Origin: Polytrichum commune
Taxonomy: Eukaryota > Streptophyta > Polytrichopsida > Polytrichales > Polytrichaceae
Direction of reading: 5' to 3'
Length of the DNA stretch: 64,000 nt
NCBI GenBank assembly: GCA_950295325.1
Contig: OX485804.1
Location: 28,704,001 to 28,768,000 of the forward strand
Numbering within the stretch: the stretch's first letter is position 1; each line of letters opens with the position of its first letter. This document shows, in pieces, positions 1 through 64,000 of the stretch. The notes under the pieces were generated by a model that worked only from the letters and a program-made list of their open reading frames with translations, ran no database searches and was not told where the DNA came from. A program made the translations under genes and the position numbers.

Positions 1-900
1 ACAGCATGTCATGGACGATGTCTATGCACAACCTATCAGCATCTATGAATAATGTTCAGTGATTTCCCATTTTCACAAGGGTTTAGGGTTCAACCTACCA
101 AAATACAGAGATCCAAAATGAAATGTTATGACAAACAAGTCTGGACATGGAGCGGGTTCAGAGTTTTCTAACCTTCTCAGGTGGCTTCCCATGTTTGGAC
201 ACTCCTGCTGCCTTTGTTGCATCAGGCTTTGTTGCTTTCGATGCAGCCGTTGGCTTCTGTGTGTCGCTCTTCCCCGGTTTAGAAAGTCCTGCAGGCTTAG
301 GTGTCCTTGATAGAGACTTCAACATGTTACCTGGTTGCATTCACGCCCTGCACTTCCCTCTCCCCCGGGTGTTTCCATGTCCTCCTGCACCGCTAATTCA
401 TCATTACATGAAGACACTTGTCACAACATGCACAGTAGACATTGACATTGTTGTATGCAGAGAAGAGAAGTTCCAAACCCATGTACACTCATCCAACCTA
501 ATGCTAATTGGCCTACTTGCAAATGTGGTAGTATGTGATACACGCAATTTAATATATGAATCCAATGCGCTTCATAGTCATTACACGAATGAATACAAAA
601 AACAGAATATTCAAAATTCAGCGTCGCTAAACTGTCTTGACAACATCTCAACATTTGCGTGTTCGTGAACATGTCCATAGAACGGAAGTCAAAGGCAGGC
701 GAACCGCACTTCATCATCAAAATCCAGTGGCCAATGCAATCGCTGTTGGTGACGATGAGGACTTCCAGGGCTTGCAACCTCCGATATTGGAAACGGAGTC
801 AGTTCGGAGACCTGATACCACGGAAGGGGTCTATGTCATAGCCATGATGGAAGGAAACAACCATGCTGAGATTGAGGAGGAGTAGATAGTGGTGTCCTTT
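1..900. other. Unresolved sequence, no supported gene
   Basis: Several overlapping open frames occur on both strands (for example 147-668 plus and 421-777 minus), but none shows a domain I recognise and they exclude one another. The minus-strand frame at 158-340 is rich in Lys, Pro, Ser and Ala, as linkers and gag-like regions often are. The plus frame 637-885 ends in an acidic tail. I see no splice structure joining them. It may be decayed transposon sequence, but nothing proves that. Confidence 0.3.
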
Positions 901-2290
901 TTTCTCGTAGTGCCATTCTGTACTGCCCATTTTCCTTCGTCCGCTGAGACATCCCCTAGGAAGTGTACGCTGACATTACTATGTATCCGAGGACATTGTC
1001 CATGTTTTTGCTGACGGCCACTAACGTCGACTACTGTGTCTCAATGAATGTCTGTGCCAAGACGCCATGCTGCATCACGAATGTATGCGGAGATGTTTTG
1101 ACGGACGTCTCCCTGGACATCCTTGAAAACATTATTCCAGACATAGGCTCCATCGTTGCGGATGTCACCGCGGACACGTTAGTAACAACATGCAAAGGTC
1201 TGATGGGATGTTGTAGCACACGTCTGTAGAGACATCACAGATGACCTCGGAGTCACAGGTGGCATCCACTCAAATATGTCTACATCTGGACGTTGTCCTC
1301 GATGTTTTTGGTGATGTCTCTAAGGATGATTACGGAGACACCTGATGGGACGTCTGCTAAAACATGTTTCAAAATTTCAGCGGAAACGTAGTCCCGTTTC
1401 TGAGACGTTATCCCGGACGTCTCGTCGGATGTCCACAGAGACATGCAGACGTTATCCGAGACATCTTCAATTGGATGTGTCAAGTGATGTGGACCCGTAC
1501 ATAGAATGACGTGTCACCTTGTCCGACGTGGAATTGTGTTTGCCATGTAGATGAAGTGGTGTCAAGTACGAAATATCTAAAATGCCACATGGATATGCCA
1601 CCAAGAACTTTACAAATTCACCCTAAATTCCTTACAATTCTGGTTTTGGTACAAAAGTGGTAATTTAATATTATATTTAATATTTAATATTATTTAAATA
1701 TTTAAATATACAAGACTGAATTTAATACGACCGCTTTAATTACAGAATAATTGAATTTTATATATTTTTTTAAATTTTAATTCTGAAAACATTTTCTTAC
1801 GAAGTGGACAAATCAGAAATTCAGACGATCATAGTTAATAAATATAACCAGAATATTCTTCAATTTTATATGTAATAAATTTAAATTTAAAATTTTTCAC
1901 ATAACTTTTTTTTAAATGCCACATGGCCTTTTTTTCTCCTCTTGCATACCGCTGCCCGTTTCGCTGTTTTTTTCTTTCCTTGGGCTGCTTTCTGCCTTCC
2001 ACAGCAGTAACTTCGACATTCTTACCCCAGGTGAAACGTTTGTCTGCTGCCAGCGTGGCAGTGTTGCGTCACCGAGGATGTCCTCGATGACGTCCTCGGA
2101 GACGGGCGCGTCGTTGGAGACATCGTCGCGTCTCCTGTTTCACACGCACGTTTCGGGACCCTCCCACCTCCACTGTTCATTATTGACGCGTGGACACCTG
2201 CACGTTCACAGGGACATTACTGGCTAGCTCCAAGACATCAAAAAAACATGTTGACATGATTGGAGACATAAGAAAAAACACGGGTTTCTT
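900..2290. repeat. GAYGTC/GACATC-rich degenerate repeat tract
   Basis: Short words of the type GACGTC, GATGTC, GACATC and GAGAC recur every 10-20 bases from about 960 to 1520 and again from 2030 to 2290, on both strands. Examples lie near 1095, 1115, 1160, 1225, 1290, 1345, 1410-1470 and 2080-2130. The two stretches are separated by AT-rich DNA (1593-1913). No open frame runs through it convincingly. It looks like an old amplified short repeat or the inside of a non-coding element. Confidence 0.5.
1580..1926. repeat. AT-rich block bracketed by a 13-bp direct repeat
   Basis: AAATGCCACATGG occurs at 1580-1592 and again at 1914-1926. The 321 bases between are strongly AT-rich (TTAAATATTTAAATA-like) and unlike the GC-richer GAYGTC-type sequence on both sides. 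This is what an insertion flanked by a long target-site duplication would look like, but no terminal inverted repeats or coding capacity are visible. Chance or an older duplication remain possible. Confidence 0.4.
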
Positions 2291-2294
2291 ATAG

Positions 2295-3455
2295 TGTGTA
2301 CATCCAAACTACACGCACATCCTATGTGGTGATTTTAACCGAGACATTGCATTCACTGGTAGGCAAAACTATAACAACAATACACCACCACAAGAAAAAG
2401 ATATACGATGGGAAAACTTCACTACAACCCTCAATTTAGAATATATTCCTACGGACACTATCCTCTCTAGACAAGGAGGCTATAATTACACATCAACCAG
2501 CCTTATAGACGGCTTCTATATCAACTCACCAGACAATAGCAGATTCACCTCCATAACAAACACAAACATGAATCTAAACTCAGACCACTACCCAGTCATT
2601 CTACACATACCCCTAAACACACTTATAGTTAGACCCCTACTCCCCACGAATATCATACCAACCATAAAACTAAACCCGATCCCTCCGGAAAACTTAGAAA
2701 AATTTAATATAGAATTTTTTGAAACATACTCCACGCAACTAAACAAACTAACCAAACTACTAGAGGACCACAACCACCTCAACCCTGATCAATGGCAAGA
2801 AACCTGTATAACACTAGACAATATTGTAGAAAAAATCTCTAAAACCATTGAGAAACCTCCAAAGCAGCCCCAATACCATCCCTCACAAATAAAACTGCAC
2901 AGCAAGGTAGCTTCCTGCCACGAAAGCTATCTAAAGAATGGAAAAAACACCTTGAAACATATCACCTTATTAGAAAAAACTATATACATTGTACAAAACA
3001 ACCCACACTGGCAAAATCACCCTATCCTAAATGAAATTCGAAACCACAAAAATGTGCAAATCCCACACCCACCCACAACAGCCACCCCTCCAAATGAATG
3101 GATAGACATCATAGCTGCCATCGCAAAAACCGTTAATAAAGACGCCAGAAAAATCACCACAAAATATACCAAAGACTGTATTCTAAAAGCTGTATCAAAA
3201 TACCGACAAATGTATGAAAAAAACCCCAAAAAAATAAATAGGAAAATCTTCAAACATTCCGAAACTTCCCCCCTAGACTCAATCACGGATAGACAAAACA
3301 ATATCCTAACTAGCCCTGAAGATATTACAAAAGAAATACACATTCAACAATTCATCAGTAACCGCCCAACAGTACCCACATGTTATTATTATAATACTCA
3401 CCCACCATACTGCGCATGTGGTGTTAGGCAATACCCATGGCACGACCTAGAATAA
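2295..3455 (+). pseudogene. AP endonuclease C-terminal part and linker of the retrotransposon
   Basis: An open frame of 386 codons with no start of its own. It begins just after a stop at 2292-2294 and ends at a stop at 3453-3455. Near the start is the ILCGDFNRD signature (GDxN motif of exonuclease-endonuclease-phosphatase enzymes), then SLIDGFYI and SDHYPVILHI (the terminal SDH motif), so the last third of an AP-type endonuclease is present and the catalytic N-terminal part is lost. About 270 residues of Lys/Asn/Pro-rich linker follow, ending in a Cys-containing stretch (CACGVRQYPWHDLE) where a LINE would pass into reverse transcriptase. Base composition is strongly A/C-rich, as in the next frame. 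Confidence 0.7.
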
Positions 3456-6433
3456 TTGTCCTAAACCAATTATTCTGCCACCCTTCCTGTCACCGAGAAT
3501 GTCCACTCCCATGCCCACACCACCATCCTCCACGAACCCTAAAAAATGACTACACAATAATAAACCACAACATCCTTCCTCAACACCCAACCCCCCCTAT
3601 ACACCCCCCGAACCCCCCGGTCCCCCACCTACCCCCACCTCCCAATAATATGCTTAAAAACCCCCGTCAATTCCCCATGCACACAATACTTGACCACAAA
3701 CAACAACAACTCACATATTCTAATGGGATAAAAAGAAAAAACACATCATATCTATGCCAATGGATTACTCCAAATAATAACACATACAACAAATGGCGTA
3801 CCCAAAGATATTTATTCCCCTATTGTGACGCATATACTAGTCGTCACAACACCGAACTACTTACCCAATATTATACGAAAAGACAACACGAACATTTCTC
3901 AAACATCATCAATGCATACTTCTCCATAGAACAACAACGAGATACTAGATACGTTATCCCTGCCACAATTATCCCACTAGCACATATCTCCATTAATGAA
4001 TACAACCCAAAGAGTGACATCGAAACAAATACTAACACTATCCAAACACAATTCGACGTCGCTCACATATATGAAGACAATGGTCGGCACCTCATTACCA
4101 TCCCAAAAACTAGATTACTGTGGTTATGGAAACAATACCATCAAGCTAAAGATACCCCATATAGTCTAGAACCACCTACCCAATCATTTGAAACAAAAAT
4201 CGTGTGGCTATACCAAAGGTATAAATACCGTATTCCAAAGAACGACCCACTTAAACGTGCCCAATATACAATACCAACTCCAATACTAGATTTCCTAATA
4301 ACATCATTCAATATCAACCATTCATACTTCTCATCCCCAGTTACTTGTCCCACACAATTCACCCAATTCCACTCACCATTCTCCAAGGATAGAATATTTG
4401 GATCCCTAGGAAAAGCATTTGACCAAAAATGGAAGGGAATTGGTTACGCCCACCCCCATAACGCAACAAACTTACAACAAGCCATCCATTGGGCCCGTAT
4501 TGCGGCCAAAAACGATCCAAATACAATCACTATACTTATTCCAAAATATATGGATTGGTACCATAATTTTAACCCATACACTGGCCCATTCTTGGACACA
4601 CACATCATTGCCCACTTCGGAGCAGACACCATCATATATGAAGAACCCACAATCCCCCCCGAACTCAATATCACGAGAAAAGAATTATCAACATTACGAA
4701 TATTCTGTATCCACCACCAAAACAATCACATCGGTACCTACAAACAAATGAATCAACTCACCAACATAGCAAATAACCTCCAAATATTACAAATTCACAC
4801 ACAAATTGCACCACCCACCCCCGTAAATACCAACATTAACCCTAGCAAAAAATGGGCTAAATCTAATTATCCAAACACACACGTAAATAATAACACACCT
4901 ATTCCAAAATTCCAAAATTCCCAAACTAACTTACCACTAAAATTCCACCCTCAATTCAACTACTACACATACGGCTCTTTTATGAAACCCAAAGAAATTA
5001 ACCCTGGAGAATGGAGAAGAGAAAGAGCCGGCTATGGAATCTATAGCCCCAAGGGCCTTAACATCTCCAAAAGACTACATGGACACCAAAACATACTACG
5101 AGCAGAAATGATAGCAATACATGAAACAATAACAACCATTAATATACTATATCCAAACCAACCCGCATACATATTTACCGATAGTCTAAACGTATTATAC
5201 TTACTCAACACACAAATTAAACACCCCACACTCCACAATAGCCACCCCGACCAAATTACCCTCGCCACCATGGTACAACTACTTCAAAACCGGACACAAC
5301 CAATCACACTATACAAAGTTGGAGCACATGTCAACATTGACGGCAACGAACAAGCAGACAAATTGGCAAAAGAAAGGCTAGAACTAGAGCACAGAATTGC
5401 CATTCACCCATATGAGCATGCCCATGCCACCCCATACTACTACCAAAAGGATGTTTGGGCCTCAATGACGGACGTTCCTGATAAAGGCCCCGTTAGATTC
5501 CTAGAAAAACAAATTATTAAATACGATAGGGAAAACAACTTGGAAAACATGGCCACACAAACCCCCAACACTTACAAATGGACAGAAAATGCAGATATAG
5601 ATAAAGAACTTTCTAACAAATTATGGGAAAACCCGGAAATCACGGATAAACTAAAATCATGCCTCATCAAATTCCGATCAGGAACCTATATGGGCAATGC
5701 TCGAAAACAACTGTTCTTCGGTAGACAAACATATCCCTCTATTACATGCCCCATTTGCACCTCATACGAACCGGACATGTGGTTACATGTATTACTTACG
5801 TGTAAACAACAACATATACATTCACTCCACGTCAAAAGACACAACAAAGCAGTATGGGAAATTAGGAAACTACTAATCTCATCTGAAAAATCTCGATGTT
5901 ATATTCTCATGAACGCTGGCACCTTCAATAATACACCCCAGGAAAACACCGTTCCCAATTGGCTACTCCCTTGCACATGCGGTACACAAAGATGCCATTG
6001 TAACTCCATATTTAGACCTGACATCTTCTGTGTTAGAGGATTACCATACCAAAATGACCCCCCCACAGACTTGGACCCCAACCTCACCATACAATTTATC
6101 GAATTTACATACTGTAATGATAGATTCTCTCCAGAAACACTCGAAGCAAAAAATAACAAATACAAACCATTAATCGATAGTATTGCTGCTAAAGGATGGA
6201 AAGTTGACCCCCTTATTATAATCACCGCTGGCGCTAGAGCCACTACACACATTCCTTCAATGAAATCACTCGAAAATAAATTTAAAATACCTATGCCTAT
6301 CATTAAAAATACCTTTAAAAACATCAATACTATCGCTATAAAATATGCCATGGCTATCCTCCTACACAAAAGAAGAATAGAAAACCACCAACCACTGCCC
6401 CAAACACTAGACCCCCCTTTGACAAAGCCATGA
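3437..6433 (+). CDS. Retrotransposon polyprotein part: MTase-like, RNase H and restriction-like endonuclease
   Basis: A 998-codon open frame overlapping the end of the previous one in another frame; the ATG at 3437 is probably not a true start. Residues 1-100 are Pro/His/Cys-rich. Residues about 290-440 resemble a DNA adenine-methyltransferase-like domain. Residues 505-650 are RNase H: E557 (RAEMIAIHE), D582 (IFTDSLN) and D641 (GNEQADKLA) are present, but the first catalytic Asp is Tyr at 512 (YTYGS). A CPIC...LHVLLTC knuckle lies near 771-791. Residues 840-960 match a restriction-like endonuclease: CTCGTQRCHC, RPD (D862), E889 and KNNKY (905-909). No reverse transcriptase. Most likely dead, though unusually open for a relic. 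Confidence 0.7.
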   Translation: MARPRIIVLNQLFCHPSCHRECPLPCPHHHPPRTLKNDYTIINHNILPQHPTPPIHPPNPPVPHLPPPPNNMLKNPRQFPMHTILDHKQQQLTYSNGIKRKNTSYLCQWITPNNNTYNKWRTQRYLFPYCDAYTSRHNTELLTQYYTKRQHEHFSNIINAYFSIEQQRDTRYVIPATIIPLAHISINEYNPKSDIETNTNTIQTQFDVAHIYEDNGRHLITIPKTRLLWLWKQYHQAKDTPYSLEPPTQSFETKIVWLYQRYKYRIPKNDPLKRAQYTIPTPILDFLITSFNINHSYFSSPVTCPTQFTQFHSPFSKDRIFGSLGKAFDQKWKGIGYAHPHNATNLQQAIHWARIAAKNDPNTITILIPKYMDWYHNFNPYTGPFLDTHIIAHFGADTIIYEEPTIPPELNITRKELSTLRIFCIHHQNNHIGTYKQMNQLTNIANNLQILQIHTQIAPPTPVNTNINPSKKWAKSNYPNTHVNNNTPIPKFQNSQTNLPLKFHPQFNYYTYGSFMKPKEINPGEWRRERAGYGIYSPKGLNISKRLHGHQNILRAEMIAIHETITTINILYPNQPAYIFTDSLNVLYLLNTQIKHPTLHNSHPDQITLATMVQLLQNRTQPITLYKVGAHVNIDGNEQADKLAKERLELEHRIAIHPYEHAHATPYYYQKDVWASMTDVPDKGPVRFLEKQIIKYDRENNLENMATQTPNTYKWTENADIDKELSNKLWENPEITDKLKSCLIKFRSGTYMGNARKQLFFGRQTYPSITCPICTSYEPDMWLHVLLTCKQQHIHSLHVKRHNKAVWEIRKLLISSEKSRCYILMNAGTFNNTPQENTVPNWLLPCTCGTQRCHCNSIFRPDIFCVRGLPYQNDPPTDLDPNLTIQFIEFTYCNDRFSPETLEAKNNKYKPLIDSIAAKGWKVDPLIIITAGARATTHIPSMKSLENKFKIPMPIIKNTFKNINTIAIKYAMAILLHKRRIENHQPLPQTLDPPLTKP

Positions 6434-6699
6434 AACCTTAACAACTAAGCCACTCCACCCCATCCACTAACAATGCACTAGAGACCTGGTGACCCAAATC
6501 ATACTAACAGTCCCCCCTCCTAATAACTAACCATTTTGGTTCTTGTTACTAGTGACTATAGTGTCTACTCTCGAAAGGGAGGAGTAGATCTTTACCTCCA
6601 TACCTTTGTCCTGTGGGCATTGGATTGGAGGAGGATCGAACAGACACTCCATTCACGTCGGTCTCCTCTGGAGACCGAAGTTTTTCTCTCTCTAACAAT

Positions 6700-9600
6700 G
6701 AGTCCAAGTGAAAACATACAAACAATGATTTTCTAAGTCCAAGTAATACATGGGTTTATAATACGGAGTCATTGTCAAGAAGAAAACATAAGTTAGTTGT
6801 TTATTTTCATGCTCAACTATTGTCACTTTTTTCAATTCCTACTCAAAGCTTCGATTCCAATTTTGATTCCTTAGAAATGGATTCAAAAACAAAAATGTAC
6901 ATCAAGGAGGATAAACATTAGAAATAAGAAATACAAATGTGTTTAAATTGACGATAAAAGGTTGCCACACCATTGTGTCCAAACGGTTGGATTTGTGTTG
7001 TGTAACTTGCAACCTTCTTGAGTTGGACGAGTATGAAACATGTTGAAGATCTTTCTCATGGCATTCTAGTTCTTCCTTTGTAGGTTAGGCCTCCCCGTTG
7101 AACAGGTCATTGTTCTCATCAACTCCTCTCACCTCTTCCTTGGTTGAGATTTGGCGCTCTGCAACACTGAATCGCATTGGCAACAATATAGAAAATTAGG
7201 ACCATGCATTTTATGATCAATGCTTCTTGACATAACAAACTCTACCACTACAATAATTAGGAAATAATTTCAACAATGTAAGTTGATGTGTTTTTTTATA
7301 TTTAATGTGATAACTGCCTCCACTACATGATTAGTTGTGTTGTTAGTGTCGCCCTTGGTGCCTCTCCCAAATTCGTGTGAGGCTCTAACCTAGTAGTCAT
7401 TGCTCCCCTTTGCTTGCCCCCAAGCCCACCTCAGTACGGTAGGCACAACAATGAGAGGTAACCCACATCTCCGTTGTTCATGAGGGGGGGGGGGGGCTTA
7501 TTCACAATTGGTTCTTAGAATAGAGGTCCACATGCACAAGACCTTGCAGGCTCAACCACCCCCACTGAGAGAACATGACGCAAGATCCATCTCAAATAAC
7601 AACCCTTAATGTGAAACCACCTATAATGATTCTCAAAATACCACACATTGTTGTCCAAAAACAACACCATGTGAAGATCCTCCCATGCATTCCACAACCA
7701 CACTTTGCATCCCCTACCATCCAAAGTATTGGCATCCACATAGCTACTGCTTTGAACTCATGCATGCGCCCCCAACTTAGCACATTTGGTTGGCCCCCGT
7801 ACTACAATATTATGGCTCTTGCACCTGACGAATTATACAAATTTTTGAAATCCAACAAATGGTGAGGTAGCCACATCAATTCCATGTGGATTAAAATTAT
7901 ATTATGTTTTTGGTGTGATGAGCGGGTACAACAAGGGGAGTCCATTCAGGTGTAACTCTTGCTCATGGTGGGCTACTAGAATTTTGCCTCAAGGCACTTG
8001 GTCCATGGACCTTGGAGGGCGTTGGAGTGGACATATGAAGTTGAAAAGCTCTTGGTATTGCACAACATTGACAATGTAAGCATTTTATCACCTCGTTATA
8101 CAAGATTTGTAATAGGATTTAATTATTGCATAATGATTAAGTAGTCATGTTTCATGTAAGGGCGGAATTTGGTTGTTTGATTGTAGAAAGGACATATGTG
8201 ATAACTTTGTAGACAATAATTTTGCTTATGCTTCACCTTGGGTTCATGAGGATGGATGACACCATAAGTTTCAAAATGAGCTTGTGGCATGGCATTGCTA
8301 CCTCCCGCTCTATTGTTACCATGCGGGCAAGCATGTCACCCAAAAATGAAGTTGTCACAGGAGAAAATAATAAAATAAAAAATCACACATTTCATGCGAA
8401 ATTCATTCAAACATCTTCCCAGTCCTTGGGACTATGCATGTATTTGTAATATGATGGTCCAGTTTCTTGACTCAAGGATTTTGTAGATTCAGTGGCTCCA
8501 ACAATGTGTTGATAATGTTGTAAACCATGTCTAGTGCCCTCCCATTTTGATGAGAAGCCTTTGTGGGTGTTGACCGCACGGAACTTAAGCCCTCACATGA
8601 TTAATTCATAAGCTAGAGGTTAATTGTTTTCTAAAGAACCCAAAATGACACATTTTATTGCGAGAAAATATTCAATGAACAACTTACATGTATTAAAGCC
8701 TAATGAAGCCAAATAGTTAGATTGCATAGTAACATAAATATCACATATTCATGCCATATTGTTTTGAACATCTTCCCTTCCTTGGGACTATGCGTAAAGT
8801 AATATGAAGAATTGTTACTATCTTACATGAGAATTTTGTTAATTCTTCTTGAAGCGATGCATTGACAATGTTGTAGACCATACTACTGGTTCTAAATTTT
8901 TTGAACCACATTGAAATTAGTCATCGCATATTTACTTCAATTCAACAACTTGGCGTGACTACGTTTTCAAAAGAAAAATCAATGACGCATTTCATTCTAA
9001 GAGAGGTATTCAAATATGAAAGCGTTATGGAATCTTAAAAGACCCCACGTACTCCCTTTAATGATATAAGGTTGACATTTGTGTTCACTCTTCTCCACAA
9101 AGTAGCATACATTTCCTACAAGTACCCCCCTTTGAACCTAGTGACATTTGTCTCTTCATGTATTGTTGATGTTGTATTTCTTGGGCCATTGTTGGCTATA
9201 CCAACATCACAAAACATGACATGTGTTCTCTTGGGGCTCACCATCCTCTTTAGTGAGGTCAAGAATCTCCTCCACTCCACCTCTTGACTTCCCACATCAT
9301 CTTCCCTTGTGCACAAGCCTCACTAGGTTGTCATATAGTAGCCATATAGTAGCCATGTAGTTCAAGGAGCATATCCCATTTGAATTGAACACTTTGAGAT
9401 TTTGTTCCCCATTAGAGCCTTCTTCAATGCTCTACATTGCCAAGTCCTCTTTCTTTGCTCCCTTGCCTTTGTTTGCCAATGACCACATTTTCTACACACT
9501 TTAGAAAATCATTTAAAAGGCTTTAAGCAAGTTACATCCAAGGGTTGGAGTGCATGTAGCCTATGAGAAGGTAATGTAATCTACTCCAATCCAATCTCTT

Positions 9601-9771
9601 GCTCTTGTAAAACTTCCACCATAACATTGAGAGTTATGTTTGATCATGATGAGGAGAGATGCCTATTTGCTTGCGACATGTTTCCTCCTTGTGCTTCCAC
9701 AGTCATGATGAAGTGACTCTTACAATGCACAGAGACCCTAAATAATCATAGTTAATTACTGGTTTTCCTCC
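6700..9771. other. Gene-free stretch with G-run and degenerate tandem repeat
   Basis: No frame here looks coding. A run of 13 G lies at 7484-7496. Between about 8380 and 9030 a unit of roughly 320-350 bases recurs in degenerate form: compare 8396-8550 with 8745-8900, which share CATCTTCCC, CCTTGGGACTATGC and ACAATGTTGTA in the same order. A weaker third piece begins near 8960. The rest is AT-rich sequence without recognisable structure. Confidence 0.45.
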
Positions 9772-9947
9772 ATCATAACATTATTCAGATACATAACAAT
9801 GTTATGTGGGAATGACAATATTCCACATAACATTCTCATGTATTCCCCACGTTCATATTGAATATTATGTGGGAAATATATGGGAATATTTTATGGAATA
9901 ATGTTAGTCCCACATAACACTGTTATGGATCTGAATAATGTTATGAT
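9772..9947. mobile_element. MITE-like foldback element with about 65-bp inverted arms
   Basis: The left arm begins ATCATAACATTATTCAGAT and the right end is its exact reverse complement. Arms of about 65 bases match with few mismatches (9772-9840 against 9880-9947), leaving a loop of about 40 bases. CATAACAATGTTATG inside each arm is itself palindromic. There is no coding capacity. Size and structure fit a miniature inverted-repeat transposable element; the end is not the Stowaway or Tourist consensus I know, and no clear target-site duplication is seen. Confidence 0.75.
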
Positions 9948-10224
9948 AGTTATCGTAGTACATGCGTATCTCTTAAAGGAGAATAAAGAAACAACGTAGG
10001 TTATTTACTTAAAAACGATTGTGGGGGCATGATTGGCTTCGACTGCCAATCTATTGTTAGTGCATGTCTTTGGTTGGTTGATGTCATCTTGGGAATTGGT
10101 GGCAACGGTGATCCCAATTTAAAAGGGTCATGCCGTGTCTAATCTTATACAAACACCTATGTTTGAGTGGTGTAGAGTTGTATATGGTCTAAGAATGGAC
10201 ACCGAAATGAAATGTGTTAAAATA

Positions 10225-10450
10225 AGATTGTAATACATGCTTGAAATTTGTAAACCATTCTTACTACAAGTCAACATAATATAGGAAACCTATATGATCA
10301 TTTGATAATTTAGAGTGTAGTCACTTTGACAATTGAAAGGATATTCATATGAGCTCCAATAATGATGAGGAAAGTGGCTACATGCACAATTTGGTTGTGC
10401 TAATCAATGATCTCACACTAATTGTGTGTTTCATATCCAACAAAACCTCG
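10225..10450 (+). repeat. Dispersed repeat family R1, member
   Basis: Shares ordered words with 16385-16600: CAAGTCAACATAAT, a CACTTTGA..AATGA segment, GATATTCATATGAGCTCC, GAGGAAA.TG.CTAC, CAATCATCTC-like words and TTTCATATCC. Parts recur at 15300-15500, 45680-45905 and 47855-47960. No open frame is shared, so this is a non-coding dispersed repeat, perhaps part of a larger unidentified element. Confidence 0.6.
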
Positions 10451-10499
10451 TTGTATAGAGAAGAATTATCCATTCAAGACTTGCTTACGGTAGCTTACA

Positions 10500-11100
10500 T
10501 ACTCAAGAATTAAAGTTGACCTCCATGGACTCATTTTTTGTTGGCTCATGAGAATCCCAAGTTTGAAAGCAGAGGGACAAAAAGAGGTTGCCTTTCTTTG
10601 GTTGGTCAAACATAAGGCCATGGCAGTTAATGAGTGGCGTGGGAAAATCTCGGCAAAGATTGACAAAAGTTGCCCTCACTATGGCCTGCAATCGGTGGAA
10701 TCAGTGGAACACAAGTTCTTTAGTTGTCCACTCGCTCAACAAGGGTGGTCATATGCTATTAATATCATGTGGCAACTCTTTGCCAAAAGAGGGAACCTTG
10801 GCCCGAGGAAATCCATTTCTATGATGCGATGCCTTTTTGACCAACTGATGTGCAAAACATTGAAACGGTTTAGCCACATGTGGTTCTTCTTAAGGAGTGG
10901 TCTTCCGTGGATTTTCTGGCACCAACAAAATGACATGTTGTTTAATACGCTGCAATGGCCCATTGAGAAAACATGACAAGTCATTTGGGACGCCTTGCAG
11001 GATTATGGTAGTATTGAGTGGCAATGAACTCTTGCATATTCGGAAAAGACTATGGACGTTGCCTACCAAGATATTTTTAACAACTTTGATTCGACTTTTT
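10500..11100 (+). pseudogene. L1-type LINE 3' relic (zf-RVT zinc-binding region)
   Basis: The plus frame 10548-10976 reads ...VNEWRGKISAKIDKSCPHYG...EHKFFSCPLAQQGWSYA, the Cys/His zinc-binding module found after reverse transcriptase in plant L1 elements. After the stop at 10976 the same frame continues with QVIWDALQDYGSIEWQ, also typical of LINE C-termini. No reverse transcriptase core remains upstream. A run of 17 G follows at 11105-11121. It is a decayed fragment, distinct from the dual-endonuclease family: the sequence and composition differ. Confidence 0.65.
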
Positions 11101-11439
11101 TTTTGGGGGGGGGGGGGGGGGAAGGGGTCAAATGTCTCATTATGACCCAGAGTAACTTAAAGGTCATGTGAAAAATTAGGCCTCAGATGGGCATTATTTC
11201 TTGATCTCTCCTCGTTTGGGCTGGTTCTTCTAGAGTGGTTGTATTTTGGTTCCTTTTTGCAATTGAATTTTCAATTTGTGCCTAAACAAAAGAGAATCCT
11301 GAGTTTGACTTGTGTCCAGGTGCAATGTACTTGCCCGGGTAACCTCATAAAAAACTATTTTCTAACAGCGGCCCATTATTTGAGCCTAGTGTGATGAGAA
11401 GGAAAACAAACATTCTTGATAGCTTCTACATGTTGGGGT

Positions 11440-11740
11440 CGGGTATCAACATGACTAAAGGATGTGGGTGTTCTTTGGTTCGTTTTTCATGTTCTCCAAC
11501 TCTTACGAATTAAATTCACACAACAAAATTTGTGTTACATAAGCAAATCTACGTTGAAATATTTGGAAAAACCGAATTGAAAATTGAGCCTCCCCTGATT
11601 TAATTATAATTTATAGGTAACACATGTTTGTTGATTTCTTAAGTGGATAGATAGGTCCTCCCCATTATGTTCACTAGTGAGTGTAGAGTTAGTTATTATA
11701 TTTGAAGATGTAGTTCAGTCTCTTTTAGACAAAAGGTATT
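11440..11740 (+). repeat. Dispersed repeat family R2, member
   Basis: Aligns by eye with 48720-49040: both contain TTCTCCAACT or similar, AAATTTGTG...CATAAGCAAATCTA-like words, a GTTTGTTGATT segment, CTCC(C)CATT.TGTTCA, GAGTGTAGAGTTAGTTA-like and ATGTAGT.C.TCTT words in the same order. No shared reading frame. The second locus is repeated in tandem (48110-49100). Confidence 0.55.
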
Positions 11741-11970
11741 TCTTTGACTTTAATTTAGAATTGCATGGAATACTCAAATTAAGTATTACAATTGGATCAA
11801 TCAATGTATTATTTTGGGACTTTTTCAAACAAAACCAAAAAGTAAAAATAAAAATTACCTGTATACCATTTAATTTCTTTGATATTCAAATCGACCCTCT
11901 ATATTTTTAATCACGTATATAGTAGGAAATATTTGCAGAATTTATACATTTGATCATTCGTCAAGATAAA

Positions 11971-12107
11971 TTTGGAATAAGAAGAAGAAGAAGAACTCTG
12001 GTCTCCGGAGGAGGCCGGAGTGAATAAAGTGTATGTTCGTAGAACACCCTAGGCCATGCCTTACGGCAGTGGCGTCAGATGTAAAACTACTTCGCCCTTT
12101 GGAATAA
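11971..12107 (-). mobile_element. 117-bp 3' tail of the dual-endonuclease retrotransposon with 10-bp target-site duplication
   Basis: The insert 11981-12097 matches the 3' end of the larger copy starting at 12657: a (GAA)n tract, then ACTCTGGTCTCC, GTTCGTAGAACA and ACTACTTC. It is flanked by identical TTTGGAATAA at 11971-11980 and 12098-12107. The (GAA)n tract is the 3' tail read on the minus strand, so this is a severely 5'-truncated insertion made by target-primed reverse transcription. The shared TTT at the 5' junction (element CCCTTTT, target TTTGG) suggests microhomology at the end of synthesis. Confidence 0.85.
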
Positions 12108-12109
12108 CA

Positions 12110-12656
12110 ACTCTTCATTTTTGCTAGAAATGATAGAGTTCTCCATGATCGTGAAATCTATCTATCTATCTATCTATCTAGTTGTTATTCACATGAATAT
12201 CTAGTTCAAGTCTTTGTAAGAAAGGTCCTCTAGGCTATGTGGTGGGAGTGTATGTTGTATTATAGACTTGATGAATGTGATCATAATTTGATATATCTAA
12301 TGTCAGTTAAATTATTTGAGTTGTATTGGAATTGAATATTGATTTTGCCATGTTTTAAAAATTCATTTGTTTGGGTTTACATGTACTCCAATATGAATAA
12401 TCTATGCTCTCTTGTCATCACATTGCATCTCTACTTAAATGCATTTAAAAGGAAAATACTCAAAATACATGAGACCTTCAAAACAACTTGTTGAGAACAA
12501 AAAAACTTCCACATATTGTGCACAGTTCAAGTTATGTTTCCATTAGCACAAACTTGAACATGCTCATGGAGAATAACGTCATCTAAATAATGTCCTCTTT
12601 CCTCCTTTGCAAGTGAGAACATGGACACTTAATAAGAGAAAGTACAATCATTAAGG
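12110..12656. other. Gene-free stretch with (TCTA)n
   Basis: Contains a TCTA tetranucleotide microsatellite of about six units near 12158-12180. I see no coding frame or other structure. Confidence 0.5.
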
Positions 12657-15072
12657 AAGAAGAAGAAGAACTCTGGTCTCCAGAGGGGGCCGGAATGACT
12701 AGAGTGTTTGTTCGTAGAACATCCATAGCCACGCCCCAGGGCAATGGTGTTAAATGTAGAACTACTTCACCCTTTTCAGGGAGTAGACATTATATTAGTA
12801 ACAGATAGCTGGTTAACCGGTAACCAATAGTATGTGGTAGTTTTTTAGTGGGGTTTATCTAGTAAAGTGTCATTCTTTATATGTTGGGGTGTACCAAGCT
12901 GTGAGATGGGTTGTTTGGTTATGCTAGGTCTTGAAGGTCTGAGACAAATTGTTTGTTCTCTAGTCTATGTTTATGGACTAGTATTGAATGTGCATATTGT
13001 GTGGCGATAATGTTAATTTGTTGGAATGTGTTTATTTTTATTTTTATGAGAGGGAGTTTAAGTATTGTTTCTAGGTTTTGCATTCATGGGATGTGTGTAG
13101 TGGCTCTTGCACCTGCGACTAGTACCATTAGTGGGCTACATTCCAACCCCTTGTGATAATGTTATTGATGAGCGGTTGGTATTTTGTGGTTTTTCTATCG
13201 AGGGTTTCTGCTCTAAATTTGTCATTGCAGTATGTAAATTATATGAATTGTATTGTGATTCCGGTTGTAGGGGTTTCTGGTGGGGGGTGGTTATATGGAT
13301 GTCCTATGACGCATAGTATGTCTGGTTTAAACCTGGCGTTGCAGTGGCATCTCTGGGTGCCACATGTGCATGGTAATAGCCATGCTGGCACGGTATTTTC
13401 TTTAGGTCGTTCGTTGTACGTTCCCGCATTCATGAGTGTGTAGTGTCTAGATATTTTATTTGATAAAATTAATTTCCGTATTTCCCATACAACTTTGTTT
13501 TGTCGTTTTGTTATGAGTGTGTGAATGTGTTGTTGTTTGCATTTGAGTAGTACGTGTAACCATGTATCTGCATCTGATGAGTACAGATGGGGCACGTTTT
13601 TGATGGGTAGGCTTCTCTACCAAAAAAGAGTTGCTTACGGGCATGGCCCATGTATTGTCCCGTTTGGAATTTGACTAGACATGTTTTTTGTTTATCCGTG
13701 ATACTTGGGTTTGTCCAAAAATTGTTTGATCATATTTTGTCAATATCTTTGTTTTCGAGCCATTTGTGTAGTTGGTGTGTTTGGTTAGCTATGACTTCTA
13801 GATTATTTTTTTTGTCATATTTGAGGACGTATTTTCCGAGGTGTCTTATAGGGCCTTTGTCTGGTGTTTCTTGCATTGAATGCCACCAGTATTTTTGGAG
13901 GAAGTATGGTGTAGGGTGTGCATGTTCATGTGGCATTGCAATGTCTCTATGATCTAGTTCACATCCTATGTTGGTTAATGTGTCTGCTTGTTCATTACCG
14001 TTTATGTTAGCATGGGCTTTGACTTTACGGAGTGTGGTGATTTGTGTACAAGATTAATGTAGCATTGTGATCATGGATTCAAACATATTTATGTTTGGGT
14101 GGTTATTATGTAGTGTGGGGTGTTTGGTTTGAGTGTTTAATAAGTATAGGACATTGAGGCAGTCCGTGCAGATATGGGCTGGTTCATCACGATATGTGGT
14201 GGTTAGGAGTCGGAGAGTGTGGTGTTTGGCCATCATTTCTGCTCGTAGTATGTTTTGTAGCCATGGTAATCTTACTGCTATTTTTAGATTATTTTTAGAG
14301 TTGTATATACCAAATCATGTTTTTTCGCGCTTCCAATGTCCTTGAGATGTTTCTTTAAGTGGTTTGAATGATCCATCTGTGTAGTAGCAGAATTGTGGTT
14401 GGTATTTGAGGGGTAGGCATCTGTCGATGTTGGTGTTTAATGGAATATTGGGGGTTGGGGTGGTAGGTGGATAAGGGGGGTATGTGAGTTTAGACCATTT
14501 TGTACTGCGGTTTACTGGGATGTCTTGCGGTGTAGGTGGTGCGATTTGGGTAAATATTGCGGGTATTAGCAGGGTGTTAGCACTATTGTACATTTGTTGG
14601 GGGTATTTGTTTGATCCAATGGGTGTGCCTTTATGGTGTACGCATAAAATGTGTATGGTGCTACTTTTTATTCTAGGTTCAATTTTAAGCTCTAGTGGGA
14701 TTGTTGGTTCTTCGTATGTGATGGTGTCAGCTTTGAAGTGTGCGATAACATGTGAGTCTGGAAAAGGTCCCTCATAGGGGTTGAGGTTGTGATACCAGTT
14801 TTGGTATGGTGTTACGAGGATTGTGATTGTGTCTGGGTTGTTTTTGGAAGCAAGACGTGCCCAATGGAGGGCTTGTTGGGCTTCTTTTTCCGTGTGTGGG
14901 TGGGCATATCTGCGTCCTTGCCATTTATACTGGAATGATGTGCCTATTGATCCAAAAATTTTGTCTCGGGGATATGGGGAGTAGAATTGTTTAAGTGTGG
15001 TGGGGCATGTTATTGGTGATGAGAAGTAGGAGTGAGTGATTTGGTATGAGTCTATGAGGTGTTCAAGGATGG
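12657..15072 (-). mobile_element. Dual-endonuclease retrotransposon, copy 2 (5'-truncated, decayed)
   Basis: Minus-strand relative of the 2295-6700 element. The coding part runs from about 15070 (PILEHLID) down to about 12900, then a 3' region ending in (TTC)n at about 12657. Order: methyltransferase-like segment (14950-14650), RNase H with an intact YTDGS near 14370 and KAHANINGNEQAD near 14000, the CPIC knuckle near 13590, CTCGTQRCHC near 13360 and the restriction-like endonuclease near 13200. Several stops and frameshifts break it. It starts in the same domain order as copy 1, so methyltransferase-like plus RNase H is not a local accident. A possible worn target duplication is CAATCATTAA (left) against TAATCAATAA (right). 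Confidence 0.8.
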
Positions 15073-15547
15073 TCTATAATCAATAATAATTATTGAGAAC
15101 GTGTGAAAATATAATGTGTATACACACAAACTTAATCGCTTAGACCTGCAACTGTATTCAAGGTTTATATATGAAAACTAGAACAACACTCTAACAACAA
15201 ACCATCATGCCACATGGACATTGAATACGTTAAGCACTATAATTTGACAAACACCACTTTTAACCATGTTGCCAAACCTCATAAAATACTTCAACACTAA
15301 ATTGAGAGTTATGTAAGTGGGAGCTTTCATGGTTACTTTTTGTAATTGGATACCTAATTTGAAAGGTGTGTGCTTAGATGTGGATGTAAAAACGCACACT
15401 AAAAAAGACATGTGTTTAAAAGAGATCGTGTTTACATGCTCAAAATATGGTACCCATTCAAGGCTTGGCAAAAGTCAACCTATCTCCTATGCATTCTGTG
15501 AGCTCCGGTAATACACATTAATTCATTCCCAATGCATCCTTCCATGA
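15073..15547 (+). repeat. Sequence flanking copy 2, including an R1 repeat member
   Basis: 15073-15300 shows no feature. From about 15300 to 15500 the sequence resembles the R1 family: GGTTACTTTTTGTAATTGGA, a GTGTGTGCTTAGATGTGGAT-like segment, ATGCTCAAA and AAAGTCAACCTAT match 16280-16460 in order. Non-coding. Confidence 0.5.
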
Positions 15548-16280
15548 TTTGAAATGCACCAAATTAACATCTTTTGGTGTTGATTTCTGCAACACATACT
15601 TGGTCACAATGAGGTCATGTTCACCGAGCTGTTAATTTCAATGTTCAATGTTTCTCTTGTCCAATTATTGCAGTCAATCATCCAGCCTAGGCTCCTCCCT
15701 CCACTTACGAAATCTCATGACTTTTGCATCTCAACTCCGATTCGGAAGATTGAATCAACCGTAGGTAGCGTGATTCATCGCAATTGCTAACGGATGAGAT
15801 CAGGAGACCATTTCCAACCGACTCGACGGCGAAAATTGTCTGTGAAGTTGGAGGTGCCCCCAAGAGTTAAGTAGCTGTTTGACAGGTAGAATAATTTCAT
15901 CCTTAACATTTGAGATACACCGACCTATATATCGTCATCTTTTGGTGAACCTGGGAGTTGATCTCTGTATTAGGTACACAGGTGGTCGCATTGGGATGTT
16001 CTCCGAGCTTTTCAATTGGTTTGAAAGTTTTGATCTAACGTTTTTCTTGTGTCAATTATCTTCACCTGTCGCATGCAGCTCGACATGATCCAGTCTCTAC
16101 TCTCGCCAGTTACGGAGTCTTGTAACTTTTGCATCTCAACTCCGGTTCTGAATCTTGAATCGACAATCTGCGTGGTTCATCGTAATTGCTATACCGGATG
16201 AGATCATGAGACAATTCCCGATCCGGCTCAACAACCAAAATTGTATGTGAAGGAGGCATGGACCGAACTAAAGTTACCTA
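15548..16280 (+). repeat. Direct tandem duplication of about 360 bp
   Basis: Unit 1 (15548-15875) and unit 2 (15909-16280) share, in order, TTTGARATRCACC, CATCTTTTGGTG, CCGAGCT, TTTCTTGT, CTTTTGCATCTCAACTCCG, GATTGAATC or GAATCGAC, GGTTCATCG.AATTGCTA, GGATGAGATCA.GAGAC, and AAAATTGT.TGTGAAG. Divergence is perhaps 25-30 percent by eye, so it is an old duplication. No shared open frame. Confidence 0.65.
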
Positions 16281-16640
16281 AGGTATGTGGGCCTTCCTTG
16301 GTTACTTTTTCTTAATCAGACGTGAGTGGTGTATATTACATACTTAGCTGTGGATCTAAGAACGGTCGCCAGAAGGACAAATGTTTAAGAGAATGGACTA
16401 TGTGCTCAAACTCTGACCATTCTACGCTGATCAGAAGTCAACATAATTTGGGGGACCCATATCACCATTTCATGACGACATCGAGACCCTTCACTTTGAT
16501 AATGAGATGAAGATATTCATATGAGCTCCAGTCATACGAGGAAAATGACTACGACCACGATTTGGAGTTGTCAATCATCTCGCCCTAATTGCGTATTTCA
16601 TATCCTATGAGAGAAGTGGATGGACTAGGGGGGCTAAAAT
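16280..16640 (+). repeat. Dispersed repeat family R1, fullest member
   Basis: Contains GGCCTTCCTTGGTTACTTTT, CTTAGCTGTGGAT, TGTGCTCAAACTCTGACCATT, AGAAGTCAACATAATTTGGG, CATATCACCATTT, GATATTCATATGAGCTCC and GCGTATTTCATATCC. The same order of words occurs at 10225-10450, in part at 15300-15500, and at 45680-45905 plus 47855-47960. It ends just before the 3' end of the WI12-like gene (16662), so it may contribute to that gene's 3' flank. Confidence 0.6.
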
Positions 16641-16661
16641 GTATCTGTATACCTTAATGAA

Positions 16662-17393
16662 TCAGATCGTTAGAATGAGGCCCGGGATGGACCGACCTTC
16701 TGATGTCTTCCAATTCTGGCTCTGCCACACGGAGACGCAGCCGGGCAGACTAACATTGACATGCGGCGACGGTGCCGTTGCCATCGGCTTCAGGCTCGTC
16801 ACGTAGATGGCCGTGTTAAAATACTCTCGCAATTGTGTGATGACGAACCCCCCAGCGGAGTGGTTGCATTCGCAACCGTCCGGTTTCTTCCTCTTCTTCA
16901 CCGTCCATATGTGCACCCAGGAGGAGCAGTCCGCCGTCGACTGGCCTCCGCCGGCTTTCCCCTCCACGAATACCCTACTGCTCCCGTCGTTGACATTGGC
17001 GCTGCCGCAGACGACCGACGACGGCGTGAAGGCGAAGCCGGTGGTGTCGCCGCAGGAGGTGGCCCCCGTGAGCAAGCGCATCATGTGCTGCTGCGATGGC
17101 GGGCCATGGAACCAATACTCCAGATCATCCTCGTCCACCAGGGCCTGCACGCTCGCCGCATCCCCTCGCGACAGCGCTGCGTACAACGCTCGCACCACCT
17201 CCACATTCCGCGATATCTCCAGCTCTATCAATTCCTCCTTCTCCTTCTCCTTCTCCTTCTCCTTCCCCCCGCAGTTATTCCTATTGTTCTTCGCCAGTTC
17301 TAATATTTCCCACTCCACCGCCCCCAGTGCAGTACCCACACAATTATGTATGCACACAACTTTCCCTCTCATAGCTCGTTTACACTTACACAA
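16662..17393 (-). CDS. Wound-induced protein 1 / SAG20 (WI12)-like, NTF2-fold
   Basis: Intronless 243-codon frame. Residues about 62-235 match the plant wound-induced protein 1 family (SnoaL/NTF2-like cone fold): NVEVVRALYAALSRGD, then the signature FHGPPSQQHMMRLLTG (95-110), VFVEG, SSWVHIWTV, VITQLREYFNTAIYVTSL and the C-terminal SVWQS...RSIPGLIL. Family members are small stress- and senescence-induced proteins of unclear biochemical role, about 110-220 residues long. An insertion (KKRKKPDGCECNHSAGG, about 166-182) interrupts the usual WTV-x-G-x-ITQ region. The extra N-terminus holds a charged KEKEKEKEKE run encoded by a CTT/CTC microsatellite. Start: Met1 or Met8; no later Met precedes the domain. 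Diverged partial copies of its 5' part lie upstream (17531-18560). Confidence 0.85.
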   Translation of the reverse strand: MCKCKRAMRGKVVCIHNCVGTALGAVEWEILELAKNNRNNCGGKEKEKEKEKEELIELEISRNVEVVRALYAALSRGDAASVQALVDEDDLEYWFHGPPSQQHMMRLLTGATSCGDTTGFAFTPSSVVCGSANVNDGSSRVFVEGKAGGGQSTADCSSWVHIWTVKKRKKPDGCECNHSAGGFVITQLREYFNTAIYVTSLKPMATAPSPHVNVSLPGCVSVWQSQNWKTSEGRSIPGLILTI

Positions 17394-17850
17394 AGGTGGT
17401 TGCGGTTAACCACAACAATCAATCGCAACTACAGTTTTATCAATCACACTAGATGTCCTGTGCAAATCCTTTTGGTTGTGGTTGATGGCGGGGTCGGCCT
17501 TCTAAATCATCGCAATTTATCATTAGCTTAGGTCGCGATTTCTGCAGCTCTATCATTTATTCTTCCTCCTCCTTCCGCCCACAACTTCTACTGTTCGCCA
17601 GTTCTAATTCCCCCTCCACCGCCCCCAGTGTACCCCCACACAATTATGCACACAACCTTCCCTCTCAAGGCTCATTTGTAGTACAAAGGTGGTTGTAGTT
17701 GTGGTTGTGGTTAACCACAGTAATCAATCGCAAGTACTGTATTTCTCAATCGAACTACTAGTCTTGGGCAAATCCTTCTGGTAGTGGTCGATGGTGGGGT
17801 CGGTCTTCCAAATCATCGCAAACTATCCTTGGCTTTGGTTTTAAACTCGA
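17209..17850 (-). repeat. Tandem duplication of the WI12-like gene's 5' end (copies A and B)
   Basis: Copy A, 17209-17530, covers the first codons of the gene and about 130 bases upstream; copy B, 17531-17850, repeats it. Shared words in order: AGCTCTATCA, TTCGCCAGTTCTAAT, CTCCACCGCCCCCAGTG, ACACAATTATG, CACACAAC.TTCCCTCTCA, ACAAAGGTGGTTG, GGTTAACCACA, AATCAATCGCAA, GGGCAAATCCTT and AATCATCGCAA. Unit length is about 320 bases. Copy B lacks the rest of the gene, so it may act as duplicated promoter and leader sequence, or be neutral. Confidence 0.8.
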
Positions 17851-17900
17851 GAAGAGATTAAATGTTGGCCTCGGATTGTAGTGTCAAAGTGGTAACCTCC

Positions 17901-18560
17901 TCAATGTTCTCCCTGGACCTTGGCGCTGAAGCCCTCCAATAATGCCACATGAACATGTACAATTATCCTAAGCCACATGATGGTACGTTGATGCGGTAGG
18001 GGGTGCTCGTGGTTGTGATTCACATTATTTATGCCTTTTCCATGAAAATCGAACCCAACAATTTCAAACGACGAACACCCTAGTGTAAACACCCCTTGTG
18101 CAAACGACCCTTCACTCTCGCTCTCGCTCTCACACTCACACTTACACTTGCCGAGCATACATGAATTACGGGCCCCTCTCAAAGCGTCATCACAAACTCC
18201 ATTGATTCCTTCTTCTGATTCTTCTTCTACGCCCGCCTTTCCTACTGTCCGCCAGCCAAGGCTAATTCCCAGTACACCACCGCCACATACACACCCAATT
18301 TGCACACAATGCACACATCTCTTTCTGACTCTCTCTCTCTCCACTTGTCTCCTACAATACAGCTCCGATTCCTCGACGTTCCGCAATTTCTCCAACTCTC
18401 TCCATTCTTCTTCTTCTTCTTCTTCTTCCTCCTCCTCCTCCTCCTCCTCCTCCCCCGCCCTTCCTTTCCGCCGGAGCTACTTCCCACTCCCCTACCGCAA
18501 TATACACTCACAATTTGCACACAATGCACAAAACCTTCCCTCACACAGACTCACACAGCA
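17901..18560 (-). pseudogene. Two further diverged copies of the WI12-like N-terminal region (copies C and D)
   Basis: Copy C (about 18190-18350) and copy D (about 18352-18560) repeat the block that encodes the gene's N-terminus: CGTTCCGCAATTTCTCCAACTC in D matches the gene's CATTCCGCGATATCTCCAGCTC, and both end with an ACACAATGCACA-type segment matching ACACAATTATGTATGCACA. Minus-strand frames read RNVEESEL (C) and MREGFVHCVQI...SSGGKEGRGRRRR (D), resembling SRNVEVV and MRGKVVCIHN...CGGKEKEKEK of the gene. The TTC/CTC microsatellite has expanded to about 50 bases (18405-18456). No NTF2-like domain follows either copy. Confidence 0.65.
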
Positions 18561-18599
18561 GCACTTGCCTCCCACTAACCTACCATACAGATAGAGACA

Positions 18600-19625
18600 A
18601 ATGTAAACCGGCCCTCTCAGAAGTTATTACAAACTCGTCGCCGTCGTTACGATGCCAATTGAAGAGCACGGATGTGAATCAACGAATGGAGCGCAACAAA
18701 TGATCGAGCATTGGAGGGAGATCGAGGTTGTTGAGAGCGGATGCAACAAGTGAAGCGGTGGAATGGAATGGCAGCAGCTAATTTTATACTCTCTTTGATC
18801 ATCCTGGCAGTAAAACATGAAATGTAAATCTCAGTTTCGTGCTTGAATTCGTGATTGGGTTCGCCGAGCAGGCTGACTTGAGGTTCGTGGGTCTATGTCA
18901 ATTCTTCCATTGTGGATGAAGAAGGGGAACCAAGAAGTAAAAAAAACAAATTGACCCCTAGAACGTAAAACAATGGATGATTAAATCCAAATGGATCCCA
19001 CTACACCGTTTAGTGTCACATGTGTAATAAAGTGTCACTTACCTTATTACGAGGCCTTTCTTAAGTTACACCAATGGTCAACTTGGTTGACCATTAGTGT
19101 CACCACACGGCACTTGCCATTGACATGTTTAGCCATATATTTCTTTTTGCATCGTCAAGTATCTCACTGTGTTACACTAAACAATGCCTAGGAAGATTTT
19201 TAGGCATAATCAATCAAGATCCTAATGCTTCAAAGTCCAAACGGTTACGTGTTGTGGTCAATTGGTTTTTCTTTATTGGATTAATTTGAGGTATATTCCA
19301 CAAACTCCTCTGTAATGGTCGGTGACTTTCCTGAAGTCTTGAACTACAACCAGTTCATATGTAACTAGCGGCGAGTTCCCCCCATTCATTGACACTAAAT
19401 GTTATAATGTAAATATAATTTTGCACTTCAAGAACTTACTTATGTTGATGAATAATATCATATTGACAATTAGTGGGTGTGACACTTTGAGACCTTTAGG
19501 CATCTAGTATAGACTCATTCAAATCTTTGATGGCATTATCGGAATCAAACTATTTGAAAATAAACATTCTCGGCTTGTGTAATAGGTTTCTATATTTTTC
19601 ACCTTTATAACGGACAACTATACTC
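18600..19625. other. Gene-free stretch
   Basis: Presumed far-upstream sequence of the WI12-like locus. I see no conserved domain, terminal repeat or clear promoter element. Confidence 0.4.
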
Positions 19626-20000
19626 AAAGGGAGGCCACACACGTTTGAAAACTTCGGTTTCAAAAATAGAGATTGGTAAGCCAAAGTTAAAAGAATGTTG
19701 GCCTTGACATGTGCCTAACTTCAAAGAGTTGAGATTCGAGATTGGTCCCTCTTATATTGGGTAGAATCATTGTTTTCAACTCCAATCCAAGATGGTGGTT
19801 TTGCAAGCCTTAAAACCTATGTTTTATTTTTATTTTTTTATCATAGTTGAAAATTGACAGTTTTAACCAATAAAAGTGGGACCAACCTCAAAACCCAACT
19901 CCTTGAAGTTAGGCATATGTCAAGGCCAACATTCTTGTACCTTTGGCTTACCAGATTCTATTCCAAAACCGGCGTTTTAGAACATGTGTGGCCTCCCCTT
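19626..20000. mobile_element. Foldback element with about 120-bp inverted arms
   Basis: The left arm, 19626-19755, starts AAGGGAGGCCACACACGTTT; the right arm, 19876-20000, is its near reverse complement ending AACATGTGTGGCCTCCCCTT. Within the arms, TGGTAAGCCAAAG, AAGAATGTTGGCCTTGACAT and GCCTAACTTCAA are kept in both, with about 15 percent mismatch by eye. The central 120 bases are unique. The transcript could form a long imperfect hairpin. No coding capacity and no certain target-site duplication. Confidence 0.75.
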
Positions 20001-22959
20001 CATTCACTACGAATCTTTAGCTCTAGAGCTTTATGAATCTCTACACATCTTGAAATTTGGAGAAGTGTTCATAATAGTTGCACTCATACTAGAATCTAGA
20101 AGGTTCTCTTAGCTCATCACCATCATGTGTTCTAAGTAAAAATATTCATATTGGATGAAGGGACTCTAACAAAAAGAAAACCACGTGACATGTGTTGCAA
20201 TCATGCTACTCAAACTTTCTTCTAAAGGATAAACATTACAATGTTTATAGAGATGAATGTGCATTGCATATTGCAAGGGAGGAACAGATAAGAAAACACC
20301 TATCAAATTGTAGACAATATAAGTTGTTGGTGCCCATGTTTTTTCCTTTTTTAAATTTTCTTGAATATGCCAAGTTTTTTCCTATAGTATGAACAATGCC
20401 GGATACTCAAAAGTTACACCTCCATGTGAACCCAACATTTCATGGAGAATATCATAGAACATGTGTTTTCAAATGCAAGAGACACAAGAAAGATCTAGCT
20501 TTGAAGCACTCATTTTGGTACCACCACGAATTGGGAAAGATTAACTTACTTAGCTTTTTTCACACAAGTGGTAGGTACAAGCATAGGTATTTGTAGTGAA
20601 GGACGGTTTACATTAGGGTCCACTACCAAGAAAACTCCAAAATCATCCAATCCCAGTGGTTGAGAGCCAAAAAAATTGGATTTAAGGAATCTATATTAAG
20701 TGTTTGTCCAATGTGTTCAAAAATGAAGTGGCCAAGAGTCAACAGTCCCCATTCAAGAAAATGCTCTTAGTTTGAGCTAATCTTTGAGCTTGGGTGTAAT
20801 CTTGAGTCCATAGATTATAGTCTATCAAAGGGTGTTTTGGCTCAGGGAGGGCACTCAATGTAGCATGTACAGTACCTAACAATGTGCAAATCAAGATTTA
20901 ATGAGACTTTTGCCTACAAATTATTCATATCGGATGAGTATTGTTTCACCTACATTTGTAAAAATAAACATGGAATACTAAATTGGGGGGGGGGGGGGAA
21001 GATAGGTAAGTGCACCCTTAGGCCCACCTAAGATTCCTTACAAGAGTTGTTAATTTCATCCAAATATGTCTTATACCCCGCAAAAGCTCATGTGTATGAC
21101 TATAAAGCATTATTTGTCATCCTCCACGTCATACTTAAATGACTTTGCCAATAACAAGGAATAACTTCAATGAGCAATGCCTTATTCTTTTTCAATTGCT
21201 TATATATGTATACGTCACTGAGGGGATATACTATAAGAGTTCCAAGTTCCCATAAAAATACATGAGACTATTATGTTGTCTATGATTTGCATAAATAATC
21301 TTTGTTCTTGTCATTGATTTCGTTTCTCTTGTACATGGGATTTTAACAAAGGGTCTATTCCACACACACACACCTTCCCCCCCCTCCTCTGGCCAATGTT
21401 TTGGACATGGAACCTACTGTAAACCAACAAATGTTTTTTTCTTCGTCTTCTTCTTCTTCTTCTTCTTTTTTGGGGGGGGGGGGGTTAAGTAGAATTGCAC
21501 AAGATATTATTGCCTACCACCAACCCTTTGTAGAACAGTGAAAGAAAAAAAAAGACTTAACCCCCTCATGTTGTGTTACCATGTACCTTGAGGGCTATGA
21601 AGCATGGTGAGGTACGAGTGTACGAGTGTAAGTAATGATGTTGTACACACGAATATAACCGGCTAGCCTCATGGACCATGAAGGCATTCACAACAATGAA
21701 GCATTTCTCACCCTTGAAAAATAGAAAATAAAAGAAATTACCGAAAGCGCACACACACATTGGGCAAGAAATAAAGATTGCTTGAACTTCTTGTCCTTAC
21801 ACCTTGACCTACTCACCTTGACACTCAATGGCCCAATAGACATGACCCTTGTTATCCCTTGACTTCCACAATAGCAAGTATATGGGACTCCATATGATAC
21901 TTGCAAGCCACATATGTAGTTGAAGTTTCAATGAGTGCTTTCGTTAATAGAATGTTATGCTAATTCTTTTACCAAGACTCGTGGCCTATGCTTAGGGGCT
22001 TGATTGTGATCATTTGGAAATATGAAGTTTGGAACATTGAGGTGAGCCAAGTGGAAAAGGAATTCTATTGGATTCTTATTTTGCATGAAATGGGTTATAA
22101 TGGGCCTTTATTCTCAAGAATGTGGTTCAGGATGAGGACTCCATAACCAAGTGATTGAGCAACTCATTATCACTGGCAAGGTTTGCATTCTAGATTGATG
22201 GATATAACACCAGTTCCTCACAGAGCAAGCATGCATGAAGAGCCTCTTTGCCCACATGCTACTTTCCCCTCTAAAGGGTGGGCTCTAAGTAGGTATCCAA
22301 CATAAAATAACAAATAGAAGATAACCAATGGTGATGGAGTTTAACACTTTGAAGCGTGTTGATTTGTTTGAGAAGGGACATGTGCTTTGGTTGTGTACCC
22401 TCATATGTGTTTAGGTTAGTTAGGTTAACCATCCATCCTAGTATACATTGAAGGCGCAGGTTCGAACCCCCCATGTGGCCCCTTAATTGTATGCGTCCAA
22501 GAGGCCCAAATTTGGACTCTCTATGCACAAAGATGTGTATTTGAGCTAAATGCTTCCATTTTAAGCAAATTTTGCATCAAAAGGGACCCTATGTAAAATT
22601 ACATTATTCTCCAAGTGCACATTTCAAGTTGATTTCATACCTTAATGTCATCGAAGAACTGAGTTCAAATACGCATCTTGGATGCTCTTGGATGCAAACA
22701 CATATGTTGTAATTTGATGATTTTTGTCAAGTGTGAGTATTTTTTTATTTTAAAAAAATCTTGATATAAGGCAATGCATAAAATATGGCTTCAAACCCAT
22801 AATTATATAAAATGTGAATTAAGGACTTGGTGAGGCCCGTACAAAATGTGTATGTGGTTGTATATTGACACCTACATCCTTGAATTGCTAAGCAAGTATG
22901 TTGTTGAAGCGCACATCCCTAATTCTAAGTTATGGCTTGGGCAGGTTGATCGGTTGCTT
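20001..22959. other. Gene-free stretch with simple repeats
   Basis: Holds G runs at 20985-20998 (14 G) and 21472-21484 (13 G); the second follows a (TTC)n tract. AT-rich elsewhere. The small open frames here have no recognisable domain. A B-box-like GGTTCGAACCCC at about 22453 lacks a cloverleaf around it. Confidence 0.4.
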
Positions 22960-24280
22960 AAATATGTCTAGGGTTTTGTTTTTGGGGGGTGGTAGTGCGA
23001 ATTTTGTTTCCAAGTGTCTTTTGTACAAGATGTGAGTTGTGAAGGAGTTAATGAAGATATTGTGTGGAGTCATTTTTGAAGGGTGTGAATTGTTTGGGAG
23101 GGCAATTTGAGTTCTACAAACATGGTGTCTCTATTATGGAAGTGCATTTTTCCATGTTGTCTAGCAATCATGGGGAAGGACACTCTAGTCTGTTGCAACA
23201 ATTGTAGTCATGAGGGGGCATATTTGTCCATTTTTCACTAAATAGCCATGATAGGGAAACAATCTTGGCAATAGGTGAATTCAATGTATTGAGGTGATAT
23301 GGCTTGGCCCAATTGTGCGGGGGTTGGGGCATGAGTAGGTAGGCCAATGATGTGGAGTATGTTGAGCATAGTAAGTGGGTACATTGGCAAGGAAATGTCA
23401 AAATTAGGCATGTTTGAGGTAATATACATTCTAGGAAAGTGTGGTGTGATGGGGAGGTGGGGTTGGAACTCCCATGGACAAGGCACTTCTATCAGGTAAG
23501 GTGGCTAGTAAGTAAGGTTTCTTTACTTTGTTGGATTGGTTTGTTGTGGGTTCAAGGCAAAGGGCTTTGATGGTGGGATGGTTGTATGACACGAGGGGTG
23601 GGGCCACACGATCATGCGATGGGAGTTAGGCATATAGAGTGGGGAATATACAAATCTAACGTTTTTGGGCCACAAAAGGTGTTTACAACAATTTCCCATA
23701 TTTTGGCCATCTTTGGAATTTAGGGTCTATGATATTTGGGAGGAATTTACGAGGGAATGTTGCCAAAATGAGTTGGATAGGGGGTGGTTGAGATGCTCGT
23801 CGGTGGTCCATTTGGATATGGAAGGGTGAAGACGGATGATATTGTTGCCCATAGCAAGTCATTATGTCAATGGACTGGCTATGAGATCGCCATGTAGGAA
23901 CTGCAGTGACGGGTGGAAAATGTGAATAGGGTTTGTGTTGGTGAGGGCACATGCTTTGACCGACCCTACATTGGCACATTTGTCAGCATCGTTGTTGTCA
24001 TTGATCCTAATGTGGAACAATACTTTAATGAGTTGTAGTAGGTGGGGATGTTTTGAGATGTTATGTAGGATGGTTAGTAGAAGGGGTCATGGTGATGCTG
24101 GTGGGTTGAGGGCAAGTTTCTATAATTTATTTATAGTGAGACCAAGTTGTCGGTGAATATGTAGTTGGGTAGGTGGCATGTAGGTGTGATATGGCTTTGA
24201 AAACGTGATATGCCCACAATATATATCGGCAGCATGAAAGTCATGCATTGATTGAGGTGTTTTAGTAAGGGGAGTAAACT
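22960..24280 (-). pseudogene. Dual-endonuclease retrotransposon, copy 3, C-terminal half
   Basis: Very decayed minus-strand remnant. PQYIEFTYCQDCFP (near 23270) matches the IEFTYCNDRF core of the restriction-like endonuclease. RINDNNDADKCANVG (near 23980) matches the last RNase H motif (NIDGNEQADKLAKE), and YIFTDNL (near 24150) matches its second Asp motif. Homology stops near 24280, upstream of the AEMIAIHE motif, and resumes beyond 26470. Many frame changes. Confidence 0.65.
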
Positions 24281-26470
24281 CTATATCCTACAATAGTATA
24301 AACTTCAAATTCCAGGACAGAGCCATTGTAGTTAGTTTTTGCTCTCACTTAAATAACCCAAAACACCAGGGAACAGACTCTCAAGGAAGGCTTAACTAGT
24401 GTCTATTACAGGCATTTGTCACTTCATAGTTCATTAATTAGACCAAAGGGTTTGCTATATTCACTCTAAAACATGACTGGTATGTCTTTCACTCTCTTTC
24501 TCTCTCTTGATTTCCTCTCACTGTGTCTCATTCAGTGGGGTATGTGTGTCAGTCTCAGTAGTAACCATCTCGTCATGAGATTTGAGTAGAACAATAGTCT
24601 TTCGAGAACAATAGTCTTTGAGTAACACAATTGTCTTTGATAACCATTGGCCAATGCATCTTCAATTCAAAGCAATTCCTTTATTACTTGGTCAATGTTA
24701 ATTCCAATACAAAACAATTGTTTATTCCTTATCTCCAAATTTAATCATTACTCACAACTTATGCAATTAACCATTATCCGTCAAGCTATAGTCTTGGTCG
24801 CCCTGCACAACCTGCAACAACAACCACCAGGGTAACACACAAGACAATAGTTGAAAGGATTAAATCGCATCCCATACTCAAAGATTTCTCCTCGTGACTA
24901 ATTATCAATTAAAACTTAATTAAGATTAGACTAACTTATGCCTAGGTAACATTTATGAACCAAAGTTAATTCAATCCCTCTTACAATCCAATTGAAATTA
25001 GGTTAACTTATGCCTAAATCTTCTTGATAACCCAAAGTTTAACCTATCCGACTTAATCTTGACAACCCTCACAACTTTCTTTAATCAACCGATCAGAAAT
25101 GATTTCTCATCACCTCGGTTGATTGAGTTTCTCTCTTACTCACAATCTCCATTATTTTCAATTACAACACTAACAGCCTAAAGGTAGGATTTCACTATAA
25201 TCTCTTTATGGCTGAACTATAATCATTTTATCATAACGCCTCTCACAGGCCTCAACTATAATAATTTGCTTCTCACAATGGTCTGACTCTTGACCATTCG
25301 GCCGCCTATCAACCTACAGTAACACTATAGCCAATAGTTTCCTTCTCGGACGGACCCTTGACTGTTAGCATTCACTCTTCCTCACAGGTACATCTCTCTC
25401 TCTCTGAGTTACCCGACTATAGTTCTCGCTGGATTCACTTTCTTTTCCTCTGCGCTACAGGGTCTCCTCTCCAGCACTCACCTGGCTATTGTTCCCCTGT
25501 ACTCATTTCTTCCGCTCAGACGTCACTCGCTAATTCGAACAATGGTTCTAATCTCCTGGCCCCTTATCTACTTAGGTTGGCTTATCAAGACCATAGTTCC
25601 ACTTTAATCCTTTTTCCAGTAGGTTCATAACAACAGGGTCTTATTTATCATAACACTCATCTTCTGCGCTAAAGCTCTCGCTCGGATTTCTCACTTATGT
25701 TTAAGATTTCACATTCCATTGTTTCTTCTCTCAATACTTTCTCTCGGGTCGATCCTTTTGCTCTCTCTGAGGTTAATTCCTTTTCATTCAATCTCCCTTA
25801 CCCTGTCTCTCGCTGCTCACTGTAATCTCTATGCCATCAATTTCTTCCATTCTCATTTCCTTGTTCTTTCCTCTACTTCGAATCTCTCGCATTTACTTTT
25901 CAGTCCTCCGACTTCACATTGCAACTCACTCAACTGCCTCTACTTCCTTACTCTGATACACTTTTCCACAACTCTCTGCACTCATTGTTATCCTCTCAAT
26001 CGGTAACAACTTCAACAATTGCCAATAGTTCAAACTTCAACTCAATCAGATCACAAAACACTTTGATTCACTTTGTCCATTTAGTAACTCAAAAACTCAA
26101 TTAACAATATTCTTCGACAGTGTCTAGTGCCCGCAATCACTGCGATGGTCACAGAATTCACATAGAAGATAGTTTTAACAATAAAAACCTCACACAAATC
26201 TGTGATGAGGGAGACCAGCCTATTGTTTATTCAATGCGCTCAAAAGCTATCTCAGAACTGTCTGCTCTGTCCTTCTACGCCTCCCCTCTTATAGGGCGAG
26301 GGAGACGATAGTTTTTCTAACTACCTGCTAGGGCCTCCTATGGCCGCAAGACTATAGTTATAACTACCTACTGAGCCTATAGTTCAACTATTTTCATTCA
26401 CCTGGATGAGTTTCATCCCAGCTTCTATCCTAAGCCTATAGTTGAACAATTCGGCCAAAAATTTTGGCTT
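24281..26470 (+). mobile_element. About 2.2-kb block interrupting retrotransposon copy 3, with recurrent TATAGTT-type words
   Basis: The block separates two halves of one decayed retrotransposon, so it is probably an insertion. In copy 1 the corresponding motifs are about 1.15 kb apart; here they are about 2.9 kb apart. The plus strand is pyrimidine-rich from 25350 to 26000. Words such as ACTATAGTT, CTATAGTTC and ACAATAGTC recur more than ten times (for example near 24590, 24790, 25330, 25420, 25590, 26310, 26350, 26375, 26435). No coding domain is visible. It could be a solo LTR or a non-autonomous element; clear ends were not found. Confidence 0.4.
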
Positions 26471-27690
26471 ACAGCCATTAATAAAAATGGCTTGGGGGGG
26501 GGGCGTGAAAAGGGGGGGAGGGAGTGGTGGAGTGAAGAGGGGATAGAAGTGCAATAGTGTATAACAAAGAGGGACATGATTTCTAATCCTTTTCCATGTA
26601 TGCATTGTACGAATTGGGGGTTTTTGTGGTAGCAAAGAGTGATGTGTGGGACGTGTGGGACAAAGAGGCAATCTCTTTTGTGCCAAGCTACAAAAGGAGG
26701 ATAGGAAGGTGGGGCGTGTGAGAGGGGAGGAATATGAGAGTGTAACATCAAATGTTTGACAAGTTCATCTAGGAGTTGGGTTGTGAGGAAATGTATAAAA
26801 GAGTATGTTCAAATCCCGTAAGGGAGGAAGAGGGTTTTGTAGGGATGCCTTCATGTAACGTTCAATTAACCATGTGAGTTTTGTGTTCAAGTCTTGTTTG
26901 GGACTTGGTTGAAGGTGGGATTGTGGGGGGCCAAGGGGTGATATTGGTGCCATAGCCATGAAAGTCAAGGTTGGGTTTTGGAGCCTAGTTGTGTTCTTAT
27001 TTTTGAGTGAATCTGGGTTTGTTGGGGGGAAATTGGAGATACTGGTCAAAGTGGGTGCAATGTCTTTGTTTGGGTGTTTATTCAATGTGTACATGAAGGT
27101 GTGGGATGTTGATTTTAGGATGGATGTCGCTAAGGTCTTTAGGTTAAGGAGGTCTAAAGTGTTCGTCATGGGCAATTGTCGGAACATTGTGGTGATGTTA
27201 TGTGTAATAATCTTGTCTTAACATTTTGTTAATGTCACTAGAAGGAATCATGTCCAAATCAACCCTGCAGGGTTGCAAGAATTTCAGTGCAAACGGTCAC
27301 CGGTATGTGGTGGTAGTAGTATGTCGGTGCAGTCTCGATGGCCTAGTTAAAAGGCGGGTGATGCATCAAATAATGTTGTTTTCAACCCCTTGGAGCTTCT
27401 GTGGTAGACGATCCCCATCTTGGGGTGAAGCATACCCTTTGCCTATTTTGCCACAATGGGTAGGGTGGATTGGGTTTTGGGTGACATTCGTTTGGTGCCC
27501 TCTTGGTAACGTGCGCCGGAATTGGGGTGCTTTGTGGTGCGCACCACCTACCTGCATCGGTGGACATACCAAGATTGTCACCGTTGTGGGTGCACACATG
27601 CCATTCACCTATCATGCGTTGACACGACCCACACCGGAGTATATGGTCATCAACTTCTCTATTTAGATTGGATAGAACCATTTCCAAGGG
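26471..27690 (-). pseudogene. Dual-endonuclease retrotransposon, copy 3, N-terminal half
   Basis: DLNTKLTWLIERY (near 26855) matches SFETKIVWLYQRY of copy 1, and the frame just downstream reads SYSSPLTRPTF (near 26720), matching SYFSSPVTCPTQF at the start of the methyltransferase-like segment. Farther upstream (27382-27687) a Cys-rich stretch, CGSCQRMIGEWHVC...GRWCAP, lies where copy 1 has CHPSCHRECPLPC. The spacing to the WLYQRY motif is about 650 bases in both, so the element may carry a zinc-binding region here. Frames are broken throughout. Confidence 0.6.
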
Positions 27691-28990
27691 TTTCCAATGT
27701 TGTTGAACTAAGTCATTAGAATTAAGACTCTAGTAATTGGTTATTCCACTTATTGGAATGGCAACGTCAGCTAGATGGAAGCACTTGCAATTACGATTAT
27801 CATTTGCAAGTTGTGTTTTAGTGGGGAAATGGTTTATCTATGCATATAGCAAGAATATTTGATGTAGTGCTATGGGGATTCATGCACGTATACATTTGGA
27901 TATTTCATATAGTACTTCATTATACATTAATAGGTAGACTTTTTTGAAGAAGGAGTTGGGTCTACCAACCTTGATATACATAACATGGCAAGGTTTTCAT
28001 ATGAAATGGTGTCAAAAGCCATGCATAACTTGAGAAAGCCATGGAATTCTCGAGCATGTTTGTTTAGACATCTACACATCTATGGATGTTTATATCCTTA
28101 CTTCAATTGCTCTCATCCCAGGTCCAACAAATTTTTTACGCCGACACATAGAGCATTGGACCTTGGCGAATTGTGCTATACAACGAGCCTAGGTCCAAAA
28201 AGTCCCAAGTCTTCGACTACAAAGAGATCATAAACACCCAAGTGTGTGTTCCAACCTTAAAGGCCGAAGCCTTGCTGTACCCCACATCTAACATTCCTAA
28301 CATTGTGGGTGCTACAACATTGTGTGAGAGAGACGTAGAGCTCACAATAACACCTTTGCTTAAGGGTGATTTTGGCAATATATTCGATGAAGATTTAGTG
28401 CGACCATGCCTTATAGAAGAGGGTGGAAACGACAACAAAAAGTCGGAAATGGAAACGGATTAGGGTGAAAAAAATTCAAGAAACATACCCATCACCGTGG
28501 GTTTGGTATCCTATTACCACATATTTGTAGCTCAAACATCAACAGATGTTACATGCCGAAAACTAACTTGCCAATTGATTGCTCCAATTCATATGAACAT
28601 TTGGAACAATGATGAAAGCTATAAAACAATGATATTGTGGAAATCATTAGGGTTTAGGGATTTTTGACAATGGTCACACAAATCACTCTTAGTGGTTAGG
28701 GTTTAGGGTAAACTAGATAATTGCCACACAAAAAAAAAAAAACATGTGCACATATATACCAAGTCATGTGCAAGACCTCTTCATGCACCTATATTCTATT
28801 TTATTTTATTATCTATTATTCTCCTTATTATTACAAACACGAACATTACATTCTTCTACCTCTATATTCATGAATGTCAAGATACGAAGATCATAATGAC
28901 GGTTGCTAACCGTATCGCCTCAGGCTCGGCATACATAAGGAGAATCAATTAATGAGGGGGGGGACATCGCTTCCTTCATTTTTCTACACA
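27690..28990 (+). other. Mostly unresolved; one coding-like frame at 28173-28463
   Basis: The plus frame ending at 28463 reads LYNEPRSKKSQVFDYKEI...ERDVELTITPLLKGDFGNIFDEDLVRPCLIEEGG, with a protein-like mix of residues but no family I recognise. Nearby frames (27985-28233) do not join it in phase. Two GGGTTTAGGG words (near 28650 and 28700) resemble the plant telomere repeat but are too few to be an array. Poly-A lies at 28730-28741. Confidence 0.25.
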
Positions 28991-29087
28991 CAATATCCAA
29001 AAATGTTAGAAACAATTGGTGGAAGACTAAATAGTCCATAAGAAAAACCAAAATTTTAAAATCATTCAAACCAACAAACTTACGCAC

Positions 29088-30766
29088 TCAAGCAAAATTT
29101 CTTTGGAACTTTTTTAATAGACTCGTCATCATCTTCACATGCCATGTTAATTCATTGCAAGTTATGGACACTAGGAGGTGGTAATAAATCACACAAAGGA
29201 CGTTATCCCAAAGCACATCACCCACTTGTGGTAGAATGTCATGAAACTCATGAATGGCACCCTCCTCCAACTAAAAATTAGAATTCATACATAAAACGTT
29301 ATGTCAAATAACTATCTTAACAAATATTAACGCTATATAATAATTATGATATTTTCATAAGCATAAATACATTTACAATTATAATTCATAATATTACATG
29401 AGTCCAAAATAATGTTTTCACCAACCACAAATCAAGATTATTGTTTATAAAATTTGGATGCAAAAAACGCAAAGCCTCCCATGTCATCGGACATGAATTC
29501 CACCACTTCAACCATTTTACTTTATACTTGCCATCCACCGGAGTTGTTGCAATTTTTTGCAATTTTTCCAAGGTCAATTCTGGTTTAGGATTAGAACTCC
29601 AATGCCCATTTACCTGAAAACAATGTTGAATATAAAATACACAATGAAATAAAACATACTACAAAAATCAAACGAATAATATAAAGACTTATCTCTTTCA
29701 AAAAATTAATGTCATTTGCGGGATCCGCAACTGCAAGGACTTTATCAAACTCTTATAACCTATATGCCCTTACTGTTTTCCTCACCGCATTTGCTATAGC
29801 CTTCAATTCAAGCCTAGGAGATCTTTGGGCCAATAGAATGTTGTCACTCTCCTCACAACATGCCTCTTCTGATGCTGCCACAATATTACGATGAAAACAA
29901 CATTGAAAAATTTTAATTTAAAAGAATAAAATAATTTAATGTAAGAGCATGAAATTGATGTAGACATTGAGATTTTTTAAAACTCATATTGTAGATGAAA
30001 GCTGCAAAAATGTCTACAGTAAGAAAATACCATGTAGTCAATGGGCGTTTCTTCTCGCTCTTAGCATAATCATCAGGGGACAAAATATTTTTAAATTCTT
30101 ATAGCTTCAAAGTCCCAAAGCTCCGAATACGATGGATTTTATGAACAATTAGTCTTCACGTGATCAATTTTCGTGGATCTGATATTCAACAAAATAAATT
30201 TGTAAATATAAATTCAATGCATTTGACCAAAAACCAATTGATATCACTGGGCTTTAGGCCTTATCTATTGACGTCATTCATGACATCCAATAAAATATCA
30301 ATCACATCCATCACATTAACGCATATACAATCCACACTATAATGTCATTCTTTCTCATTAACATGAATTTATCTATGTGCCGTCTCTATGCTATAACTCG
30401 GTGGTTATCCCCCTATACCCAAATCATTTTATCTTTAAAAACCTTCAAATCTTCATCTCGGAAAAATAACTGCTTAAAAACATAGTTCACTTGTTGCCAT
30501 ATTGGATCACAAGACCTCAACTTGTCCTCTGTTACACATAAATTCTCCCCACGATCGTTGACGATAGAAACATACAAGACATGATCACCTTCTTTATTAC
30601 CATTGAGATATTCAATTTCCAACAACTGAACATCATCAAATTCTAAAATTGGCCTGACAAAAGGCAATGGCTCCAAACGGAATATAAAAATGGATAAACG
30701 AGATTTAGAAAGAGGTCGAATTCGCAATCCATTGATAACATAGTTGAAATTTATTTTTCCTAACAT
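29088..30766 (-). pseudogene. Candidate exons of an unrecognised, probably decayed gene (3' part)
   Basis: Coding-like minus-strand segments lie in series. 30766-30413 reads LEFDDVQLLEIEYLNGNKEGD...LCVTEDKLRSCDPIWQQVNYVFKQLFFRDEDLKVF. 29890-29740 reads EESDNILLAQRSPRLELKAIANAVRKTVRAY and then has a stop. 29609-29403 (acceptor TTTTCAG) reads VNGHWSSNPKPELTLEKLQKI and runs to a GTAATA donor after FWTH. 29270-29088 (acceptor TTTTTAG) reads LEEGAIHEFHDILPQVGDVLWDN. The last two join in phase 0. I do not recognise the protein. Internal stops suggest a pseudogene or an old transposon-borne gene. Confidence 0.35.
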
Positions 30767-31114
30767 CTTTTTTATACTTCTTTAATGTCGGTACCCACCA
30801 AAATGTTATCATACATATTAACAACCAAATAGAAGCCTATAATAAGTAACAAAGACCATGCAACAAATAATCATCCATTCTACTACGAAACATCAAATAT
30901 ATATTATAAGTAACTTCAAATAAATAAACTAAACTAAACTATAAAATAAAATATACTTGACATTTAGAGTTCAATGCAAAAACGAATAAAAACCACCTAC
31001 ATGACTATATAATTGACATAACCAATAACACTTTGATATAACACAAAACACACATATAGACTTGAAAATATCTAAATAGTTTGTTAAAATAATATTTATT
31101 TTCAAGTAAACTTT

Positions 31115-31998
31115 GGAATAAGGGTTTCGGCACCGAAATGCCCATTCCAAAGCTTTCAAGTATGGAATAGTACCGAAATCCGTATTTCATGATTTATTTT
31201 CAAGAAATAGCCATACAAAAAATAAAGGCCACAATTGGAACATATACATTAAATTAGTTAAAAAGAAATTTTAATATTTGAAAGAAAGTTGTGAAATTGG
31301 AATTTTGGTACCAAAATCTCTAATTCATAACATTAATTTAAATAATACACATGAAAAAAATTGAGGACATTCGTTGTAGTGTCAAAATAAATTGGTGAAG
31401 GAAAAAAACGTTTTTTTGAAAAAATGTTATGGAATAGGGGTTTCGATACCGAAATCCGTATTCCACAGCTTTCTTTCATGAATGAACATAGAAAAAAAAT
31501 GAGGACACCAGCTATGGCGTCAACATGATATTATTGAATGAGAAATATATTGTTTGAAGGAAACATATGGAATAGGAGTTTCGGTACCGAAACTCCTATT
31601 CCACAATTTTTTTAGAAGAAATAAGCAACAAAGAAATCGAAGATAGCGGTTGTGTTGTTGACATGAAATTGTTGGATGGGAAATACATTGTCTTGAAGGA
31701 AATGTTTAGATTTAGGGTTTCAGTATCGAAACCCCTATTCCACAATTTTAAAAAATAAAATAAACATAGAAGAAAATGAAATTAGCGTATATGATATGAA
31801 CATAAAATTGGTAAATGATAAGTATATTTTTTAAAAGAAAAATTTGGAATAAGGTTTTTGGTACCGAAACCCCTATTCTACAACTTTCTTTGAAGAAATA
31901 AGGATAGAAGAAAATGAGAACATCGGCTATGACATGAACATAAAAGTGGTAAATAATAAGTGTTTTTTTGAAGAAAAAAAATTTGGAATAGGGGTCTG
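31115..31998. repeat. 138-bp tandem array with a 34-bp palindrome in each unit
   Basis: Palindromes with half-site GGAATAGGGGTTTCGGT and axis GGTACC lie at 31115-31148, about 31293-31326, 31431-31464, 31569-31602, 31708-31741 and 31846-31879, with a half copy at 31985. From 31293 on the spacing is 138-139 bases. The sequence between also repeats (an AAGAAAATGAGRACA-type word, CTATGACATGAACATAAAA and a GGTAAATRATAAGT-type word). The best unit, 31569-31602, is an almost perfect inverted repeat with 17-base arms. Each could form a cruciform. Unit length is satellite-like. Confidence 0.85.
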
Positions 31999-32054
31999 AA
32001 AGCTTTCTTTCAAAGCATTTTCAATGATTATGACCACTGAAATTTGAAAAACAC

Positions 32055-33535
32055 TTATAGAAAGAATGAAAAAAAAATTACATGTTGTCCTGGAGAAGGG
32101 TCTGATGATGGCATTGTCAACTCTACGTCCATACCAAACATCGCTTCATCATCGCTATCGGACGCTCTGTATACCATGGCGGATGTGGTTGGTTTGTTCG
32201 CCGCTTGATTAAGGACCTCATTTGCCATAGCAAATGCGCTGCCGATTATTCTTCTGCTTAGTTTCTCCATTGGCCCTCCACTTGGAACGTTCGCCTCTCT
32301 TTGTACTTTATGTACCTTCTGCGCACAATCTTTATGAAATTGTTTTTTTTTTCTTGACTGTTCCAAAACATTTCATTTCCCTTAAAGATTTTAGCCAAAA
32401 CGATGTTTCTTTTTCAAATCAAATTGGAAGAAAAATTCTCATGCAAATGGATCGAAACGGAAAAAAATCCATGGAAAATGGATTAGAACAAAAAAAATTT
32501 CCCGCAAAGAGTTGTTTCAAAACGGTTTTAAAATCCCTTCTGATTTTTAGGGTTAAGGTTTGCATGTTGCTTTATCACATTGTTTTAAACGTAATAGCAC
32601 TAATATACATACAATGTTTTTGATTGACAACATTCTCATTTTGTATGTGGTTTATGTTTTCAAATCCCTTACAATTAAATTTTGCGTAAGAAACATAATT
32701 TCTATGCTCATGTACTTTAGAAATTGAGGAGGTGATATCAATTGGAAAATCGCCTCATGTATACATATCACCATGAAAAACTTACCGGTGCATTGTAAAT
32801 GGAAGTACATTCTCCTTCTTATTCTGCGTCGGACATATCGTTGGTAGTGTTGCTCACTTATTTATCATCATCATTTCCAAAAATGAAGGGTTGTTTGTTA
32901 TTTTGTGTCTCGATTTCAACAATCTCATTTTCTTCTATTGGAGGAAATTCTAGTACGCGTGTAATATCTTCGATGTCACATGAAATGACCCTACTCATTT
33001 GTCGTTCCATTTTGGCCCTATATAATTGCTTCGTGATAGAAAATTTCAAAACTTTCTTTCTTCTTCTCCTCTTTGCCAAAGTCGTGCATCTTTCCTTTTA
33101 CATTTTTAAGTTCTTTTTTTTTGCACACTTGGTCTTGTTTAGAAAAAGGGATGAATCTGGACGTTTTGATTTCAAATGACCATCTGATCTATTCTCTAAG
33201 GTGTCCACAAACCGGTACAAATCGTCGTCGTCTTCATCTTCATCAGATTCTACCAATGATATTGTCACAATAGAGGGTTTGTTAAGAGGGGGTTCGTTGA
33301 GGGCATCTTGCATGGCGGAGTTAATGACCTTGGTCAATTGAACAAAGTTTGGTGATCCATCTGAGAGAGTAGAAGGCTCCGCCATGTGTTCTGTAAGGGG
33401 GTTGACTAACCGTTCGGCTCTAATCATAACTGCGGCATCTACCATTTTTTTTTTCCAACCCCATAAGAAGAGTAGAGGAGACCATTGGCTTATGCTCGTG
33501 TAGTATAGCGAGTGTGTTCTGGAGGATTGGATCAC
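32055..33535 (-). pseudogene. Candidate exons of an unrecognised acidic/basic protein (5' part)
   Basis: From a likely Met near 33446, the minus-strand frame reads MVDAAVMIRAERLVNPLTEH..., then an acidic run (ESDEDEDDDDLYRFVD), then a Lys-rich stretch, an in-frame stop at 33098-33100, and the same frame continues to 32858 (KRRRRKKVLKF...DIEDITRVLEFPPIEENEIVEIE). A second segment, 32366-32080, reads HKDCAQKVHKVQREANVPSGG...YRASDSDDEAMFGMDVELTMPSSDPSPG. Mixed acidic and basic tracts suggest a nuclear protein. No family is recognised. The stop, and the satellite array between this and the 29088-30766 exons, argue for decay. Confidence 0.35.
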
Positions 33536-34009
33536 TATTGCCCGTTGGGTCCATAGAATTCACGTAGACATACTGAGCGTCTTGGGAATTTGGTTGATGA
33601 GGATGATCCGGTCGGGCTTCACCCTAAACTTGATTTTGGTTATGACCGAAATTTAGGTTACGGTCATCTCTATTGAATCTTTGGTTCCAGTTGGTATAAT
33701 TGTTGTAGCCTTGGTTTCCAGGGAAGGTTGTTGTCCGTTGCCTCCATGTCGGGGTTGGTTGGATTGGAATCCTTGCACTTGCCTATCATGAAAAAAAATT
33801 GGTATTGCCTTGCGGATGCAGATTGTTGTAAGAGTTACTTTGGCTATGACCTATGCAGATCAAATTATACCTTCATCTAACGGTTGGCCTTTACGGCCGC
33901 CCCTACCCTAGCCGCCATTATCTAAACCCCTAGATCCAACGGTCATGATTTCCCAACCATTTGGTCCAATGGGCTTCATCTGCTCGACTTCATCCGCTTA
34001 ACATTATTC

Positions 34010-34315
34010 TCCGTTTGTTGTTGTCCTCCGTTTACACCTTCATCCGCTCAACATTTCATCCGTTTGATATCATTTTTGTTTGTTGTTGTCTTACGTTTAC
34101 ACCTTCATCCGCTCGACATCTCATCTGTTTGATATCATCCTATGTTTGTTGTTGTCCTACGTTGTCAATCATTCATTCGACGTCGTCCTACGTTGTCATT
34201 CATCCTTTCGACATTGTCTTTTGTTGTCCTTCATCCATTCGGCATTGTCTTACATTGTCGTTCATCCCTTCGACGTTATCCTTCGTTGTCCTTCACCCAT
34301 TGTCTAAATTTCTTC
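34010..34315 (+). repeat. Minisatellite, 63-bp units passing into about 31-bp units
   Basis: Two 63-bp units (34039-34101 and 34102-34164) share ACCTTCATCCGCTC, GTTTGATATCAT and TTTGTTGTTGTC. They are followed by about five units of near 31 bases of the form TTCATCC.TTCGAC.TTGTC.TACGTTGTC to about 34310. The open frames here exist only because of the repeat. Confidence 0.75.
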
Positions 34316-34552
34316 ATACTAACTAATTAACATCAATCTAATTTCTATTCATTAACTTCATTTCTATTTAGACTACAACCCAACCGTGAGCGGTTTGATT
34401 GATTCACACAGATAAATAATAAGAAATTTCTAAAGATAAAGAATAATCGATAAGATTCTATGCACACCCGCGTAGTAACCTCTTTTTTGTATCCGCCTAT
34501 AAATAATTCTTGTTTTATCACTAGTTCAATTTGGGATAGCACCAGTCAATAT

Positions 34553-34640
34553 AACCAACTGGATTCGAACCCGTATTGATCCAGACCTAATACCAGTCTC
34601 TTAGACAACTCGCATTCACAGGCGGATGTCTCAAAACCTA
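34553..34640 (-). repeat. tRNA-like (Leu/Ser-type) relic, possible SINE head
   Basis: The minus strand has GCGAGTTGTCTAAGAG, resembling the A box and D arm of tRNA-Leu or tRNA-Ser, a central TATTAGGTCTGG-like anticodon region, and a good B box, GGGTTCGAATCC. The T stem pairs in four of five positions, but the anticodon stem and acceptor do not pair. It is therefore not a working tRNA; a tRNA-derived SINE head or tRNA pseudogene fits better. No second copy was seen in the window. Confidence 0.4.
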
Positions 34641-34689
34641 GTAACTACCTATATATTGAATATTTCTAATATCTAACTTCATTGTTTTT

Positions 34690-36190
34690 GTACATTGTGG
34701 GCCTAAATTCAACCCGTGAGCGTGACCCGGACATGTTAAATGTGTGAAAGATTGGACAGCAATGGCTTGTCATATGTACGATAGTCGATATTGTACAGTG
34801 TTGACTATTTCGTGTTGTGACATGCAGTCTGAGAATGGTACGGCACAAACTCTCTTTTGAAAACAATTGAATGTTGTAATGGCAGATAATGATGTTTCAG
34901 AGGTAATTTTCAAAGGGTTCATGACAGACAGTGCTCAAGCTAATTGAAATGCAATGAGGATGATTTACAGTGATGGTGATCCAACTTTGCCCATGGTCGC
35001 ACGTAAACGTACATGTTTTTTTTATTGGTTTGCAAATTTGGATAAGGTGACACAAAAGTATATTAAACCATCCTTGCAATTTCAACACAAACAACTTTGC
35101 AAGGATTACAAAGATGCAAAAAACAATGGACAATGTTGAGACTAAGTACTATGTCATTCATTCTTAGTGGTTGTTATCCGGAGCTGCCACAGAGGAAGGC
35201 ATCATCTGCCTTTCAGAGTGGTTGGGATTTTGGCATTTCCGTTATAGACAATGGGATGGTCACATATTACTTGTAAGTGCATAATAATCTACATTATTCA
35301 ATGTCATCGAGCTTTTGTTGATTTATTTTTATTCTAACACATCTATAACTCATTTTTTCTAACCCTATACTTGTGTGTGGTTCATAGGATATGACAATCA
35401 AATAATATGCAGAAATGCCAACATGCAACATTGCAGAAACTGTATACAACAAATGGCTCTAATAGTCCGGCAACAAGATGACTTGTTTATATGAAACAAC
35501 AGTGGATGACATGATTCGTGCCTTCATGCAAATTGCAAATTATCCAGCATGGTTGAAAGTGGGATTAGATGATAAAGGCCCGGATTCTGCGTCCTTAAAA
35601 CTCAAAACAGCTGCTAGGTGTGGGGATCCAAAAATGTTGGCTAATGCTATGAAGTCTTACCTAGGGGCAGAAGGCGCCAAAACCAGAGATTGTGCATTGG
35701 AAGGGTCCGAGTTATTTGGATCCACCAAACGAAAATTCAACCTGCATCGATCCGACAAAGTGAATTATTCCATTCCTCGTCCTAACACCCGGGCAACTCG
35801 CCAACGCATAGAGGAATCGTTGACTTTTGCAGAGCATGATGTGGTTCATATTACATCTATCTTAGAGATTGAATGTCTCGTTTCCAATTGGCACATTGCA
35901 ATATTACCACCCAACTTAGCTAAGCGATGTTGGGCATTGCAAGTCATTACAGGGACTATATGCAATACCAAAATTAAGAGTAGCAAACATGACACACTTG
36001 CACCAACATACAAAGGGCTCAAGAAGAATTTTCGTTCTACCAACAATGTGGAGTATGAATTTTAGTTTTGCCCTGATGACATCAAGCGTTGTATAAATGG
36101 CACTAAGAAGAAATATGTATTGGCACCTACATATACGTACAATGAGGTTATGCACCTACTTGAACTTGTTGGTGTTGTAGAATCTGAGTA
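34690..36190 (+). pseudogene. Mutator-like (MULE) transposase relic
   Basis: The plus strand reads CVKDWTAMACHMYDSRY, ISCCDMQSENGTAQTLF, VIFKGFMTDSAQAN-stop-NAM and RKRTCFFYWFANLDK. The D...A....A and C-x-F-x-W pattern fits the second Asp and following region of a MULE-type DDE transposase. Then come ATEEGI-CLSEWLGFWHFRYRQWDGHILL ending at a GTAAGT donor (35274), an acceptor near 35388, and a long frame, 35478-36065, carrying VDDMIRAFMQIANYPAWLK and RPNTRATRQRIEESL. After a stop it continues to 36190. At least six in-frame stops show that it is dead. Terminal inverted repeats were not found. Confidence 0.6.
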
Positions 36191-38800
36191 GTTGTGCAAG
36201 TGTTGGTTGTAACTACATGTATAAGGAAGTCAATAAATGACATGTATTGGTTTGGATTATTATAATAAAAATCAGCAATGGATTGAAAATGTTTTAAATG
36301 ATCCATGGCAATAGGGCACTTTCATTTGTGCTTCATTTAAAATACTCGTAATTTACAATTGAAAATATGTAATTAATTTGTCAAAATTTTGGTTGTGTAT
36401 CCTAAACTTGTGTGTCTTTACTAAATTTGGATTCATTGCTCATATGTTACTGCTCATTGCTCATGTGTTACTGCTCACTGCTCATTGCTCATAAGATAGT
36501 TTCGCTCATGTGGCCAGTACAAGTTGGTTCATACATACAAGTTTATTGGATGGTATTCTGATAGTCTCCGCACACGGGGTCTACCGCATTGTTGCCACCA
36601 CCACATGAGCATGTCCCATGTACATGAGGAAGCACAGGTGCAAAACAACGATCCAATGCAACAATTTTGAGGTATGGGAAACAACTACCATGCATTCCCG
36701 CCGATGGTATATGTGCAACAGTTGGTTGTTTTACAAAACAAGCAGGTAGTTATGATCCAAAGTATTGTAGGGACTCGGAGGAACCCCCTCCATTGTTGTC
36801 ATCATGTCCCCCTCTACATCCACTATAGGAGACTGAACAATGGCATGCACAGTTAGAATTGTCATAGAGGCAAGTTGCACCAAATGGGCTTGCAACATTT
36901 GTACACTAACTCGTTGCCATATGCCAATGAACCCTAGATGGGCCGACCATCATTTTGGACACATCCACTCCCTACACCCAACAACAATGGACGTTCTTGT
37001 TGAAGGGGATCCATGCATGCAGGACTGACGTTCACAAACACGGTGTGCGGGAAGCCTTCAATGTGTACCTCCACTACGTGCCCATCACATTACATTGGCC
37101 GTGGACTACAACCAAAAACTGCGCATCATGCAGATTTTTTTCGGTGATATTGGTCTCCTACACAATGTACTACCAAACAACAACGCAAGAAATATGTGCC
37201 AATATTCTTGCATGAGCGCGACATGGGGGCGTGGCTACCCCTCTCACATATGTCGGCTTTGAATACACATTGGCCCAGTTGAAACGTCATTTTTTGTGCA
37301 AAATTTCTCGTGCCCAAGGCGCGATGGGCGGGGCGGGATTGGACGATCCACATCATTGGGCGTAGATGGAAGGAGCTTGATGACACATGATTGAAGCCAA
37401 GTCACAACTTCGACAACATTCTATGAACGGATGTGCAATGTGACCATGATTGACAATTACCAAAACATCTGGAAATGATGGTGTCCAGAATCCAAAGGTA
37501 TTGTACATGATGTTTCCTGCCACCTTAGGGTTTTGCATAGAACAATATTTCATGTCTATGAAGAAGCTCGTTCACCTGGGAAAATTTGTTTTTGGTTGGG
37601 TAGCAACCATCCTGGGAGAATAAAAGCCCATCAAGGGAAATTAAAGGAGAGGAAATGACCAAAATACATATGGCGCGGGGGGGGGGGGGGCAACGACACC
37701 CGACACTGGTGCCAAACCACCCACATATCCCAACCACCCTCGCCAGTGCATTGTGCAACCCATAAACGTCAACCCGCATGCAACCCTATGCCCAAAATCC
37801 AAACCCAAGACACAAAGAATGCCACCCAAAGGCTACCAAAATGGTGGTGGTCAGCTGATCGGGTTGACATCACAACCATCACCCATCTAAACCAAGTTAC
37901 ACCCAACATTTGGTAACATAAACCCAAAGTGCAGTCACGGCGGCAGTGAGAATGTTGGTTTTAGTCATAATGGCGGTGGACATAGAGGCTGCCATCACCA
38001 CTGAGCAGGATTGATTTGGACATGATTCCTTCTAGTGTGTGGAGCCACATTTGCTAGTGCAATTAAAGAGGTTTGAGGTTTGAGGTTTGAGGTTCTATAG
38101 TGTGTTCGGAGTCTGGGAAACCACTCTATTTGATTTTGTATGAGATTGCGGATTGGGTAGCTCCATACTCATCCTCGGAGTTGTTGTGGGTGATGCCAAG
38201 GATTTCTCAATTTGTAGGCCGTGAGGTGGGAGTATGTGTGGTGGGGAAGATGGGCCAAGGATGTGGGTGACTCGTGGGGTTAGGGGTGTGGATAGTTCGG
38301 TCAGTGGGATTGTTTATTTTCTAGCATATGAAATTTTTGTGGTTTTCGGGGGGAGATGATACAAAGGGAGAAGTGTATGTTGTGGGTGTTGGATGAAAGC
38401 ATTGCCCTAAGCATAAGTCGTGCATTTTGTAGCATGATACAATATGTATGGTGTTCAATGCTTCCTTGAGCAATTGCGTCAAGATGTTGTATTGTGTTTT
38501 AGGGATTGATGAGAGAGAAGTTTTTTTCCCAACCTATCTATGAGTTAGGATAAGTGGGTTATGTGGAGATGGTTGAGGGTCTTTTAGAATCCTCTAAGTG
38601 TAGGACCTTTAAGTGCGGGTTGGTTTTATATATTAGAGTAAGGTCCCTTGTCTGTTGAGGTTGTGTAGAGTTGTGGGTGTGGGTTCAGATATAGTGACAG
38701 ACATCGTCACGTGATGGAGGGTTTGAAGGCTTCAAGTGGTTGTGTTCATAAGGCGTAATTACCCATCACATAACACTATGTGTTGTTACTCTAAACACTA
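36191..38800. other. Gene-free stretch with small repeats
   Basis: Contains a short tandem of TACTGCTCATTGCTCA-type units (36438-36490), a run of 14 G (37677-37690) and a 7-bp tandem, GAGGTTT, repeated four times near 38065-38095. Frames at 36600-36900 look Pro/His/Cys-rich but are broken and unrecognised; they may belong to the MULE relic's 3' part. Confidence 0.35.
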
Positions 38801-38829
38801 TTGTGTTGTTATTGCAAATTCCTCAAGCC

Positions 38830-39046
38830 ATGGCATCCAAAGAGTGTGTGGTGCCTCTCACTAGGTCTTCCAAAGTTTCTAGCTCAGCACCACTACAAGT
38901 GTTTCCACGGTCAATGGCAAAACTTGTTCCTAAGATCCTTGATTATAATTTGCATGTGTTGGAGTATGAGGACATGATCAAGTGGTTGGGAAGAGAAACT
39001 TTGGTGGACACTTTGCATCAATGGGAGCCTTGGCTAGCAAGGCAAG
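38830..39046 (+). CDS. Possible first exon of an unknown protein
   Basis: From ATG at about 38830 the frame reads MASKECVVPLTRSSKVSS...LVPKILDYNLHVLEYEDMIKWLGRETLVDTLHQWEPWLAR, then reaches an AAG/GTAAAAC donor-like site near 39045, after which the frame turns hydrophobic and low-complexity. No following exon was identified and I recognise no domain. It could equally be part of a transposon. Confidence 0.25.
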
Positions 39047-39339
39047 GTAAAACACATTTTGTTTCTTGGTTTTTTTTCTATTTCATCTTGTATTTTCCCT
39101 CATCTCCTCTGCTATTGAACACACATGCAAGTCAACATGTTGTCTTCCTCGTCTTAAAAATTGGTATCCTTTTACGGGGGACTATGGGTGGTTTGATATG
39201 CAGTAGGGATAGCAAACTCTTTGGCTTAAGAGTTTTCCTTTAAGGTTCGACGCCCCTTCCAACTATGTGTCAAGGTAGGCGGAGGCACTTCGCTTAAGGT
39301 ATATTGGTCTCCAATTGGTTTTTATATTGAAGTGGTGAA

Positions 39340-39790
39340 ATACAGCTCACATTGTATTCACAAACTTTGCATCAACATTGTTGCAATTTTTGTGCATTAT
39401 TTTCTTCTTTGGGCTTTCTACTTGTCTCTCTTATCCATCTTCTTGCAAGGTTTCACCCACCCTTCAATAGCTTTGAGTTTAGGCTCTTTGTAGTGCACTA
39501 TGATTATTTGTCCTTTGTATGGATACCTTGTTCTTCAAGTATAAATTGTGCATTGTGGTCTACAAGATTAGTTATGCAGTGCACATAAAGGTGTATTGGC
39601 GCCAATAGATTACATTGTGGGTATTGTTTGCACGATTAGAAGCAATTATTTTGCACAATCTTCTCCTCGGGCCACATGTTTGTCTTCTTTGTTTGTCACC
39701 TTGCAAAGTTTCACACGTCATTTACATAGCTTTCAGGTTAGGCATTCATTCTATAGTACACTTAGATTTTGGTGGCCTTCATGAAGGCGC
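39340..39790 (+). repeat. Tandem duplication of about 260 bp
   Basis: 39340-39520 and 39600-39780 share, in order, ACATTGT, TTTTGCA or TTTGTGCA, TCTTC, CTTGCAA.GTTTCAC.C, ATAGCTTT.AG.TTAGGC and TAGT.CACT. Diverged and non-coding. Confidence 0.45.
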
Positions 39791-40498
39791 TTGCACTTCA
39801 ACTTTTATTTCAGTCATATATTGACAGTGTACGTTTGCTTTTGCGAGTGTTTGACAAAGGGGATGGACACAACAAGACACACTATACAACACATTCTGAA
39901 CATCGCAATTTCTGTAGCAATACATTGATCCCACCCCAATGAGGCTTCACACAAAAGAGATAATGCAGAAATACGATTGCACACAAGTGCTGAAAAGTAC
40001 ATTGGCAATTATCATTAGGTGTCTCTCTGTCCTAAACTAGAGAGGTACCAAAAATATTTAAAAACCGACACTATGTCTATATAGATGCAGCACACAGCCC
40101 AAAAACACTAAACAATCACACAAACAGAACGGCCCTACAGTATGTACAGATAAGGTGCAGAGAAATGTCCTGAGACTGAAATACATGATGCCCAAAACTT
40201 ATTTTGACACCACTTCTGTATAACCTACCTCTACTACCCTCCCTAGTATCTCTCATGTGGCTCCTTGCATCTGCGTGCACGCGTCAAATGAAGAGATCAG
40301 AAGCATAAGATCTTCTCGCTAGAAAACCAAGCACAAAGTATGGTCTTATGGCCAGCATGTTTGTTGGAGAATAAACTTGTCAATTCTTGAATGCCCCCAA
40401 CAGAAATACAGTGCTGAAGAAAGTGGATAACCCTTGGCTGAAATTAAAGCTTGACCTGATTAGGATGCACTGAAGATTCCTCGTCCAAATCTTGGCAG

Positions 40499-43400
40499 CT
40501 ACATATCCATAAGCTGTGGAATCACTGACCCTTGCTCAAGAGCATCATGATGAGTATCGACTGCAGATTCTTCCACAATAGGGGAGGTACCTACTGTGGA
40601 TGCATCCACAGTGTAAGGAGCTGATTCTTCCACATGTGTAGTACCCTCCGCAGATATCATTTGAGAGCCAACCACAGGTGGCGCCTCAATGAGCTCTACA
40701 TTAACAGGGTTAAGATCAAACACGGGTTTTTTTAAGAAATCATGGAAGGGCTGCATTTCTCCTCCATACATAAAATCTGAATGGATAGGTTTAGTCTTGT
40801 AGACCTCGTCAAAGTGTACTGAGGTTAGAGCAGGCAAATCAAATCCTTTCATTTCTGGGAACAGAAGTTGAGGTTGACTTGAAATCTCCAAAACCAGAAC
40901 TGGGCCAATTTCTCCATTCTGGGAGAGGCCATCACGAACCTTCATAAGCTCAGATGCTAATAGGTTCAAGCTGTGTCCGCGTAGAAGTGCTGCTCTGTGT
41001 AGAGCTCTTTGCCTGCAATTCAGCATCCTTCACACGAAGTGCTCTGTAAGGAATAATACCTACTCTCTATGCTCTATTACTGTGGATTGGTAACTCTATA
41101 TGAAACTTGATGTCATACATAGAGTGTGCCTGACCTAAGCACTTGATTCTTCCTTGAAATTCTATTTCACGGTCGTAAATTTTTCAATGACACAAGCTTA
41201 TATATACAGATGCATGCTGGATGACACTTCTGCAATTCGTAGGTACAATTTAGGAAAAGCACCTACCCATATAATCTACCTCCAAGTGAAAAAACATGTA
41301 ACAAATGAACATTTCCGTCCGTATTTGTGCTAGAAACAGCTGAAAATCAAGTTGCAAAATAAATGTTTACCTTGGATGACGAATGCTATCAACATCCAAA
41401 AATGGAAACTGAGTTCGGCGTTCCCGACTCTCCACACTAAACTTTAGTTCATGACCAGACCGATCCAGGGCAGGGGGTGGCAGAGTATGACAATCCTTTT
41501 TAGAATTGCAAGTCAACGCAGCCTTCTCCCAGAACCTGAATTTGTAAGCAAACATCGTCTTGGCCACAAACTTATTCTCTTTAACAAACTTGCACTGCCA
41601 AAAACAACACAGCAGGTCAACAGAAAGCAGCACAGGTTGACATTAAAACAAACCACTTCCAGGACTTATGTTCTTCCATACATAACAAATTCAGTGGAAA
41701 TGAGACTTAAATGAGCTTCAAGTACATTGCCCTCCAAATAATTGTGCATGATCAAAGAAAGTCTGAACAATCATGAGAATAAATCACATCAATTCAATAA
41801 GTATATGATAGTGAGTTGTATAGTGGCCTTCCAAGTATAATAAGGGTTAGTTTCTATATAGACCGCTCACCCACCAAGTGGCATCTACATTTCCACTAGA
41901 ATCTGGTGGGCAGCGGCCTACATGGAAACTAATCCTAACACTCCTCAGATTGCATTCCTCAGCTGATTTCAAGTGTAGATCCAGAATGTTCTGAAGATGA
42001 ACACGGCTTACCAATTGCTCCACATTCGAATCCACTGGAGATTCACAAGCTGCAAACAGTGCCCTCTTTGCCAATCTCTTCATCTGGAAAATCTCCTGGC
42101 GCAAGCAGGCTGACACACAAGGCAACCATTTCAACTTTCAAACCCTCGTCATCAGAACTTACAAATTAAGAAGACCTTCACATCCAGGAACAAATCCTGA
42201 TATTTCCAATGATGAATGCGACAAATAAGTACTAACAATCTTAAATTACACCTATTCAAGAGTTGCTGCTCTATTCATTTCGAGCTCAAACTACCTTTGC
42301 AAGGGTTTGTTTCTCCACCAAAAGCTTCAGGAAGATGCTTCTTAAGCTTGTGCTGCAGGTCTGTAAGCATGTTTTCAGGGCTTTCTGCGGAGAGGCGCTC
42401 CATATTTTCATGTACAATATGTGCCAACCTTCTCACCTGCATCAGCCATGTAAGGTAAGAAACATAGGCAGAGAAGGTCTTCTTGATGAATTTCACTAAT
42501 GACTTTCCCAAGAACATATATATGTATATATATAAAACAAATTATGTTATCTCAAAGCCTCCAACCAATGGCACAACTGCCAATTGAGACAACACATAAT
42601 GATTGTTTTTACATAGCATAATACTTCCACACTAACGTCAGGGACAGAAGCTAAGATAGTGACTCACTTGTCTGAATTTCGCCATAACATTTGAGTCAGC
42701 TTGGGACATAACCAAATCCTCATGGCGGTTGATGAAGGGTGGGAGATTTCTGGAAACTCTTTCTGGACTGACTGCTGCTTTCATTGGATGGATGCCCAAA
42801 ATATGAAACGCCATCAATATGCCACTCTGAGGATGGCTTAAAAAGACATCACACTGCAGGACAGGTAGAGAGGACTTTAACAGAGGGTTACCATATGACA
42901 GAATAATACAACTTGCCAATGAAAATGAGTAGACCCACTGACAGGATCTGCTCATCACATGACCACATCAGTATATAGACAAACCCCTCGTGTCTGGATA
43001 CAAGTCTGAACTGCATGAATTTTCAATGCACAAAGGAACAACAACAACAGTATTGTTCACTGCATACTTACAAACTCCTGTTGACAAGAAGACATTGCAC
43101 CGGTGTCACAAACATTCTTCAAAATTTTCAGCTCCATGGAGTCTCCCATCATCCTCTTCAGATTGCTCTTCACAGTATCTAATCAAAATATAGGATAGCA
43201 TCAGTACAAATGTAAATACTGAGTACAAAACTAATTTAGGATATTTACATGCCTTTGCATAGTTATAATCTCCATAAAGAGAATAATGTAGGTATGTTGC
43301 AATGAAGTGATGATAACAGTACTACGAACAGCCCTTATTTATGCTACTTGAAAGCTTACTAATAGTGCAAAACTGATTTGAAGAACCCGTATAATGTCAA

Positions 43401-45192
43401 GTAAGATTTCTGATGTAAAACATGATTACTATACACCACCAAACAAGGAGGAATTTCTGGCCGCAAAAGGAGCTCAAAACTGAAGTAGCAATTATATCGA
43501 ACAGATTGTAAATTGTTCCCGTGATAAGGAACTCAATTCATAAGGATCAAAGCAACAGACTTTGAAAGTTGAGCACAAGTATCTTTGTCATTACCTTCAT
43601 CGCTTGGACTGTCAGCATTTGCTGCTACTTCCTTCAAAACGGATGTGAAGACTGAAGAAAGCCTTTCTCGCAGATCGCATGAAGACTCACGAGTGACATG
43701 CTTTTCCAATGTGGGCATATCCAAAGGTTCGGATGCTGACTGGAGAGTTGGTGCTTTCCTAGCACGTGCTGGCATACCCCAACTTTTCTGCGATCCACAA
43801 CGTTCTCATCATCAACAGGCTGAGAATCGATATAGTACCGATTTTATTTTGACATATGAGATGTGCACGTAGACATTTCCGTGCTAAGATCCTCCGTCAC
43901 TGAGATCTATGAAGAGGCGCCTGATCTGATACAAGCGGTCCTCTCACACCATTTAAATTGGGGATCATTTAAACAATCACCCATGACAGAAAATGTTACA
44001 TTGGGGCCTGCCATACTACTTTTGAGGATGGACCCAAAATATAGATTTCGCAAATTCCACTCAACACATATCCACCACGCAAAATAACCACTATTGAATA
44101 GAGATGAAAAACACGGGCGCAGAGCTTCTTTCTTTCCTTCTACCTCCCACAAAAGGAGACAGATCTCATGCGAGTGTCACCAAGGTGCAATGAAAACTTT
44201 AAGAAGACAAGTTGCAAGGGTGGCCACAATTAGCAAGGATGGGTGGGTTCTACAGAACACGCTAACGACCAATTGCTGCCCTAGATCCCAGATCATCTAG
44301 TTACGTTTCATATATTTAGAGCTTCTCAACAACATGAAATTCAACTTTCAACGTCATACAAACAAGGAAGATGCTTAAGTTCAGAATATGTGCAATTTGC
44401 AGCAAAATCTGGTGGCATTGCAGTCAAACAAGTTTTAAAAATAGTTAAGTAAATAAAACTCCACAAACGAATTCTTGCGACTACAAGGTCAATAGAAACG
44501 ATCACACCTTGACATTTTCAACATTGAACGACATTGTATGATGACAGTGAGTAAGAGAGAGGTCAGGACTCAAAAATGCAACTCACAATCTGGTCACCCA
44601 TGTCAGAGAAGAAGCCTTTGATCCTGTTCCACGAACCCTTCCTGTGCCGCTTAAATTGTTGCTCCCTGTCCTCCCCAAGGCTGTGATGCTCGCCATCATG
44701 ATGATGGTGATGATGATGCTCATCGTCATGATGCTCATGTTGATGATGATTTTCACTCCTGAACGGCAACCAGCTATGGTGACGTCCGAAGGTGGGATAC
44801 GGCCAGCCAACAACCTTCTCCTCCTCTTTCTCCTTCTCCTCTTCCACATGATGATGATGACGGTGGCCAAAATACCTGGGATGGCCGAACACATTAGGGA
44901 ACCAGGAGGCCAATTTGGCAGCCATTCCACATTTTTTGTGTCCATGTCCATGGCCATCCTTGCTCACCACAAAGGTTTGGAATGGATTGAACGGGTTAAA
45001 CCCCCACCGTAGCTTAGGCTTCTCATCCTCCTCCTCGTGATGATGATTTTCATGATGAACTCGTGCAGGCAACGTCCTATGAATGGCGATGAACTCTTTT
45101 TTGCTCTCCTCCTCTGCTGCCACCGCCACCACGGCCAGAAGTGCGCACACAGCCACAGCCAACACAACCGCGAAGCGCAGCCGCGGAGCCAT
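40499..45192 (-). CDS. Secretory-pathway His-rich N-terminus protein, eight exons, 736 residues, unknown function
   Basis: Exons, in order of reading: 45192-44587, 43787-43595, 43178-43072, 42853-42668, 42436-42295, 42109-41871, 41594-41371 and 41012-40499. Every junction has GT..AG and matching phase, totalling 2211 bases including the stop. Start: a GCCATGG context at MAPRLRF; a Met ten codons upstream is weaker. Residues 1-26 are a classic signal peptide (VVLAVAVCALLAVVAVAA). Residues 35-190 are rich in His, Glu and Asp, with runs of seven His (metal or pH binding is possible). The rest has scattered Cys (VCDTGAMSSCQQEFCD, CKACLRQ, EECNLR), SFHVGRCPP and CNSKKDC, and ends in a Glu/Thr/Val-rich tail. 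I know no family for it. The alternative is that the His-rich first exon is a separate short gene ending at 44563. Confidence 0.7.
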
Positions 45193-45665
45193 GGCGAAAA
45201 ACCTCATTCCTCGCACCCACAAAGACGGCCAAAACCTCCCAGCACAGCCAAAACCGAGCCAATTCTGCCTGCGAGCGGCTCGATGGGAAGCTCCGTGGTT
45301 AAGCTATTCCAAGATGCACAGTAGATGGAGAAATCGTGGAGGAAAACGGGAACAGGGAAGAATTATTGACAAGAGAGATGCGCGTTCTAGAAGGAAGGAA
45401 CAAAGGGAAAGCCCCAGACAGGGGAAGGCAGCAAATGCCACATAGGTAAGCTACAGCATAGAACGCTTCTCGGAAAGGTAGATCTCTCATATCTACGAAA
45501 TAATCATATTCCCGTAGATCTGGGCCCGCGGCTAACTGCATTTCCCACCGGCTGAATCCTCGATCGGACGGTGCAGATCGATTCTAGACGTTCCTTCCCC
45601 GGTCTCCGCCCACCCCCGCCGCACGACGCTCCTTCGGTCGGCTAATAAAGGACGTGTGGTATCCT
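45193..45665 (-). promoter_or_regulatory. Probable promoter and 5' leader of the His-rich gene
   Basis: Sequence immediately upstream of the start codon on the minus strand is noticeably GC-richer (CCGCGG, CGCGGAGCC, GGGCCCGCGG) than the surrounding window, as plant promoter regions often are. AGATCT.TCATATCTACG words near 45480-45520 form a small inverted repeat. No TATA box was identified with confidence. Confidence 0.3.
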
Positions 45666-45679
45666 AATTTTGCACATGT

Positions 45680-46031
45680 GGAAACTTCCTTGCCATGGGC
45701 TCCCCTTTTACGGTGAATGGGCCTTATTGGTTACTTACCTTAATCGGACACCTTACGTACATTTGATTGCTATGTGCTTTCATGTCGTTATAAGAACGAA
45801 TACCATAAAGACACATGGTTATAGGATATTGGACTACATACATGCTCGAAATACGATAACCATTTTGGGTTTCATAGTCAACATGATTGGGGGGATTCTA
45901 ACTAATACCACCATCTAATGAGCACGCACAACATTGCTTAGGTGTATTCTAACCCCGATAATACAACATTCAATTATACGACGCATACTTCCTAGTGTTC
46001 ATTTACCCTGGTATTACGACTATGACGCTCG
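45680..46031 (+). repeat. R1 repeat member, left part (split by pogo-like element)
   Basis: GGGCCTTATTGGTTACTTACC, ACACATGGTTATAGGATATTG, CATGCTCGAAATAC and TCATAGTCAACATGATTGGGGG follow the order seen in the R1 copy at 16280-16470. The remaining R1 words (GATATTC...ATACGAGCT, GAGGAAAGTGGCT) resume at about 47860, on the far side of the transposase relic. Confidence 0.5.
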
Positions 46032-47820
46032 TAATACGACATTTTTTTAGGCATGATTTGTCATATAATAGAGGTAATTGATGCGGTGGTGTGGTGGTGT
46101 GGTGGTGTGGTGGGATTTACGTTGGGAGCAAGGAGTACATGATGAATTTGTCAATGGGTTGACTTAACTTAACTCAGGTTAATTGTTCTAAACCTTGGGT
46201 CCAAAACAAACATTGCATTTCTTGAGTTTGGATTTTTTTGTGATTCAAAATTTGTCCTCACGGCTAAATCTCACACCATTTTAGATTGGATGTTTCAATG
46301 CTCGATGATTTATACTCCTAGATTTGTCCATGCCACTCTTCAATCTTTGGCCCCCAAGGTGACTACAATCTTGAGTGGCAGATGCTTTTCATTTTGGTTA
46401 TAATTTCAACAATTACGGCGTTGATGACCACGTCTGCAGACCCCAAAAAAAAAAACTTGCACACAATTTGGTAAGCGGTTGACCTCCTATGCATTGGTTA
46501 TGGCACCGGTAAATGTTATAGATGAGACTAGTTTATTTTATCATGCCCAACCAAACAAGAAACTAAGCGCAAGGAAATCTCATGGGCGCAAAAGACTGCC
46601 TCGCTCTTGCTCTTGTTGTAAACACGACATGCACTAACGATTTGAAACCTATCATTATTCACAACTCTATAAGCCCATGATGCTTTGGAAGGTGGTTGCC
46701 AACAAATTGTGTGTGGTCAGTTGCAAACCAAATGGCCCGGATGACATCAAATGTATTTGAGAGTTGGATGATGAGCCTCAATGTACATTTAAAGTCTCAA
46801 AAGCTAAAGGTACTTTTAATTATGGACAATTATGCTACTCATTCCCTTTAGCATGTTGGCGGGGGTGAATCATTTGGTTTTTTAATTGAGCAATGTTACT
46901 ATTGCTTTCTTACCACCTAACGTTACAAGTGTGGTACAACCCTTGAACCAAGGAATTATTGCTTTGTATAAAGTTCAATAAAAATATAAGCGTTTAGAAT
47001 GGGTTCTCTCAGTTTGATTCTTCTACTACTCACCTTGACTTGAGGAATACATTGCTTAATGTAAAGCAAGCTATCATGCGGTGCTCTCAACTGTGGAGAA
47101 AGATGAATCCCCAAATCATACGAAATAGTTGGAGAATGTCCAAGATCTTACTTGCAGATTGGAGTGCCAATTATGCCATGGATGATGAATATGAAAATTT
47201 AAGAATGAAAGAAACAACAAACGAACTCGCAAGTCTCATTTCCTCTTTGAATTTTGGAAGTCAAAAAATGCCTATTAAAAAATATGTGCAATTGACGAGA
47301 GAGGAAATTGTTGATGCAGAGTACATCATGGCTAAGTTGGTTGATTTGGCATGGGCTAGAGAAATCCATATGGGTTTAGATTTGAATGAAGAGGCAATGG
47401 AGGGGAATGGTTTGGATGACCAACTGACATTAATAATCGAGCTTCCTCAAGCCCAATTACTATCAAATTTTGCAACAGAGCATCCTTCAAAAATTTTAGT
47501 TGTAGATGTGAAGAACATGTAATATTTTATGAATAAATTAAACAAGATGTCAATTTCCAACATCAACAAACATCATCCGAAGACAATAATCTCTTGCTTT
47601 TGTAGTGTGTGATAAGGTGAAGACATCACCATGAGTTCATATACTTTTCTTAACTCCATACTGTGTGAAGTCGTGAACATAATTCTTTAATAAAAGTGTT
47701 CTTTCATACTTACATATCTTCATTGTGTATACAAAATGACATTTTTACATTAAAATATGTCATTTTCTTGAAAAAAAAATCCTCAATAGTACAACAGTTG
47801 AGACCAAAATGTCATATTAT
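46032..47820 (+). mobile_element. pogo/Tigger-like (Tc1/mariner superfamily) DNA transposon relic
   Basis: The transposase relic shows NVIDETSLFYHAQPNKKL (first catalytic Asp region), RLALALVVNTTCTNDLKPIIIHNS, and WMMSLNVHLKSQKLKVLLIMDNYATHSL (the LLxMDNxxxH motif), in frames broken by stops and shifts from about 46380 to 47000. An intact C-terminal frame follows at 47040-47522. TAATAYGACATTTT at 46032-46045 reappears inverted at 47807-47820 and may be part of the terminal repeats. CENP-B-type N-terminal helices were not identified with confidence. Confidence 0.65.
47040..47522 (+). pseudogene. pogo-like transposase C-terminal frame
   Basis: 160 codons, starting within the transposase rather than at a true start. 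It reads LRNTLLNVKQAIMRCSQLWRKMNPQIIRNSWRMSKIL, as in the region after the DDE domain of plant pogo/Tigger-type transposases, then an acidic C-terminus (NLRMKETTNELASLI; LTREEIVDAEYIMAKL). Because the catalytic part upstream is broken, this is a remnant that has kept its frame by chance or recency. Confidence 0.55.
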
Positions 47821-47854
47821 GCAAAATACGACAATAGCGATTCAGATATTCCCC

Positions 47855-48110
47855 ATACGAGCTGCAAAATTATGAGGAAAGTGGCTTCCTGTGTTTCATA
47901 ACACATGGAGATCATACGAGATCGTGGGCTAGTTGGATAAAGTAACCATTTAAGACCCATCTAGCTTTTCATTTTATTTTTTATCATGTTGCTACCTTAT
48001 AGTGCAAGTACTACTCCGATCCGTGAGGGCACACTTTCTAAAGTAGATGGACCTTATTTGGTTACTTGGATTTGCAAAGTTGACATTTAAGTGCGTCCAT
48101 AAATGTATCC
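47855..48110 (+). repeat. R1 repeat: right part of a split member and start of another
   Basis: GATATTCCCCATACGAGCTG and ATGAGGAAAGTGGCT (47870-47900) match R1's GATATTCATATGAGCTCC and GAGGAAAGTGGCT. From about 48020 a second R1 start, GGACCTTATTTGGTTACTTGG, appears. Confidence 0.5.
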
Positions 48111-49100
48111 AAAATTAAACATGAGAAATCTCGTGACACTTTTGTCACGATCTTTAATTGTTCCAAACTATCAAAGTCGGCTAACAACGAGTCATTTGAT
48201 GGTCATATATGTCCCTCCAATGTTGTTGATCATTGAGTCTAGAATGGTTAATAACTTCCGAGCACGTATTTCAATCTCTTTAGACACATGTCTCTGTGGT
48301 GTCCATTCTTAAATCTCCACCTAACCACCCACCACTCAAACATAGGTGTGTGCAGGTTTCATTTCCCGTTTGTTGTTTCTCCATCTTGTATGCATCACGT
48401 TTACAACTTGAAATCTAGATTGCATTGGCTAATATACGATGAAACATCAACAAAAATCCAAGTGATGGATACCAAAAGTGCATGTCTTGGTTATCGAGTA
48501 TATAGTATTTCATGAAAATTTAAGACATAGTCCAATCTTTTTTCTAAATGTGTCTTAATGGAGTTTGTTCTTATATTTGCACCTAACCACAAAACCATTT
48601 AAAATCAAGTGTCCGTTTAAAATAAACAAACAAAACTACAAAATATTTGAAAATCAATCGCATACCATACACTTGAAGTGTTAAAAACCCCCCTCAACAA
48701 TATTGAAAGTGGGTTTATTTGTTGATGTCGTTGCCCGGTTAAGGTATGTGAATGTTATTTGGTTTCTATTTCATAATCTCCAACTTGTACCAAGTAGACT
48801 TACACAATGAATTTGTGGTGCATTAACAAATCTAAAATGCAGCATCGACACAAATTGGATTGAAAATCAGGATCTAGTAATGGTTAACGGAAACACAAGT
48901 TTGTTGATTCATTGATTATTTACATATGTATTGCTTCTCCCATTCGTGTTCATTATTGAGTGTGGAGTAGTTAATAAAATGTGAAAATGTAGTCCGATCT
49001 TGTGTAAACACGTGCCTTGATTGTGTTTGTTCTTCTATCCTCACCTAAACACAAACCATTCAAACATAGGTATCCAGTGTTTTCTTGAAAGGGCAAACTT
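48110..49100 (+). repeat. R2 repeat, three tandem partial copies
   Basis: CACCTAACCACCCACCACTCAAACATAGGTGT (about 48320), CACCTAACCACAAAACCATTTAAAATC (about 48580) and CACCTAAACACAAACCATTCAAACATAGGTAT (about 49040) mark three copies of one unit. Each follows a GTCTT or GTTTGTTCTT segment. The third copy is the fullest and also matches 11440-11740. Non-coding. Confidence 0.5.
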
Positions 49101-50307
49101 TAGAACAAAAATGCCCCCCCCCCCCCCGAACAACATGGTGGCAAACCTTATGTCCATGGTGACTAATATGAGACTTCAATCCCCTCACCTAGCTCATTGT
49201 TTTTTTTGTTTTTTTTTGTTTTTTTGGTGTGTGTGAGATTCCCCATAGGGTTGTAACTTGCCCATAGAAAAAACGGATAAACAACCCCAAGACCAAGAGG
49301 TATAAACAACCCATAACCATGAAAGCAACACCTAATCTATAGCCACGTGATTTATAAGCTCCAAGCTCCCAAATGAAATAGATACCAAAAAATGATAGAG
49401 AAAAAATGAAACTTTTGGATCGCCTTCAAGGCCGGTTTACACTGCGTGCTAGCTAATGTTGTGACCGTTGCATTCTAAATTCTCTATTTGGTTCATAAAT
49501 GAGTGGTGGTCCACTTCGTCACCAAAAAGAAAGTTACCACAGGTGAGTATGTCAGAAAATGGATGAGAGAGTGACACACAATTTTACATGTCTAAAAAAT
49601 GGAGAATACTTGGTGGTCACCTCAAATTTGCAACAAGAGAACCCAAATTGGTTGTCTCAATGGAAAATAAGGTGACCACATCAAAAGCAGACAAAATTAG
49701 TAACAAGCATCTTTAAGAGGGATTTTTTTAGCACATTTGTCTTTCTTCTTCTTCCCCCCCATCAAAAACACGATGTCTCAATCTAAATGTTCTCCATGCT
49801 ATGTCCCATGACCATGGCTTTTGAGAAGTGTTTATGTATATCCCTTGGTCGTGGTCTTTGACCGCCAACTACGACCACGAAAAATCCTAGTAACTCATTT
49901 TTTTTCTTATGGCCCTTTGGCCATGTGTGTAAAACATACCTTATTCATCAACGTGAAAATATTACCATGCCTATTGGTGAGAGAGTAGGTAAAGGACCGT
50001 AGTGCTCAAAGTGATATCACCATTATGTCATTTTGTATTGGTATATGAATTGAATGCCCTCATTGTGTGTAATCACTTTTCATGATAGGCTTGAAAATTC
50101 AATTGCAATCATGACGCATAAGCACTATATGTATGTATATACTTAAAATATTTGCATTTGGATGAATTGCAAAACACAGATGAGAGACAAAACATATGAA
50201 TGTCCATTCGAAAGACGAGAGACAAAAACAAACCCTTGACAATTACAATCAAAGTGCAATAATTTACTACCTATATCTCAAGAAAAATTGTCGTCGTTGT
50301 TGTTGTT
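49101..50307. other. Gene-free stretch downstream of the EF-hand gene
   Basis: Contains a 14-C run (49114-49127) and T-rich tracts with GTTTTTTTT units near 49200-49230. No coding feature is supported. Confidence 0.4.
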
Positions 50308-53300
50308 TTATGGCGGAGGATCAATGTCTGTGGTGAACGCAAGGTAGTTTACGGTCTTGTTTTTCATATCATCATATTTCGCACATAATAACTCGATTTC
50401 GTGTGGCTCCACCCGAATCTTTGCTTGACTGCTCAAAGCTTGAGCAAATTGTGTGTAAGTGACATGGCCAACTATGCCTATACATAGTTTGGGCACCGCA
50501 AAGTCATTAAATGACCCACGCACATACACCCTCCGGTCGTACAACTCTTTCTTGATGCGTTTCAATACAATTTGCACCTCTTTTTCCCGTTTGTCATCTA
50601 AATACACCGTCGATCCTAGGAACCTCTCAGGTGTAAGACCCTTCAATTTGGGCACCTTCAATACCTGCATAAACAAGTCATAAAGCCATTTGGATGAGTG
50701 TCACGTTATTCTTTTATCAAGAAGACCCTTTCCTACCCCTTCCCCCCCCCCCCCCAACCCCCGTCAGGAGTTCATTGTCAATAGGAAGAACCAATGTTTG
50801 AGGAAGGGTTCTCAACCATGTATCCACAACTCGTTAGTATTATGAGGGAATCTTAATGACTTCTAATAGGAATGGAAATCATGAACCCTTGATGTTAGAT
50901 TAGAAAGTGTCTTCAATGTCCGAGACATTTATGCACGAGTTCCATGTTATTCCTTATCTATTCATTAGACCACAATAAATTGCAAAATGATAGGCAAATG
51001 TTTTCATGCACGTGGGCCAACATCGTGCTTTGCCTTCTATGTGTGTTGTGTGTTTTTTGTAGGTTTCATGTACATCACAACCTTTTGAAGGCTTATACAT
51101 CACCTGAATATTAATATATAATGTTGAAATAGCATCACAATTGTGTCTAGTTGTATCACTTTTCTTGTTTTCTTCTGTTGTGTAGCACAAATACACTTAT
51201 CATTACTTTAGGGTGATAGAGGGGTTGTTTGTTTATGAGCAAAGCTTGTTTATCTTTAATTCCCAAGGATTCTTATGAGCAATCCTCCATCCTCCTTATA
51301 AGCAAAAGCAAAGCCATGGTGGGTGGGTGTTCACCACAAGACTCAAATTATGCTCATGTTCATATCCAATGCACAATCGAAATATAAAATCATAATCCAT
51401 CAAGGAATGTTTGTATACTTAGTGACATCAGTTCCTTGTAAATAGTCGCATGGGCATGCTTGATATTTGGTTAGACATTTGTGTCCGTGTGAATGAGAGA
51501 TATGCTTTACTAGTGATCAAAGCCACACCCTCTAATGTAAACTTGACATGGGTTAATGGAGCACCGTTGAGGGACAAGGGCTATTACATCATGTTGGAGA
51601 TGGCCCTCTTTTAACTTACACAAATATAATAATAGTTAACCAAGTTACCATAGACCACTTGACGTAATAATACTAGTACACGCTGGTCTTACACGGCCTT
51701 TTTGAAGATTTGTTTAGATGTTGTTTAAGTTACCTCTCGCAACGGCGTTTTCTCAAGTTCCTTGAGTGTGTAGACGGTATCGACTTCATCACAAAATGCC
51801 GTCCAACATACAAGTTTTGCGGGGTCGTCGGTCATTCGATATTGGTCACACACCGCACTCATTTCTTGAACACTAACAATCAATTTGGAGTTATCAATGG
51901 CCGCAGCAAATTGTTTGTCAAGAATAAGCCGATGCCGAAGAGGATCATAGTCTCGGAAAAACTCACGAGTGCGGTTTCGGTTCTTATAAACTTGTCGTTT
52001 TATATTGTTTAGCGCAACATCCACATCGTACCCATCGGCACGGATCTGCAATCAATTTGTCCAATGTTAATGTTTTATATGTAATTAGTACAAATTGAAA
52101 AATCAATTGCAAGAAAATAACAAAAATACAACCACCTCGGGAGAACGAGAGCAAAGTGAGGAGAAATCAAGATGTTAACATAATACTTGATCGGCACAAA
52201 TCTTGAACTTAGAAGATGAAAATTTGGCTTGAAGTTGCATTCAAAATTCATCAATATGACTAGACCCAAAAAAACAACTTCAATGTACACTCACCCTGAT
52301 GTTTGTTGTTATTTTAAAATATCAACTATAATCAATCAAGTCTGCTTTTGGAAACATTCGATCATATCTTACAAATAGGCCACAACTATCGCAATCCCAT
52401 GGCGATTTATAAGAATCTTGGTGGAATAAAAGACATTCTATTCCAAGCCCTTACTTGTGGTAAACGAAGAGTTGCACCGGACTCTCATGCTTTTTCAACC
52501 GGAAAAATAATGTTTAAGGACCTCAACAAATCTCAAAGTACTTCAATAAACGACAAAATTGTTATGGGACTATGGTATGCATAATTATTGGGGTTCAATC
52601 ATGTATGTCTTGTATTTATGCAGGTGCATATTAAAGTAATAACTATCCCTTTGTTATATTGATTTTAATCCATAACAATACACATATCCTTGGTTGCATT
52701 CCATGGGACTAGGTATCACATGAGCATGATTACCCTTTAATTCCGAGATCCCTACTTGAGGGGAGCACTCATGATGTGTGTAATGTGAACCTTTCGACAT
52801 ATTACTATAAATTATGATTTTTTAAAATTTCAGAAATCCCATATTGTTTTCTTTGGGAACCTCGAGACCGTCATGTAGTTGCTTAGTGATGTTATGTCCA
52901 GTGCACATATCAACATGGTTAACGTCTTTATTCTCGAGATAAAAATTTTGAGTCTTTGTGCTACTTCACTGATCCCTATGCAATCACGGCATAGACTCCT
53001 ATTAACCCTAAAGAAAAACTCAACATCGAATCAATTCAATAGCTTTGTCCCCTACTAGGTTCACAAATTTTAGCTTATAATGTTTTTTATATCTAAAAAC
53101 GCATGGTACATGTGTGCATGTGAAGATAGATAAATAGGTAGATAGGATAAGACATCTTCACAATGAGTCACCAATAGACTCGTATATAATGTACGAGTTT
53201 CTTACAAACCTTCCATGATTTTATGAACATCAACTCAAATTGCTTGTCCTCCGGAACACTTGCACCGATCAACAAATAGTATTCATTCACGTCGAATTCG

Positions 53301-56300
53301 GTCACTTTTTGAATGAGTGCGAACGATTCATTCAAAAAGTCTTCGATCGCTTCATCTTGGGTTCTTTGTTGAATCATGACCATGGGATGACACCTCAAGT
53401 GGTACACATCTTTAATACGATCCAAAGTGACATAGTTCACTTTATCCTGCAAAAACCCCATCAAGCAACTACTAGCATCATAATGCTATTAATTATTAGT
53501 AACAATCAATCATTTTGTACTAAATTTGACTGCGTATTTATGATATAAACAACAACTAGAGAGTTCGACAATATTTGTCGTCAATACATTGCCATTGGGC
53601 GCATTTGAAGGTGATCAAAATCATGTTGTTGTGTTCCTCTCTTAGAGGCTCTAATTTCAACGGAGTCCTTCAAAGAGCACCGATTTCCGAACAATGAGTT
53701 TGGTGAGCTCTTTGTGGGACTTGTCTATAAAATGGCTCATCGGGGGTCTTGTGTTTAAGCTTGGTTATGAAACTTGCGGTGACGCTCTCTCATTGTCATT
53801 ATATATATATTGAAGTTGGGTTTGCGTTAAGGGACCACGACTAAGAGCCGCTTCACACTATGGCCATCCAAGTCGAGAGGTCGTGGGATTGAATGCTCAA
53901 ACTTTGTTGAGAGTCCAAAGAAATGGGTTGGAAATGACCAATAAAATATAGGAATTGGAGCTTTCGGCCAGGCACAGTGTGAAGCCTCCAAAGGCCAAGC
54001 CCAAAGTCCAAACCTCTGGTCATGAACTTCCACAACCTCTCAACTTGGATGGCCATAGTGTGCAGCCTCCAAAGGCCAAGGCCAAAGTCCAAACCTTTGG
54101 TCATGAACTTCCACAACCTCTCAACTTGGACGGCCATAGTGTGCAGCCTCCAAAGGCCAAGCCCAAAGTCTAAATGAAGAATGATCAACCCACTTTGTTC
54201 CATGCCCAGAACAACCCCTCCAATCTAACGGCCGAATTTTTGTTAATGTTTGATTTTTTTATGTAAAAAATCGACGGCCTCTCGACCATAGTTTGGGTTT
54301 CCATTCATGTCCGACCCAAACTTCCTTCAAGAATCCGTCGTCTTGGTCAAAAAATATTGCCATGTAGACATTCTAGAGATCGACAACCTTTGGACTTTGG
54401 CCTCTAGTGTGAAGGGTCGAGAGGCCAAATCCTTGATTTCTTGCAATGTGATTGGTGAAAAACCATGACCTCTTGACCTTCAGGCATAGTGTGAAGCGGC
54501 TCTAAACACCCACTTCTTTGAGTTGATCTTCAACCCCCTTGCAATGATACGTGTAGTCTATTATTGTATTAAAACTTGTAGTTTATTCTTCCTCGTCTAA
54601 TTTGACCCTAGAATTAATGTCAAAAGTCCTGATCTAATTTGGAGGCACCCGCTCGAGATAAATGAACCACAAATCTAAGTTAGGGGGGTTAAAGTTTGTA
54701 TTGGACTCAAGTGTACTAACTTCAGGCCTGAGTTTCCATAGCTAGCTTCTATGAATCTCGCCCTATATTTTAACCCATGGAGATTAAGGATCTCATTATC
54801 ACACTCTTAGCAAAAATAAAGAAGATGGAATAATATCGTAATCAACTTATAAGTTCATAGCCTTAAAAAAGAACTAACCAACTTCAGACAATTTGACGTA
54901 AATTTGAGCCCGTTGGCCTTATCCTACTCAACAATCTTGGTGCAGGGTGGAATTTACTGCCTATCTTGCAGTAGGCTCTTGGCTTCTTGGGTGGGCTATT
55001 GGCTTTTAACCTAATTAATTACTAGTTGCTTTCTTTTGTTTTTTTTGTTTCCATCAAGTAGGGAGAAGATTTCACAACAGGGTTCGAATCACCAACCACT
55101 CCATTCGAAAATGGGAACCTCTCCATTATCATCTGGTAGTTTAGGGTCATCTTGGACCTTATAGCCTACATATATTCATGTAAATACTTATCATCGAAAA
55201 TTCCAAGGCATGCGTGTATAGGAGGTGGATTTTTACTTGATCGAGCTTCTTCCAACACGTATCGACAAGTTTCTTCCTAAATGGGTTGAGCTGCACGAAT
55301 CAAGTCCATTGTATTTAATTAGTTCAAAATAATGTTGTTAGGAAGTTTTTGCAATCATAACATTATTTAGCTAATGAGTTGTGTCCAATTGTCTTGATTT
55401 CATATTCAAATCGGTTGCAGTAGGATTTTGGCATCCAGAGTCTTTATTGTTGAACCTATTGTTTGGGCCACAAACACAAATTCTCATCAACTTTGTGAAT
55501 GTTCCGATGACAAGCTCTACCCAACATAAGAAACAAAAATTGGAGTAGGCATACCAATATACGTAATCAAAACGTGTTGCAAGTTCCTCTCACATCATGC
55601 ATTGTTTATCGTACATAGATTTGGGGTGATTTAAATAAGAAAAAAATGGCCAATTTTATCCCCATTATTGACCTTTTATGGAATTCGGAGTGTGCTACTT
55701 TGTAGTAACAGATTCAATTTAAAATTCAAAAAAATTCACTTAAAACTTATTGTGATATATTATGGCACATCCAATCACTATCAACATATGAGTTGTTGTG
55801 GATCATCATACATCACTGAAAGAAATATGCAAATCTACCAAGATGGTAGATTTGTGAATTTGTTTCCAATGATGTAGGACAACATTCCAATGACACGAGT
55901 CATTTAGCCATGACTCATGTGTTTGTAGTGAAACCCATAACACATCACTGTAACCTTTGTATGTTCATTTCGTTGCGCAAAGGATGCGTGAGATGAGGTG
56001 ATCAACTTCTAAGTTTACGAATGGCCAATTTTGGAATGCAGTTCATGAGCGTATTTACATGTAGTAACTCCGACATAGTTAATTCATTAAAGGTCAAGGG
56101 GGTATTGCACATTCTAAGATGTGTTATAGAAACATGTGTTCCTAGGCACTTGTTTAACATCATCTAGAAGTTGCCCGAGGCACTAATAAACAAGCACATC
56201 CATACGGTTGTGTATACGGTGGAAATTATTTTGATCCTCCATGATTGAATTTAGAATTCATTGCTTGCATTCTTTTTTGCTCATGAATACATATATCATT

Positions 56301-58354
56301 GTTTTTAAATGAATAAATTGGTGGTTAATTAAAATATAAATAACAAGACAAAAAATTGTGCAAAAAATACATGTTCATCTACAAGTGACATAACTGTCGA
56401 AATGGCTTATAATATGTGAAAGAACAATCCGTCGACAAGTTTTGACTAGGCTTGTTGAGGTAATAAACAATCTCAATAGTTACATGTGAAAAACAAATCC
56501 TTGGTAGTAGCTATGATTCCTCTATTTATAGCATTACAAAGCCTACACATTCGGCTCATTTTGATTGTAGGCCTACAAGTTGGCCTTGTATAAAGCATAC
56601 AAATTTTGTGTTGTGATCAGTCACGCTAGTGCCTGGCCCCCACGTGACATGCATGCACACACACTACATGATTTTTTTACTATAGATTGTCAGTATCATG
56701 ATTCTCGGTCTAGTCCACCTAGTTGTTCACCCTTGCAGAGTGAACAATACTCGGGTGGAGTACTAATCACTTTACAATGGTGACCCAACATAAGTGGAGA
56801 ACAAATTTTCCAGCATTCTTAACACAAGGAGTGAAACACCATGTTGTTGGGTAATGTTATTTTCATCGCAAGCATAGAGATCCAAAAACTTATGTTATAG
56901 TCATGGAGACCTACAGTGCCTCGAACAGCTTCCATAAAAGTGCCAAAATGGAATTCCTTTCCACATGTTGCATGTGTGCGTAAAATTACTGCAAGTTCCT
57001 GCATGACAATGGTTTTTAGGGAGTAAGCATTTGTGATATAATTTGTCATTAGCATGTTACGGTTTGGACTTTAAGGAATCGATGGTACGTATTTAATGTG
57101 TAATTATGTATTTCATCATGATAGGTAGGGTTCAAAGAAGCAAAAATGATACCTTAAAATTACGAAGACATGTACAATGATTCAAATATTCAACACATCA
57201 TGAAGTTTATTGGTTGAATGCAACATGTTAATAAGCTAATATGAAGTTTAAGGTGTTATGGTTGACATCATTGATCCAAATGGCATATAATGTATTATTG
57301 ACTTTAATGATACATTTATGGTTCGATCATGTCATATATTCACATGTTCTCAAAACGAATCACTACAAACATATGAGTCATGGGTAGTTCTACCGCAACA
57401 CTAGACAAATTTTTGTTCTATGTCATTCAAAAATCTGCAAATCTATCAAAACATGAGATTTGCATGTTTTTTACCACTGACTCATGAATGTTTCCTAACT
57501 CTCAAGTGTCAATAGTGCAAGTGGTCAACATTTTATGTTAAGTTAATGTTGAAGTGTACCCTTTAGGGCTTATTATGTTTCACTGATAAGTTACCACTTC
57601 AACTATTTGTACATTCAACTTGTAACTCATAATTCAACCGTTTCAACCTTGCAACTATAACATATAGAAGTTAAAGCATCAACCACACAACTCCATGTCT
57701 GGTAGGCATTGAAAACGTATGAAATTTATGTTCATATATGAATGTGGAGATTTTGTGATAATGAAATGTTTTGGGTCTCAACTAGGTGATATATTCACAC
57801 TTCCATTGTGTATCCTTTTAGTTCCAACCATGAAGACCTTCCTTCCTTAACATCACCATTTTCCATTGTTTAAGAAATGCGATTGAATACCTCCGGATTG
57901 AGCCGAAGTCCCGTGAACCTCAAGAATTCGCGCCATGTTGCAAGATCGAACCTTCTATTTGCATCACACTTCCTATGAAATGTGACGAGGCCCTACAAAG
58001 AATGCAAAATGTACATGGTTGAGGATACGTTGTGTGAAAAGTGGACAACCATGGAAGAACTCCCATAATTGTTGCTCTTCCTTTCCACACGAAGCTTGCA
58101 AATTCAATGATCATGGCCTCAAATAACTATCACATATGAGAATAATAACGAGGTTAGGTGTTTCAAAAAGAGTCTCGTAGCCATTTCCATTCTACACTTC
58201 AAATTTTTTAAGAGCTAGAAAGTATGTGCATAGTTATCACATGCTTCAAGACCTTGATCACTAATGTTTAAGAGTTTACCAAGATTCCTTTTGCTCCTAA
58301 ACGTTGAAGTTGATCTCGAACACATTCATGAACAAAGAAGATGGGGAGCACCAT
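50308..58354 (-). CDS. Calcyphosin-like EF-hand protein, probably ciliary, seven exons, about 406 residues
   Basis: Exons: 58354-58280, 57992-57891, 56998-56915, 55290-55237, 53446-53210, 52045-51734 and 50664-50308. All introns have GT..AG and every junction is phase 0. The first four exons read VRDQLQRLGAKGIL, GLVTFHRKCDANRRFDLATWREFLRFTGLRLNPE, ELAVILRTHATCGKEFHFGTFMEAVRGT and LNPFRKKLVDTCWKKLDQ, matching the first EF-hand pair of calcyphosin. Exon 5 continues VTLDRIKDVYHLRCHPMV...EFDVNEYYLLIGASV. Exons 6 and 7 each carry a further domain (EFFRDYDPLRHRLILDKQF and SFNDFAVPKLCIGIVGHVTYTQF). Ca-ligand positions are poorly kept, so most loops may not bind calcium. In green-lineage organisms such proteins track with motile cilia. 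The start in exon 1 is uncertain; an upstream exon is possible. Confidence 0.75.
50738..51700. other. Intron of the EF-hand gene, no separate feature
   Basis: This stretch lies in the last intron (50665-51733) and holds a 14-C run at 50742-50755. No other coding feature is supported; the frame at 50954-51196 has no recognisable domain. Confidence 0.4.
53844..54503. mobile_element. Terminal-inverted-repeat element with internal 81-bp repeats, inside an intron
   Basis: AGAGCCGCTTCACACTATG at 53844 is repeated exactly inverted at 54485-54503, and similarity continues for about 45 bases (AAGTCRAGAGGTCRTGG). Inside, an 81-bp unit occurs about 2.6 times (53973-54175), carrying GCCTCCAAAGGCCAAG and GGTCATGAACTTCCACAACC. 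Each unit ends in an inverted copy of the left terminal sequence. Because 81 is divisible by three, both strands show spurious open frames. It lies in intron 4 of the EF-hand gene. It is MITE-like or a non-autonomous DNA element; superfamily unknown. Confidence 0.7.
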
Positions 58355-61235
58355 TTTGGAGCCGATCAAATTCCCTCGATGGTCTTATTTTGGCACTATT
58401 TTTGTGTCGGATTTCATCTTACACATTCTCATGGGATGCTTTTGTCGTGTGGACTAAAACGACTCATCAACGGTGAACTTGATTTGAATTTTTGTTTGCA
58501 ATCTATATACATGTGTTTGAGATTGTAAAAAACACGCAATGTTGACATTCCTAGTGTTTTACATAAGAGTTGGTTTCATTTGTGTAAAATGTAATACAAA
58601 GATATATGAACTATCCAAAACTTTGGGGATTGCATTGAATTCTAGAAGATGTCAATGACGAATAAACAAAACTAATCCTTAGCAATAATAAACCATATTC
58701 ACATCTCAAACAAAGTTTATTACTAAAATTGTACAAACCATGGCCCTCTCCACCCAAATTTAGTCTTATTGGAGGATATTTATATCCTGAAGAAAATATA
58801 TGCAAAAGATGTGTTTGTGTGTGTGGATGTCTTGGACCCACTGGACAATCTGCAAGCAACGTGGAATGCTATGAATGGTAAGATGATGAAGTTGATCTCA
58901 ACTTAAGTCTTTTTGGTCTGCATGCAAAACTTTGATGGTGACACAAAGTTATGAACGAGAGAAAAAAAATTAGGGTTTGGGGATGCTCCATGATAGTGTG
59001 CATTCACAATACATGTAGGGCTCACTAAAAAAAACTAAAAAGATAACAATTGAGGACAATAGCAAATGCAAGGATGAACATAAAAGTCAAGTTTTCTATT
59101 TTTTGACTCTATGTCAATACCCTTGGTGTCTTCAAGTGAAACTCGTTAAAAAAGGAGGGATTGAAAGTATGAATGGATAGTCGGAAGTCAAAATTTTGAG
59201 AAATCTATGTGCATTACTATTCTTGTGGACAAGTGTTATGGCCACAATTAGACAACAAAGTTTATGTAGGCAAATAGATCAACATACTTAGTTACCTTAA
59301 TGCTTATTTCAATTGCAGCCTATGCCAAATAATAACATAATTTTATTTCATGTTTAATATTTCCTTCGATATTGTGACATTTTGAACTTGGACATGTTGA
59401 TACATGTTGTTTGAACCATTAGAGATCATTGTTCATGGACCACTATAAAGCCCTTGGGATGCCAAAATGAGTTTGGCCTTTGACGAACCAATAAAGTGAG
59501 TTCTTCATTCAAACCTCCACAATGATGACCTCCAAGCATGCACTAGAAATTTATCAAACATGAAATTTTTATTTTGCAAACAATCAACTCCTGGGCAAAT
59601 CTCCAATTGAGTCAATAGAAAGCTTTGTTAGGTGTGCCCACATTACCACCACTAGGTATACAAATATTTTTGAGAATGCTAGGGTGTATTGTTTGGTTTG
59701 ACACGTGATTTTTTTCCTTTCAACAAAAAATTGCCACGTGTCATAGTCACATTGGTTAGGTCCTTGTTGAATCCTATGGGGAAATTATCTTTTGAAACTC
59801 AAAGTGTTGCACTAGCCAACACTCTATGGTACATGCACATTCATTGATTTGTAGTTTATTTTGTATTATGTCATCCCCCTCCCCTATGGTCAAGCTAATC
59901 CACTTTTATCATCTTCCATGACATTATGGTTAATATCCTATATCCTTAAAGTTCCCATTGAAACTCACCCAAAATGGAAATTGCAAGCAAAGTTTTAATA
60001 GTTTAACACAATACCACCCAATAAACAAGAATCCATTCTTAAGGTAGATATATAGATTGACATACTAGTAACATGAGGAAGAAAACATAAAGAATAGTCT
60101 CTTTGCCAACATGCTAATATCACTTCTCGGTGGGGGTGTCATAAGAGCCTTAAACCAATACTACTACTCCCATAATGAATGTTACCAAACATACATAAAT
60201 TCTAAAAGTCATACTTGAGCATCATATCACGACATCCACCTCTTTTAATCATGCAATTTTTTTAATATGTGCCAATGAGACCAAATTGATGATGTGGGTC
60301 GTCATGATTCTTATTGTCAGTGCCCAATAACCTTTTTTTTGTTTCTATACACACATTGCCAAAGCAGAATAAACATGGATGTAACAACCAACACGTGAAG
60401 GTTTACCATACTGCATTCAATTTCATTTTATTTTTTCTTAAGAAAAAACACTCCCTTGCACACATTGCATGTCCACACATTTCTTTTCAATGTTGGATTG
60501 GATAGCAAGTTGTTTGATTTGGGTACAATTACAAATCATGCAAAATTCATTTCAAAAGTCAAAATTAATGTTGTATTCGAAAGTGTGAGAGGTCTAAATG
60601 AAGATTATTTATCTCTACAAATGATCATGAGTGGGCTCCCACTTCTGTTAGCACATGTATCTAGAATTGTTAGTGTACTCTAAGGACCCAATCTAATGTA
60701 GTTTAACACGTGTTTTTACTTGGTAACCATTTTGAACTAGAGACTTCACCATATGCCAATCAAACACACCGAGTGTAGGCCCAATACTTCCAATCATGCA
60801 CATATGTTCAACAACCAACAATCATTCCATGTTGGCCCTGCCCTACACATGGGCAACATTGTAAAAGTCAGGTCAAAGACGACTATGGGGGAAGAAAAGC
60901 TTGTTTGCATGCCCTCACCAATGACTTAACCAAATACATGGCTTATAAATCCCCCAAGTACTTTTAAGGTTCATGGGTTTCTTGTTTTTCACTAAGGTAG
61001 ATGTACAATTATGGTTGTTTGTAGAGGTTTGGTTGTGTTTGGCCTCTTTCAATATGCAATAAAACCAAGAAAAATACCAAATTAATTAGCAAATCTTGTA
61101 CAAATGAAATGCCATAGGAATGGGATCGATGTGACTAAACTTTGATTTTTGAAAAATTGCCAATGAGGATTTATGTGATATTTCAAGGGGTTACATAGGT
61201 GCACCTAATGCAGTTGGCATCAAGCATGTATAGAG
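58355..61235. other. Gene-free stretch upstream of the EF-hand gene
   Basis: No convincing exon, terminal repeat or transposase is seen. It would contain the EF-hand gene's promoter if the start at 58354 is right. AT-rich with scattered T and A tracts. Confidence 0.35.
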
Positions 61236-61239
61236 CAAC

Positions 61240-61240
61240 G

Positions 61241-61298
<58 letters not shown>

Positions 61299-61345
61299 GC
61301 GTGCGTGCGTGCGTGCGTGTGTGTTTTGTTTTGTTTTGTTTTTTC
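61240..61345. repeat. Compound microsatellite (GTT)n(GCGT)n(GTTTT)n
   Basis: About 19 GTT units (61240-61297) are followed directly by about five GCGT units (61299-61320) and three GTTTT units (61322-61342). The run of Thr and Arg-Thr-His-Ala in the minus frame is purely a product of it. Confidence 0.9.
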
Positions 61346-61387
61346 TATCCCAACCAATGAGCCATTTCAATATGCTTTCTTGCTCCT

Positions 61388-61840
61388 TCATTTCTCAATC
61401 CTTACAACATTATTGATCCTTAGATTAATATCAACATTGTTTGTTTTAGGGAGGTTACTGAACCATTTTGCACCCTTATTGACATCATAAAGTAAAGTGC
61501 CCAATGACAATTCTTCCTTCTTCCAATTCTTGTTCAACGCTCCCCCCCCCCAATTTCTTAGTTTGGAACTAAGGTTGGTGTTTGCATTAGACATGTCTAC
61601 CCTTAAAGTATACACCCACACATGGCTTTCGGAAATGGTGTTGGTCTTTGGTAAAAGATGCCGTAGAAATGGATTGTGCTTCATTTTGTCAATATGTGCA
61701 ACAAACATGTTGTTGTCAGTGAGCTTAAATCTAACATTTATTGACAATCCACACCTACTATTAGTTTTGGGGCCCACATTGAGAAAATGATGTGTCATGT
61801 TCACATCATCTCCTAATTGTAAACACTCATAACGGAACAT
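61388..61840 (-). CDS. Hypothetical 150-residue open frame
   Basis: Reads MFRYECLQLGDDVNMTHHFLNVGPKTNSRCGLSINVRFKLTDNN...LLPKTNTISESHVWVYTLRVDMSNANTNLSSKLRNWGGGALNKNWKKEELSLGTLLYDVNKGAKWFSNLPKTN. It has a protein-like composition and is long for the local base composition, but I recognise no family. A C10 run lies inside it (61542-61551), encoding the Gly-rich stretch, which argues against strong selection. It may be a fragment of an old element. Confidence 0.2.
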   Translation of the reverse strand: MFRYECLQLGDDVNMTHHFLNVGPKTNSRCGLSINVRFKLTDNNMFVAHIDKMKHNPFLRHLLPKTNTISESHVWVYTLRVDMSNANTNLSSKLRNWGGGALNKNWKKEELSLGTLLYDVNKGAKWFSNLPKTNNVDINLRINNVVRIEK

Positions 61841-62241
61841 GAATTTTAAATGAGGTGTTACACATCAACCACATGGGCTGGAGGATAGCAATATGCTAGT
61901 AGCCTAGTTTGATATTGAAGAATAGACTTGTAATAGATTAAATCTTCCAAATTTGTAAGTCGATCATCATCATAATCACGACCCCAGAGTAAGCAAACGA
62001 CACATCAAAATTTAAATCAACAAACTTTGTGGATTTGGACTTTAAAACCCCACTTTTAAGTTTGCTTGGTCACTTAACCTGCAGGCTTGGGGATACTATA
62101 GGGCACAAATGGGAAAGGTGGGTGAGGGCCAATTTAGACTACGGTGAAGAAGTGCATTGGGCGGTCAAGAACTTCAGTCCAAGACAGGGTTGGTATGATG
62201 GACAAGATGGAAAAAAAACAAAACAATAAAGAATGCCTCAA

Positions 62242-62325
62242 GTTGGAGTTCTCCGTAGGCCAAGTTTCTTGTACAAAGGGTTTGAGGTTGCCCAAGAAAC
62301 TTGACTTCAAGAGAACTCCCCTAAC
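62242..62325. ncRNA. Short imperfect hairpin, possible small-RNA precursor or mini-foldback
   Basis: GGAGTTCTC (62245-62253) pairs with GAGAACTCC (62311-62319) and CAAGTTTCTTG (62261-62271) with CAAGAAACTTG (62293-62303). Outer GTT/AAC pairs extend it. The loop is about 21 bases and one internal mismatch patch of 6-7 bases interrupts the stem. Arm length (about 30) and loop size fit a plant miRNA precursor or a tiny foldback element. There is no evidence of expression. Confidence 0.3.
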
Positions 62326-62779
62326 AAAAAGTGTTGCCATGTTGATAACCATGTTTTTTTTAATTTTTTATTCATGCTGGAAATTCTTCATTGGAGAGGT
62401 CTTGGTTATAGTGTAAACCCTAAACTACTAGTGAAAAACCCATTTTGTAACTTAATCAAATTGCTCAATTCCTCTAAAATTCTTGACCGGTGCAGTTCTT
62501 CAATGTAGTCTAAATCAGGACCTTGGACGCGAACAGACGCCACCAAGACGCTTGAATAGAGCAGCACGTCTGCGTCTGCGGCGATCACCATAGCCAGACC
62601 TCGCAGCCTTCGCTGTTTTCAGAGTGCAACCTCCGATCGGCGGAGGAGGAGTTGGCATTTGCATTGGTGATATCGGTGTGGATCTCGTTGGGCGATGCGC
62701 TTGAGTGGAGCACACCTGCGAGGAATCCTAGGTTGAAGATCAGGGAGAAAATCCGAGCGACAAAGTACACACAGGAGTG

Positions 62780-62819
62780 CAAGTGCAGGGTTTAGGGTTC
62801 AGGGTTTAAGGAAGCGAGA
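62780..62819 (+). promoter_or_regulatory. Telo-box-like words upstream of the 62820 start
   Basis: GGGTTTAGGGTTCAGGGTTT lies just before the ATG at 62820. AGGGTTT-type telo-boxes are common near the transcription starts of plant housekeeping and translation-related genes, which modestly supports a gene start here. Confidence 0.4.
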
Positions 62820-63360
62820 ATGGTGCCTCGGATAGAGCCGCAGCTCCTGACTGCGGTGCTTCGAGGATGGAGGAATGGCACGCGGAGAGTGAAAGATGCC
62901 AAGGATGTGTTTCTAGTTGCAGATTGGAGGGGAGTGAGCACTGTGGCACCGGCATGGGCACCGGAGCGCGAACCTACATCGACGTCGAGCGAGATTGAGG
63001 ATTTTGCGAGCAAGATTTTATCAGAAATGCGTGGACGAAAAGGAGAGGAGGTACAAAGTCTTCTTCCTTTGTCTCTCTGTTCTTCAGGAGGTGGTGGCCA
63101 GCGGTAGCTTGCACTGTGTTGGAGAGAAACATTCTAGGGTTTTTGCTGGGCTTTTGTCCGGGGTTCAGTCCGAGGCATTGGAGAGTTTGTGGGGATTGGA
63201 ATGGTTGAATTGCCATTTTAAAGGAGTGTGTTGAGGTATGAGCAGAAGCAGGTGACCTCTGAAGAGAGCACAGTGGATAGCGGCAGCAGTTACTTGTCCG
63301 AGCTTAGCATGCGAGGTCTTAAAGCGAGGCCTAACGATGACGCACAAATTGAATCGCCTT
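62820..63360 (+). CDS. First two exons of an unrecognised gene leaving the window
   Basis: Exon 1, 62820-63050 (77 codons, phase 0), reads MVPRIEPQLLTAVLRGWRNGTRRVKDAKDVFLVADWRG...SSEIEDFASKILSEMRGRKGEE and ends at a GAG/GTACAA donor. Exon 2, about 63246-63360 (acceptor GAGCAG), reads KQVTSEESTVDSGSSYLSELSMRGLKARPNDDAQIESP and ends at a CTT/GTATGT donor in phase 1. Acceptor 63251 would also keep the frame. An earlier acceptor at 63087 would make a 37-bp intron, which is too short. A possible third exon from about 63910 reads FQKLSHLGRLGEFGQGPGYMFLPPKEHLLE to the window edge. The basic, Arg-rich N-terminus could be organellar targeting. Family unknown. Confidence 0.5.
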
Positions 63361-64000
63361 GTATGTGCCTTCTCTCTCCCTCACTGAATTGCCTTTGGAT
63401 TTGACTAAGTTTGTTTCGTACCATGGCATTGATGTCACATAATTGGGGAGATATTCAGAAGAAATGCAATCAGGTTAGGCTTTCAGATTCGGATAGTGTA
63501 GCATTGAGTAGTTTGGAAATTTGCTTGTATTGTGCTTGTATTCTGGGAAATGGAAGTGTCGGAGGCAGTAGGCCCATTCAAGTTCCGAATAGGACGAATC
63601 TTCAATTCCACGAGCTTGCATTCCACGAATGAGCCCCCCTCTGGTAATCAATCACATTGTGTCCAAATCAATCCACAATGGTTGTCACTTCGTTAGGGTG
63701 GGAGAACCTATAATCTAGGTTTATATTTCGTTTAGGCTAATTTGACCGCCCCATCTCTATATATTATGGTTAGAATTGTTGGAAGGGAACTAGATTATAG
63801 CCATATTCGTTAGGAAAGGATTTCATCCATTGTTATCAATGCTGCTGATTATTTCTGAACTGAACAAAAGTTGATCCAAACTGGGCTTGTGCTTCTGTTG
63901 GTTAGGACAGTCCAGAAGTTAAGCCACCTTGGCAGATTGGGAGAATTCGGTCAAGGACCCGGATACATGTTTTTACCCCCTAAAGAGCATCTCCTTGAGA
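63361..64000 (+). other. Probable intron and following exon of the 62820 gene
   Basis: No stop-free frame joins directly to exon 2 until an acceptor-like GGTTAGGACAG near 63909, after which one frame is open to the window edge. The small frame 63411-63632 has no recognised domain. Confidence 0.3.

Follow-up and report, generated by a model that had tools for sequence, protein, structure and literature searches.

What kind of element does a retrotransposon with two endonucleases but no reverse transcriptase (RT) represent: a reduced type that still moves, a gene in the service of its host, or the remains of a complete element? The question is raised by a feature near the start of the window (the whole stretch of 64,000 nucleotides analysed here), which a preliminary description had read as a retrotransposon with AP-type and restriction-like endonucleases and without RT, possibly a derivative mobilised by a full-length relative. 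Our data indicate that the feature is very probably the dead remnant, left in the genome, of an autonomous non-LTR retrotransposon of the Dualen/RandI-like, dual-endonuclease kind.

The element copy in the window

The two long open frames described earlier are present and encode 386 aa (2295-3455) and 1,001 aa (3428-6433). In the genome searched (408 Mb, 64 contigs) both halves of the copy align with relatives along almost their full extent, at a DNA identity of 76-95% (blastn), which is beyond chance. By rough counts that include the window copy itself, 107 of the 1,476 first-look candidates for the first frame, and 46 of the 7,359 for the second, were scored as relatives. The individual relatives are referred to below as L001, L002 and so on. 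The following parts were delimited:

2297-6693 (approximate), + strand: whole element copy, a 5'-truncated and internally deleted Dualen-like LINE (blastn to L003-L006; 3' end aligned with relatives)
2297-3452, + strand: C-terminal part of the AP-type endonuclease and linker (aligns to L001 residues 652-1036)
3453-3462, + strand: 10-nt filler at the RT deletion (alignment across the junction with relatives)
3463-6433, + strand: C-terminal part of ORF2 downstream of the RT, open up to the stop codon (counterpart of L001 residues 1640-2625)
4169-4549, + strand: PCIF1/CAPAM-like domain (Pfam PF12237; residues 248-374 of the 1,001-aa frame; FSSPVTC, FGSxG, and AHPHN instead of ANPPF)
4970-5377, + strand: RNase H domain with an altered first catalytic Asp (matched by Pfam over 5015-5377)
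5747-5803, + strand: zinc knuckle C-x2-C-x9-H-x4-C (motif alignment)
6014-6163, + strand: putative restriction-like endonuclease motifs RPD ... E(FTY) ... KNNKY (motifs in aligned sequences)
6660-6693, + strand: 3' end of the element, with a hairpin (GGTCTCC/GGAGACC, read by eye) and the simple-repeat tail TTTTTCTCTCTCT (relatives compared)
12928-15073, - strand: another fragment of an element of this class, its frame broken, in which PCIF1-like, RNase H and C-terminal endonuclease parts are recognisable

The 5' truncation, at about 2297, lies inside the AP endonuclease, and the copy has no counterpart of residues 1-651 in the L001 frame. The RNase H and PCIF1-like domains of the second frame had been overlooked in the preliminary description. 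In the second fragment PF12237 reaches 26.6 bits, below the cut-off, in a frame at 14318-15073. An Rfam scan of the window at the gathering threshold gave no match.

Full-length relatives and the architecture of the family

Two relatives, L001 and L002, each have a single unbroken frame of 2,625 aa and are 99.06% identical across 9.2 kb, which points to recent activity of the family. In L001 Pfam recognises RVT_1 (1.1e-29), PF12237 (3.6e-10) and RNase H (7.3e-13), and the same three domains occur in L007, L008 and L009, so that an RT was found in 4/4 relatives' ORFs scanned. The earlier characterisation as an element without RT thus holds for the window copy but not for its family. The RNase H profile PF00075 is above cut-off in these four relatives and in the window (9.9e-12). 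Among solved structures, the closest to the family RT are R2-type chains (69-110 bits), followed by LINE-1 ORF2p chains (58-60 bits). Between L001 and L008, dN/dS ranges from 0.04 to 0.14 over nine regions.

As read from domain and motif matches, the order in the intact ORF2 is: predicted 2A-like motif, AP endonuclease, RT, PCIF1-like domain, RNase H, zinc knuckle and putative restriction-like endonuclease motifs. A frame of 747 aa lies upstream of the 2,625-aa frame of L001 and overlaps it by 22 nt; near its end a coiled coil was read by eye. The 2A consensus D(V/I)ExNPGP is matched in two of the three full-length ORFs checked, as GDIEPNPGP in L001 and GDIETNPGP in L007, each directly preceding a Met; L008 departs from the consensus with GDIKPNPGP, and the region is absent from the window copy. 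In the excerpted text of PMC12846837 the 2A consensus ends in (V/I)ExNPGP, and no evidence is given of its natural use by plant viruses.

Motifs of two endonucleases

The AP-endonuclease motifs on which the preliminary description relied are present within the 386-aa frame (GDFN at 2328-2339, SDHYPV at 2580-2597), although only the C-terminal part of this domain is kept in the window copy. Modest support comes from PF14529, which matches the remnant at 3.8e-05 and 24 bits, below the cut-off of 27.4. Among the relatives, L007 matches PF03372 at 25.5 bits, slightly above the cut-off of 24.5; no AP-endonuclease family of Pfam matches L001 (E up to 1) or L008 (E up to 0.1). The AP-endonuclease motifs are conserved in all three aligned relatives (L001, L007 and L008), and the frame of L009 begins downstream of this domain.

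At the other end of the element the motifs named earlier are likewise in place: behind the knuckle, which starts at 5747, the 1,001-aa frame contains RPD at 6014, the E of FIEFTY at 6095 and KNNKY at 6149. Both the pattern C-x2-C-x9-H-x4-C and the series [R/K]PD ... E ... K-x2-KY are kept in 5/5 aligned sequences. Sequence and profile searches of the PDB returned no R2-type or other relevant match for this region, and the C-terminal restriction-like endonuclease is a putative assignment by motifs. Since it is seen by motifs alone, we call the family Dualen-like rather than Dualen. Full-length relatives lacking one of the two endonucleases would have contradicted the earlier reading; L001, L007 and L008 carry the AP-endonuclease as well as the C-terminal motifs.

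Loss of the reverse transcriptase

In comparison with all six relatives aligned here (L001-L006), 1,813-1,816 bp including the RT are replaced in the window copy by the 10-nt filler. The copy aligns to these relatives up to 3451/3452 and resumes at 3463/3464, with breakpoints at 3452 / filler / 3463, which agrees with the earlier placement of the loss at about 3437-3455. By tblastn, two stretches of L001, residues 652-1036 and 1640-2625, align to the window copy, and no alignment covers the residues that separate them; the YADD of the RT is residue 1302 of L001. Nor did Pfam reveal an overlooked RT in the window frames: RVT_1 is not among the matches of either, at E up to 10.

The filler introduces a stop codon, TAA at 3453-3455, into the first frame, and together with its flanks it forms a 10-bp inverted repeat, AGAATAATTG (3449-3458) and CAATTATTCT (3467-3476). 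A filler with such a repeat looks like the product of end-joining repair; alternatively, it may stem from template switching during reverse transcription. When 3241-3640 was searched as DNA, 390 candidates were obtained and 40 of them scored; of these, the window copy itself is the sole match that extends across the junction. A 35-base pattern across the junction, with up to three mismatches allowed, likewise has a single match in the genome (control 0). As the junction was found once genome-wide, the deletion appears to be private to the window copy, and an amplified RT-less derivative is rejected because no second junction was found.

These observations also bear on the suggestion that the copy is a non-autonomous derivative which was mobilised in trans. 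Full-length relatives that could act in trans do exist in the genome, and the 3' end of the window copy is normal. On the other hand, the junction was found in a single copy, no target duplication links the deletion to an insertion event, the filler and its inverted repeat look like end-joining repair, and the private changes of the copy fit neutrality (see below). We therefore do not uphold the suggestion and regard mobilisation in trans as very improbable.

Decay of the window copy

Private changes were counted only at codons on which all four remaining copies are in agreement. There are 28 nonsynonymous and 10 synonymous changes of this kind in the window copy; L003 has 21 and 33, and L004 has 21 and 25, compared to an expectation of 2.7-3.7 nonsynonymous per synonymous change if single changes hit these codons at random. 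The window copy is consistent with neutrality (p 0.43-1.0); L003 and L004 deviate from it (p at most 9.1e-5). Moreover, residue 515, the first catalytic Asp of the RNase H, has been lost in the window copy, where the DGSF of the relatives reads YGSF at 4970. The neutral ratio and the loss of this Asp together lead us to consider the copy dead.

A host gene derived from the element would be a different explanation for a frame of 1,001 codons that retains PCIF1-like, RNase H and endonuclease parts. This frame is free of stops, while L003 and L004 have three and one, respectively, in the compared part. However, L005 and L006 are stop-free there too (with three and one gapped codons), the first RNase H Asp is gone, and above all the private changes stand at 28:10, a neutral ratio. 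On the strength of this ratio we reject domestication of the 1,001-aa frame and give it hardly any credence. As a broken LINE, the window copy is in itself unremarkable; the interest lies in its family.

3' ends and insertion

Read by eye, the 3' tails of the relatives are (TTC)n, (CT)n or (CTAT)n, that is, short repeats and not poly(A), and by this comparison the end of the window copy is normal. Target-primed reverse transcription with staggered cuts leaves target duplications, as is established for LINEs. Such duplications were sought in 12 further copies, of which L054 was dropped because its 5' end lay outside the cut; directly after the tail, 12-14 bp duplications are present in 8 of the remaining 11 truncated copies and were not found in the other 3. 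Those of L052 and L060 are less clean, because the shared strings extend 14 and 9 bases, respectively, into the element-matching stretch. With the shorter flanking intervals used at first, duplications were seen in 7/11 copies, L052 reaching only 8. Mismatched pairings of flanks gave a longest shared string of 11, once, with the final intervals (n=110) and equally with the first ones (n=132). For the window copy and for L002 a target duplication was sought and none was found.

A fixed target site was considered and rejected: no common sequence was seen by eye in 23 3' flanks, which are not all independent (L033 repeats the flank of L004). As a side observation, a few target duplications suggest a weak AAT/TG preference (nick at the slash), viewed without a background comparison.

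From these features we infer that the family would insert by target-primed reverse transcription. The AP endonuclease would nick the target, and the RT would initiate on an RNA ending in the hairpin and short pyrimidine-rich repeats; staggered cutting of the second strand would then give rise to the 12-14 bp duplications, and RNase H may remove the template.

The PCIF1-like domain

Between RT and RNase H the family carries a PCIF1/CAPAM-like domain. In the second frame of the window copy PF12237 matches at 3.3e-10 and 40.3 bits (cut-off 31.1); it is also above cut-off in L001, L007, L008 and L009, and at 150/150 scored places in the genome (698 candidates). According to the excerpt of PMC7641849, this Pfam family, named PCIF1_WW, represents the CAPAM-like methyltransferase and not the WW domain. 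A profile (A1) built from 16 element domains retrieves only the two solved PCIF1 sequences from the PDB at E up to 10, and weakly (E 0.009 and 0.035); phmmer matches to PCIF1 are weak as well (E 0.071 and 0.19) and place AHPHN opposite ANPPF. The likeness to PCIF1/CAPAM (PDB 6irv, 6irx) consists of the PF12237 match and of an alignment over SPLNC ... FGSxG ... ANPPF. In contrast to PCIF1/CAPAM, the family domain is embedded in a retrotransposon polyprotein and has HP[H/P/Y][N/T/S] for NPPF.

The latter difference is of consequence for function, as the Asn and Phe of NPPF are catalytic in PCIF1-type N6-adenine methyltransferases. The NPPF position reads HP[H/P/Y][N/T/S] in 22/22 aligned domains and GYAHP is found in all of them, while the stretches SPVTC/SPITC and FG[S/A]xG are strongly conserved; these domains are not all independent, and the broken L004, L010, L014, L016 and L017 were left out. 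Throughout the genome the DNA pattern for KW-x-G-x-GYA[H/N]P occurs at 406 places (control 0) and its Asn-only form at one, so that, by subtraction, His replaces the NPPF Asn at 405 of 406 motif sites. This pattern was built from the element context and is therefore blind to a host gene of canonical type. When the pattern was relaxed, 475 places matched, with a GLAHP variant among the matches listed. No canonical FEANPPF site, which would hint at a host PCIF1 gene, was found in the genome, although such a site would escape notice if an intron interrupted the motif or if the neighbouring residues differed. The dN/dS of the PCIF1-like region lies between 0.090 and 0.193 in five pairs (0.090 for L001-L008), within the range of the other domains. 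Together with the His replacement this means that the domain is kept by purifying selection without its catalytic Asn. A single-sequence structure prediction of 3950-4810 was not usable (pLDDT 34.7), and neither the L001 ORF nor alignment A1 had a relative in IMG/VR when this database was scanned.

Two functions can be weighed against each other. On the one hand, the domain could still be catalytic and use its unusual HPHN/HPPN motif to methylate the RNA or DNA of the element. The invariant GYAHP, the strong conservation of SPVTC/SPITC and FG[S/A]xG, and the purifying selection on the domain speak for activity; against it stand the His at 405/406 sites and the N, T or S at the position of the catalytic Phe in the 22 aligned domains. 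We consider methylation unlikely. On the other hand, the change of the catalytic Asn to His in an otherwise conserved domain suggests, weakly, that the domain may bind the element RNA at its capped 5' end and leave it unmethylated, and this is the function that we tentatively prefer. A wider and more doubtful proposal would be that a Dualen-like lineage of land-plant LINEs acquired a domain of PCIF1 type and retained it, with altered catalytic residues, as a module for binding the cap or RNA 5' end; during retrotransposition this module would tag or retain the capped RNA of the element itself, which in combination with the 2A-like motif would form an RNA-end recognition device. No such device is described for LINEs in the literature searched, among the matches listed.

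Relationship to known elements

Elements with both endonucleases are known as Dualen/RandI in the excerpts of PMC3636483 and PMC4640811. The preliminary description had called this clade one of green algae, which is correct for the elements noted in Chlamydomonas and its relatives (excerpt of PMC8226300) but too narrow, as LINE/Dualen is also reported in cryptophytes (excerpt of PMC12747079). Its proposal of a land-plant member is in keeping with the architecture found here, in which AP-type endonuclease, RT, RNase H and C-terminal motifs are Dualen/RandI-like in a likely land plant. The host assignment draws on a plastid-like rbcL in this genome that is followed by tRNA-Arg(CCG), a neighbourhood typical of bryophyte-like plastids. 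The present family shares with Dualen/RandI the combination, within a single element, of an AP-type endonuclease with putative motifs of the PD-(D/E)xK type (PMC3636483, PMC4640811, as excerpted), the RNase H reported for these elements (PMC4640811, likewise) and 3' ends of simple repeats other than poly(A), which Table 3 of PMC3747384 gives for 8/8 RandI families from green algae. By architecture and 3' tails the family fits a Dualen-like placement. It differs in its apparent land-plant host, in the 2A-like motif and possibly in the PCIF1-like domain between RT and RNase H, the novelty of which is uncertain. Neither a PCIF1-like domain in a LINE nor a Dualen element in land plants was met among the matches listed in the literature searched, a body of text outside which most subscription journals fall.

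A C-terminal zinc knuckle followed by PD ... E ... K is the arrangement of R2. The present family resembles the R2 group in this arrangement and in that its closest solved RTs belong there; it differs in having an N-terminal AP endonuclease and an RNase H, and in the lack of a target sequence shared, by eye, among the 23 3' flanks. For R2-group elements the excerpt of PMC3636483 names a CCHC motif and an endonuclease.

Dual-endonuclease LINEs have been used in the argument on how AP endonucleases replaced restriction-like ones (PMC4640811, in the portion excerpted). The present lineage, probably from a land plant and with copies that hardly differ from one another, provides material for this question of replacement. 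If, in addition, the conserved PCIF1-derived domain binds caps, it would offer a route by which a LINE may recognise the 5' end of its own RNA, which bears on the understanding of cis-preference.

Further element remnants and other repeats

Two further remnants of the Dualen/RandI-like LINE lie in the window besides the truncated copy at 2297-6693:

12928-15073 (-): second fragment of the same element class as that copy, frame-broken
23055-24032 (-): third trace, from the C-terminal part of the element, heavily degraded

The second fragment retains parts of the PCIF1-like domain (with GRRYAHPHT), the RNase H and the C-terminal endonuclease, and among the relatives elsewhere in the genome L009 is closer to it than L001 or L007 are. 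The third trace is recognised at 28-33% identity (E 1e-4 to 1e-6).

Because the flank of L003, a relative aligned to the window copy, matches 172 bases at 9774-9945 in both orientations (74-76% identity), this stretch is perhaps a small palindromic repeat element. Palindromes resembling TTTCGGTACCGAAA occur within a tandem array at 31349-31993 (unit about 138 bases). The open frame at 44563-45303 (-) encodes 246 aa with many His and Glu residues and a hydrophobic segment close to its start; a Pfam scan with E up to 0.1 matched nothing in it.

Elsewhere in the genome, L029 and L032, both long copies of the element, contain tandem repeats in their 5' regions, with units of 18 and 54 bases. Among the places listed for a looser genome-wide DNA pattern, GLAHP replaces the GYAHP motif of the PCIF1-like domain at G000:C1:20109005, C1:48478436 and others, a variant that may represent a further subfamily.
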